A stretch of 48,460 nt of DNA from Bacillota bacterium (GTDB taxonomy: Bacteria > Bacillota > Bacilli > Alicyclobacillales > SLC66), in NCBI GenBank assembly GCA_021785975.1, contig JAJYOE010000006.1, forward strand, positions 1 through 48,460, given 5' to 3'. How positions within the stretch are numbered: the stretch's first letter is position 1; every line of letters begins with the position of its first letter. Under the pieces are notes generated by a model. The model searched no databases. It saw nothing but the letters and a program-made list of their open reading frames with translations, and was not told where the DNA came from. Below, piece after piece: positions 1 to 48,460 of the stretch. A program made the position numbers and the translations under genes.

Positions 1-48
1 CATTAAATGTCAAGGGTCAGCGATCCATTTTCAATACAATCAGCTAAT

Positions 49-507
49 TTAAATACTTTTTGCAATCACTGGTTGGTCTGCCGTCTGATCGAGCAACACA
101 TCCGCCAGGGATAGACCGTCTAGTGTCTGAATAATGCTTTCGTTCAACTTCAGCCAAACATTTCTCGTATAACACTTCACTGCTTTTGCGCAAAAATCTT
201 CGGGGTCGGCAAACTCTTCGCTAACACAGCCAATCGGTGCCACATCCCCCTCAAGCACCCGAATCACTTGCCCCATCCGAATGTGTTCTGGCGTATCAGC
301 AAGCGTATATCCGCCATTGACGCCGCGAACACTGGTGACAATCCCCTCTTTTCGCAACAACCCGAAAATCTGATCCAAAAATGCTTCCGGTATATCTTCC
401 TCCGCAGCAATTTCACGAAGGGGAACAGGACGTGAATCGATCTTGTCGTGCTCAGCTAAAGTCACAATGGCGCGTAAACCGTACTCGGTGCGTTTTGAGA
501 CTTTCAT
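49..507 (-). CDS. Rrf2-family transcriptional regulator, probable Fe-S sensor of the SUF operon
   Basis: A 152-residue Rrf2 protein: an N-terminal winged helix (the MKVSKRTEYGLRA start and a GVNGGY wing near residue 62 are family hallmarks) and a C-terminal part with Cys94, Cys106 and Cys112. IscR and NsrR bind a [2Fe-2S] or [4Fe-4S] cluster with three Cys in this region; the spacing here (11 then 5 residues between them) is wider than the usual 5 and 5. CymR-type members usually lack the cysteines, so a cluster sensor is more likely. It is the last gene of the suf operon, 29 nt after the Rieske gene, with a strong AAGGAGG site before its ATG. It therefore probably reports cluster status back to the operon that transcribes it, through the palindromes at 6067-6081 and 6564-6578. 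The family call is firm; ligand and targets are inferred. Confidence 0.9.
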   Translation of the reverse strand: MKVSKRTEYGLRAIVTLAEHDKIDSRPVPLREIAAEEDIPEAFLDQIFGLLRKEGIVTSVRGVNGGYTLADTPEHIRMGQVIRVLEGDVAPIGCVSEEFADPEDFCAKAVKCYTRNVWLKLNESIIQTLDGLSLADVLLDQTADQPVIAKSI

Positions 508-536
508 TCACGATCCTCCTTGTTTGTCTTGCTTTT

Positions 537-848
537 TTACTCTATTTCCACAAAAATTACATCATTCTCAATACTCACAGGATACGTCTCCAGCGAGGTG
601 ACAGCAGGAAAAGCGACTGCCTTGCCAGTTGCGATATCAAATTTGCCTCCATGCTGCGGACAACAAATCGTCACTCCATCCTCTATCCAACCGCCAGCAA
701 GGTGTACCTGGGCATGAGTGCACATGCCACAAACGGCAAATACGCCTTGTTTCTCATGAATTAATAGCACTGTCTCGTCTTCGAGTTCTACTTCTTTCAT
801 GCTGCCTTGTGGCAAATCCGCAAGTTCAAGCGCCTTGATTTTTCCCAT
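537..848 (-). CDS. Rieske-type [2Fe-2S] ferredoxin
   Basis: A 103-residue soluble protein with the Rieske ligand pattern: Cys-Thr-His near residue 43 and Cys-Pro-Gln-His-Gly-Gly near residue 64. This is the length of stand-alone ferredoxins such as those of dioxygenases or NirD, with no signal peptide or membrane anchor. Its ATG overlaps the sufB stop codon by one base (TAATG), so it is translationally coupled to SufB. No oxygenase gene is nearby. In this setting it may supply electrons for cluster assembly or be a favoured client, but that is inference. A Rieske protein can also serve an oxygenase encoded elsewhere. Confidence 0.9.
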   Translation of the reverse strand: MGKIKALELADLPQGSMKEVELEDETVLLIHEKQGVFAVCGMCTHAQVHLAGGWIEDGVTICCPQHGGKFDIATGKAVAFPAVTSLETYPVSIENDVIFVEIE

Positions 849-2245
849 TAACCAATCGAACCTTCCATCTCAAACTTGATCAGACGGTTCATTTCCACTG
901 CATATTCCATCGGAAGTTCTTTGGTAAACGGCTCAATAAAGCCCATCACGATCAGGCGAGTCGCCTCTTCTTCAGAAATGCCGCGGCTCATCAGATAGAA
1001 CAGTTGCTCTTCACTGACTTTGGACACGGTCGCTTCATGCTCTAATGTCACGCTATCATTCAACACTTCGTTTTTCGGAATCGTGTCCGAAGTCGAATCC
1101 TGATCCAAAATGAGCGTATCGCATTTAATGTTGGACTTAGACCCTTCCGCATCCTTGGAAAAATGGGCCAATCCGCGATAGGTGGTCTTTCCGCCGTGTT
1201 TGCTAATCGACTTGGAGATAATCGTCGAGGTGCAATCAGGTGCCGCATGCACCACTTTTGCCCCCGCATCCTGATGTTGCCCCTTGCCGGCAACGGCAAT
1301 AGAGAGCACCGTTCCTTTAGCGCGCGGCCCCAACATGTAAATAGCTGGATACTTCATCGTCAATTTTGACCCGATGTTGCCATCCACCCATTCCATCGTC
1401 GCATCCGCATAGGCAACTGCCCGCTTGGTCACCAGGTTGTAGATATTGGGTGCCCAGTTTTGAATCGTTGTATAGCGCGCACGGGCGCGATCCTTGACGA
1501 TGATTTCCACCACTGCGCTATGCAGTGAATTCGTGCTGTAGACAGGTGCCGTACAGCCTTCCACATAGTGAACAAAGCTGTCTTCGTCCGCAATGATGAG
1601 CGTCCTTTCAAACTGGCCCATGTTTTCCGAATTGATACGAAAATACGCTTGCAGCGGAACATCGACGCGCACGCCTTTTGGCACATAAATAAAGCTCCCG
1701 CCGCTCCACACGGCTGAATTTAAGGCGGCAAACTTGTTGTCTTCCGGCGGAATGATCGTCCCGAAATACTGCTTGAAAATTTCCGGGTATTCGCGCAGCG
1801 CCGTGTCAGTATCGGTAAAGAGAACGCCAAGCGATTCAAGGTCTTTTTGAATCGAGTGATAGACCACTTCCGACTCGTACTGTGCCGAAACGCCAGCGAG
1901 AAATTTACGCTCTGCTTCCGGGATACCGAGGCGCTCAAACGTGTTCTTGATTTCTTCTGGTACTTCTTCCCAGGTTTTGCCCTGCTTTTCAGACGGCTTG
2001 ACATAATAGGTGATTTCGTCAAAATTCAGGTCACTCAGGTCGCCACCCCATTTGGGCATTGGCTTTTCGTTAAAGATCTCCAGCGAGCGGAGGCGAAAAT
2101 CGGTCATCCAACCCGGTTCGTTCTTCATCGTAGAGATCTCTTCTACGATTTTTTTTGAAAGTCCCTTTTGAAAACGGACGACAGAAACATCCTTGTCTAC
2201 AAATCCATATTGGTATTCTTCGAGTTCAGGCAACGCTTTGCTCAT
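848..2245 (-). CDS. sufB: Fe-S cluster assembly scaffold protein SufB
   Basis: A 465-residue SufB, the normal length. With SufC and SufD it forms the cytosolic SufBC2D scaffold on which a cluster is built from sulfur relayed by SufS/SufU. The beta-helix core is typical, and the conserved C-terminal segment [17 protein letters not shown] is present near residue 416; the same motif occurs in SufD of this operon. It starts at an ATG preceded by AAAGGAGG. It lies 32 nt after sufU and is fused by stop-start overlap to the Rieske gene downstream. Confidence 0.97.
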
Positions 2246-2277
2246 GTCTCTTCCTCCTTTATCTTTGTGAACTGACT

Positions 2278-5190
<2,913 letters not shown>

Positions 5191-5202
5191 CGCACTTCCC
5201 CC

Positions 5203-5991
5203 CTAAACGCCTGCGGATACCGTTTCGTCAACAATGCCAAGTTCCTCTTTAAGCCAATCGTATCCCTGCGCTTCCAGTTGCTCAGCAAGTTCTTGACCGC
5301 CTGAACGGACAATCCGACCTTGCATCATGACATGCACATAATCCGGTTTGACATAATCCAAAATGCGTTGGTAGTGGGTGATAATCAATACGCCAAATTC
5401 CGGTCCGCGAAGCGCATTAACCCCTTGTGCCACAATTTTCAGCGCATCGATGTCAAGGCCGGAGTCAATTTCGTCTAAAATGGCAATGCGGGGTTGCAAT
5501 ACTGCCATTTGCAAAATTTCGTTGCGTTTCTTTTCCCCACCAGAAAAGCCTTCATTGAGGTATCGTTCTGCAAATGACGCATCCATGCTGAGCATTTTCA
5601 TCTTGCTTTGGAGCTCCTTGTGGAATTTCAACACGGGCACTTCATTGCCTTCCCCCCTGCGGGAATTCATCGCGATCCGCAGGAAATTCGCGTTGGAAAC
5701 CCCCGTCACTTCGCTCGGGTATTGCATGGCCAAAAAAAGTCCCTTTCTCGCCCGCTCATCCACTTTCATGGCAAACAGGTCTTCGCCGTCCAGCGTAGCA
5801 CTACCCGATGTAATCTGATATTTCGGGTGCCCCATGAGGGACGAGGCCAGCGTGCTCTTGCCAGTCCCGTTTGGTCCCATAATGGCATGTACCTCGCCTC
5901 CGCGAACCGTTAAATCCACACCTTTTAGTATCTCTTTGCCTTCAACTGAAGCCTGCAATCCCTTAATTGCAAGCTCTGGAATATTCGCCAT
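5203..5991 (-). CDS. sufC: SufC ATPase, Fe-S assembly
   Basis: A 262-residue ABC-type ATPase that drives conformational change of SufB-SufD. Walker A is GPNGTGKST (about 39-47), the signature is FSGGEKKR and Walker B is AILDEIDSGLD; this SufC-type signature differs from transporter ATPases. I start at the ATG at 5991 because GGGAGG lies 7 nt upstream. An in-frame ATG at 6006 with a weaker AAGGGA site is possible and adds 5 residues. First gene of the suf operon, transcribed from the promoter at 6087-6114. Confidence 0.96.
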   Translation of the reverse strand: MANIPELAIKGLQASVEGKEILKGVDLTVRGGEVHAIMGPNGTGKSTLASSLMGHPKYQITSGSATLDGEDLFAMKVDERARKGLFLAMQYPSEVTGVSNANFLRIAMNSRRGEGNEVPVLKFHKELQSKMKMLSMDASFAERYLNEGFSGGEKKRNEILQMAVLQPRIAILDEIDSGLDIDALKIVAQGVNALRGPEFGVLIITHYQRILDYVKPDYVHVMMQGRIVRSGGQELAEQLEAQGYDWLKEELGIVDETVSAGV

Positions 5992-6066
5992 AAGTATGCC
6001 TCCCATAACTCGTGTCCCTTTGTATTTTTTGCGTAATTTCCTGACTTCATCACGATTTTTTAATGT

Positions 6067-6081
6067 CGACTAATTTAGTCG
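6067..6081. promoter_or_regulatory. Operator palindrome, suf operon (site 1)
   Basis: CGACTAATTTAGTCG: two perfect 7-bp arms around one central base. It starts 5 bp downstream of the -10 box, so it covers the transcription start and a bound protein should repress. A copy with one arm mismatch is at 6564-6578. An Rrf2 regulator closes the same operon and is the natural candidate to bind it. Confidence 0.75.
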
Positions 6082-6086
6082 TGTTT

Positions 6087-6114
6087 ATCGTACCACATGC
6101 GCTAAAAAAAGCAA
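6087..6114 (-). promoter_or_regulatory. Sigma-A-like promoter of the suf operon
   Basis: On the minus strand TTGCTT (6109-6114), a 16-bp spacer, then TACGAT (6087-6092) preceded by TGG, giving an extended -10. It lies about 95 nt before sufC. The boxes are weak apart from the extended -10. Confidence 0.6.
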
Positions 6115-6137
6115 GTTCTTACGGAAATTAATGATAG

Positions 6138-6159
6138 AAAAGGCAGCGCATCGGCTGCC
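6138..6159 (-). terminator. Rho-independent terminator after the sufT-like gene
   Basis: Read on the minus strand, GGCAGC-CGATGC-GCTGCC forms a perfect 6-bp stem followed by TTTTCT, 19 nt beyond the stop of the MIP18-like gene. It separates that gene from the suf operon promoter downstream. Confidence 0.75.
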
Positions 6160-6177
6160 AATCAAAGATTATTACCG

Positions 6178-6483
6178 TTAAAAAAGGTAACGAAATACCA
6201 TTTTCGCCTCGTCAGACATCATCTCTTTTGACCATGGTGGATCAAACGTCAAATCAATGTACGCTTCCTCGACGCCAAGCGCCTTGACGCGGCTTACAAT
6301 CTCATCTTGCAACTGTTCCATCGCAGGACATCCCATGGTGGTCAACGTCATACGCACGATCACTTTTTTGCCTTCATCCTCGATCATGACACCGTAAATC
6401 ATGCCAAGATTGACCACGTCAATCTGAATTTCCGGGTCCACTACCTCTTTTAGTTCTTCGTAAATCATTTCTTCGGTAATCAC
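6178..6483 (-). CDS. MIP18/SufT-like metal-sulfur cluster assembly factor
   Basis: A 101-residue DUF59 (MIP18) protein. Such proteins help mature or deliver Fe-S clusters; SufT in Bacillota and Cia2 in eukaryotes are relatives. Visible hallmarks are VVDPEIQIDVVNLGMIY near residue 14, the conserved cysteine in TTMGCPAM near residue 52, and DPPW near residue 81. GTG start with GGGAGG nine bases upstream. It is a separate transcription unit just upstream of the suf operon, ends in its own terminator, and its promoter carries the same palindrome as the suf promoter, which argues that it serves the same pathway. PaaD-like phenylacetate proteins share the fold, but no paa genes are seen. Confidence 0.9.
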   Translation of the reverse strand: MITEEMIYEELKEVVDPEIQIDVVNLGMIYGVMIEDEGKKVIVRMTLTTMGCPAMEQLQDEIVSRVKALGVEEAYIDLTFDPPWSKEMMSDEAKMVFRYLF

Positions 6484-6558
6484 TACCGGGTACCTCCCTC
6501 TCCAAACGCATTGTTTTACGTTAGTATGGCTTTTTATTTTCAGAATGTGTCCTGCTCT

Positions 6559-6587
6559 ATTCTCTACTAATTTAGTCGACTTTTCAA
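6559..6587 (-). promoter_or_regulatory. Promoter of the sufT-like gene with operator site 2 in its spacer
   Basis: On the minus strand TTGAAA (6582-6587), a 17-bp spacer and GAGAAT (6559-6564). The spacer region contains CTACTAATTTAGTCG (6564-6578), which matches the suf operator except for one arm base. A protein bound there would block both promoter boxes. Confidence 0.6.
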
Positions 6588-6670
6588 GTCCTCAGGAAAA
6601 AAACTATTTTCATAAAAAAACCAATGATTACCGCTATAAAGGAAGACATCAAATCGATATAATTTTCATT

Positions 6671-7969
6671 ATGATGAATAAATGGCGGATTATATTGTTC
6701 ACTCTTATCGCTTTGGCGGCTACCTTTTCGGCGGCAAATTCGAGCACGACTCCGATGGGAATGAATCATCTCTATCTCGGGGTACATAATGAATCGCAAA
6801 CGATGACAACTCAGCGGTTGATTCCTCATCAACCTGAAATCATTCCACAAAACACATTCGCCATGACCATGGCTGATTTAGGCGATGGCATCCAAGCGGG
6901 TGAACTTTTCCCTGCGACACAAATTGGGGATGTTGTGTCCCTTTTTATGCCGAACGGGAGCATTGATGAAGTTTCTCCGTCTCAAGTGCGAAGCATTTCA
7001 GTGCCCTCAGGCACTAAACCACCGATCACGCTCTTCAGTCATAAGATCATGCTCGGCTTTGACGACGGGTCTACAGGTAGTTATCTACAAAACCTGAAAG
7101 AGGACTCGCTCAGCGTGTTCTCACCACTGGCTTATCAACTGGACGGAACGAACGGGAAAATCTCTGGAGCGCTTGATCACAGCGTGGTAGTCACGGCACA
7201 TGAGCGCCAGGTACAAGTATGGGCCATCTTAGCAAGCGGTTTTAACCCCGCAAAAACCACGTTATTTTTGCAAAACCCATCCGCAGAATACCGCTTTTTA
7301 ATGAACATGGTATCCATCGTGAAACAAAGCGGACTCGACGGCGTGAATTTTGACTTTGAAGATATGGAGCCGTCAGACGCCCCGCTATACACCCTGCTCA
7401 TTCAAGATGCGGCATTGCTGCTTCATGCCATGGGCAAATGGGTATCGGTGGACGTCACCCTGCCTTCTAAAGACCCCAATTGGAGCCTCATTTATCAACG
7501 CACCAGTTTGGCGAACGCCTCCGATTACCTAGTGGCCATGAGTTATGATCAGCACTACCTGGGAGAACAGCAAATCGGATCGGTATCCGCCATTCCCTGG
7601 ATGGAAAGTGGAATCCACAGCATCGTGAAAAAAGGTGTTCCAGGCAATAAAATCCTGCTTGGGGTTCCTTTTTATGCGATCGACTGGTACAAGACCGGCA
7701 ACTCCTGGCATTCGTACTATTTATCCATGTTTTCGCAGGAAAAAGCAAAAAACAGCCCCGGCGCTCACCTTTATTATTCCGCAGGGACTGGTCAACACGA
7801 ATTGGTTTATCCTTCAAGCGGTGCGATGCAGTACATTTGGCTGGAAGATTCCCTCTCCCTGACACAACGAGGACGTTATGCGAAGCGCACCAACCTGGCC
7901 GGCACCGCAGTCTGGCAGTTGGAACTAGGCTCCAACCAGGACCTGCAAGCGTTAATCCGGGCTTTTTAA
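6671..7969 (+). CDS. Secreted glycoside hydrolase family 18 protein
   Basis: From the tandem ATGs at 6671/6674 the product has about 432 residues with a clear signal peptide (MNKWRI, a hydrophobic stretch, then ATFSAANSS). The GH18 catalytic motif DGVNFDFE is intact near residue 222, with the last Glu as proton donor; a YDQHY segment and a GVPFYA barrel strand follow. Family members act on chitin, peptidoglycan or spore cortex (SleL/YaaH type). No LysM or SH3b wall-binding module is visible, unlike many spore GH18 enzymes, so the substrate is open. The ribosome site is weak. The frame runs 42 codons further upstream, through the sufT promoter, but those residues do not look like a leader. The last 18 bases overlap the convergent small gene. 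Confidence 0.8.
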   Translation: MMNKWRIILFTLIALAATFSAANSSTTPMGMNHLYLGVHNESQTMTTQRLIPHQPEIIPQNTFAMTMADLGDGIQAGELFPATQIGDVVSLFMPNGSIDEVSPSQVRSISVPSGTKPPITLFSHKIMLGFDDGSTGSYLQNLKEDSLSVFSPLAYQLDGTNGKISGALDHSVVVTAHERQVQVWAILASGFNPAKTTLFLQNPSAEYRFLMNMVSIVKQSGLDGVNFDFEDMEPSDAPLYTLLIQDAALLLHAMGKWVSVDVTLPSKDPNWSLIYQRTSLANASDYLVAMSYDQHYLGEQQIGSVSAIPWMESGIHSIVKKGVPGNKILLGVPFYAIDWYKTGNSWHSYYLSMFSQEKAKNSPGAHLYYSAGTGQHELVYPSSGAMQYIWLEDSLSLTQRGRYAKRTNLAGTAVWQLELGSNQDLQALIRAF

Positions 7970-8209
7970 TATTCGTTTGCGAATTTTGCGTTCGTGTGAA
8001 GAATTAGCGGACGCGTCCGCCAACACAGAGAGGCGGTTTTGAATCTTTGGCACATCGGTCGGCGTTATCCGCCATACACCGTTAGCGAATAAAAAAGTTT
8101 CGGCGGACAATTCCTTTTGATCCTGCAGTTCCCTTAGCGCTTTGCGAATCGCTGACGCATCACGATCCAACATGTCGGCCACTTCGTCAATACTGTATCT
8201 TTTCGTCAA
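7952..8209 (-). CDS. Small helix-turn-helix protein, unknown function
   Basis: About 85 residues with an N-terminal helix-turn-helix of MerR or excisionase flavour: KRYSIDEVADMLDRDASAIR reads as helix-turn-recognition helix, followed by a stretch resembling a wing and a basic tail (HERKIRKRILK). TTG at 8209 is preferred because AGGTGAG lies just upstream; GTG at 8218 is possible but has no ribosome site. It is divergent from the Ppx operon, with about 100 bp between them, the layout of a local regulator. It overlaps the end of the GH18 gene. Target and ligand are unknown. Confidence 0.6.
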   Translation of the reverse strand: MTKRYSIDEVADMLDRDASAIRKALRELQDQKELSAETFLFANGVWRITPTDVPKIQNRLSVLADASANSSHERKIRKRILKSPD

Positions 8210-8268
8210 TTTTCTCACCTGAAATGAAGATTTGCAGCCTCAGTCTAACATAGCCACGAAAAATCCGG

Positions 8269-8298
8269 TATACTACCTGTATCAAGTCGATTAAGGAG
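8269..8298 (+). promoter_or_regulatory. -10 element and ribosome site of the Ppx operon
   Basis: TATACT at 8269-8274 inside the near-palindrome GGTATACTACC, with no good -35 box, so an activator or extended contacts may be needed. AAGGAG at 8293-8298 lies 10 nt before the TTG start and supports that non-ATG start. Confidence 0.45.
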
Positions 8299-8308
8299 TC
8301 AGGTCAAT

Positions 8309-9841
8309 TTGTCACTGACAGGAATTATAGACATCGGATCCAACTCTATACGTCTCTCCCTCATTCGCATGCTGGATAGTGGAAGCTTTTTTGTCATTGA
8401 TGAACAAAAATCCACACCACGGCTTGCGAACCGTATGGATCGACACGGTAACATGAAGGCAGAAGGAATCGAGGAGCTCATTTTTCATTTGCGGGAGTTT
8501 CTCGATATCTGTGCGTCCTATCAAACGGATCAAATTATTGCTATTGGCACCGCCGCGTTAAGGATGGCAAAAAACCAACAAGAGATCATCGCTTCCGTCA
8601 AAAAGGAACTTGATCTGAATATAGAGATCATTTCCGGACATGAGGAAGCATATCTCGGATATATTGCCGTCGCGCATACCATGAATGTCGGAGATGCGTA
8701 TCTTATCGATATCGGCGGGGGGAGCACGGAAATCTCCCTCGTGCAAAACGGCCAGATCACTGCCACCCATTCGTTCCCGTTTGGCGCAGTGACCATGAGC
8801 AATGAATTTCACACCGGCAGTGACGCAGAAAACCTGAAGAAAGTCATCCCTCAAATCAAAAATGAATTCAGTAGCGTACTAGGACCAAAGTCCCCCCGGA
8901 ACGTCGAAGTAATCGGAATCGGTGGGACAATTCGCAATATCGCGGGCATTCACCAGTCTAAAATCGGGTACACCTTGCCCATTACCCATAATTATTACAT
9001 GACAGTCAGCGAAACTACAGAAGTGATTCAAACACTTTCCCTCATGACGCTGGCCCAACGCAAGAAGTTGGACGGACTCTCGAAGGGCCGCGCGGATGTC
9101 ATTGTCCCAGGTGGGGCTATTTTGGTGGCGCTCCTTGAAACGGTGGGAGCAAAACGACTTCGCATCAGCGGACGCGGTTTGCGTGATGGAGTATTTTACT
9201 CAAGAGTACTGCAGCAGACCATTACTCCCGTCCCAGTTTTGCAAAACAGCGTACACAATATTCTAGTCAGGTATTTTGAAGCTAAGGAACTGGCAGAACA
9301 CCGAACCCGTCTCGCACTGCAAATGTTCAGGGATGCGGTGGCTTCAGGCCTGGTGCCGCTAGACAGCGAACGTATTCTATATACAGCGGCTCAACTTCAC
9401 CGCATTGGCGTGCGCCTAGATTTTTATCATTATGAGAACCATACCTTTTATTTGCTATTAAACAGTGCCGTTTATGGCTTAACGCATCGGGAGATCCTTC
9501 TTGCCGCTGCGGCTTCAGCTTACAATGGAAAAAATAAAATCCGCAAACTTTGTGCCCCTTATATGCCTGCTGTCATCACGGAGGCAGAATTAGACCTAGC
9601 TGCAAGACTGGGCGTGCTGGTAAAAATGGCAGAAGCCCTCGACAGGCGACATGAACAACGTGTAATGAATGCATCCATCACCATGAATGAACAAGTGCTG
9701 GAACTTTACCTTCCTGACACCAATGAAGCCGATGTCGAATGGTCCAATGCGCAAAGTCTGTCTCCTCACGTTAAAAAGGTGTTTGGGAAAGAACTCAAAG
9801 TCATTCGAAGCGACTTGAAGATGTCGCCTCTTCAAGATTGA
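8309..9841 (+). CDS. Ppx/GppA-family phosphatase with degenerate HD-like C-terminal domain
   Basis: A 510-residue ASKHA-fold protein that in this family hydrolyses polyphosphate or pppGpp. Phosphate-binding loops are IDIGSNSIRL (7-16) and IDIGGGST (133-140), the catalytic-type Glu region is SGHEEAYLGY (109-118), and IGGTIRN is at 204-210. The C-terminal third resembles the HD-like domain of Ppx/GppA, but the expected His-Asp pair reads LHRIG at 363-367, so the metal dyad is lost (E. coli members have HE here). Starts at TTG with AAGGAG upstream. First gene of a tight four-gene operon with two kinase-like proteins and a separate HD hydrolase, which suggests a phosphate or nucleotide signalling role. 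Whether it prefers polyP or alarmone cannot be read from sequence. Confidence 0.88.
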   Translation: MSLTGIIDIGSNSIRLSLIRMLDSGSFFVIDEQKSTPRLANRMDRHGNMKAEGIEELIFHLREFLDICASYQTDQIIAIGTAALRMAKNQQEIIASVKKELDLNIEIISGHEEAYLGYIAVAHTMNVGDAYLIDIGGGSTEISLVQNGQITATHSFPFGAVTMSNEFHTGSDAENLKKVIPQIKNEFSSVLGPKSPRNVEVIGIGGTIRNIAGIHQSKIGYTLPITHNYYMTVSETTEVIQTLSLMTLAQRKKLDGLSKGRADVIVPGGAILVALLETVGAKRLRISGRGLRDGVFYSRVLQQTITPVPVLQNSVHNILVRYFEAKELAEHRTRLALQMFRDAVASGLVPLDSERILYTAAQLHRIGVRLDFYHYENHTFYLLLNSAVYGLTHREILLAAAASAYNGKNKIRKLCAPYMPAVITEAELDLAARLGVLVKMAEALDRRHEQRVMNASITMNEQVLELYLPDTNEADVEWSNAQSLSPHVKKVFGKELKVIRSDLKMSPLQD

Positions 9842-9858
9842 GAAGGGAGTTATACTGA

Positions 9859-10566
9859 ATGCGCCTAAAAAAAGCGCGTGGTTTAGGTAGAACAAAAAAC
9901 TATCCAGGCCGTTTGTTTATCGTCGAAGGGACAGACGGGTCAGGAAAAAGCACTCAGATTTACTTGCTCAAAAGATGGCTGGAGGATAACGGTTACCCTG
10001 TTTTTTTTACCGAGTGGAATTCCAGTGAATTGATCAAATCCGCCACCAAAAAAGCAAAGAAGAAAAACCTGTTGACGCCAACCACGTTTAGCCTGATTCA
10101 CGCCTGCGATTTCGCGGACCGTTACGAAAAAATGATGTTGCCACATCTCCGGGCCGGCTATATTGTACTAGCCGATCGCTATATCTATACGGCCTACGCC
10201 AGAGACATGGCGCGCGGATGTGATCCGGAATGGGTAAAGAACGTATACAGCTTTGCCGTGAAACCCACGGTCAGCCTCTATTTTCAAACGCCGCTTGACG
10301 TGTCGCTCGACCGTATCCTGAGTGGCCGTCCTCAACTCAAATACCACGAGGCAGGAATGGATCTGGGGCTTTCCACCAATCCGGAAGAAAGCTTCAAGAT
10401 TTTTCAGGGCATGATAAAAAAACATTACGACAGCATGATCGATGAGGAGCACTTCAAAGTCATCGATGCGACAAAGACCGTTGAAGCGCAACAGGATATC
10501 GTGCGAAATATCATCAAAGAACACCTGGTGGATTACGTGTCACCCACCATTTACGGGGAGGCGTAA
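9859..10566 (+). CDS. Thymidylate-kinase-like P-loop kinase, copy 1 (intact P-loop)
   Basis: 235 residues. P-loop GTDGSGKST (24-32) and an ADRY motif (105-108) match the dTMP kinase fold. The TREPG motif of true thymidylate kinases is replaced (FFTEWNSSEL at about 50-59), and the segment YHEAGMDLGLS (162-172) is shared with copy 2. It is therefore unlikely to be the housekeeping Tmk. It begins 17 nt after the Ppx gene with AAGGGAG before ATG, and is followed after 2 nt by copy 2. The substrate is unknown; a nucleotide or polyphosphate-linked kinase is plausible from the context. Confidence 0.8.
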   Translation: MRLKKARGLGRTKNYPGRLFIVEGTDGSGKSTQIYLLKRWLEDNGYPVFFTEWNSSELIKSATKKAKKKNLLTPTTFSLIHACDFADRYEKMMLPHLRAGYIVLADRYIYTAYARDMARGCDPEWVKNVYSFAVKPTVSLYFQTPLDVSLDRILSGRPQLKYHEAGMDLGLSTNPEESFKIFQGMIKKHYDSMIDEEHFKVIDATKTVEAQQDIVRNIIKEHLVDYVSPTIYGEA

Positions 10567-10568
10567 AG

Positions 10569-11282
10569 ATGACGAAAGTGAATTCATCGACAAATTACTA
10601 CGGCGCCGGACTTCCCTACATGGACGAATGGGATTACAGTGGAAAGTTGATCATCATTGAAGGCGCCGACTGTTCAGGGCGTTCCACCCAAACTGCACTT
10701 TTAAAGCAATGGCTGGAAGTGAACGGCCACGCCGTCATGGACACGGGGATCAAACGCTCGGACCTCGTGAGTGGTGTCATCGATCAAGCCAAGCAAGGCA
10801 ATGTACTAGGAAAGACGACGCTGAGCCTGCTATATGCGACCGATTTTGCCGACCAGCTGGAAAACAAAATCATTCCTGCACTGCGGGCAGGGTTTATTGT
10901 ACTTGCCGACCGTTACATTTTTACGCTCATGGTTCGGGATGCGGTTCGCGGCGCTGACCCTTTGTGGTTACATGAACTGTTTGGATTTGCGCTCGTTCCT
11001 GACATGACATTTTATTTGAAAGTGCCGCCGGAAATTCTGTTGCACCGCCATTTTCAAAAACGGGGTTATCTTGAATACTGGGAATCGGGAATGGATTTGT
11101 CGCTTTCCACTGATATGATCGAGAGTTTTCATCGCTATCAGACTATGTGCCAGCAGGAATTTGACGATTTGGCGGAAGAATATCATTTTATCATGTTAGA
11201 CGGGACGCAAAATATCGACAAGATTCAGGCGAACCTGCAAGAACATGTCGGAAACCTCTTAAAGACCCGGAAGGATGCGTAA
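10569..11282 (+). CDS. Thymidylate-kinase-like protein, copy 2 (altered P-loop)
   Basis: 237 residues, clearly homologous to copy 1: ADRY at 113-116 and YWESGMDLSLS at 170-180 align with YHEAGMDLGLS there. The Walker A reads GADCSGRST (32-40): the invariant lysine is arginine and the preceding glycine is cysteine. Arg in this position usually cripples ATP hydrolysis, so copy 2 may be a pseudokinase or regulatory half of a heterodimer; thymidylate kinases are normally homodimers. Strong GGGGAGG site 8 nt before ATG. It ends with an 8-nt overlap with the HD gene. Confidence 0.8.
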   Translation: MTKVNSSTNYYGAGLPYMDEWDYSGKLIIIEGADCSGRSTQTALLKQWLEVNGHAVMDTGIKRSDLVSGVIDQAKQGNVLGKTTLSLLYATDFADQLENKIIPALRAGFIVLADRYIFTLMVRDAVRGADPLWLHELFGFALVPDMTFYLKVPPEILLHRHFQKRGYLEYWESGMDLSLSTDMIESFHRYQTMCQQEFDDLAEEYHFIMLDGTQNIDKIQANLQEHVGNLLKTRKDA

Positions 11283-11892
11283 CATTAAAGCCGCACGGCT
11301 GCACCCATCCTTGTATTCAACCGCCAAGTATGTCATGGAAAAATACCGAACGGATATTCATCACTGCGAGCAGGTGATGGCTAACGCCTTTGAAATCGCA
11401 AAGCTTGCTTTGCCTGAAGCGAATTTTTCGGATGAACCAGAGTTGAATCCCGATTGGCAACGCTTGGGCATGGCTGCACTGCTTCATGATATCGGCCACT
11501 TTGTGGCCGATAAAGGTCATCACAAACACAGTTTTTACCTGATACAGCATGCAGAGGAATTGCGTCACCTGAATACAGATCTCATTCAAGATGTGGCACT
11601 GCTCTCCTGGTGCCATCGTAAACACGCTAAACGGACGTGGTTGGATGAACGATTTCTCGGAAACGTTGCGCTTTTTCAATTAAGTGCGATATTGCGGGTA
11701 GCGGATGGGCTTGACCGCAGTCATACCGGGAGAGTGAGCGTCCGGGGTGGACACCAGCAAGGCGAAACGTTTGTCCTTGAAGTACAAGGACTTCGCAAGT
11801 CGGAGTACGAGGCGTTGATGGACAGAAAAGCGGATGCGTGGAATCTTGCTTTTCATCAGTCTTTGGAAGTTCGAATTTTAACGACAATATAG
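11275..11892 (+). CDS. HD-domain phosphohydrolase
   Basis: 205 residues with an intact HD metal site: His29/His30, LLHDIG with His71-Asp72, His83/His85 in GHHKHS, and the distal RVADGLDRSH with Asp144 and Asp147. The distal motif resembles the C-terminal domain of Ppx/GppA proteins (compare MAEALDRRHEQR in the first gene of this operon), so it looks like a free-standing, active version of the domain that is degenerate there. The ATG lies inside the stop of the preceding gene (ATGCGTAA), so translation is coupled; no separate ribosome site is well spaced. Its 3' end overlaps the convergent TerC gene by 37 bp. Substrate unknown. Confidence 0.8.
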   Translation: MRNIKAARLHPSLYSTAKYVMEKYRTDIHHCEQVMANAFEIAKLALPEANFSDEPELNPDWQRLGMAALLHDIGHFVADKGHHKHSFYLIQHAEELRHLNTDLIQDVALLSWCHRKHAKRTWLDERFLGNVALFQLSAILRVADGLDRSHTGRVSVRGGHQQGETFVLEVQGLRKSEYEALMDRKADAWNLAFHQSLEVRILTTI

Positions 11893-12518
11893 GCTAATAA
11901 AAGTACGAACGCAGTAATCCATATGGGCAAATAGGGGATACCTGATAATTTTGAAGACAGTTCAGGGTCCCTCCCGATCATTCCTCCCCCGGTCCATGCC
12001 AGGATACCAGAACCAATGTACATCAGCCACGAGTATTTTAAGAGCAAATGACTTAACACCTGACTTGCAAGCAGAATAATGACCAGGCTAACTGCAGTTC
12101 CGATGAGGAGCAAGCTCCAGTTGCCATTCGCAATACCAGCTAGGGCAATGACATTGTCGAGACTCATGCTGAGGTCTGCCACTACAATCGAAAAAACAGC
12201 TTTCCATAGACGTTCCGGAGAAGCATTCTCTTCTTTGTCGGCGTTTTTTTCTTTGGCACTCACAGTCAGGGTGAACGCAAAATAAACGAGCAAGAGTCCT
12301 CCGATCGCTTCCAAATATGGAAGGACGAACAGTTTACCCGCAATTAACGTAAGCGCGACCCGCAAAATGATGGTTAACGACAGACCAAACACCATTCCCT
12401 GCCACCTTTGCTTAGGCGGCAGCTTTGCCGTAACCATAGCGATCATTAACGCATTATCACCAGACAGCACTGTATTGATCAGTAAAATAGCAAACCCTTT
12501 ACCAATATAATCCCACAT
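11856..12518 (-). CDS. TerC-family membrane protein (YjbE-like)
   Basis: About 220 residues with multiple membrane helices. The TerC hallmark is NTVLSGDNALMIAM near the N-terminus, and a second acidic motif, ADLSMSLDNVIALAG, lies mid-protein. TerC proteins of this type export Mn2+ or support metalation of secreted proteins. The ATG at 12518 is chosen; a TTG ten codons upstream has no support. GGGGAA lies 12 nt before. No yybP-ykoY manganese riboswitch fits in the 66-nt gap upstream, although such genes often have one. The 3' end overlaps the HD gene. Confidence 0.85.
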   Translation of the reverse strand: MWDYIGKGFAILLINTVLSGDNALMIAMVTAKLPPKQRWQGMVFGLSLTIILRVALTLIAGKLFVLPYLEAIGGLLLVYFAFTLTVSAKEKNADKEENASPERLWKAVFSIVVADLSMSLDNVIALAGIANGNWSLLLIGTAVSLVIILLASQVLSHLLLKYSWLMYIGSGILAWTGGGMIGRDPELSSKLSGIPYLPIWITAFVLLLAYIVVKIRTSKD

Positions 12519-12583
12519 ACAAAAATCCGATTCCCCTTGCTCCCACAATTACATGATCTAGCGTAACACGGGCCCGTTCCCAT

Positions 12584-13294
12584 TTATAGTCGCGTCCATC
12601 GCTGCATGATACGGTATTTGCGTCCGAGTTTCCAGAGCAGATATACAAGCCCTATTAATAATACGATTCCGCCAAACAAAATGATTTCTTTTTTGTATTT
12701 TTGGATGTTTAAAAGTCGGTGCCCGAGATAAGCCATGGCGGCCACAGAAGGAGCCTGGCCTGCCAGCGTAGAAAAAAAGAAAGGCTTGAATTTCACACCT
12801 GTTGTGCCAGAGAGAATATCCAACAGGGATGACGGAACCCATGGTTGTATCCGCAAGATAAAGAGAATGGAAAAGGCGGACCAAAACTTGGCATGTACCA
12901 CTTTTTGACGAATCACTTGAAGTTTCGGGTGCTTATCCCACACGGATTCCAATTTCCCTTGAAAAATCCACCCTACAAGTTGTTTGGCAAGAACGAAGAG
13001 AATGAGGTTACCGGTAATCACTCCTGCAAAGGACAGGATAAACCCCAACCAAAAACCGTGCGCTGCCGTATTGAATCCAGCCAGTAGTGCAAATGGGGCA
13101 TAAGGGATGATTGATTGCAGGACGACCAGCCCATAGCTGATAAGAATTCCCCAAATCCCTGCGTGTCGGAGATATTTGGGTATTGCCCATAAAAGACCTG
13201 TCCGATGAAACCACACGATGGCACACCCAGCCATCAGCGCGATGATTGCAAATCCTGTACCAATAAAACGTTGATAACGGTGCCAACGCTCCAC
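12584..13294 (-). CDS. VTT (TVP38/TMEM64, DedA-like) membrane protein
   Basis: 236 residues with about six hydrophobic segments. The central region has the VTT-domain look: SIIPYAPFALLAGFNTAAHGF, then a GxxxGN turn (GVITGNLILF) and a later ILRIQPWVPSSLLDILSG segment. The family includes lipid scramblases or transporters such as DedA and TVP38. GTG start with AGGTGG upstream. It sits between TerC and the antiporter gene on the same strand, so the three may form a membrane/ion unit. Exact substrate unknown. Confidence 0.75.
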   Translation of the reverse strand: MERWHRYQRFIGTGFAIIALMAGCAIVWFHRTGLLWAIPKYLRHAGIWGILISYGLVVLQSIIPYAPFALLAGFNTAAHGFWLGFILSFAGVITGNLILFVLAKQLVGWIFQGKLESVWDKHPKLQVIRQKVVHAKFWSAFSILFILRIQPWVPSSLLDILSGTTGVKFKPFFFSTLAGQAPSVAAMAYLGHRLLNIQKYKKEIILFGGIVLLIGLVYLLWKLGRKYRIMQRWTRL

Positions 13295-13354
13295 TTGTCA
13301 CCACCTCACGGCGCAAAACTCGACCAAGTCATCAGGTCTCGTCTAGCTTACCCG

Positions 13355-14419
13355 TCAGGCAAAGAAAAACATCAAGGCAAATATGACATAAGTGGCCACC
13401 ACCATCACGCCTTCAAACCAATGGGTTTCCCCATCCAAAGACACGATATTGACCAGCACAGTAGACAAAAAAAGCACCACAACCTGAGCAGGAGTAAACA
13501 CAAGCGTCAGGGATTTGCCCATCAGCAGGCCGACGATGACAAGTAATGGCGCAACAAACAGAGAAATCTGAAGACTCGATCCGACAGCGATTTCCACACT
13601 GCCTTCAATCTTGCCCTGCCTTGCAAAGATGACTGCCGTAAGAAATTCGGGGGCAATTCCGATCAAGGGCAAAAAAACAAGACCGATAAATTGCTCAGAT
13701 AACTTCCACTCGCTGGAGACAAACTGAATCGAACCCACCAATTGGTCGCTGATAAAAGCAACGACAACGGTCGCCGCAAATAGCATGAGTATATCCGGTA
13801 AAAGCTTTTGTTTGACAGCCGGAGTATTGTCTTCCTCAGCAAAATGAGAGACAAACGAGCGATGAGTTAAAAAAGAGAACAGGAATCCCCCCATATAGAC
13901 AATTAAGAAAACAGCCGCCACACCGATGCTGAGCGATTCCGTTCCGCTTGCCCGAAATTTCAGGAAGGAAAAGATACTAGAGGTGGTGAGTCCAATTACC
14001 GCCACAAACAGCATCGCACTGTTCATGCCGGCCCTTCTCCTGCTAAACTGCTGAACGCCTGTTGCACCGCCACCAATCATCATACTGATACCGAGCGTCA
14101 GCAACAGATTGGCAAGCACACCCCCAATAATGCTCGCCTTGACGACCTCAAACAACCCTTCATGTAAAGCAAATAATGAAAGGATCAACTCGACGCTATT
14201 GCCAAACGTGATGCCTAGCAAGGCGCCGGCCACAGAGCCGATCTCTTTAGAAACGCGTTCTGTCGAAGTACCGATCACTCTGGCGAGTCCAATGATCACG
14301 AGTCCGTCCAAAAGAAACAATAAAGCGTGGTTTGAAATCGCGGAACCAAAAAGAAATACGACCACTCCCACCGCAATGGCCGTCATCGCAAATCCGCTGT
14401 TTTTCCAGCTCCATCCCAT
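13355..14419 (-). CDS. Ca2+/H+ antiporter, CaCA family (ChaA/YfkE-like)
   Basis: 354 residues and about 11 membrane helices. The two CaCA alpha repeats are visible: GNSVELILSLFALHEG with VKASIIGGVLANLLL near residue 75, and GIAPEFLTAVIFARQG with EIAVGSSLQISLF near residue 256, each with the conserved acidic residue. This is the cation/proton exchanger layout of YfkE and VCX1. An acidic loop separates the halves. Transcribed from TTGGTG-17-TATAAT at 14454-14482. Confidence 0.9.
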   Translation of the reverse strand: MGWSWKNSGFAMTAIAVGVVVFLFGSAISNHALLFLLDGLVIIGLARVIGTSTERVSKEIGSVAGALLGITFGNSVELILSLFALHEGLFEVVKASIIGGVLANLLLTLGISMMIGGGATGVQQFSRRRAGMNSAMLFVAVIGLTTSSIFSFLKFRASGTESLSIGVAAVFLIVYMGGFLFSFLTHRSFVSHFAEEDNTPAVKQKLLPDILMLFAATVVVAFISDQLVGSIQFVSSEWKLSEQFIGLVFLPLIGIAPEFLTAVIFARQGKIEGSVEIAVGSSLQISLFVAPLLVIVGLLMGKSLTLVFTPAQVVVLFLSTVLVNIVSLDGETHWFEGVMVVATYVIFALMFFFA

Positions 14420-14453
14420 TCAAACTGCCTCGCTCGTAAATTCAATGATTTTT

Positions 14454-14482
14454 ATTATATCGAATTTCATGGTTCTCACCAA
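14454..14482 (-). promoter_or_regulatory. Promoter of the Ca2+/H+ antiporter gene
   Basis: On the minus strand TTGGTG (14477-14482), exactly 17 bp, then a perfect TATAAT (14454-14459), 35 nt before the ATG. Confidence 0.65.
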
Positions 14483-14505
14483 ATGCTTCATCCCGAATGC
14501 ATTTG

Positions 14506-14733
14506 TGGTACACTCAATTTACGAAAGGGGGCAAAGGAATTAATTTATCCCCAAAGGGGAACGTATAAATACTTGATAAATGGAAAATAATGATTGATAG
14601 AATCACATACGATGAACCTACAACGTACATTGGGAACTGCACGCGGTGCTGTTCGCATAATAATATAGAACGTATGCAGGAAAAAGGCTTTATCTAGAGA
14701 ACATAACTTTAATGCGGTATTAACCGCTAATAC
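14506..14733 (+). promoter_or_regulatory. Long leader of the NYN gene with extended -10 and inverted repeats
   Basis: This covers most of the 325-bp gap between 14419 and 14745. An extended -10 (TGG-TACACT, 14506-14514) points toward the NYN gene and would give a leader of about 225 nt. Inside are CCCCAAAGGGG (14549-14559) and, directly before the ribosome site, GTATTA-ACCGC-TAATAC (14717-14733), a perfect 6-bp inverted repeat. The latter could be an operator or a hairpin that affects translation. I do not recognise a known riboswitch. Confidence 0.4.
14590..14697 (+). CDS. Possible 35-residue small protein in the NYN leader
   Basis: ATG at 14590 opens a 35-codon frame ending in TAG. It contains a TRCCSH cysteine cluster after an upstream Cys (pattern C-x2-CC) and several charged residues. 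The ribosome site is poor (GGA six bases before ATG), and a frame of this size occurs often by chance. Listed because it lies in an otherwise unexplained leader; it may be a leader peptide for the NYN gene or nothing. Confidence 0.2.
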   Translation: MIDRITYDEPTTYIGNCTRCCSHNNIERMQEKGFI

Positions 14734-14744
14734 TTGGGAGGACT

Positions 14745-15686
14745 ATGATGAGACAAGAAAAAAATTCGTCCTCTGCGTCATCTGCCAAACATGAAGATCG
14801 CCTGGAAGATGTAGGAAGGTTTTATAACCAGGCCATCAGCGCTGCGGTGGAGTCAACCATCAACCGCTTGTCAAGACATAATCCAAAAGACAACGTGGCT
14901 ATCTTTGTCGATTATGACAACGTCTATTGGACCTTGATGAACCGTTACAGACACGACCCGGATCACGAAGACGCAGATCGTAACTTGTTCGAACGATTAT
15001 GGGAATTTTACGGCAAAGACAACGTCAGACTTTATCGCGCCTATGCAGACTTTGAACAAGTAGACGCGAATCTGACCAGCCTTCAGAAAAAACGAGTACA
15101 AATCCGCCATGTGTATGCTAACGGCAAAAACGAGGATAAAGCCAAAAACGCTTCGGATATTGAACTCTCTATAGATGCCATGGAAACTTGTTACTCAGAC
15201 CCCAATATCACTTGTTATGTCTTTGTCACCGCGGACAGTGACATGATACCGATCATGAGTCGCATGTTGTATCGTGGTAAACACGTAGAACTTTTTTACG
15301 TAGAAGACGCGATCGCCAAACACACAGATATCCGCAATTATGCGCATGAAAGCTACGATCTGCTTGATTTTTTACGTGTTGACATCAGTCCGAAAAACCC
15401 TACAGATTACCTGCAGGAAGCGATTGTCTACATTTCAGAATGGCATGCACAACCTGCTAATAAAACGAAAAACCTTGGACCCAAATGGTTGCGCGATGGT
15501 CTGGCAGATTATCTGTCTATTCCAAGCAACACGGCGAGCCAGGTAATCGAACTACTCCATCGTTATAATATTATCCGTGAGGAGCTTCGCACCAATGAAT
15601 TTGGCACTCACAAAAACATTGTCCTGAATGAAGACGTTTCAGTCGATGACTTTTCCATCAACGAAAAAATACCTACCAACTTTTAA
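14745..15686 (+). CDS. NYN-domain (LabA/DUF88-type) putative ribonuclease
   Basis: 313 residues. The PIN-like NYN fold shows its acidic residues: AIFVDYDNVYW near residue 48, KNASDIELSIDAM near residue 136 and VTADSDMIPIM near residue 165. Family members are metal-dependent RNases or RNA-binding proteins. After residue 220 follows a winged-helix-like region (GPKWLRDGLADYLSIPS, then a helix with HRYNIIREEL), which may bind nucleic acid or a partner. The N-terminal 30 residues are polar and low complexity. ATG-ATG start 3-6 nt after GGGAGGA, with the second ATG better spaced. Monocistronic, ending at a strong hairpin. Confidence 0.8.
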   Translation: MMRQEKNSSSASSAKHEDRLEDVGRFYNQAISAAVESTINRLSRHNPKDNVAIFVDYDNVYWTLMNRYRHDPDHEDADRNLFERLWEFYGKDNVRLYRAYADFEQVDANLTSLQKKRVQIRHVYANGKNEDKAKNASDIELSIDAMETCYSDPNITCYVFVTADSDMIPIMSRMLYRGKHVELFYVEDAIAKHTDIRNYAHESYDLLDFLRVDISPKNPTDYLQEAIVYISEWHAQPANKTKNLGPKWLRDGLADYLSIPSNTASQVIELLHRYNIIREELRTNEFGTHKNIVLNEDVSVDDFSINEKIPTNF

Positions 15687-15697
15687 TCCTTTTCACC

Positions 15698-15732
15698 AAA
15701 CACCGCCATGCTTGATTAGCACGGCGGTGTTT
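15698..15732. terminator. Hairpin terminator between convergent NYN and fabI genes
   Basis: AACACCGCC pairs with GGCGGTGTT around a stem extension and loop, followed by TTTTGG on the plus strand and TTTGG on the minus strand. It can end both transcripts. Confidence 0.8.
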
Positions 15733-15746
15733 TGGCATTCGTCTGT

Positions 15747-16514
15747 TTACATGCCTAGCACATGAAAACCACTGTCAATATGCAGAATCTCTCCCGTCAA
15801 TCCTCGCGACCAATCACTCATCAGGTACACTGCGGTATCTGCCACTTCGCCGGGGTCAGTGGGCCGCCTGAGTGGCGCTTTTTCATCAAAAATGTGCATA
15901 AATGAATTAAAATCCTTTACTCCTTTTGCGGAAAGCGTCCTAACAGGACCTGCAGAGATGGCATTCAGCCGAATTTTTTGCGGACCAAGTTCACTCGCCA
16001 GATAGCGCATGCTCATATCAAGTGCCGCTTTGGCCACCCCCATCACATTGTAATTTTCCACTACCCGTTCCCCGCCGAGATACGTCATGGCCATGATGCT
16101 GCCACCCTCTATCATCAGACGACTAGCGCGACGCGCCACTGCTACGAGCGAATAAGAGGAAATATTTTGTGCCAGAAGATACCCCTCGCGCGAGGTATCC
16201 TTAAATGCCCCGCTAAGGTCTTCAGGTCGCGCATAGGCAAGGCTGTGTACTACCCCGTGCAGGATGCCTTCGTGCTGTTCGATATCATTCATCACCGCAT
16301 CGATTTCCTCGTCAACGGTCACATCGCAGTTGAGTAACCTTGATCCCGGTATGTGTTCTTCTACCAGCTCCTGTACGCTCTTCAAAAACCGCTCACCCTG
16401 ATAGGTGAAAATCAGCCTGGCACCCTCCCGGTGTAACGCTTGCGCAATCGCCCAGGCAATGCTGCGTTTGTTGGCAACGCCCATTACCAGAATAACCCGA
16501 TCTTTTAACAACAT
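15747..16514 (-). CDS. fabI: Enoyl-[acyl-carrier-protein] reductase FabI
   Basis: 255 residues, the standard FabI length. It performs the last NAD(P)H-dependent step of each fatty-acid elongation cycle. The atypical SDR nucleotide motif GVANKRSIAWAIA is near residue 12 and the catalytic Tyr-x6-Lys appears as YNVMGVAK near residue 155. The ATG at 16514 (MLLKDR) is chosen because GGGAGG lies upstream; a TTG further upstream would put the ribosome site inside the gene. Only 21 nt separate it from the M42 peptidase on the same strand. Confidence 0.96.
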   Translation of the reverse strand: MLLKDRVILVMGVANKRSIAWAIAQALHREGARLIFTYQGERFLKSVQELVEEHIPGSRLLNCDVTVDEEIDAVMNDIEQHEGILHGVVHSLAYARPEDLSGAFKDTSREGYLLAQNISSYSLVAVARRASRLMIEGGSIMAMTYLGGERVVENYNVMGVAKAALDMSMRYLASELGPQKIRLNAISAGPVRTLSAKGVKDFNSFMHIFDEKAPLRRPTDPGEVADTAVYLMSDWSRGLTGEILHIDSGFHVLGM

Positions 16515-16535
16515 CACGTGTTCCCTCCCCAATAT

Positions 16536-17573
16536 TTACTCACATACTGAAGAACTGAAAAGATAAAGCTTTAACAGTTGCAGCGTGGCTTCAATCGAAT
16601 CCCTGTGTGTTCGTTCATAGGCATGGGAAGAATCAATGCCAGGTCCGATAAGCGCCGTGGCCAGGTCATATCCGGCTCGCCTTGCTGCGCTTGCGTCCGA
16701 AGCGTAATAAGGGAAAACGTCCACCGCATGTTTCACGCCATTCGCTTCCGAAAGTTCCACTAGCTGCTTGCGGAGCCCGAAGTGATAGGGACCACTAGAA
16801 TCCTTTGCGCAAATGGAGACCACATATTCGGTGGTGGACAGTCCATCGCCGATGGCTCCCATATCCACTGCCAGATATTCAAAGGCATTGGCAGAGATGT
16901 TCGAATTACCCCCGTATCCGATCTCTTCATCCGTACTAATCAAAATTTGCAGACTGTAGGGAAGTTTCCATCGCTCCGCCTCCACATTTTGCAATAAGGC
17001 GAGAAGAATGCCTACACTCGCCTTGTCATCCAAATGGCGAGATTTCAAAAATCCGCTCGGCGTAAGCACGGGCCTTGCGTCAAAGGACACGACATCACCG
17101 ACGCGGATGCCAAGAGAGTGCACATCTTCCTCATTGGTGACCACTTCGTCCAGGCGGACTTCTATCGTTTCCTCCGTGCGCTCTTCTACCTCTTTGTACA
17201 CGTGAGTGGAGGCTTTATGAGCGACAATCGTGCCTGTATAAACGTTGCCGTCCAGCGTATGTACCTTGCAGTATTCGCCTTCGATCACCTGCATGCGAAA
17301 TCCGCCAATAGGTGTGATTTTCAGCCTGCCAGTAGGAAGAATTTGCTTAACCATCGCTCCCAGCGTGTCCACATGCGCTGCAAGTACGCGCGTTCTCTCT
17401 GATTCTCCCGGTACCATGACGGATAATCCGCCCTTCATCGTACGCACAAAATACATGCCAATTTCCTCAAGGATTTTTTCGCAATACTGAATGGCATTCT
17501 CTGTGTACCCTGTCGGGCTAGGAATCGACACCAGATTCATAATATGCTCTAACGCTACATTTACTGCATCCAT
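16536..17573 (-). CDS. M42-family metallo-aminopeptidase
   Basis: 345 residues, matching the FrvX/YsdC/PepA-like M42 group. Metal and catalytic residues are visible: AAHVDTLGAM (first His-Asp) near residue 65, RHLDDKAS near residue 180 (bridging Asp), STDEEIGYGG near residue 213 (catalytic Glu pair), VDMGAIGD near 235 and the distal His in DSSHAYERTH near 315. These enzymes form cytosolic tetrahedral dodecamers that trim peptides. The N-terminus LVSIPSPTGYT is typical. Confidence 0.92.
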   Translation of the reverse strand: MDAVNVALEHIMNLVSIPSPTGYTENAIQYCEKILEEIGMYFVRTMKGGLSVMVPGESERTRVLAAHVDTLGAMVKQILPTGRLKITPIGGFRMQVIEGEYCKVHTLDGNVYTGTIVAHKASTHVYKEVEERTEETIEVRLDEVVTNEEDVHSLGIRVGDVVSFDARPVLTPSGFLKSRHLDDKASVGILLALLQNVEAERWKLPYSLQILISTDEEIGYGGNSNISANAFEYLAVDMGAIGDGLSTTEYVVSICAKDSSGPYHFGLRKQLVELSEANGVKHAVDVFPYYASDASAARRAGYDLATALIGPGIDSSHAYERTHRDSIEATLQLLKLYLFSSSVCE

Positions 17574-17612
17574 TGGATGGCTCCTCTCCCACCGATTATC
17601 CTGATGATTGTA

Positions 17613-18275
17613 TCATGATCGGATCGACCATTGCAGATATCGCTGAACCGCTTCTGCGATCGCGCGCGCCATTCTGTCTCTGTATGAGGCATCAAGTAAC
17701 CGTAACGCATCGGTATCATTGGTGACAAATCCCATCTCTGCTAGCACTCCCGGGCAAGGAGCATGCCTGATCAAAAAAAGGTTCTTCCTTCCCACAGGAC
17801 GTTGTGTGGACATCGCCACCTGGTTAAGCGCCGATTGCACTTCAGTAGCCAGTTCCTTTCCTTTTTCAGATTCAACTGCATAAAATACGAGCGGACCCTT
17901 ATCCTTCGGTTGCGTCGAACTGTTGACGTGGATGCTGATAAAAAGAGCAGGACTTTCCTTTCGAATCATGACCAACCGGTTTTGCAAATCGCGTTTATGT
18001 CTGCTCTGAATGGGTGAAGGATAAGCAGAAGACAGATCGGTATCGCTTTCTCTCGTCAATTTGACTACAAATCCTTCTTTTTGCAACCAGTCTCTGGTTC
18101 TTAAGGAGATGTCAAGGTTCAAATTCTTCTCAAGGAGCTGCCCCCTCCCCGTGCCTCCGTCAATGCCCCCATGTCCCGGATCCACAAGAATCAGTGTCGA
18201 GTTCGCGTTAGCATTTAAGGAAAAGGAAAATAATACAATCAGTGATACCATGAGTAAAACGATGATTTTCTTCAC
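17613..18275 (-). CDS. cwlD: N-acetylmuramoyl-L-alanine amidase (CwlD-like)
   Basis: 220 residues with a signal peptide (MKKIIVLLMVSLIVLFSFSL) and one Amidase_3 domain. Zinc ligands and catalytic Glu: DPGHGGIDGG near residue 32, LLEKNLNLDI near 47, SIHVNSS near 114 and LAEMGFVTN near 184. The lack of a wall-binding domain and the length fit CwlD, which makes muramic-delta-lactam in spore cortex, so the gene hints at a spore former. Another small amidase cannot be excluded. GTG start behind AGGAGG. It follows the XPB partner gene on the same strand after 23 nt. Confidence 0.82.
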   Translation of the reverse strand: MKKIIVLLMVSLIVLFSFSLNANANSTLILVDPGHGGIDGGTGRGQLLEKNLNLDISLRTRDWLQKEGFVVKLTRESDTDLSSAYPSPIQSRHKRDLQNRLVMIRKESPALFISIHVNSSTQPKDKGPLVFYAVESEKGKELATEVQSALNQVAMSTQRPVGRKNLFLIRHAPCPGVLAEMGFVTNDTDALRLLDASYRDRMARAIAEAVQRYLQWSIRS

Positions 18276-18298
18276 AGAAATTTCCTCCTGGCGCGTAT

Positions 18299-19963
18299 TT
18301 ACTTCTTAACGTTCGCGCCAATAGACAATTTCATTCGCAAAAGCTCAATCAGTCCGGAACCTGTCACACGGCCAAGAGCTTCTGCATTCGCCCTGTTCGT
18401 TTTTGAACCCGTGGCCGAGATGGAAGTCCCTTCGACTAAAGGCTTTCTCACCGCAAGCGGGGCTGGTGCACCGATATCCGCAAGGATCTCCCGAGCCGTT
18501 TTTTCTCCGCTGCGTTTGATGATGACGGCCAGGTCCCCTATCGTTTCTGCCATGATTCCTGCCGAGCGCCTGTCATGGATAAACGCATGAAACCATTCCG
18601 AGTCCTGAAAATGAATGAGCATGGCATCCCAAAGTACGGCCCTATTATAGGAACCCACCCAGTCGCGGATGGTCTTTAGCACACTGGGTGCCACTTGTGT
18701 CTCACTAATCATTTCCATCACATTGGCAATGTCCTCATACGTCCAGCCACGGTCGCAAAGCTGCAGAATCCGCTCTTTATTCAATTGGTAATTGGACATC
18801 AGATCCGCCCGCTTTAATTCCCCCAATTGACCCGCTAAAAAGTGCAACGCCAGTGGCGCTTCTTCTGGCACCAGCAACTCCAGATTAGGCTGTACGTAAA
18901 GTTTTTTTGGTTCAACCGACGGCCATTTAGAAATTCGCACCACTAGTCCGGACGTTTCGCTGATACCATAATCGATGATTCCAGTAGCTGAGGCGACGAT
19001 GACAAAATAATCAACCACATTCATCCATTCTTGGTTCGCCTTCTCAGATCCAATGGTTTCAAGCGGAGAAAACACCGCATGGATGGGCACCCATTCCCCG
19101 GGCGTTCCATTCCTGACCCAGTGCATGAGCAACTCTGCCAAATGGCTTTGCCTATCCTTTACCATACTGTTGGTGAGAGCAACCATCCATTCAAACAGCA
19201 ACTCCTCGCTTATTTGCAGCCATTTTTCCACTTGTTGTCCCGAGATGGTGACTTTCCCCTCTTCCAGTCGGACCAACTGCTGGCCAACCAGCAGTTTGAC
19301 CGCCATGACGATGGCACCGTGAACTCCTTCCCAAGCGCCCGCACCGTCCAGTTGCATGGTGTTGGCCGTCCGGAAAAATGACAACACCTTTGTCACTTCC
19401 CGTTTGTATATCACATTATTTTTAGTAAAACCAACCGGCTTTTTCAGCATCAAAGAAAGGAATCTGGCAGTATCGCGCGAGAACGTGATGCCAAGCTGTT
19501 GAATAATCTGAACGTCTCCAATCACTTCGGAGTGGTGAACGAAATGTTCTTCATATAAGCGTTGAATCAAAAAAGGCAGCAATTCATCTGCGAACTCAAA
19601 ACTCTCACTCGCATACCAATTATGGCTTTTACCTAAAAACCCGAGTCTCTGCAATTGGAGTAGCACAAGTTCCGCTTCTTTGCGCTGATCGATGTCATCG
19701 ATAAACCAGCTGTAAAGCATGCTCTTCGGAAAAAAAAGTGAGTAGCCATCCGATTGCATGCCAAAAAGAAAGAGTTGCAACCAAAGTTTTTCTCTTGTTT
19801 CAAGCCGTGCATAGGTTTTGCCAAAACCTGCTTCTGTTTGCAGATATTCCGACAGTGAAAGCATTGCTTCCTGCTTAGTCGTTGGCAGTGCCACTCCAAG
19901 CACGCTTGCCAGTTTTCGCAGTTCATCCCATCCCATGAAAGACAACACATACCAAACGCGCAA
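18299..19963 (-). CDS. XPB-associated protein (helicase-associated domain, PF13625-like)
   Basis: About 554 residues. It lacks Walker motifs and resembles the protein that usually follows bacterial XPB helicases. A C-terminal region with LYVQPNLELLVP, then a helical segment (LMSNYQLNKERILQLCDRGWTYEDI) matches the XPB/Ssl2 N-terminal-like domain. TTG start behind GAGGTG, overlapping no more than the intergenic dinucleotide after the helicase stop; an ATG nine codons later is also possible. Two genes in one unit suggest a complex; a role in nucleotide excision repair or R-loop processing is inferred from XPB. Confidence 0.72.
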   Translation of the reverse strand: MRVWYVLSFMGWDELRKLASVLGVALPTTKQEAMLSLSEYLQTEAGFGKTYARLETREKLWLQLFLFGMQSDGYSLFFPKSMLYSWFIDDIDQRKEAELVLLQLQRLGFLGKSHNWYASESFEFADELLPFLIQRLYEEHFVHHSEVIGDVQIIQQLGITFSRDTARFLSLMLKKPVGFTKNNVIYKREVTKVLSFFRTANTMQLDGAGAWEGVHGAIVMAVKLLVGQQLVRLEEGKVTISGQQVEKWLQISEELLFEWMVALTNSMVKDRQSHLAELLMHWVRNGTPGEWVPIHAVFSPLETIGSEKANQEWMNVVDYFVIVASATGIIDYGISETSGLVVRISKWPSVEPKKLYVQPNLELLVPEEAPLALHFLAGQLGELKRADLMSNYQLNKERILQLCDRGWTYEDIANVMEMISETQVAPSVLKTIRDWVGSYNRAVLWDAMLIHFQDSEWFHAFIHDRRSAGIMAETIGDLAVIIKRSGEKTAREILADIGAPAPLAVRKPLVEGTSISATGSKTNRANAEALGRVTGSGLIELLRMKLSIGANVKK

Positions 19964-19965
19964 CC

Positions 19966-21669
19966 CTAATGCACCTCTTCCACCGAAAGTTCCGGTGCAT
20001 CCACAATGTCGTATTGATAGCCCTGTTCCGTCAAAAACCGCTGTCTGCTCAGGGCAAAATCCTGATCTTTTGTCTCCCTTGTCACGATCGTATAAAAATG
20101 AGCCAGTTGGCCTTCCTGCTTTGGCCGCATAATTCTTCCCAAGCGCTGCGCTTCCTCCTGCCTGGAACCATACGTCCCGGACACCTGGATAGCGACGGAA
20201 GCATCCGGCAAATCCACAGAAAAGTTAGCCACTTTGGAAACAACAAGTACGCGCGCCTCACCGCTTCGAAATTGATCGTACAACACATCTCGTTCCCTAG
20301 TCTTCATCGCGCCGGAAATCAAGGGAACGCAAAGGCGATTAGCGATACGCTCCAATTGTTCGAGGTATTGGCCGATGATGAGGACCGATTCGTTGCTGTG
20401 TCGCTTGACGAGTTCTTCCACCACGTCTTCTTTTTCCGCTGCAACCGCCGCAATGTGCGCTTTCTCCCGAAGTTCCGCTGTAGCGTAAATCCGACGCTCT
20501 AAGTCGCTCAGTTGCACACGCACCTCAGTACACACTGCAGTGGCAATCCATCCTTGACTTTCGAGGACCTTCCAAGGGACATCGTATTTTTTAGGACCGA
20601 TGAGTGAAAACACTTCTTCTTCTCGGCCATCTTCCCGGATCAGCGTAGCCGTCAGTCCAAGCCGGCGTTTCGCCTGAATTTCTGCGGTAATGCGAAATAC
20701 GGGAGCAGGCAATAAATGCACTTCATCATAGATAATTAATCCCCAATTGCGGTCTTGCAGCAGTGACAGATGGGGAAAATGATCCTGCCCCCGCGGCCGG
20801 TAACTCATGATTTGGTAGGTAGCAACGGTCACTGGCGCAGTGGCTTTTGATTCTCCGCTGTATTCTGCTACCTGTGAAGCATCCAGTGTGGTTTTCTCCA
20901 GAATTTCCTTCATCCATTGTCTGGCTGCCGTCACATTGGCTGCCAGGATCAAAGTCGACATTTGTAATAATTCCATGGCTTTCAGTCCGATAATGGTCTT
21001 GCCTGCTCCGCACGGCAGCGTCAATACACCAGAACCGCCAGACAAACCTCCGCCCTGATGAAATGCTTCTGCCGCCTGTATCTGATAGTCGCGAAGAGCA
21101 AACGACTTTCCGGAAGGAAGTCTTGTCTTTAGCATCAATGCCATAGGTTCCCCTTCCGCATACCCTGCCATGTCTTTCACAGGATAACCCATCTTCGTGA
21201 GCGCTACTTTAATCGTACCACGGGATAAAAGGGGGACTTCCACTTCGTTTTGAGTGATCATTTTTCGCACGAGTGGCGCAATGGACTTATGGTGAATGAC
21301 TTCCTGCAAAACCAAATAATCTTTTGAACTGAGCACAAGACTGTTTTCGCCTTTATGCAGTTCGAGCAACCCATAGCGATCCATCGTCTCCACGATAAGG
21401 CGTTGAATCGTTGCCGGTACTTCATAGCGGCTAAGCGCTCGAAGTTCTCGCAAAATTTCCTGTGAGTCGTGTCCCGCTGACGCAGCGTTCCATAACGACA
21501 GAGAAGTAACCCGATACGTGTGAAAATGGTCAGGGCTTTTTTCCAGTTCAGCGAATTTGGCCAGTATGATCCTGGCCTCTTCCGTCTTCTCGTGATGCAC
21601 ATCTAAAAGAATCGTACCATCCATTTGTACGATCACTGGCAGGTTGTCCAAATTCGCTTCCCCTTTCAT
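19966..21669 (-). CDS. XPB-type DNA helicase (SF2)
   Basis: 567 residues. SF2 motifs in order: LTLPCGAGKTIIG (Walker A) near residue 216, TLILAANVTAARQW, ATYQIMS, YDEVHLLPA (DEVH box), LGLTATLIREDGRE, VLIIGQY and QRLGRIMRP near 520. The RED-like sequence IREDGRE after motif III is the XPB signature seen in archaeal and mycobacterial homologues. The first 190 residues form an N-terminal damage-recognition-like region. ATG start with AGGAGA. It should act as a 3'-5' DNA helicase or translocase; the partner gene lies directly downstream. Confidence 0.92.
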   Translation of the reverse strand: MKGEANLDNLPVIVQMDGTILLDVHHEKTEEARIILAKFAELEKSPDHFHTYRVTSLSLWNAASAGHDSQEILRELRALSRYEVPATIQRLIVETMDRYGLLELHKGENSLVLSSKDYLVLQEVIHHKSIAPLVRKMITQNEVEVPLLSRGTIKVALTKMGYPVKDMAGYAEGEPMALMLKTRLPSGKSFALRDYQIQAAEAFHQGGGLSGGSGVLTLPCGAGKTIIGLKAMELLQMSTLILAANVTAARQWMKEILEKTTLDASQVAEYSGESKATAPVTVATYQIMSYRPRGQDHFPHLSLLQDRNWGLIIYDEVHLLPAPVFRITAEIQAKRRLGLTATLIREDGREEEVFSLIGPKKYDVPWKVLESQGWIATAVCTEVRVQLSDLERRIYATAELREKAHIAAVAAEKEDVVEELVKRHSNESVLIIGQYLEQLERIANRLCVPLISGAMKTRERDVLYDQFRSGEARVLVVSKVANFSVDLPDASVAIQVSGTYGSRQEEAQRLGRIMRPKQEGQLAHFYTIVTRETKDQDFALSRQRFLTEQGYQYDIVDAPELSVEEVH

Positions 21670-21710
21670 CTCGCCTATCTCCTCATCATATCATTTTGAA
21701 AAGCAAAAGA

Positions 21711-21752
21711 CCCAACTCATCATCGTTTGAATGAGTTGGGCCAGAATATTGT
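21711..21752 (-). terminator. Terminator of the ilvB-leuB operon
   Basis: CCCAACTCAT (21711-21720) and ATGAGTTGGG (21731-21740) form a perfect 10-bp stem. On the minus strand it is followed by TCTTTTGCTTTT, 25 nt beyond the leuB stop. Confidence 0.92.
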
Positions 21753-21764
21753 CGAGAATAAAAA

Positions 21765-22829
21765 TTACAATCTTGCCAAAATCGCTTCTGTCATTTCCTT
21801 CGTAGATAACACTTTTTCGCCAGGCCTTGCAATGTCCTTGGTGCGAGCCCCTTCTGAGAGCGCCGCTGCCACCGCTCGCTCAATGCGGCTGGCTTCCTCT
21901 GACATTTGCAGCGAATAGCGAAGCATCATCGCCGCCGATAAAATGGTCCCTACCGGATTCGCGATCCCTTGTCCTGCGATATCTGGCGCCGAACCGTGAA
22001 TCGGTTCGTAAAGTCCAGACTTATCGCCAAGACTTGCCGAAGGCAACAGACCGATAGAACCTGTCAACACCGCCGCTTCATCACTGAGAATGTCGCCAAA
22101 AAGGTTTTCCGTCACTACGACATCAAAATAATGCGGTTTGGTCACCAGATACATCGCACAGGCATCGACCAGCACATGTTCCACTTGCACATCAGGATAA
22201 TCGCCCTTCATCTCTTCCACGATTTCCCGCCACAAACGTGAACTGTCCAGCACGTTCGCCTTATCGACAGAAGTCAGGCGCTTACTGCGGCCTTGCGCAA
22301 TCTCAAACCCACGGCGCACCACGCGTCTGATTTCAGGTTCCGTGTAGAGCATCGTATCTCTTGCGAAGCGCTCTCCTTCAGAATTCGATCCGCGCTCCCG
22401 CTCGCCAAAATAGACACCACCCGTCAATTCGCGCACAATCAGCAAGTCGACCGCACCTGCCACATCCGCTTTAAGTGGGGATGCGTCGATTAACTCTGGA
22501 AATGCCTTGACTGGCCTCAAATTAGCGTATACACCAAGCGCCTTGCGAAGCGCGAGCAACCCGCCCTCGGGACGCAGGTGACCTGGGCCCTTGTCCCACT
22601 TCGGTCCGCCAACTGCTCCAAGCAATACAGCGTCCGCGGCTAGCACGGCTTGCCTTGTCACCTCTGGAAACGGTTCGCCGGTTTCATCAATCGCCTTGCC
22701 GCCAAGGAGTTGCGAAGAAAACTGAATCGCACCTGGCTTCGTCACTTTTTCTAATACGCGAACGGCTTCACCGACAATTTCAGGGCCGATTCCGTCGCCT
22801 GGTAATAACACCACTTGATATGAAGACAC
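21765..22829 (-). CDS. leuB: 3-isopropylmalate dehydrogenase
   Basis: 354 residues, the standard LeuB length. It oxidises 3-isopropylmalate to 2-oxoisocaproate in leucine synthesis. LLPGDGIGPEIV at the N-terminus, RELTGGVYFGER near residue 137 and the metal/NAD region YEPIHGSAPDIAGQGIANP near residue 270 are diagnostic. The GTG at 22829 behind GAGGGAA is chosen; a TTG seven codons earlier would include the ribosome site in the protein. Last gene of the operon. leuA, leuC and leuD are not in this window. Confidence 0.95.
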   Translation of the reverse strand: MSSYQVVLLPGDGIGPEIVGEAVRVLEKVTKPGAIQFSSQLLGGKAIDETGEPFPEVTRQAVLAADAVLLGAVGGPKWDKGPGHLRPEGGLLALRKALGVYANLRPVKAFPELIDASPLKADVAGAVDLLIVRELTGGVYFGERERGSNSEGERFARDTMLYTEPEIRRVVRRGFEIAQGRSKRLTSVDKANVLDSSRLWREIVEEMKGDYPDVQVEHVLVDACAMYLVTKPHYFDVVVTENLFGDILSDEAAVLTGSIGLLPSASLGDKSGLYEPIHGSAPDIAGQGIANPVGTILSAAMMLRYSLQMSEEASRIERAVAAALSEGARTKDIARPGEKVLSTKEMTEAILARL

Positions 22830-22867
22830 TTGTTCGTTCCCTCTCTTCAAACCCTAACTCAGCAGGC

Positions 22868-23866
22868 CTATTTTTTAATGAAACTCATCATGGAACGCAG
22901 GGACTGACCCACTTGTTCAATTTGCAATTCCTCTTCGCGCCGTTTGATCGCCGAGAATGAAGGCCTTCCTGCTTGATTCTCAAGAATCCAGTTGCGCGCG
23001 AAGGTGCCTTGTTGAATGTCGTTCAAAAGACCTTTCATCGCCTTGCGAGTCTCGTCCGTCACGATTTTGTTCTGGGCCATATAGCCGCCGTATTCAGCCG
23101 TATCACTGATCGAGAAATTCATGCGAGAGAGTCCACCTTCGTAAATCAGGTCAACGATCAGCTTCATCTCGTGCATGCACTCAAAAAACGCTACTTCCGG
23201 CTGATAACCTGCTTCAACGAGCGTTTCAAAGCCTGCTTTAATCAAGCCTGCCAGTCCGCCGCAAAGTACCGCCTGTTCACCAAAAAGGTCGGTTTCAGTC
23301 TCTTCGCGAAATGTCGTCGTGAGCACCCCTGCTTTCGTGGCGCCGATGCCCTTTGCATAAGCAAGGGCGGTCGCCATCGCGTGGCCGCTCGCATCCTGTT
23401 CCACCGCGACAAGCGCAGGTACACCGCCACCGGACTCATACACCCGGCGTACCAGATGTCCGGGTCCTTTTGGCGCTACCATGACCACGTCGACAAATTC
23501 TGTCGGTACTACCTGACGAAAATGAATGTTAAAGCCATGGGAAAACATCAGGGTCTGTCCTTTACGAAGGTAAGGAAGGATTTCCTCACGGTAGACTTTG
23601 CCCTGGGATTCATCTGGCAACAGGATTTGCAGCACATCGGCCGTTTGCGCCGCTTCTTTGACGGAGACGACCTGGAAGCCGTCTTCTTCCGCTTGCTTTG
23701 CAGACTTTCCGGGGCGTTGCCCAATGATCACTTTGACACCGCTGTCGCGAAGGTTTTGCGCCTGCGAATGGCCTTGGCTGCCATAGCCTAGCACCGCTAC
23801 TGTTTTCCCTGATAACACACTCAAGTCCGCATCATTTTCATAAAACATATCCATCCAATTCGACAC
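22868..23866 (-). CDS. ilvC: Ketol-acid reductoisomerase
   Basis: 332 residues, class I KARI. It isomerises and reduces acetolactate or acetohydroxybutyrate for valine, leucine and isoleucine. Rossmann motif [14 protein letters not shown] near residue 26 and [12 protein letters not shown] near residue 131; the acid cluster [10 protein letters not shown] near 194 and the E-x3-E region follow. GTG start in GTGTCGAATTGG; in-frame ATGs shortly after are alternatives. Sits between ilvN and leuB. Confidence 0.96.
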
Positions 23867-23915
23867 TCACTTTCTCTTCTCACTGATGATTGGTAGTACA
23901 ATATTTTTCGTTCAC

Positions 23916-24425
23916 TTATACCGCCGCATCGCTCGCTTCTTCCGTTCCAGAACGAAGTAGGGCGGTCGCTCCTGTACGGGAAATTTCGATGATGCCATAA
24001 GGTCGCAACAAGCCGATCAGCGCGTCGATTTTCTCCTCATCTCCCGTAATCTGCACGGTGATCGACGAATGTCCCACATCCACCACCGAGACGCGGAAAG
24101 GATCAAGAATATGCGATATTTCCTGGCGTTTGCTGCTTTCTGCCTTGACCTTGATGAGCGCCAGTTCGCGCTTGACGATTTTTTCCTTCGACATGTCGAT
24201 GACATCCAGCACGTCCACCAATTTGCCAACCTGCGTCAACACCTGCATGGCCATGGCTTCATCCCCGTGACTGACGATCGTCATACGACTGACCCCTGCT
24301 TCCTCCGCGGATCCAACGGTAATACTGGAAATATTAAAACCACGGCGGGCGAAAAGTCCTGCAATCCTCGTCAAAACACCCGGCCTGTCATTCACTAAAA
24401 TGGAAAAGGTGCGTTCGATGTCCAT
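23916..24425 (-). CDS. ilvN: Acetolactate synthase small (regulatory) subunit
   Basis: 169 residues: an N-terminal ACT domain (ILVNDRPGVLTRIAGLFARRGFN) that senses valine, plus the C-terminal half of the family (FRVSVVDVGHSSITVQITG). It controls feedback inhibition and stability of IlvB. ATG two nt after the ilvB stop, in TAAGCATG, so translation is coupled. Confidence 0.96.
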   Translation of the reverse strand: MDIERTFSILVNDRPGVLTRIAGLFARRGFNISSITVGSAEEAGVSRMTIVSHGDEAMAMQVLTQVGKLVDVLDVIDMSKEKIVKRELALIKVKAESSKRQEISHILDPFRVSVVDVGHSSITVQITGDEEKIDALIGLLRPYGIIEISRTGATALLRSGTEEASDAAV

Positions 24426-24427
24426 GC

Positions 24428-26194
24428 TTACTCTTCACTCCATTCCAGCGTCATTTCGTGGTTGCCTTTTCCAGGGGGAACCATGGGGAATACGTTCTCT
24501 TCTTCCTTGACGACAAAATCCATGATGACTGGACCGTCATGGGCGATCGCCTGTGCAATGATAGCTTCGGCTTCCGCGGGGTTAGTGGCACGCAGTCCCA
24601 GTGCGCCGTACGCCTCTGCCACCTTGACAAAATCCGGGGAGCTGATGCGACTTTCTGCGTATCGTTTTTCATAAAAAAATTGTTGCCATTGCCGAACCAT
24701 GCCAAGAAACCGGTTGTTGATGATGGCGATCTTCAAGGGAAGCCCTTGCTCCACAACCGTCTGCAGTTCCTGGATGTTCATTTGAAAACTTGCGTCTCCC
24801 GCTACACAGATGACCGTTTTTTCCGGCTCAGCTACCTGTGCGCCAAGCGCGGAAGGAAAACCAAATCCCATCGTTCCGAGTCCTCCAGAGGTCACAAATT
24901 GGCGAGGACGGGAATAAGGGTAAAACAGCGCCGCCCACATCTGATGTTGACCAACTTCGGTCGTCACAATCGCCTGACCGCCTGTGTGCTTCGCAAGCAG
25001 TTCAACGACTTGTTGAGGTTTCAAATCATCACTGGTGCCGTGATAACGCAGTGGCCATTCATTATCCCAAGCCTTGAGTTGCGCCAGCCAGTCTTTGGTA
25101 TCGGGATGAAGGTGGTGCTGCAACAGCATCTCCAGCGTGTCTTTAATGTTCGCAACCACAGGGACTTCGACCTGTACGTTTTTTCCGATCTCCGCTGCAT
25201 CAATATCCACGTGAACTTTTTTGGAATGGAGAGAAAACATCTGCAGTTTCCCTGTCACTCGATCATCAAAGCGTACGCCAAACGCAAGTAACAGATCACA
25301 ATCCGTAATCGCCTTGTTGGCGGCATACGTGCCATGCATACCAAGCATACCGACAAACTGTTCGTCGCCTGCAGGATAGGCACCAAGTCCCATCAGTGTG
25401 GAGACCACAGGAATCTGAGTTTGTTTTGCAAATTGCCTCAATAACTCTGATGCGCCGGAGGAGATGATGCCACCGCCCACATAAAGTAGCGGTTTTTTCG
25501 CCCCGCTGATCAGTTGGGCAATGGCTTCCACTTGTTCTTTTGCTGGCGCAGTTGGAATCTTATACCCTCTTGCGGCAGGTTGAGGCAATGGTTGGTAGGT
25601 GGCCGGACCCGCAGTGATATTTTTAGGAAGGTCGATCAAAACCGGTCCTGGTCTACCTGAATTGGCAATGTAAAAGGCATCGGCCAGCACCTGCGGCAAG
25701 TCGTTGATATCGCGCACCTGATAGTTGTGCTTAGTCACTGGCATAGTGATTCCCATGATATCTGCTTCCTGGAAGGCATCTCGACCAATGCTCTCCATCG
25801 TCACTTGACCAGTCATCACCACCACAGGCGTGGAATCCATGTAGGCATCTGCGATGCCCGTCACCAGATTGGTGGCACCAGGACCTGAGGTCACCAGCAC
25901 CACACCGGTTTTCCCTGTCACCCTGGCGTAACCTTCCGCCGCATGGATGGCCCCCTGCTCATGCCTGGTCAGGATGTGTCGAATAGATGAATCATAGAGT
26001 GAATCGTAAATTGGTAACACCGCGCCACCTGGATAACCGAAGATGACTTCGACGCCCGCCTCTTTTAAGAGCGTGATCAGCAGATCTGCTCCCGTTTTCA
26101 CGTTCGGCGGGTTCACCTGCCCCACCGTCTGCGCCGAATCGGTCGCACCTTCACCAGCATGGACAGTATCTGTCTCTTTAATAAACTGGTTCAT
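24428..26194 (-). CDS. ilvB: Acetolactate synthase large (catalytic) subunit
   Basis: 588 residues, a ThDP enzyme that condenses pyruvate with pyruvate or 2-oxobutyrate. The catalytic Glu is in TRHEQGAIHAAEGYAR near residue 83; the ThDP motif VAGDASFQMN and a downstream NN are near 462; GYPGGAVLPIYD is N-terminal. About 35 polar residues precede the core. It follows ilvE by 136 nt that contain no T-box, only the short inverted repeat at 26265-26278. Confidence 0.96.
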   Translation of the reverse strand: MNQFIKETDTVHAGEGATDSAQTVGQVNPPNVKTGADLLITLLKEAGVEVIFGYPGGAVLPIYDSLYDSSIRHILTRHEQGAIHAAEGYARVTGKTGVVLVTSGPGATNLVTGIADAYMDSTPVVVMTGQVTMESIGRDAFQEADIMGITMPVTKHNYQVRDINDLPQVLADAFYIANSGRPGPVLIDLPKNITAGPATYQPLPQPAARGYKIPTAPAKEQVEAIAQLISGAKKPLLYVGGGIISSGASELLRQFAKQTQIPVVSTLMGLGAYPAGDEQFVGMLGMHGTYAANKAITDCDLLLAFGVRFDDRVTGKLQMFSLHSKKVHVDIDAAEIGKNVQVEVPVVANIKDTLEMLLQHHLHPDTKDWLAQLKAWDNEWPLRYHGTSDDLKPQQVVELLAKHTGGQAIVTTEVGQHQMWAALFYPYSRPRQFVTSGGLGTMGFGFPSALGAQVAEPEKTVICVAGDASFQMNIQELQTVVEQGLPLKIAIINNRFLGMVRQWQQFFYEKRYAESRISSPDFVKVAEAYGALGLRATNPAEAEAIIAQAIAHDGPVIMDFVVKEEENVFPMVPPGKGNHEMTLEWSEE

Positions 26195-26264
26195 TATTTT
26201 CTCTCCTCTTCCCGCTCTCTTGTCTCTTTGTGAAAAATAAAACTACATAGAACATAACATCACC

Positions 26265-26278
26265 CTGTATTATTACAG
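26265..26278. promoter_or_regulatory. Inverted repeat in the ilvE-ilvB gap
   Basis: CTGTATTATTACAG: 5-bp arms around TTAT. It lies about 70 nt before the ilvB start, in the 136-bp gap. It could be an operator or a weak mRNA hairpin; I see no convincing separate sigma-A promoter for ilvB, so the gene probably depends at least partly on the ilvE promoter. Confidence 0.3.
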
Positions 26279-26330
26279 AAAACACTACCACATTTCCCTG
26301 GTGAATGAGAATAAATATTATAAATTTTTG

Positions 26331-27212
26331 TTAAATTCTCCGTCCTTGCTTTCTTGCCACTTCCCGGAAGGATTTCAAGAGCCGCTGTGTAACGGGGCCT
26401 GGCTTGCCGCTGCCAATACTGCGGGCATCGACCTCCACCACAGGAATCAGTTCTGCCGCTGTGCCGGTAAGGAAGCATTCATCCGCCACATACACGTCAT
26501 GACGGGTAAATGGCGTTTCCAAAAGCGGAATTCCTTCCTCTTCGCAGATGTCCATGATCGTATGACGGGTGATTCCATCCAGTGCGCCAAGGTATACAGG
26601 CGGAGTAATCACTTTGCCCTTTTTTACAATAAAAACATTGTCGCCAGAGCCTTCGCAGACATACCCCTGCGAGTTGACGGTGAGTGCCTCGAGGACACCG
26701 GCGTTGGCCGCTTCCAGCTTCACCATGATGCTGTTCAAGTAATTGAGCGACTTGATTTGTGGATTTAACGCATTGGGGCTGTTCCTGGTCGTAGCTACTG
26801 TTACAATACGCAACCCATTCTCGTAAAATTCAGCAGGGAAAAGTTGGATGTCGTCCGCAATAATCACGACATTGGCCTTTGAACAACTGCGTGGATCAAG
26901 TCCCAGATCGCCAGGTCCTCTGGATACGACGAGCCGGATATACCCGTTTTGCAACTGGTTGGCGCGGACCGTATCGAGCACTGCTTTCGCCATTTCTTCG
27001 ACTTCCATCGGGATTTTAAGTAAAATCGATTTTGCCGAATCGTACAGCCGCTCCAAATGTTCGTCGAGGCGAAACACTACGCCGTCATAAATGCGGATTC
27101 CTTCAAATATTCCGTCCCCATATAAAAAACCGTGGTCAAAAACGGAGACAACGGCCTTTGCCTTAGGAACCAATTCGCCATTGAGATAGATCAACCTGTC
27201 TTCGGTTGCCAT
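26331..27212 (-). CDS. ilvE: Branched-chain amino-acid aminotransferase
   Basis: 293 residues, fold type IV PLP enzyme that makes valine, leucine and isoleucine from their keto acids. N-terminus YLNGELVPKAKAVVSVFDHGFLYGDGIFEGIR is typical in pieces: VFDHGFLYGDG near residue 24, the PLP-lysine in QIKSLNYLNS near residue 156, GSGDNVF near 193 and LTGTAAELIPV near 251. AGGAG seven nt before ATG. It is preceded by a riboswitch and terminator, so its expression should be conditional. D-amino-acid aminotransferase is a related alternative, but the operon argues for ilvE. Confidence 0.93.
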   Translation of the reverse strand: MATEDRLIYLNGELVPKAKAVVSVFDHGFLYGDGIFEGIRIYDGVVFRLDEHLERLYDSAKSILLKIPMEVEEMAKAVLDTVRANQLQNGYIRLVVSRGPGDLGLDPRSCSKANVVIIADDIQLFPAEFYENGLRIVTVATTRNSPNALNPQIKSLNYLNSIMVKLEAANAGVLEALTVNSQGYVCEGSGDNVFIVKKGKVITPPVYLGALDGITRHTIMDICEEEGIPLLETPFTRHDVYVADECFLTGTAAELIPVVEVDARSIGSGKPGPVTQRLLKSFREVARKQGRRI

Positions 27213-27246
27213 CCTATCACTCCTGTCTGATGTGTGGGAATTTACG

Positions 27247-27313
27247 TAAAAGGATAGCCCCGCAGCATTCAGACTTGCGTGGGATCACGCTAGCCAGAAC
27301 TTGCCGCGAGGCT
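27247..27313 (-). terminator. Riboswitch-controlled terminator before ilvE
   Basis: On the minus strand AGCCTCGCGGC (27303-27313) pairs with GCTGCGGGGCT (27256-27266) over 11 bp with two G-U pairs, followed by ATCCTTTTACG. A small GCGTG-ATCC-CACGC hairpin lies in the loop. The 5' arm overlaps the 3' end of the aptamer helix GAGG-ATAAAAG-CCTC, so ligand binding should prevent the terminator and turn ilvE on. The T-tract is short. Confidence 0.7.
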
Positions 27314-27412
27314 TTTATCCTCAAGGTGTACACCGGAAAAACCATTCCCGATGCGGTGTCGCTTGGTCCTTGCCCGCAATTGCGGCGGAACCCTAGACAC
27401 CCTCCTGACGTA
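27300..27412 (-). ncRNA. ykkC subtype 2 riboswitch, probably ppGpp-sensing, in the ilvE leader
   Basis: Conserved blocks read in order on the minus strand: GGGTGTCTAGGGTTCCG, a CCGC-AATT-GCGG hairpin, GGACCAAGCGACACC, a second hairpin closing with CCGGTG, then TACACC and GAGGATAAAAGCCTC. The CTAGGGTTCC, CCAAGYGACAC and GGATARAAGCC blocks define the ykkC family, and the middle one fits subtype 2 (PRPP or ppGpp) better than guanidine-I. GGTGTC (27396-27401) can pair with GACACC (27355-27360). Subtype 2a, which binds ppGpp, is known for branched-chain amino acid genes including ilvE, so I favour ppGpp; PRPP types usually precede purine genes. The ligand is inferred from context. Confidence 0.85.
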
Positions 27413-27431
27413 CAAGAAATTGATTTTAAAT

Positions 27432-27460
27432 ATTATATATTGAATTTTGTGTAAGGTCAA
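27432..27460 (-). promoter_or_regulatory. Sigma-A promoter of ilvE
   Basis: On the minus strand TTGACC (27455-27460), exactly 17 bp, then perfect TATAAT (27432-27437). Transcription should start about 13-15 nt before the riboswitch. The -35 box is 6 bp from the divergent thrR -35 box. Confidence 0.85.
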
Positions 27461-27466
27461 TTTAGT

Positions 27467-27495
27467 TTGCAAGCCTATCAAAATCCAGCTATAAT
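27467..27495 (+). promoter_or_regulatory. Sigma-A promoter of the thrR-hom-thrC-thrB operon
   Basis: TTGCAA (27467-27472), exactly 17 bp, then perfect TATAAT (27490-27495). Just downstream is the 10-bp palindrome AACAATTGTT (27510-27519), a candidate autoregulatory site for the ACT regulator. Confidence 0.85.
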
Positions 27496-27582
27496 GTCCA
27501 TTGTAAAAAAACAATTGTTCATGTAATGTAGACACATTGATTTCACCCCAAGTCATCATCACACAGAGAGCGGGAATATTGC

Positions 27583-28023
27583 ATGTCTGAAGACCCATAT
27601 TATCTCGTTCGACGTTCCCATTTGCCAGACGTCATGCAACGAACCATTCAAGTGATGGAACTCCTGAACCAACAACCTCATCATAGCGTACTGGAAGCCG
27701 TCAGAAAGGTGGGAATATCGAGAAGCGCCTTTTATAAATACAGAGAAGCGATCAAACCTATTTATTCTGCCATCGATCAACAAATTGTGACGCTCGCGCT
27801 GACGCTGATGCATGAACGCGGTGTGTTGTCTGATGTCCTAAACCGTCTGGCCTCCAGCGGATCAAATATTTTAACCATCAACCAATCACTACCGCTTCAA
27901 GGAAAGGCTACGGTCATCATATCGGTGGAGACGAGGAACATGGAAATGGGTTTGGACGAAGCGCTTGACCATTTGCGCACACTTTCCGGTGTAGAGCAGG
28001 TGAACATCGTCGGTCAGGGATAA
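27583..28023 (+). CDS. ACT-domain protein ThrR/PheB, likely regulator of threonine synthesis
   Basis: 146 residues: an N-terminal helix-turn-helix-like part (VLEAVRKVGISRSAFYKYRE near residue 36) and a C-terminal ACT domain (ALTLMHERGVLSDVLNRLASSGSNI). This is the PheB/ThrR family (UPF0735). In B. subtilis ThrR represses hom-thrCB; here the gene is the first of that operon, 24 nt before hom, so autoregulation by threonine is the simplest reading. Ligand binding is inferred. Confidence 0.85.
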   Translation: MSEDPYYLVRRSHLPDVMQRTIQVMELLNQQPHHSVLEAVRKVGISRSAFYKYREAIKPIYSAIDQQIVTLALTLMHERGVLSDVLNRLASSGSNILTINQSLPLQGKATVIISVETRNMEMGLDEALDHLRTLSGVEQVNIVGQG

Positions 28024-28047
28024 ACCACAATAAAGGAGTGTGCGACC

Positions 28048-29337
28048 ATGGATATCAAAATAGGACTACTCGGTTGCGGGACGGTAGGCGGAGGGGTCGT
28101 GGAACTGATCCGCATGAGGGCAGACAAAATTGCTGCCATGACCGGACTTCATCCTGTCATCACGGATGTATTGGTCCGGGACCCTGATAAAAAAAGAAAT
28201 GTCACATTTGAACATGAATTGCTAACCACAAATGCCAATGACATTATCCAAAATGATGAGATCAAAGTGGTCATTGAAACCATTGGGGGAATCGAACCAG
28301 CGAAGACCATGATCCTTGCCGCGCTAAGGGCAGGTAAACACGTGATTACTGCAAACAAAGATCTAATCGCGCTCCACGGCCCGGAAATCATGGAGGTTGC
28401 GGAACAGGAAAAGCTCGACTTTTTATACGAGGCCGCAGTCGGAGGAGCCATTCCGCTCATTCGTCCATTGAAGGAGTCGCTGACTGCAAACGAAATCTCC
28501 GACTTAAAAGGCATCATCAATGGCACCACCAATTACATCCTCACCAAAATGACGGAAAGCGGTGCCAACTATGAAGAAGTTCTGCGAGAAGCACAGGAAC
28601 TTGGTTACGCAGAAAGCAACCCCAGCAGCGATGTGGATGGCCTTGATGCTGCGCGCAAACTGACCATTCTCGCCTCTATCGCATTTGGCACCAAAGTGAG
28701 TCTTGACGATGTCAAAGTGGATGGCATCCGCTCGATCACGGCAGCCGATGTCGCCTATGCACACGAACTGGGGGCGGTGATCAAACTGCTCGCGGTGGGT
28801 AAAGACGATGGACACGCACTCTACCTGCAGGTGCGCCCGACGATGGTTCCAAAGGCACACCCCCTGGCACATGTGAATGATGCGTTCAATGCACTTTTTG
28901 TCCACGGTGATGCAGCGGGAGACCTGATGTTCTTTGGGCGAGGTGCAGGTTCTCTTCCTACAGCAAGCGCCATGGTCGGAGACGTCATTGAGACGCTGCG
29001 CAACATGAGCATGGCCATCCCCTCGCGCTTTCGTACAGGCCCTGTGACGACAAAAGCAGTGAAAAAAGGGTCACCGGAGCCGCTCCGTTATTACCTGCGA
29101 ATGCATGCAAAGGATCGCCCCGGCGTTTTTGCCCACATTGCTACCATCTTTTCCAATGCAGAAATCAGCATGGAGACCGTGTTGCAAAAACGTGCGCATG
29201 ACAACCAGGCAGAAATTGTCATCGTCACTCACGAGACTCCTTCAGGATCGATTGAATCGGCCATTCTTCAATTGAACGATTTAAATGACCTGCTCGAGAT
29301 CAAAAATGTCATACCGATGGAGAAGGGAGACGCGTAA
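28048..29337 (+). CDS. hom: Homoserine dehydrogenase
   Basis: 429 residues with a C-terminal ACT domain, the Bacillus-type Hom. It reduces aspartate semialdehyde to homoserine, the branch point to threonine and methionine. NAD(P) motif GLLGCGTVGGGVVELI near residue 6, KGIINGTTNYIL near residue 155, the catalytic-lysine region GLDAARKLTILASIAFG near 193; the ACT part starts near DRPGVFAHIATIFSN. ATG behind AAAGGAG. Confidence 0.97.
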   Translation: MDIKIGLLGCGTVGGGVVELIRMRADKIAAMTGLHPVITDVLVRDPDKKRNVTFEHELLTTNANDIIQNDEIKVVIETIGGIEPAKTMILAALRAGKHVITANKDLIALHGPEIMEVAEQEKLDFLYEAAVGGAIPLIRPLKESLTANEISDLKGIINGTTNYILTKMTESGANYEEVLREAQELGYAESNPSSDVDGLDAARKLTILASIAFGTKVSLDDVKVDGIRSITAADVAYAHELGAVIKLLAVGKDDGHALYLQVRPTMVPKAHPLAHVNDAFNALFVHGDAAGDLMFFGRGAGSLPTASAMVGDVIETLRNMSMAIPSRFRTGPVTTKAVKKGSPEPLRYYLRMHAKDRPGVFAHIATIFSNAEISMETVLQKRAHDNQAEIVIVTHETPSGSIESAILQLNDLNDLLEIKNVIPMEKGDA

Positions 29338-29340
29338 TCA

Positions 29341-30405
29341 TTGAATACTGCATACCAGGGCTTGATCGAACGTTACCGATCTTATTTGCCGGTCACTGAC
29401 CGCACCCCGAATTTATCCTTGAATGAAGGTCGAACTCCACTCATTCCCGCCCTGTCGTTATCCAAGGAGTTAGGGCTTGAAGTCTACCTGAAATTTGAAG
29501 GCGCAAACCCAACCGGTTCATTTAAGGACAGAGGCATGGTGATGGCGGTAGCAAAGGCGCTTGAAGAAGGAAGCCAAGCGGTCATCTGCGCATCGACTGG
29601 CAACACGTCCGCCTCAGCTGCCGCCTATGCGGCACGCGCGGGAATTCGCGCCATCGTGCTGATTCCGGATGGCTACGTAGCACTGGGTAAACTCGCTCAG
29701 GCGCTCTTATACGGTGCAGATGTGATTTCCATTGCAGGCAACTTTGATAAGGCGCTTGAACTGGTGAGAGACATTGCTGCAACAGAAGCGGTCACGCTGG
29801 TTAATTCCGTGAATCCCTACCGTCTTGAAGGGCAGAAAACTGCCGCCTTTGAGATCTGCGACGACCTTGGCAAAGCACCTGACTACCTCGCCATTCCTGT
29901 TGGCAATGCCGGAAATATTTCTGCCTATACAAAAGGCTTTCGCGAATATCATGAGCATCATCACTCCGGCATCCCCCATATGATCGGCTTTCAAGCAGCG
30001 GGTGCCGCGCCAATCGTTCGTGGTGCCATTGTCGAAAAACCGGAAACCGTGGCCACCGCCATTCGCATCGGCAATCCCGCTAGTTGGCAATTGGCCGTAG
30101 ACGCCATTCACAGCACGGACGGTTTGATCGATGCCGTGACAGACGATGAAATTCTCGATGCTCAACGCTTTTTGGCTCGCCAGGAAGGTGTGTTCGCAGA
30201 ACCCGCATCAGCGGCCTCCGTGGCAGGGCTATTGAAAAAAGGCAAAGAAGGTCTGATTGCAAAAGGGTCAAAAGTCGTCTGCGTACTCACCGGCAACGGA
30301 CTCAAGGATCCAGACACGGCCGTACGCAACAGCAACGCCAAATCCCTGACTGTCGATGCCAATAAAGATGCCGTTTGGCAAGCCATCATGGGAGGTCAAT
30401 CGTGA
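29341..30405 (+). CDS. thrC: Threonine synthase
   Basis: 354 residues, the short bacterial type. PLP enzyme that converts O-phosphohomoserine to threonine. N-terminal [22 protein letters not shown]-lysine in [13 protein letters not shown] near residue 60, [19 protein letters not shown] near 82 and the [12 protein letters not shown] phosphate loop near 187. TTG start, three nt after the hom stop, with AAGGGAG upstream. Its TGA stop is shared with the thrB start in GTGA. Confidence 0.97.
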
Positions 30406-31325
30406 ATATCAGCGTATATGTGCCGGCGACCAGCGCCAACCTGGGGCCAGGATTTGATTGCATGGGCATCGCCCTGGATTTATGGAATGAAATTCACGCC
30501 GAACCTGCCTCTGAAACCACCTTTTTAATCGAAGGATTTGGTGAGGACTTTCTCCCCCGCGATGAAAGCAATCTGATCATTAGTTCCATGAGATTGGTGT
30601 TTGAACGTTTTCATGAAAAGGTGCCCCCACTTGCGATTCACATGGTGAATCGAATTCCGATTGCAGCAGGTCTCGGTTCTAGCGCGGCAGCTCTCGTCGG
30701 AGGGTTACTTTTAGCCAATCATTTGCTGGATGAACCGCTCAACAGCGCGCAGATTCTTCGCCTTGCCGTCGAAGATGAAGGACATCCTGACAATGTAGCG
30801 CCTGCATTCCTCGGCGGTGCCGTTCTCGCCTACCTGCATCCTGAAGGGGTGACTCACGTCAATCTCCCTATTCGCGACAATTTCACGTTTGTCGCAGTGA
30901 CGCCGGAATTCCCACTATTGACCGAAACCGCCCGCAGTGTCCTGCCAGGCAAGGTGGACCGCGCGGATGCCATTTATAATATTGCACATGCTAGTTTTCT
31001 TACTGCGGCGCTAACCACTGGTAACATTCCGCTACTTCGCCGGTCGCTCTCAGACCGCTTACATCAAGATGCAAGGAAATCACTGATTCCCGGATTTGAC
31101 GATGTGGTGACGAGTGCAAAAAAGGCGGGAGCCATCGGCACTGTGTTAAGCGGCGCTGGTCCCACTCTGTTATCGATTGTGGAAGGCGGTCCGCTTGTGG
31201 ATGAGGTAGCGAACGCTATGGTGAATGGATTTCATAAAAACGGCATTTTTTCTACGGCAAGAATACTTCCGCCAGCGGGTATTGGCGCCTATACGCATGT
31301 GAAAATTCATGCACAAGATGCATAA
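30402..31325 (+). CDS. thrB: Homoserine kinase
   Basis: 307 residues, GHMP kinase. [15 protein letters not shown] at the N-terminus and the ATP loop [18 protein letters not shown] near residue 85; the C-terminal [17 protein letters not shown] is also typical. The GTG at 30402 is the start: GGGAGG lies 6 nt upstream and the GTGA overlaps the thrC stop. A longer frame from 30375 is not needed. Confidence 0.96.
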
Positions 31326-31361
31326 TCCCCTACGCGCTTTACCAGAAATGGAGGGAGTAGA

Positions 31362-32204
31362 TTGCTTAAGCAATGGAAAATAGCCATGCTCGGTGCTGGA
31401 GCGATCGCTGAAGCGATGATCGATGCGTTTATTCATACGAATGTACTGTCCCCAGGACAAATTCACGTCATCAACCGATCTCGGAAAGACAAGTTACAAA
31501 TGTTGCAAGACCGCTTTGGTGTTCACGCTAGCGTCAGCATAGAAGACGCAGTAAATGGGGCGGACATGATCTTGCTTTGCGTAAAGCCTAAAGATGCGGG
31601 AGAAGTGCTGAAACAGGCAGCCCAAAAAGCGCCGGATCACGCGCTTTACTTATCGGTGGCCGCAGGAAAAAGTATCGAGTGGATGACCAACATCATCGTT
31701 TCAAGCCAAGAAGAACGCGAAAAAATGGTGCGACCAAAAGTGGTGCGAACAATGCCCAATACTTCTTGCGAGATTCGTGAATCAGCCACTGCATATTCCA
31801 TCAGCGACAATTGTACAGAAAGCGACATTCAGATTGTGGAGACATTACTTCGCGCAATTGGCACCGCGTACCCCATTGAAGAGAAATTACTCAATGCGGT
31901 GACCGGGCTATCCGGCAGCGGACCAGCTTATTTTTATTACATGGTGGAATCAATGATTTTGGCAGGCATGGATGTGGGGTTAGACGAAAAAACCGCCAAG
32001 TCTCTCATTACGCAAACCATATACGGTGCCGCACACATGCTGAAGTACACTGGGGAATCTCCTGAAAAACTGAGAGCAGATGTCACATCACCTGGTGGTA
32101 CCACGATGGCGGGAATCGCGGCAATGGAAACTCGCCAATTTCAACAAGCAGTTCGCGATGCCGTACAAAGCGCGACCCGACGCGCAGAAGAACTTGGAGA
32201 GTAA
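31362..32204 (+). CDS. proC: Pyrroline-5-carboxylate reductase
   Basis: 280 residues, the last enzyme of proline synthesis. Rossmann start AMLGAGAIAEAMIDA, the conserved LLCVKPKDAGEVL near residue 69 and VTGLSGSGPAYFYYMVE near residue 176; then TSPGGTTMAGIAAME near the end. TTG start behind GGAGGGAG. It lies 36 nt after thrB, so it may share the thr transcript; proB-proA are elsewhere in the window. Confidence 0.95.
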   Translation: MLKQWKIAMLGAGAIAEAMIDAFIHTNVLSPGQIHVINRSRKDKLQMLQDRFGVHASVSIEDAVNGADMILLCVKPKDAGEVLKQAAQKAPDHALYLSVAAGKSIEWMTNIIVSSQEEREKMVRPKVVRTMPNTSCEIRESATAYSISDNCTESDIQIVETLLRAIGTAYPIEEKLLNAVTGLSGSGPAYFYYMVESMILAGMDVGLDEKTAKSLITQTIYGAAHMLKYTGESPEKLRADVTSPGGTTMAGIAAMETRQFQQAVRDAVQSATRRAEELGE

Positions 32205-32345
32205 AGACAGAGGAAAGCACTCATGCATTTTTTCATCTTCTCAGCCTCTTTATGTTAAATCAAAGTTTTGATAAACTGGTGAAGCTGAAAGAATTCAGTA
32301 CCATACAAGCAATCAGCGAATTCACATAAAGAGGAGTGTAACAAC

Positions 32346-32702
32346 TTGCAAAAATTCGTCGTATTTGTCCATGCCAAGGAAGATGAGGGGGCAAAATTTG
32401 CTCATGCGCTCATGTACGCAAATGAACTGAAAGATGCTGGCCATGAAGTTCAGCTCATTTTTGATGGTGCCAGCGTCAAAACGTTAGCCAATTTGACAGC
32501 GGATCCAGAAAAACCGGTCTATAAACTATATCAAGCTGTATCCCAGAAAGGGATTGTCCAAGGCGCCTGCGAATTTTGTTCGAACGCCATGGGAGTCAAA
32601 GACCAATTGGCCACCACTGGCCTTTTTCTATTAAATGAAGCCAACGGACACCCGAGCATCGCGGATTACGTGGCAAAAGGATTTACTCCTATCGTCATGT
32701 AA
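32346..32702 (+). CDS. DsrE-family sulfur-relay-like protein
   Basis: 118 residues with the DsrE fold: an N-terminal beta strand VVFVHAKED, a helix ALMYANELKDAGHEVQLIFDGASV and a cysteine motif GACEFCSNAMG near residue 77. DsrE proteins carry sulfur on a conserved cysteine or act as small redox partners. The two Cys in CEFC fit that, but no tus or dsr genes are near. TTG start with GAGGAG upstream; the 141-nt gap before it shows no strong promoter. Confidence 0.75.
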   Translation: MQKFVVFVHAKEDEGAKFAHALMYANELKDAGHEVQLIFDGASVKTLANLTADPEKPVYKLYQAVSQKGIVQGACEFCSNAMGVKDQLATTGLFLLNEANGHPSIADYVAKGFTPIVM

Positions 32703-32718
32703 GAAATGTGTCAGATTA

Positions 32719-32742
32719 GCCAGGTCCTCAAACCGACCTGGC
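32719..32742 (+). terminator. Terminator after the DsrE-like gene
   Basis: GCCAGGTC and GACCTGGC form a perfect 8-bp stem around an 8-nt loop, followed by TATCCATTTTA. The T-tract is imperfect. Confidence 0.65.
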
Positions 32743-32783
32743 TATCCATTTTATCTGTGAAATCAGGAGGGAACTCATCGTTG

Positions 32784-33191
32784 ATGGAATCCAGGATCAC
32801 CATTCAAGTGCGCTCTACCGAAATTGATATCAACGGGCATGTGAATAACGCCAAGTACCTGGAGTACTTTGAATGGGGTCGGGAAGATCTCTACGAATGC
32901 CTGGATTTGCCTTACACTTATTTGCTGTCTCAAGACATTATCACCGTGACAGTCAACATCAACATCAACTATCGAAAAGAAGCCATCCAGAATGACCGAC
33001 TCACGATCATCTCCCGTCCCGGCAAAATAGGAAACACCAGTTTTACCATGGAACAAATCATCATTCGAGAGCATGATCAGGCCGTCATCGCAGACGCCTA
33101 TGTGACACTGGTCACCGTCGATGCAAAATCGCGCCAAAAGATCCCTGTACCAGGCTTAATTCGTAAGCATTATGAAAATTCAGAGTCGTAA
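32784..33191 (+). CDS. Acyl-CoA thioesterase, 4-hydroxybenzoyl-CoA thioesterase-like (hotdog fold)
   Basis: 135 residues. The active-site signature of the family is visible: RSTEIDINGHVNNAKYLEYFEWGRED near residue 10 in two pieces, with the catalytic Asp in EIDINGHVNN. The ATG at 32784 follows AGGAGGGAA at good distance; a TTG one codon earlier is equally possible. A longer reading from 32706 crosses the terminator hairpin and is rejected. The end overlaps the convergent transporter gene by 12 bp. The substrate is unknown. Confidence 0.85.
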   Translation: MESRITIQVRSTEIDINGHVNNAKYLEYFEWGREDLYECLDLPYTYLLSQDIITVTVNININYRKEAIQNDRLTIISRPGKIGNTSFTMEQIIIREHDQAVIADAYVTLVTVDAKSRQKIPVPGLIRKHYENSES

Positions 33192-33536
33192 CGGCCAGGA
33201 AAAAAGCAACACGCCAAGGAGAATGACAAACGTGCCGATCCAACGCATGGGGCTCGCTGATTCATGCAAGATGGCCACGGAGAGAATCAAGCCCACCAGA
33301 TAGGACAAACTTTGCAGCGGATAGACAGCACTCAAGTCTGCTCTGGATAATGCGGCAAACCAGAGCAGTGTCGCGATGACGTATAAACCGAGCCCTGCCC
33401 AGATCCACGGCGACAAAAAGACATTGAACATATTGGAAAAGGTGACCGCACCGATGCGATCCAGCCCGATTTTAAACAATAACTGCCCGATCACCAACAA
33501 AATCACGTTGAGGAGCACAAATCCATAAATCAGCAC
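33180..33536 (-). CDS. Small multidrug/DMT-superfamily membrane protein (EamA half-like)
   Basis: 118 residues, four hydrophobic helices and almost no loops. The motif LSRADLSAVYPLQSLSYLVGLILSVAILHES is typical of the DMT superfamily (EamA or SMR type). At this size it must dimerise. No glutamate in the first helix like EmrE is seen, so a metabolite or lipid-linked substrate is equally likely. GTG start; the -10 TATAAT at 33569-33574 on the minus strand lies 33 nt upstream. Confidence 0.75.
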   Translation of the reverse strand: MLIYGFVLLNVILLVIGQLLFKIGLDRIGAVTFSNMFNVFLSPWIWAGLGLYVIATLLWFAALSRADLSAVYPLQSLSYLVGLILSVAILHESASPMRWIGTFVILLGVLLFSWPLRL

Positions 33537-33588
33537 TTCAAATCCCGCCTTAATTCTAAAAATTCATAATTATACAGCAATTTTCACC

Positions 33589-33641
33589 TTGCAGTCCTCG
33601 CCGCGATAAGATATGGTAATGAATATTGGAACCATACCATA
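33589..33641 (+). promoter_or_regulatory. Promoter of the coiled-coil protein gene, with inverted repeat
   Basis: TTGCAG (33589-33594), 17 bp, TATGGT (33612-33617). TATGGTA (33612-33618) and TACCATA (33635-33641) form an inverted repeat with 7-bp arms, the first of which covers the -10. It may be an operator. A minus-strand TATAAT for the transporter lies 15 bp away, so the two promoters overlap. Confidence 0.5.
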
Positions 33642-33660
33642 ACTAAGGAGGCGTGTGCGC

Positions 33661-34017
33661 ATGGAGCAAGTATTTAATTTTGAAGAAAGACTGGGAATCG
33701 AAGTCCCTTACCTCGAAAAAGACTGGCAAGAATACAGCCTGAATGAACGCACTTCCATTTTGGAAAAATGGGAACTCATGCGCGGGCGTATTCCAGCTCA
33801 GATTGCTTATTTTGAATCAGAAATTGAATCATTACAAGAAAACCTGCATCAGGAAGAAGATTGGGACAAATCGCTTCAACTGATGCAACTGGTGTCTGAT
33901 TATGCCAGCCGTATTAACGATTTGAATATTTTGTTCCGAACCCAACCGGACGCTGAACCGTTTTATGAAATGGCCCAACACAGTCCCAATGACGAACACC
34001 ATGCGCGGGAAAAATAA
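33661..34017 (+). CDS. Uncharacterised coiled-coil protein
   Basis: 118 residues, acidic and helical: after a short N-terminal strand, the stretch EYSLNERTSILEKWELMRG and AYFESEIESLQENLHQEED looks like a helical hairpin or coiled coil. The last 20 residues are polar. I do not recognise a family. ATG behind AAGGAGG at 8-9 nt spacing, which is strong; a GTG two codons earlier is possible. Flanked by its own promoter and a strong terminator. Confidence 0.65.
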   Translation: MEQVFNFEERLGIEVPYLEKDWQEYSLNERTSILEKWELMRGRIPAQIAYFESEIESLQENLHQEEDWDKSLQLMQLVSDYASRINDLNILFRTQPDAEPFYEMAQHSPNDEHHAREK

Positions 34018-34039
34018 AACACTGGGTGCTGATGTAAAG

Positions 34040-34087
34040 AAGAGCGCGACACCGTGGATAATCCATCGGTTGCGCTCTTCTGTTTTT
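34040..34087. terminator. Terminator between the coiled-coil gene and the iron alcohol dehydrogenase gene
   Basis: AAGAGCGC (34040-34047) pairs with GCGCTCTT (34072-34079), with further pairing inside (ACCG/CGGT), followed by CTGTTTTT on the plus strand. On the minus strand the stem is followed by CTTTAC, so it may also help end the convergent gene. Confidence 0.85.
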
Positions 34088-34089
34088 CA

Positions 34090-35259
34090 TTATAGGCACA
34101 TTTGCAAGATGGTCGCCACATCTTCTTTTTGCAACAACTTGTAGCCCCCGATTGCCCCGTGTTTTACAGCATGTTCCGCCATGACATCAAGATTTTCCCC
34201 GTCGATACCATAGTCGCCGAGCGACTTAGGCGCGCCGATCGAATCCCAAAATGCCCTCAGCGCATCAATACCCTCTTGTGCTACCTCGCGTTCGGACTTT
34301 CCTGCCGGATCGACGTGGAATACCCTCACCGCCATTTGATAAAAGCGCTTGGTTCCTGCATCGAGGACATACCTTGCCCAGTTGGGAAAGATGATCGCAA
34401 GACCGCCGCCATGCGGAATGTCGTAAATCGCGCTGACTTCATGCTCGATGCCATGTGTCGCCCAATCTCCGGACATCCCCATCGAAATCATGCCATTTAA
34501 CGCCATGGTTCCACAGTACATGAGCGTTTCGCGAGCCTCATAATCAGCCAGGTTGGCAAGCGCCTTTGGCGCCACTTCAACGACTGTGGAGAGCACGGAT
34601 TCGCATAGACGCTCCTGCAGAGGAGTGTTTGGCGTATGAGAAAAGTATTCCTCCATCACGTGCACCATCATGTCGACAATGCCGTATACTGTTTGGTCGC
34701 GAGGCACACTAAACGTGTTTTCCGGGTCACAAAACGAAAATTTAGGGAAAGTAAGCGGCGAACCCGCCCCCATCTTTTCTTTTGTTTCCCAGTTCGTGAT
34801 GACCCCTCCGGAATTCATTTCAGAACCAGTCGCTGCAAGCGTTAGAATCGTTCCAAAAGGCAACGCTTCTGTCGGACGCTTACGGGTCACATAAAAATCC
34901 CAAACGTCCCCGTCATATTTCACACCAGACGAGATCGCCTTAGTGGCATCAATGACAGATCCTCCCCCGACAGCCAGCATAAAGTCGATATTTTCCTTCC
35001 GGCAAATTTCGATTCCTTTATGTACGGTGGATAGACGAGGATTCGGTTCCACTCCTGGAAGTTCAAAGATTTCCAATTCTTTATCCTCGCTCAATAAAGC
35101 GATGACGTTATCATAGAGTCCGGATTTTTTGATGCTTCCCCCACCATAAACGAGGAGGATTCGCTTGCCATTACGCTTTACCAACTTAGTAAGATGGGCT
35201 TCCATTTGCCCTTTCCCATAAAAAATATTCGTGGGATTCCAAAACGAAAATGCGTTCAT
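34090..35259 (-). CDS. Iron-containing alcohol dehydrogenase (butanol dehydrogenase-like, YugJ/YugK type)
   Basis: 389 residues. N-terminal [16 protein letters not shown](P)-binding [17 protein letters not shown] near residue 95 and [17 protein letters not shown] near 140 mark the group III iron-dependent ADH family. Metal ligands Asp-His-His-His occur in [14 protein letters not shown] near 194 and [21 protein letters not shown] near 266. It reduces aldehydes or oxidises alcohols; the natural substrate is unknown. Starts at ATG 35259; the plus-strand neighbour is divergent. Confidence 0.92.
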
Positions 35260-35390
35260 TCTCTGTCACTACTCCTTTCGCCGTTCCTTACAATTTAACA
35301 CGATTCCCGGCAAGGCATCCATCATGATTTAGGGTTCACTCATGCTATACTTAATGCAAAAAGTCCTCACACCAGAAGGAGATGCTATTG

Positions 35391-36128
35391 ATGAAGATCG
35401 CTCTGCTTTCCGACATTCACGGCAACGCGGTAGCGCTTGACGCTGTGCTTCGCGATATCGAAAAAATACAAGTGGATCATCTCATGGTACTAGGCGACCT
35501 TGCCTATCGCGGTCCAGAACCAAAGCGAGTGATTTCAACCATTCAAACACTCGACTGTACCATCATTGGCGGCAATGCGGACGAATGGGTCGTGCGCGGG
35601 ATCAGAGAAGGCGAAGTGCCAGACGCTTCACTCGCGAGAATGCGCGAAGAGCGAGAATGGACCGTGCGTCAACTCGTTGAAGAAGACCTGGAGTTCCTCG
35701 CCGCGCTTCCCACCACATACACGTTTTGGCTGGATGAGAAAACATCAATGCTTTTGTGCCATGCCACCCCTGCCAACCGCTTTCCGGTGATTTTGCCCGA
35801 AGCAACGGAAGAAGACTTGATTCCGCTATATTTTAACCGGGCAAAATCTGAACAGCACCTGATTGCGGTATACGGTCACATCCATCTTCCCTACATGCGG
35901 TACATCAACGGCTCTGTGCTTCTCAATACAGGAAGCGTTGGCATGCCTTTTGATAGAAACCCCATGCCCTCCTACGCGCTCGTAGAATTCTCAGAAGGGC
36001 ATTTTTCCGCTTCCATTCGGCGTGTCCACTATTCCACTGAATTGGCAGTCGAGGCGTTGGAACGCGTCAATTACCCTCACGCAGATCACATTGCTGCCTG
36101 CTATATGAACGGTGTAAAACCATACTAA
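35391..36128 (+). CDS. Metallophosphoesterase (YfcE/MJ0936-like)
   Basis: 245 residues. Metal motifs: LLSDIHGNAVAL near residue 6, LGDLAYRGPEP near 36, GGNADEW near 62 (GNxD with Ala in place of the usual His), CHATPA and YGHIHLPYM near 163. The GNAD form is common in some subgroups, so activity is still likely, but the missing His could change specificity. Related proteins are phosphodiesterases or diadenosine tetraphosphatases. The ATG at 35391 is chosen because AAGGAGA sits at proper spacing; the upstream ATG at 35382 abuts that site. An extended -10 TGC-TATACT is at 35343-35351. Confidence 0.82.
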   Translation: MKIALLSDIHGNAVALDAVLRDIEKIQVDHLMVLGDLAYRGPEPKRVISTIQTLDCTIIGGNADEWVVRGIREGEVPDASLARMREEREWTVRQLVEEDLEFLAALPTTYTFWLDEKTSMLLCHATPANRFPVILPEATEEDLIPLYFNRAKSEQHLIAVYGHIHLPYMRYINGSVLLNTGSVGMPFDRNPMPSYALVEFSEGHFSASIRRVHYSTELAVEALERVNYPHADHIAACYMNGVKPY

Positions 36129-36133
36129 GCGGA

Positions 36134-37219
36134 TTAATCAATAGAACCCGTTTTCATAAAACGCTCCGCCATCGCGTCAATTTCTTTTTTCAACTCGCTG
36201 ACCAACTCATTTTCAGGGATTTTGCGGACGACTTCCCCATGGCGAAAAAGTAGTCCCTCCCCTTTTGCACCGGCAATGCCGATATCCGCTTCACGGGCTT
36301 CTCCAGGACCATTGACGGCACATCCCAGCACGGATACTTTGATCGGCGCACGAATGTTTTGCACATAAGCTTCGATTTCATTGGCGATGGCGATCAAATC
36401 AATATCGATTCTCCCGCAAGTTGGGCAAGATACCAGGGTCACCGCGTTGGCAATGATCCCAAACGTCTTTAACAATTCCTTGGCTACCTTCACTTCTTCC
36501 ACCGGGTCCGCAGAGAGCGAGATGCGAATGGTGTTGCCAATCCCCATCGATAAAAGCGTCCCCAACCCCGCCGAACTTTTGATCGTACCGCTGAACAGCG
36601 TGCCAGATTCGGTAATGCCAAGATGAAGCGGATAATCAAAGCTTTCCGCCGCCAACCGATACGCTTCAATCGCAAGCGGAACGTTTGACGCCTTCATGGA
36701 GACGATGATGTCATGAAAATCAAGCTCTTCGAGAATGCGAATATGGTGAAGGGCGCTTTCCAGCATCCCTTCCGCTGTGGGGTAACCGTATTTTTCAAGT
36801 ATATGGCGTTCGATGGAACCCGAATTGACGCCAATGCGGATCGGAATGCTACGCTCCTTACAGGCCTTCACCACTGCTTCCACTCGATCTCGCTTGCCAA
36901 TGTTGCCTGGATTGATGCGAACCTTGTCAACGCCGTTTTCAATGGCGGCAATCGCCAATCGATAGTCAAAATGAATGTCCGCAACGAGTGGAACAGTCAT
37001 GGATTTTTTGATATCACGAATGGCGCTCGCCGCTTCCATCGAATTGACGGTGACCCGGACAAGGTCGACACCCGCATCCTCCAAACGCTTGATTTGAGCG
37101 ACCGTAGCTTGCACATCGGCTGTTTTGGTCGTCGTCATGCTTTGGATAAACACCTGATTGTTACCGCCTATGACCAGATTGCCAACTTTCACAGGCCGAG
37201 TATCTGTCCGCTGAAACAT
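36134..37219 (-). CDS. ispG: 4-hydroxy-3-methylbut-2-en-1-yl diphosphate synthase (flavodoxin)
   Basis: 361 residues, a [4Fe-4S] enzyme of the MEP isoprenoid pathway. N-terminal [17 protein letters not shown], then [15 protein letters not shown]; cluster cysteines in VSCPTCGR and [12 protein letters not shown] near the C-terminus, with Glu following. Ends with the usual C-terminal extension. ATG at 37219 behind AGGAG; a TTG six codons earlier is rejected. Being an Fe-S enzyme it depends on the SUF system. A -10 TATACT in extended context is at 37270-37275. Confidence 0.96.
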
Positions 37220-37302
37220 TCGTTTTCTCCTCTCCAATAAACGGCTGTTCTCAATGGTTTTCCCACTTCAGTATACCACGCGCTTTTCATTTCCTTTACC
37301 TT

Positions 37303-37320
37303 GTCAATGTGGCCATTGAC
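37303..37320. repeat. 18-bp palindrome between ispG and the M20 gene
   Basis: GTCAATG-TGGC-CATTGAC: perfect 7-bp arms around 4 bp, located between the divergent genes and close to possible promoter elements of both. Likely an operator; the binding protein is unknown. Confidence 0.45.
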
Positions 37321-37380
37321 GAATCAAGATGATATAACTAGAGAAGTACCTATTGGGAAAATGACTAGGAGGCCTTACGC

Positions 37381-38757
37381 ATGTCCATCGATTCTCGTAT
37401 GGAATCCCATTTACAATCACAAAGGCAGCGTCATTTGGATGAACTGCTGGGACTTTTGCGAATTCCGAGCATCAGCGCCTTGTCGATACATAAAGAGGAT
37501 GTGGCCATTGCCGCAGCGTTTCTCGCTGAAGCACTGACTGCTGCAGGCATGGAAAACGTGAAAGTTTTCCCTACAGAAGGACACCCTGTAGTCTACGGAG
37601 ACTATTTGCATGCGCCGGGAAAGCCCACCGTGCTTGTTTACGGTCATTATGACGTACAACCGGTCGATCCATTGAATTTATGGGATAACGGTCCTTTTGA
37701 ACCTTCAATAGTAAATAATAAGATTTTTGCAAGAGGTGCCTCCGACGATAAAGGACCCACCTACCTTCACATCAAGGCCCTTGAAACCATCCTGCAGACT
37801 AATGGATCACTTCCGGTGAATGTCAAGTTCTGTATCGAAGGCGAGGAGGAAATCGGAAGTCCCCATCTTGAGCCGTTCATCGACACACATCGCGACTTGC
37901 TGAAGGCTGATGTATTGCTTATCTCCGACACCACCATTATCGGCCCCAATCAGCCTGCGATCTGCTATGGTCTAAGAGGCCTTTGCAGTTTGGAAGTCCA
38001 CGTTCAGGCAGCTAAATCGGACCTTCATTCCGGACTGTTTGGAGGTGCTGTCCCCAATGCGCTGCATGCGATGACAGAACTGCTTGCCAGTCTCCACGAT
38101 CATGAAGGCAAGGTGCTCGTCGAAGGTTTTTACGAGGATGTCGCCCCGCTAACGCCGGAAGAGCGAGAAGAACTGGCGAAACTCCCGCAAGACGATCAAG
38201 CTTATATGCAGAGCCTTGGGCTAAATGAACTGGTCGGTGAGCCAGGCTTTACGACCATCGAACGCACGACCGCTCGCCCCACCCTCGAATTGAATGGGGT
38301 TTACGGCGGATTTCAAGGAGAAGGTTCCAAAACCGTCATTCCGGCAGAAGCCCACGCAAAAATCACCTGCCGTCTCGTCAACAATCAGGACCCGCAGAAA
38401 ATCCTTGACCAGATTGAAACCCACCTCAAATCACACGAACCAAAAGGCGTTACCGTCACTATAACGAGGCATGACCATGCAAAACCATTCATTGCAGATT
38501 ACCATCAACCCGCCATTCAAACTGCGGTTGATGCCTATCAGTTTGCTTATGATGTTGAGCCTCATTTCATGAGAATGGGTGGATCAATTCCTATCGTGGA
38601 GGCGTTTGACCGACTGTTAAACCTTCCTGTCGTGCTGATGGGATTCAGCTTGCCAGACGAAAACTTCCATGCGCCCAATGAACACTTCGCCTTGGACAAC
38701 TTTGACAAAGGGTTGAGAGCGCTCGTTTACTATTACACTCATTTGGAACGGGTATAA
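37381..38757 (+). CDS. M20-family dipeptidase / metallopeptidase
   Basis: 458 residues, the di-zinc peptidase family of carnosinases and PepV-like enzymes. YGHYDVQPVDP near residue 87, ARGASDDKGP near residue 118 (bridging Asp), FCIEGEEEIGSP near 150 (catalytic Glu), and the dimerisation-domain LHSGLFGGAV near 218; MRMGGSIPIVE near 399 completes the site. Cytosolic peptide turnover is the likely role. ATG behind AGGAGG. Ends at a terminator pair. Confidence 0.93.
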   Translation: MSIDSRMESHLQSQRQRHLDELLGLLRIPSISALSIHKEDVAIAAAFLAEALTAAGMENVKVFPTEGHPVVYGDYLHAPGKPTVLVYGHYDVQPVDPLNLWDNGPFEPSIVNNKIFARGASDDKGPTYLHIKALETILQTNGSLPVNVKFCIEGEEEIGSPHLEPFIDTHRDLLKADVLLISDTTIIGPNQPAICYGLRGLCSLEVHVQAAKSDLHSGLFGGAVPNALHAMTELLASLHDHEGKVLVEGFYEDVAPLTPEEREELAKLPQDDQAYMQSLGLNELVGEPGFTTIERTTARPTLELNGVYGGFQGEGSKTVIPAEAHAKITCRLVNNQDPQKILDQIETHLKSHEPKGVTVTITRHDHAKPFIADYHQPAIQTAVDAYQFAYDVEPHFMRMGGSIPIVEAFDRLLNLPVVLMGFSLPDENFHAPNEHFALDNFDKGLRALVYYYTHLERV

Positions 38758-38783
38758 AAAAGCGCAACCATCTAAGATTGCGC
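38756..38783 (-). terminator. Terminator of ctaB
   Basis: On the minus strand GCGCAA-TCTTAGATGG-TTGCGC is followed by six T residues. It faces the minus-strand ctaB transcript, and its T-tract overlaps the stop of the convergent M20 gene. Confidence 0.8.
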
Positions 38784-38795
38784 CATCGTATAGCT

Positions 38796-38822
38796 GCCAG
38801 GCATCATGCCTGGCGGTTTTTT
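38796..38822 (+). terminator. Terminator of the M20 peptidase gene
   Basis: GCCAGGC-ATCAT-GCCTGGC, a perfect 7-bp stem, followed by GGTTTTTTCC on the plus strand. Placed between the two convergent genes, opposite to the ctaB terminator. Confidence 0.88.
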
Positions 38823-38823
38823 C

Positions 38824-39750
38824 CTAAAAGAGTACGCCAACCATCATGGCAATGCACATCGTCATCAGATAGATTAAAGAAAACTTGAACATCTTGGTCG
38901 CCCAAACGGTATCGTCCCCTGTCCGGAATCCGCGCAACCCCTTCACGAGCCAAACGCTACCAAGCAGAACCGCAGCCGCCAGATAGAGCAAGTTTTCTTT
39001 TCCCAGCACATACGGCAAAATGGAGACCGGAATAATCGCAGCAGTCCACAGCACTATCTGAATCTTTGTCGGCTTAAAGCCGTAGACCACAGGCAACAAG
39101 GGAATTCCTGCCGCCGCGTAGTCTTTTACACGTCGCATGCCAAGCGCCAAAAAGTGAGGCGGTTGCCAGATAAAGAGAATGGCGAACAGCACCCAGCCCA
39201 TCGTGTTGACAGAACCAGTGGCTGCAGTCCATCCAATCAACGGGGGCATCGCTCCCGAAATTCCTCCGATGACTGTACTGAGCGTAGTGGTGCGTTTAGT
39301 CAATCCTGTATAGACAATCACGTAGAAAAACAGTCCCACTAGTGCCATGTAGGCAGAAGTCATCGTCGCAAAGAGACTGAGAGCGCTCACACCGATTAAT
39401 CCCAGCAATAATCCCAGTGCAATGACAGACCATTCGGGGATGCGACCGTTGGGTAGAGCCCTTCCTTTTGTGCGCTCCATGTGTTGATCAATATCCCTGT
39501 CAATGTAGTTATTGAGTGCACATCCAGACATCACCACAAAACTGCTACCGACCACAGTGGCTAGTGTCAATGTGATGCCAGGGTCACCTTTTGTCGCCAC
39601 AAAGAGTCCGGTAAAAGCAGTAAACATATTGGATATCGTGATACCAGGCTTGACCACTTGCAAATAATCATTAAATGTTTCTTTTAACGTCGCGCGGTTG
39701 CGAGAATGTTGCAAGACCGCTTCCGATTCGTAAGCCATGACTTGATCCAT
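38824..39750 (-). CDS. ctaB: Protoheme IX farnesyltransferase (heme O synthase)
   Basis: 308 residues, nine predicted membrane helices. It adds a farnesyl tail to heme B. The prenyltransferase aspartate motif NNYIDRDIDQHMERTKGR is near residue 83, with the second motif KDYAAAGIPLLPVVYG near 208. The N-terminal KPGITISNMFTAF is also typical. It lies 31 nt after ctaA on the same strand, so ctaA-ctaB work as one unit for heme A, implying a heme-A-type terminal oxidase elsewhere. Confidence 0.95.
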   Translation of the reverse strand: MDQVMAYESEAVLQHSRNRATLKETFNDYLQVVKPGITISNMFTAFTGLFVATKGDPGITLTLATVVGSSFVVMSGCALNNYIDRDIDQHMERTKGRALPNGRIPEWSVIALGLLLGLIGVSALSLFATMTSAYMALVGLFFYVIVYTGLTKRTTTLSTVIGGISGAMPPLIGWTAATGSVNTMGWVLFAILFIWQPPHFLALGMRRVKDYAAAGIPLLPVVYGFKPTKIQIVLWTAAIIPVSILPYVLGKENLLYLAAAVLLGSVWLVKGLRGFRTGDDTVWATKMFKFSLIYLMTMCIAMMVGVLF

Positions 39751-39781
39751 TTTTCATCACCCTTCCTATCGTTGATGGAAA

Positions 39782-40765
39782 TTATTTTGCATTCGTCGTC
39801 AATGTGAGCGGAGAAGACGACATCGCCTTCTGGACCCTCTCTTTTTTAGGTATTTCTATTGCAATACGCGTGAGTAAAAACGCACCCAAGGCCACCATTG
39901 CGACAGCCCCCGCCCAGTGCAGCGTGTCAAGTGACAATGCCAGTTTCGTCGCGAGCGTAATAAACCCGAGCAACATCTGGTACACAATCAAGCCTCCAAG
40001 CATGAAGGAGGGAAGGACGAAAGCCTGTACTTTCAGTGCCTTCGCGATCAACCACACCACCGCGATCCCTAAGATGACACTGGTAGCGATGTGGATGCCA
40101 AGCCACGCCAATGACGCGCCATACCCCGGCATATAATGCTGATGATGACTTAAGAGATATGAGTTCTGGCCAAATAATGCCTGGCTGTCGCCGGAGTGTC
40201 GAAAATACCCGCCAATCAGCGTTTCAATAAATGTAAATATCGCAACGATGATCGCAGGCTTTCTAAGCGCAAGCGCCTGTTCCTGAATCAGGGGGCGTCC
40301 GCTTGGAGCTAAGACAGGACCACCTGACATTTGTACGCGAGCGTCCCTTTTTTCCTTTAATCCGATTGCTATCAGCGCTGTCACTGATGCCAACAGAACC
40401 ATGCTGTTGGCCACATCAATCGTCGTAAAGGAACCAGGCAGAACGAGCAGCACGATGATGGCTCCAAATGCAATTTGCGTGCCCAAAAAGAAAATAGAGG
40501 CGATGCCAAGCCATCTTGCCAATCTGTCCTTACGCTTACGCCATGTTCGCCAAGCATTATAGATCAGCAAAATTGTTGTCAAAAATGTGACGAGACGGTG
40601 AACATATTCTACGAGTACAGGTCCGTTCAGGGGTGGAATGATCGAATTTCCGCAGAGTGGCCAATTGGGACATGCCAATACTGCATTCATGCCTACCACT
40701 AACGATCCGAGAATCGTTAATGAATATAGAAATATAGCTGTAATGAGGGACCATTTATACCCCAT
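39782..40765 (-). CDS. ctaA: Heme A synthase CtaA, lacking the TM4 histidine
   Basis: 327 residues, eight membrane helices. It oxidises heme O to heme A. Present are the N-half cysteine pair ACPNWPLCG near residue 31, EYVHR in TM2, the His in WLGIHIATS (TM6) and DTLHWAGA (TM8). The fourth expected heme ligand, His of TM4 (ALHFG in B. subtilis), is missing: the aligned segment reads TIDVANSMVLL. The ATG at 40765 behind GGAGGTG is chosen over a TTG or GTG further up. Activity is still likely from its place next to ctaB. Confidence 0.9.
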   Translation of the reverse strand: MGYKWSLITAIFLYSLTILGSLVVGMNAVLACPNWPLCGNSIIPPLNGPVLVEYVHRLVTFLTTILLIYNAWRTWRKRKDRLARWLGIASIFFLGTQIAFGAIIVLLVLPGSFTTIDVANSMVLLASVTALIAIGLKEKRDARVQMSGGPVLAPSGRPLIQEQALALRKPAIIVAIFTFIETLIGGYFRHSGDSQALFGQNSYLLSHHQHYMPGYGASLAWLGIHIATSVILGIAVVWLIAKALKVQAFVLPSFMLGGLIVYQMLLGFITLATKLALSLDTLHWAGAVAMVALGAFLLTRIAIEIPKKERVQKAMSSSPLTLTTNAK

Positions 40766-40809
40766 CACCAACACCTCCAAAGCAACTGCGTCAAAACTGG
40801 TTATCTATG

Positions 40810-40871
40810 ACTAGTTCAAAACTACCTTTTTACTAGTACAAATATACCACTTTTGAACACGGTTTCGTCAA
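40810..40871 (-). promoter_or_regulatory. ctaA promoter with paired ACTAGT boxes
   Basis: On the minus strand TTGACG (40866-40871), a long 19-bp spacer, then TATATT (40841-40846) preceded by TGG. Two copies of the palindrome ACTAGT (40810-40815 and 40832-40837) lie just downstream, 22 bp apart centre to centre, that is two helical turns. Such phased boxes suggest a dimeric or cooperative repressor near the start site. Confidence 0.5.
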
Positions 40872-40896
40872 GGGTAAGTTGGAAAAGAGGTGAATT

Positions 40897-41697
40897 TTAG
40901 TAAAGTGGATTCCATTCTTTAAGATTTCTTTGGATTTTTAAGCGATGAGTCGCTTCCATCAGGTGGTTGGCGATCATGACACTCATGGGTATGTCGCTTT
41001 CATTAAGCGGATGAAATGCATTCAACAACGAAATAAAATGATGAGGATTTGCCCAGCGCTGATCTTCCGTGATGGTCAATAAGTCGCTAACTGATTGAAT
41101 ATTTATTTCGGGCATCCAGGCGGGGGGAGAAATCAAAAGTTTTTTTTCTGCAAGATAGATGGTCTCTACCAGTTTTATACGTGAATAATCGGAAGGAAAA
41201 AGATTGATAAAAGCACTGACTGCCACCACTCCTTTGGCACGGCGTTGCGCAATGCCAGCAATCTTGATCCCATCCAGCGACAAGTCGAAGCGACCCGGAC
41301 AATAGCTACCGACCACTTCTCCGATTTTTACTTTGCCATAATCCGAAAGAGCATGAACAATCCAGTTTGCAAGCTCCTCAAATGCATGGTCAAGTGATGG
41401 TTCCTCAGGCAAGATCAAGGTGAGATTCAGCACGCCAGAATCCACAGGAATGGACAGTCCGCCAAATGGCCGCACCAGAACGTAGAATTTTTGTTGTTGA
41501 AGCGAGTTCACTGTGTCATCCCATACGGAAAGCGAGGCATCCCTTGATCCCGCGAGAAATCCCCGTCGGTGACGCCATGCGTGAAGCAGCCTTACATGTT
41601 CATCGCGACTGTAAAGCATCAATGCTTCCTGATCTAGAAACGCCTGTAATAAACTTTCTTGATAATCGTAAAGTCCAGTGAAACAAGTGGTATTCAT
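40897..41697 (-). CDS. lipL: Octanoyl-[GcvH]:protein N-octanoyltransferase (LipL)
   Basis: 266 residues of the biotin/lipoate ligase fold. RPFGGLSIPVDSGVLNLTL near residue 77 and the active-site segment VVGSYCPGRFDLSLDGIKIAGIAQRR near 128 (in pieces: SYCPGRFDLS, then KIAGIAQRR) match Bacillus LipL, whose catalytic Cys is in SYCPG. It transfers octanoyl or lipoyl from GcvH to the E2 subunits of 2-oxoacid dehydrogenases. ATG one base after the proA stop, so it may be translated from the proB-proA transcript. Confidence 0.88.
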   Translation of the reverse strand: MNTTCFTGLYDYQESLLQAFLDQEALMLYSRDEHVRLLHAWRHRRGFLAGSRDASLSVWDDTVNSLQQQKFYVLVRPFGGLSIPVDSGVLNLTLILPEEPSLDHAFEELANWIVHALSDYGKVKIGEVVGSYCPGRFDLSLDGIKIAGIAQRRAKGVVAVSAFINLFPSDYSRIKLVETIYLAEKKLLISPPAWMPEINIQSVSDLLTITEDQRWANPHHFISLLNAFHPLNESDIPMSVMIANHLMEATHRLKIQRNLKEWNPLY

Positions 41698-41698
41698 G

Positions 41699-42994
41699 CT
41701 ATTTACGAACGTGTCCGTCTCCTCGAATCAAATACTTGTAACTCGTGATTTCCCTTAGTCCCATAGGGCCACGCGCGTGCAATTTCTGCGTAGAAATGCC
41801 AATTTCTGCTCCAAAGCCAAATTCAAAGCCATCGGTAAACCTCGTCGAAGCGTTATGGTAGACGGCTGCTGCATCGACATAGCGAAAAAATTGAGCAGCC
41901 CGCTGTTCGTCTTCCGTGACGATCGCTTCCGAATGTCGCGTGCCGTATTTTTGAATATGCTTAATGCCTTCCTCAAAGCTCGACACCACTTTGACCGCAA
42001 TGATGTAATCCAAAAACTCAGTAGCATAATCGCTGTCCGACGCTGAGCAAACCTGTCCATAGCCGGAATAAGCAGGCATTGCAATCTCAAAACCGTGATT
42101 TTTTAAGATATCCACGCTTTTTTCACAGGCGCGTACTTCCACCCGCTCATCGATGAGCGCCTGCACTGCGGAAGGCAACCATTTTTGTGCGATATCGCGG
42201 TGTACAAGCAACGTCTCTGCCGCGTTGCAAACAGAGGGGCGCTGCACTTTCGCGTTCAACACAATGTCGATTGCTTTTTTTTCATCTGCAAATTCATCCA
42301 CATAGACGTGACAATTCCCCACACCGGTTTCAATCACCGGCACATACGCATTTTGCGTCACGTGACTGATAAGCCCTGCCCCGCCTCTGGGAATGACGAG
42401 GTCGATCATCCCTTTTGCTTTAATCAATACATCAACAGATTCGCGTTCTGTGCGTTCTACTAATTGCACGGAATATTCCGGCAAGCCGGACTGCGACAGT
42501 CCTTTTTGGATCACCGCCACGAGCGCTTGGTTGGAATGAAGCGCCTCTTTGCCACCGCGCAGTACCGCCGCGTTGCCTGTTTTGATCGTCAATGCAGCTG
42601 CGTCCATCGTCACATTGGGCCGGGACTCATAAATCATGGCAATGACGCCCATCGGAACGCGGACTTTTTGAAGTTGTAACCCATCCTCCCGCTCCCAGGA
42701 TTCTATCACTTCTCCAATCGGATCTGGCAAATTGGCCACTTCGCGTATTCCCTGTGCCATTTGCCTGATGCGTTCCTCTGTAAGCCGCAACCGGTCAAGT
42801 TTGCCTTCTCCCATGCCGTGTATTCTAGCTTCCTGAATATCAGTGGCATTCGCCTTCAAAATGATTGCCGAATCCTCGTCTAACAGATCGGCAATCGTCA
42901 TCAGTGCAGCGTTCTTTTGTTCATGATTCAAAACGCCTAATTCTGACGCTGCCTTTTTGGCTTTCATCGCCAATTGATCAATGTAAGTTTTCAA
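41699..42994 (-). CDS. proA: Glutamate-5-semialdehyde dehydrogenase
   Basis: 431 residues, second step of proline synthesis. The catalytic cysteine is in RPSVCNAAETLLVH near residue 252; VIYESRPNVTMDAAAL near residue 118 and a C-terminal GPMGLREITSYKYL are typical. TTG start inside the end of proB (17-nt overlap), with a distant GGGAGA. Translation is probably coupled to proB. Confidence 0.96.
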   Translation of the reverse strand: MKTYIDQLAMKAKKAASELGVLNHEQKNAALMTIADLLDEDSAIILKANATDIQEARIHGMGEGKLDRLRLTEERIRQMAQGIREVANLPDPIGEVIESWEREDGLQLQKVRVPMGVIAMIYESRPNVTMDAAALTIKTGNAAVLRGGKEALHSNQALVAVIQKGLSQSGLPEYSVQLVERTERESVDVLIKAKGMIDLVIPRGGAGLISHVTQNAYVPVIETGVGNCHVYVDEFADEKKAIDIVLNAKVQRPSVCNAAETLLVHRDIAQKWLPSAVQALIDERVEVRACEKSVDILKNHGFEIAMPAYSGYGQVCSASDSDYATEFLDYIIAVKVVSSFEEGIKHIQKYGTRHSEAIVTEDEQRAAQFFRYVDAAAVYHNASTRFTDGFEFGFGAEIGISTQKLHARGPMGLREITSYKYLIRGDGHVRK

Positions 42995-44126
42995 ATCGTT
43001 GATGGTTTTCTCCCCCGATCAGTGAACTTGTCAACACCAACTGATTGCGATGCACTACTTCCTGCATATTTCGCATCGATTCTCCCTGTTGGCTCCTTTG
43101 AATTAATAAGCGTAAATCCCATGCAGAAAAATTGCATACTCCTTTGCCAATTTCCTGCTTGTTTTCACTTTCGATGAGGACGATCGATCCTTCCTGAAAA
43201 TCCCCCTGAACGGACAGGATTCCTGGCAGCAGCAAGCTTCCATTCCCACGCAATAATGCATCTGCCGCCCCTGCATCCACCATTACTTGTCCTTCTGTTC
43301 TCGTCCCGAACATCATCCATGATTTTTTTGCTGTCAATTCTCCGGACTTCGCGTGAAACCAGGTACCCACTTTTTCCCTATGTACGATGCGTTCCAGCAC
43401 ATCCTTCGATTCACTTGACGCGAGAGCCACATCAATGCCCGAACCCGTAGCGATTTTGGCAGCGGTGATTTTGGTCCGCATCCCTCCGGTCCCCCGATCG
43501 CTTCCTTGCCCGCCGGCCATCTGTTCGATCGCATCATCAATATTCCAGACATCGTCGATTTTGGAGGCATTTGCATTGATTCTGGGATTGACAGTATAGA
43601 GCCCGTCTACATCTGTCAGCAGGATGAGTAGATCTGCGTCTGCCACCATGGCGACAAAACTGCTCAGCGTATCATTGTCTCCAAAGCGTATTTCTTCGAC
43701 GGCAACGGTGTCGTTTTCGTTGATGATGGGAATCACGCCGAAGTGTAAAAGCGTCTCCATCGTATTGCGAATATTCACAAATCGCTTGCGATCTTCAATA
43801 TCCGCTTTCGTTAAAAGAAGTTGCGCGATGTCGATTCCTCTTTTACTGAATGACTGTTGGTAGGCGTGAATAAGAAGCCCTTGCCCCACTGCCGCCGCAC
43901 CCTGCTTTTCAGGCATGGTGCTTTCTTTGCGGCGCCAACCAAGTTGCGCCATGCCAAGCGCCACAGCACCTGATGAAACGACGATAAGTTGGACGTTTTC
44001 CTCTTGATAAAGCCTTGTCATCTGATCGATATAAGATTCCAGTTTTGCTATGGACAATTGGCCGTTAGCTTCGGTAATACTGCTTGAGCCAATTTTCACC
44101 ACAACACGCATGCGCTGGCTTTTCAT
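42978..44126 (-). CDS. proB: Glutamate 5-kinase
   Basis: 382 residues: an amino-acid kinase domain (VVVKIGSSSIT near residue 8, VVSSGAVALGMAQLG near 50, INENDTVAVEEI near 138) and a C-terminal PUA domain. It is the feedback-regulated first step of proline synthesis. ATG overlapping the DUF423 stop by 4 nt. It is 5' of proA as usual. An internal ATG at 44111 is possible. Confidence 0.96.
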   Translation of the reverse strand: MKSQRMRVVVKIGSSSITEANGQLSIAKLESYIDQMTRLYQEENVQLIVVSSGAVALGMAQLGWRRKESTMPEKQGAAAVGQGLLIHAYQQSFSKRGIDIAQLLLTKADIEDRKRFVNIRNTMETLLHFGVIPIINENDTVAVEEIRFGDNDTLSSFVAMVADADLLILLTDVDGLYTVNPRINANASKIDDVWNIDDAIEQMAGGQGSDRGTGGMRTKITAAKIATGSGIDVALASSESKDVLERIVHREKVGTWFHAKSGELTAKKSWMMFGTRTEGQVMVDAGAADALLRGNGSLLLPGILSVQGDFQEGSIVLIESENKQEIGKGVCNFSAWDLRLLIQRSQQGESMRNMQEVVHRNQLVLTSSLIGGENHQRFENLH

Positions 44127-44494
44127 TTTACAATCACCGCTAAGATAAAGAGCAGCCAGGAGATAATCCAGGACAAGCCGCCAATCGGTGTGATCGCTCC
44201 AAGCGCCCGTTTCCCAGTAAGCGTTAACGCATAAAGGCTACCGGAAAAAAGAATCACGCCAAGTACCATCAAGACCGCGGAGATCGTCAACAACGTGTTC
44301 CCGGGAAAGATTGCGGCGTAAATCCCCAGGGCTAGAATCCCAAGCGCATGATACATTTGGTATTGAACCCCTGTCTGATATACCGCCAGTTGATCACCTG
44401 ACAATTTTTTGCGCAGCGCATGCGCGCCAAATGCCCCAAGAGCCACGGCAAGAAGCGCAAACAAACTGCCAATCACAAGTAAAACCTTATCCAT
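44123..44494 (-). CDS. DUF423 small membrane protein (YwdK-like)
   Basis: 123 residues, four hydrophobic helices. The N-terminal LFALLAVALGAFGAHAL and the segment YQTGVQYQMYHALGIL near residue 40 are the DUF423 signature. The function of the family is unknown. It ends in a 4-nt overlap with proB, so it is the first gene of DUF423-proB-proA-lipL. Confidence 0.9.
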   Translation of the reverse strand: MDKVLLVIGSLFALLAVALGAFGAHALRKKLSGDQLAVYQTGVQYQMYHALGILALGIYAAIFPGNTLLTISAVLMVLGVILFSGSLYALTLTGKRALGAITPIGGLSWIISWLLFILAVIVK

Positions 44495-44528
44495 CTAATC
44501 CCCTTCTTTTTTCCTTCAGCATAGTCGT

Positions 44529-44574
44529 TATAATTGTATCATAGGTGTTCAGATACTCATCCGCGCGAATAAAG
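44529..44574 (+). promoter_or_regulatory. Possible promoter region of the UDG-like gene
   Basis: TATAAT at 44529-44534 points toward the plus-strand gene but has no good -35 box. The minus strand reads TACAAT over part of the same region, which could serve the DUF423 operon. AGGTGG at 44573-44578 is the ribosome site of the TTG start. Confidence 0.35.
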
Positions 44575-44587
44575 GTGGAATCTGCTG

Positions 44588-45265
44588 TTGATCGAGCCAT
44601 TGATAAATCATTACCGAGCCATTTTTAACGATATTGCAAAGTCGCATCTGGTTCCCGATATTATACCTGAAAAGGCGACGTTTTTGTTTATCCTGGAGAG
44701 CCCTCATGTCCAGGAACTGAAATTTGGAGCGCCAGTGTCCGGAGCTTCTGGTTTATCCATGACACAGCATTTGCTTGCCAACCGGTGGAATCTTCCCATG
44801 GGACAATTGGCCATTGCCGCGCAAAAAAATGAGCTTACCGATCCTTCCCTTGACCATGTAGCCCTCATGAACGCCTGTCAAATCCCTCTGCAAAAATCTG
44901 CCTATGTAGGATCTGACGTTTTGGAGAAGTATACACAGGAATTAAGCTTGTTAGAAGAGATACGGGTGGCGAACCAAAGACTCACCTTTTCTGACGAGTC
45001 ACGAGATACCATCCAACAGGTCATTGCCTTGAGCCTTAGAAAAAAACTCAAAAAACTCACTGAACGAACACTGTATGTGGTCCCTTGCGGAAGATTTGCG
45101 CAAAAATTCTCCCAGCTAGCAAATGTGACATCGCCCAACTGGGAGTGGATTGATGGAATTCCGCATCCATCGTATAACAACTGGAGCAAACCCAGTTATC
45201 GCCCTATGGTAGAGAAGCTTTGCGCTCTATTTTCGTCAACAACAACTCAAGATTCTCCGCACTAG
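44588..45265 (+). CDS. Uracil-DNA-glycosylase-superfamily-like protein
   Basis: 225 residues. [23 protein letters not shown] near residue 31 (in pieces: FILESPH, then GAPVSGASG) resembles the active-site loop of UDG-fold proteins, and the C-terminal [10 protein letters not shown] near residue 194 resembles the HPS loop; [11 protein letters not shown] is a likely beta strand between. No canonical GEAPG loop is present, so catalytic activity on DNA is uncertain. TTG start behind AGGTGG. The last 62 bp overlap the convergent GGDEF-EAL gene. Confidence 0.5.
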
Positions 45266-47000
45266 TGGGATGTGAAAAAAGAAAACCCTGCATTTCGTCG
45301 TTATTTCTGGAATGTAGGAAATCCCTCTGTTCTTCTGTCTCCACGCCTTCTGCCACAACGCCAAGACGCAAGCTTTGCGCTAGAGTGATAATCGCCTGTA
45401 TGATCGCCGCATCTTCAGGCTGTTTCATCACATCTTTGACAAAAGACTGGTCGATCTTGAGCGTATCGATAGGAAAACGCTTAATGTAATTAAGCGAAGA
45501 GTAACCCGTCCCAAAATCGTCAATCGAAATGGAGATTCCAATCGCTTTTAATGCCTGAAGTGTTTGGATGGTCATTTCGACATCCTGCGCAATGACACTT
45601 TCCGTAATCTCCAGTTCCAGCCATTCAGGGGAAAGTTGAGTCTCTTTTAGGATTCGCTCGATCGTACTGATAAAATCCTGACGCAAAAATTGGCGAAACG
45701 AGAGGTTCACTGCCATCCGAATTGGCTCATAACCTTTTTCCTGCCATTCCTTAGCCTGCAAACATGCTGTTCTCAGCACCCATTCCCCGATCGGAACAAT
45801 GAGACCCGTATCCTCCGCCAAAGGAATAAATTCTGAAGGTGGGATCACTCCCAAATTGTGATGCTTCCATCTAATCAGCGCTTCCACACCCACCACGCGG
45901 TTGAACCTTAAATTGACGCGCGGCTGATAGTGCAAAAAAAGTTCCTGCCGACTTAGCGCTTTGGCTAAATCTTGTTCCAGTGTCAACCGTTCCATCGAAC
46001 CTGTACTCATCGCAGGATTGTACAGATGAAAGTTGTTTTTTCCTCGATCTTTCGCGCGATACATAGCCGTATCCGCATTTCTCATCAACGTTTCCGCATC
46101 TTCACCGTCAAAAGGATAGACACTAACCCCAATGCTTGCCGTCACTCTGAATTCGCGCCCGTCAATCGCAAGGGGCTCTGCGATCTTGATCAGCGCTTGC
46201 TCTGCTATATGATTGATATGGCTAAGATCGCTAGCCTGGACATTGGGAACTAAAATTGCAAATTCGTCTCCACCCATACGGGCAATCGTAACTTCATTCT
46301 GCAAAGCACCACGCAATTGTTCAGAAATGGCCACCAACAACTGATCGCCTACTCCATGTCCCAACGTGTCGTTAACCAGCTTAAACCGATCCAGATCCAG
46401 AATCATTACCGCCAACCAGTTCTCACGATGGTTAACCGACTGAATCGCTTCAGACAAATGGTTGATAAAAAAACTTCGATTAGGGAGTTGCGTCAATGCG
46501 TCTTCATACGCCATTCGCTCCACCAATTTGGCAATTTGCGTAGAACTTAAACTTTCGCTCGCTGTTTCGTCGATGACATTTTCATTCACACTATAAAACA
46601 CGCCATTTTTCCCTGAAAAATCGTTGACAAGCAGTAAAACCTGTGCAACACGGTCTCTGCCCCAAATCGGGATTGAAAACACCCGCAAATGAACGTTAGA
46701 ACCATCTTTTGCGGGTATGATCAAAAAATCCTGCTTACTTTGCAAACTTCCCAATTGACCGTCCTGTTTGCCGAGTAGATAGGCCCATTCATGCTGAAGT
46801 TTTCGCCCCAGCACGTCTTCTCCCAAGCGTTCATTCATACGTTTTGTCAAGTTTCGCGATGCCGGATTCAATCCCTCCAACGCATCTTCAAAATGCAACA
46901 GAAATACTGGGATATTGATGTACTTGAACCAGCGCCTATATCTGATCTCCGCTATATCTTTCAGATCATCTATATTGTTATTATCTTGTATATCCGTCAT
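45204..47000 (-). CDS. GGDEF-EAL cyclic-di-GMP signalling protein with PAS-like N-terminus
   Basis: 598 residues. An N-terminal PAS-like sensor (about 25-130) with [21 protein letters not shown]; then a diguanylate cyclase domain with intact RMGGDEF near residue 243 and [10 protein letters not shown] near 203; then an EAL domain with VEALIRWKH near 375, [15 protein letters not shown] and KIDQSFV, all intact. No membrane helix is seen, so it is cytosolic. Both cyclase and phosphodiesterase motifs look complete, so the net activity cannot be told. ATG at 47000 behind AGAGG; 14 codons of open frame upstream are rejected. Confidence 0.93.
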
Positions 47001-47038
47001 CAGATTACCTCTGCTTATCCGCATTCCTATGTAGAAGC

Positions 47039-47284
47039 TCATTTATGATGATTTTCGTCCAGTAAGCTTTCATAAAAACGTTGACCTGTTCTCGCATTAT
47101 ACCATACCCGTTGCTTTCTGCCAGTCGTTGGATCTACAGTAATCTCCGCTGTCGGCTCAAATCCAGGAGGAATCCTGTCCGCCGACTGCGTCGCTCTTTT
47201 TTTGCGAGTCATGCTGACATACCAAAAAAAACCTAACACAATCAGTAGTGAGACTATCACATATCCCAGAAAAAAAGCTCCCAT
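47039..47284 (-). CDS. Small single-pass membrane protein, unknown
   Basis: 81 residues: one N-terminal membrane helix ([20 protein letters not shown]) followed by a positively charged MTRKKR stop-transfer and a polar domain with [15 protein letters not shown]. This is a type of small protein often seen in Bacillota next to UPF0145, but I do not recognise a name. Three nt separate it from the UPF0145 gene, so they are cotranscribed. Confidence 0.65.
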
Positions 47285-47287
47285 AAT

Positions 47288-47608
47288 CTATATTTCACTC
47301 ACAATCACAGCTGTGCCATATGCAACAATTTCAGACATGGTTTGACCAATCTCACTCGAATCAAACCGCATCATCACGACGGCATTTGCACCCATTGCAT
47401 GCGCATTTTCCACCAAGCGATCAACGGCAGATCGCCGAGCATCCTCCAACAACTCTGTATACTCCTTGATTTCGCCTCCCACGAGACTGCGAAGTCCAGC
47501 TACCACATTCCCACCAAGACCCCTACTTCTGACCACCACGCCAAAAGCTTGACCCAGTACTTTATCCACTTTGAACCCGGAGATATTTTCCGTGGTAACG
47601 ACTAGCAT
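47288..47608 (-). CDS. UPF0145 (YbjQ-like) protein
   Basis: 106 residues. MLVVTTENISGFKVDKVLGQAFG at the N-terminus and GANAVVMMRFDSSEI near residue 74 are the UPF0145 signature, a homopentameric protein of unknown function related to heavy-metal-binding-like folds. ATG at 47608 behind AAGGGGAG; ten codons of open frame upstream are rejected. Confidence 0.9.
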   Translation of the reverse strand: MLVVTTENISGFKVDKVLGQAFGVVVRSRGLGGNVVAGLRSLVGGEIKEYTELLEDARRSAVDRLVENAHAMGANAVVMMRFDSSEIGQTMSEIVAYGTAVIVSEI

Positions 47609-47687
47609 GCTCGTTCTCCCCTTCATTCTAAAAAGCATAAGGTCATTGTAGCACAGAGGTTTTTATTTCTAAACCATCACTTTGAAA

Positions 47688-47699
47688 GCAAGCACTTGC
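47688..47699. repeat. Small inverted repeat upstream of the MFS gene
   Basis: GCAAG-CA-CTTGC, 5-bp arms, about 80 bp before the MFS start and next to a weak TTGCCT/TATGGT promoter. It may be the site of a TetR- or MarR-type regulator, but chance is possible. Confidence 0.25.
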
Positions 47700-47779
47700 C
47701 TTACTTGATGCGGATTTGATATGGTTAATTTATATCTCAATTCGAATCAATACCACATGACAACAGGGAGCCAATGACG

Positions 47780-48460
47780 ATGGAATCATCAGTGAACATG
47801 ACCAATTCACGCAAATGGTGGATACTCGCCAACATCTCCATTGGGACTTTCATGGCGACACTAGACGGAAGCATTGCCAATGTAGCGCTTCCCACTATTT
47901 CTGGTTCACTACATATCACTTTACAAACCGTTCAATGGGTGGTCACCGCCTATTTGTTAACCATCAGTTCCTTGTTACCGATCGTCGGGAAAATTTCGGA
48001 TCTAGTCGGCAAAGGGAAAGTATATAATGTGGGTTTTATTCTTTTTTCTATCGGTTCCTTACTTTGCAGTTTATCCCCCACGATTGCGCTACTCATTTTA
48101 TCGAGAATCGCGCAAGCCATTGGCGCCTCTTTACTCATGGCCAACAGCCAAGGAATCGTCGCGCAAACCTTCAGCCCCAAAGAACGGGGCAGAGCGCTTG
48201 GCATTACCGGCATGATGGTGTCACTAGGTTCACTGACCGGTCCTGCCATCGGAGGCTTTCTCATCGATGCGCTCGGTTGGCCATCGATTTTCTGGGTGAA
48301 CGTTCCCATTGGCATCATTGGTTTTCTATATGCGTTATGGATATTGCCAAAAGAAAAAGGCACAAAGATTGATAAGTCATTTGACCTCTGGGGATCTGGC
48401 CTTTTTATTGTCGGGATCATCATTTTGCTCTACACCGTATCTAACGGTGAAACGTGGGGA
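47780..48460 (+). CDS. MFS drug exporter, DHA2 (EmrB/QacA) type, 5' part
   Basis: The gene is open to the right edge: 227 residues are visible. The first helix carries FMATLDGSIANVALPTI (the DHA2 motif D1 region), then QWVVTAYLL, motif A-like GKISDLVGKGKVY and the antiporter motif C in LGSLTGPAIGGFL; about seven helices are present. The protein should have 14 helices and export drugs or metabolites with protons. ATG at 47780 is nine nt after GGGAG; an ATG two codons earlier is too close to it. Confidence 0.9.
   Translation, partial: MESSVNMTNSRKWWILANISIGTFMATLDGSIANVALPTISGSLHITLQTVQWVVTAYLLTISSLLPIVGKISDLVGKGKVYNVGFILFSIGSLLCSLSPTIALLILSRIAQAIGASLLMANSQGIVAQTFSPKERGRALGITGMMVSLGSLTGPAIGGFLIDALGWPSIFWVNVPIGIIGFLYALWILPKEKGTKIDKSFDLWGSGLFIVGIIILLYTVSNGETWG

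Follow-up and report, generated by a model that had tools for sequence, protein, structure and literature searches.

A probable ppGpp-type ykkC riboswitch ahead of an ilvE-led branched-chain amino acid operon in a bacterium of the order Alicyclobacillales

How a bacterium of the Alicyclobacillales adjusts transcription of its branched-chain amino acid (BCAA) genes, and which ligand the RNA ahead of them recognizes, is the question raised by an aptamer of the ykkC family at 27408-27294 on the minus strand, upstream of ilvE-ilvB-ilvN-ilvC-leuB. It lies in a stretch of 48,460 nucleotides (contig JAJYOE010000006.1, assembly GCA_021785975.1), here called the window. The initial annotation had placed a likely ppGpp riboswitch of subtype 2 at 27247-27460, a range that includes a promoter besides the riboswitch. 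From the analysis described below, it is highly likely that the leader is a singlet ykkC subtype 2a (ppGpp-type) riboswitch, which would act as an ON switch by antitermination.

The leader and its operon

The leader is preceded by a sigma-A-type promoter (27432-27460, minus strand; TTGACC, 17-nt spacer, TATAAT; 11 of 12 matches), from which transcription would start near 27425. Both hexamers and their spacing are identical in a sister genome (L025), and the flanking sequence differs. Downstream, on the same strand, lies ilvE (26331-27212), encoding a class IV branched-chain aminotransferase (Pfam Aminotran_4, 2.4e-61), which bears out the gene assignment of the initial annotation; its start codon is the ATG at 27212, with AGGAG upstream as the ribosome site. 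The genes for the large and small subunits of acetolactate synthase (ilvB, 24428-26194; ilvN, 23916-24425), ketol-acid reductoisomerase (ilvC, 22868-23866), and a leuB-like isopropylmalate dehydrogenase (21765-22850) follow, also on the minus strand, and the five genes are presumably co-transcribed as an operon. A 102-aa minus-strand open reading frame (27290-27598) was rejected as spurious because it spans the promoter and the aptamer. On the plus strand, a divergent operon (27583-30405) encoding an ACT-domain protein, homoserine dehydrogenase, and a threonine-synthase-like PLP enzyme is equipped with a separate promoter-like site of the TATAAT type near 27466-27495.

Aptamer fold and overlapping terminator

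The conserved blocks previously described as occurring in the right order were located on the minus strand as CTAGGGTTCC (27397-27388), CCAAGCGACAC (27366-27356), and GGATAAAAGCC (27320-27310). The unconstrained minimum-free-energy (MFE) fold of the leader up to the 3' arm of the terminator is a P0/P1/P2/P3 four-way junction (-58.1 kcal/mol). In this fold, the 5' strand of P0 (UCAGG, 27404-27408; 27409-27403 in the extended MFE fold) pairs with its 3' strand (UCUGG, 27298-27294), the P1 arm (27355-27401) contains 6 bp between 27401-27396 and 27360-27355 around CUAGGGUUCC...GGACC, and P2 forms a hairpin at 27330-27354. The subtype marker nucleotide C49 (27361) is C, as in subtype 2. The ACAC at 27326-27329, predicted to be the ligand-pocket junction, contains at 27328 the equivalent of C75, the residue that pairs with the guanine of ppGpp in the G96A structure (PMC6031431). 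P3 (27304-27326) is composed of the 5' strand CCUUGAGG (27326-27319), the loop AUAAAAG, and the 3' strand CCUCGCGG (27311-27304), with neither an extra G96 nor an S-turn motif, and is followed by A-A-G-U (27302-27299), containing the equivalents of G104 and G105 (A and G), ahead of the P0 3' strand.

An 11-bp terminator stem reusing the 3' arm of the last aptamer helix, as claimed earlier, was recovered in the form of an intrinsic-terminator hairpin (27257-27312, minus strand), in which 27312-27302 pairs with 27257-27267 around an inner hairpin at 27290-27277. Its predicted energy is -35.1 kcal/mol, and none of 500 mononucleotide shuffles was equally stable. Since the 5' arm takes in the entire P3 3' strand, P3 and the terminator are mutually exclusive; once the terminator 3' arm is added to the fold, the terminator is favoured (-79.0 versus -61.4 kcal/mol for the aptamer-enforced fold). 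The hairpin is accompanied by an imperfect U-rich tract, UAUCCUUUU (27248-27256), whose UAUCC is able to pair with GGAUA at 27320-27316. A simple pattern scan called no terminator at the leader because its loop limit of 3-8 excludes this shape. Across 11 ilvE leaders of the window's family, C-to-U and G-to-A changes occur in the shared P3/terminator strand; most of them have matching changes in the P3 5' strand as well as in the terminator 3' arm, and a few terminator cells are unpaired. Such matched changes in both helices are evidence for selection on the aptamer as well as on the terminator. An ON-type expression platform, in which the aptamer would exclude the terminator as initially proposed, is the best-supported reading of the shared strand, the covariation, and the computed fold energies.

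Ligand assignment and competing explanations

Covariance models of the core, made without P0 from sequences of other taxa, gave the window leader 67.0 bits for the PRPP type, 65.4 bits for the ppGpp type, and 40.2 bits for guanidine. A clearly better PRPP score had been named in the initial annotation as the outcome that would tell against ppGpp; the actual lead of 1.6 bits is a tie that speaks neither way, the core models not separating subtypes 2a and 2b here, and it was not used as ligand evidence. Taken together, the leaders of the window's group show no clear preference for either of the two models. For held-out purine-context leaders, the PRPP model mostly scored about 10 to 30 bits above the ppGpp model.

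The same annotation held that the ligand assignment rests on gene context. The context is indeed one of BCAA genes, but positions within the RNA also carry evidence, as seen from 135 relatives outside the window's order, sorted by downstream gene into 83 purine and 52 BCAA (ilvE or ilvB) leaders, and from a ppGpp riboswitch consensus taken from papers later than the original one (PNAS 2018). In this comparison, which takes gene context as the ligand label and in which the sequences are related by descent and the counts not independent, N95-G96-R97 in the P3 3' strand was found in 83/83 purine leaders, 0/52 BCAA leaders, and 0/11 leaders of the window's group. Conversely, G4, preceding A5 in the P0 strand, is present in 27/52 BCAA leaders and 10/11 of the window's group but in 0/83 purine leaders, and CAGGAG ahead of P1 in 18/52 BCAA leaders and again in none of the 83 purine leaders. 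The log-odds of the P0 region amount to +23.0 bits toward the ppGpp type, the top purine leader reaching 9.2. A104, present in the window, occurs in 5/52 BCAA and 1/83 purine leaders.

These positions gain meaning from what is known of nucleotide 96, which is a fixed G (>97%) in PRPP RNAs and is reported to be other than G, or absent, in ppGpp RNAs; its change from G to A turns a PRPP aptamer to ppGpp by about 40,000-fold (PMC6031431). A C75U change in ppGpp RNAs has been reported to switch the preference to adenine analogues (cited in PMC6031431). Because the two P3 strands of the window leader are of equal length, no extra nucleotide is available to be flipped out. Opposite U4 in P3, ten of the 11 leaders of the group have G and one (L043) has A, the nucleotide pairing in P3 and the terminator alike; given this A, the G remaining in P3 fits a paired residue better than an obligatory G96. 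As aligned, the window leader keeps C75 and lacks the G96/S-turn motif, with some alignment ambiguity that L043 eases. Judged from the position comparison together with the BCAA context, ppGpp, already suspected initially, is very probably the ligand. Against this assignment stand the single P3 G, which could in principle be read as G96 since a deletion from GG to G cannot be placed unambiguously, the A in place of G104, a phosphate contact, and the imperfect U-tract.

The first of these points leads to the opposing proposal that the RNA is a PRPP riboswitch (subtype 2b) acting by an identical antitermination mechanism, with the leftover G of P3 as its flipped-out G96. It is favoured by the nominal lead in the core model (67.0 versus 65.4 bits) and by the same 5' strand, CCUUGAGGG, in some purE leaders (L144 type). 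We nevertheless regard it as improbable: no member of the group has the N95-G96-R97 that all purine leaders have, GAG before P1 occurs in 0/83 purine leaders, the P0 region points to the ppGpp type by some 23 bits, the very position in question is occupied by A in L043, a member of the group, and the genes downstream are those of a BCAA operon and not of a purine operon. It is quite improbable, too, that the ilvE leaders of the family form a variant of their own, with a pocket altered so as to favour another alarmone (e.g., pGpp or pppGpp over ppGpp) or with a shifted affinity, as their deleted nucleotide 96, the pyrimidine-pyrimidine mismatch in P3, and, in the window's genus, A104 might suggest.

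A plain Rfam annotation would call the RNA a guanidine-I riboswitch (subtype 1), which was its best and sole Rfam match, extending over the leader end to end with 48 bits (E 1.4e-7; cmscan of 501 bases against 4227 families) and being the single Guanidine-I match in its own genome (about 60% complete). The match is above chance, yet 15 bits under the gathering score of 63 bits, as for a subtype 2 RNA, and at the gathering threshold the scan of the whole window yielded no match. The ykkC family is split by a marker that is A46 in guanidine-I RNAs and the pyrimidine C49 otherwise (PMC6031431); in the window it is C and not A, P0 is present, the guanidine model stays far below the other two (40 versus 65-67 bits), and the downstream genes have no guanidine-related function. 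The subtype 2 assignment thus holds, guanidine is excluded as the ligand by the marker base and the model scores, and the guanidine-I identity is left with next to no probability. Control of another kind, by a T-box, by peptide attenuation, or by a constitutive terminator behind a decayed aptamer, deserves mention since T-box regulation is frequent in BCAA operons, the U-tract is imperfect, and CodY, encoded in 15 of the 18 family genomes, could act on the promoter. It appears very unlikely, as the window has no match to the T-box (RF00230) or to any other Rfam family at the gathering score, the leader contains no open reading frame with a good start that is rich in Ile, Leu, or Val, and compensating changes keep both aptamer and terminator in the 11 leaders. 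In one relative (L032), a T-box lies about 4 kb from the ilvE leader on the opposite strand.

For the ppGpp-type riboswitch preferred here, the following mechanism is predicted. The aptamer would fold first as the P0-P1-P2-P3 four-way junction. At low ppGpp, 27312-27302 would leave P3 to pair with 27267-27257, forming the terminator ahead of ilvE. Upon amino-acid starvation, ppGpp would rise through the Rel-type protein of the genome, a predicted ppGpp synthetase whose 780-aa open frame contains a RelA_SpoT domain, and the guanine of ppGpp would pair with C75 (27328); P3 and P0 would then be held, the terminator blocked, and ilvE-ilvB-ilvN-ilvC-leuB transcribed. We infer ppGpp binding, the ligand identity, and the switching at this leader. 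The known ppGpp switches likewise turn on BCAA genes by antitermination (PMC10687018, PMC5912903), and the mechanism proposed here matches the one probed for the Clostridiales ppGpp riboswitch (PMC10687018). CodY may control the promoter in addition.

Comparison with known ykkC RNAs and occurrence in relatives

The window leader is a well-formed, ordinary addition to a known riboswitch class. With the ppGpp (2a) riboswitches, such as the RNA of Clostridiales bacterium oral taxon 876 and other ilv leaders, it has in common the ykkC core, the pyrimidine marker, P0, the ACAC pocket, BCAA genes, the lack of the PRPP S-turn motif, a terminator sharing the last aptamer helix, and a purine tract able to pair with the U-tract. 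It differs from them in having no nucleotide 96, in a conserved pyrimidine-pyrimidine mismatch in P3, in the A at position 104 (also in its sister), and in a P3 3' strand of 8 nt, compared with 9-10 in the other ilv leaders compared. The PRPP (2b) riboswitches share the core, the pyrimidine marker, P0, and an overlapping terminator, whereas the window leader lacks N95-G96-R97, has G4 in the P0 strand, and precedes amino-acid rather than purine genes. Guanidine-I RNAs (subtype 1, RF00442) share the overall fold and the conserved blocks, but the window leader scores under their cut-off, with C instead of A at the marker, P0 present, the P3 S-turn bases changed, and no guanidine genes. In the T box(Leu)-ppGpp tandem leaders of BCAA operons, a ppGpp-type aptamer likewise stands before BCAA genes; the window leader, in contrast, is a singlet without a T-box.

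Several other ykkC-type RNAs were observed in the relatives. The reported gene contexts of the ppGpp type (2a) comprise BCAA genes, glutamate synthase, and natA. In the glutamate synthase (gltB) leaders of the window's family (L040, L042, L044-L055) and of another family (L333), CTAGGGTTCC is replaced by CTAGGGATCC. Of the 14 scorable ones, 13 contain the PRPP-type N95-G96-R97 (L053 has A), unlike the filing of glutamate-synthase ykkC RNAs with ppGpp in the literature. Within the same order, the family to which Alicyclobacillus belongs has PRPP-type leaders ahead of a gene resembling that for xanthine phosphoribosyltransferase (xpt, named by sequence alone), with the PRPP motif in 11/11 (L013-L016, L018, L020, L021, L023, L027, L029, and L035). 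Leaders of NUDIX-hydrolase-like genes (L036, L038, L039, and L041), with G as the marker and a different P3, resemble ykkC subtype 2c (nucleoside diphosphate type). One short contig (G051:C13) contains two guanidine-I riboswitches (L012 and L031; 1709-1830 and 4692-4813) about 3 kb apart. No ykkC-type RNA was found in two genomes of the window's genus (G046 and G047; one of them 94% complete), and the switch therefore seems patchy within the genus.

Where the covariance models tied, the motif of three residues told the PRPP type from the ppGpp type. The leader also points to a practical gap: with Guanidine-I as the sole matching model in the Rfam version searched, RNAs of this kind are missed at the cut-off and misnamed guanidine switches if it is relaxed. 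The tandems of T-box and guanidine riboswitches before BCAA operons reported in a survey (PMC12452182) are probably ppGpp-type RNAs named by that Rfam model. Altogether, the leader described here would extend ppGpp-type control of BCAA operons to a further family of the Alicyclobacillus-containing order.
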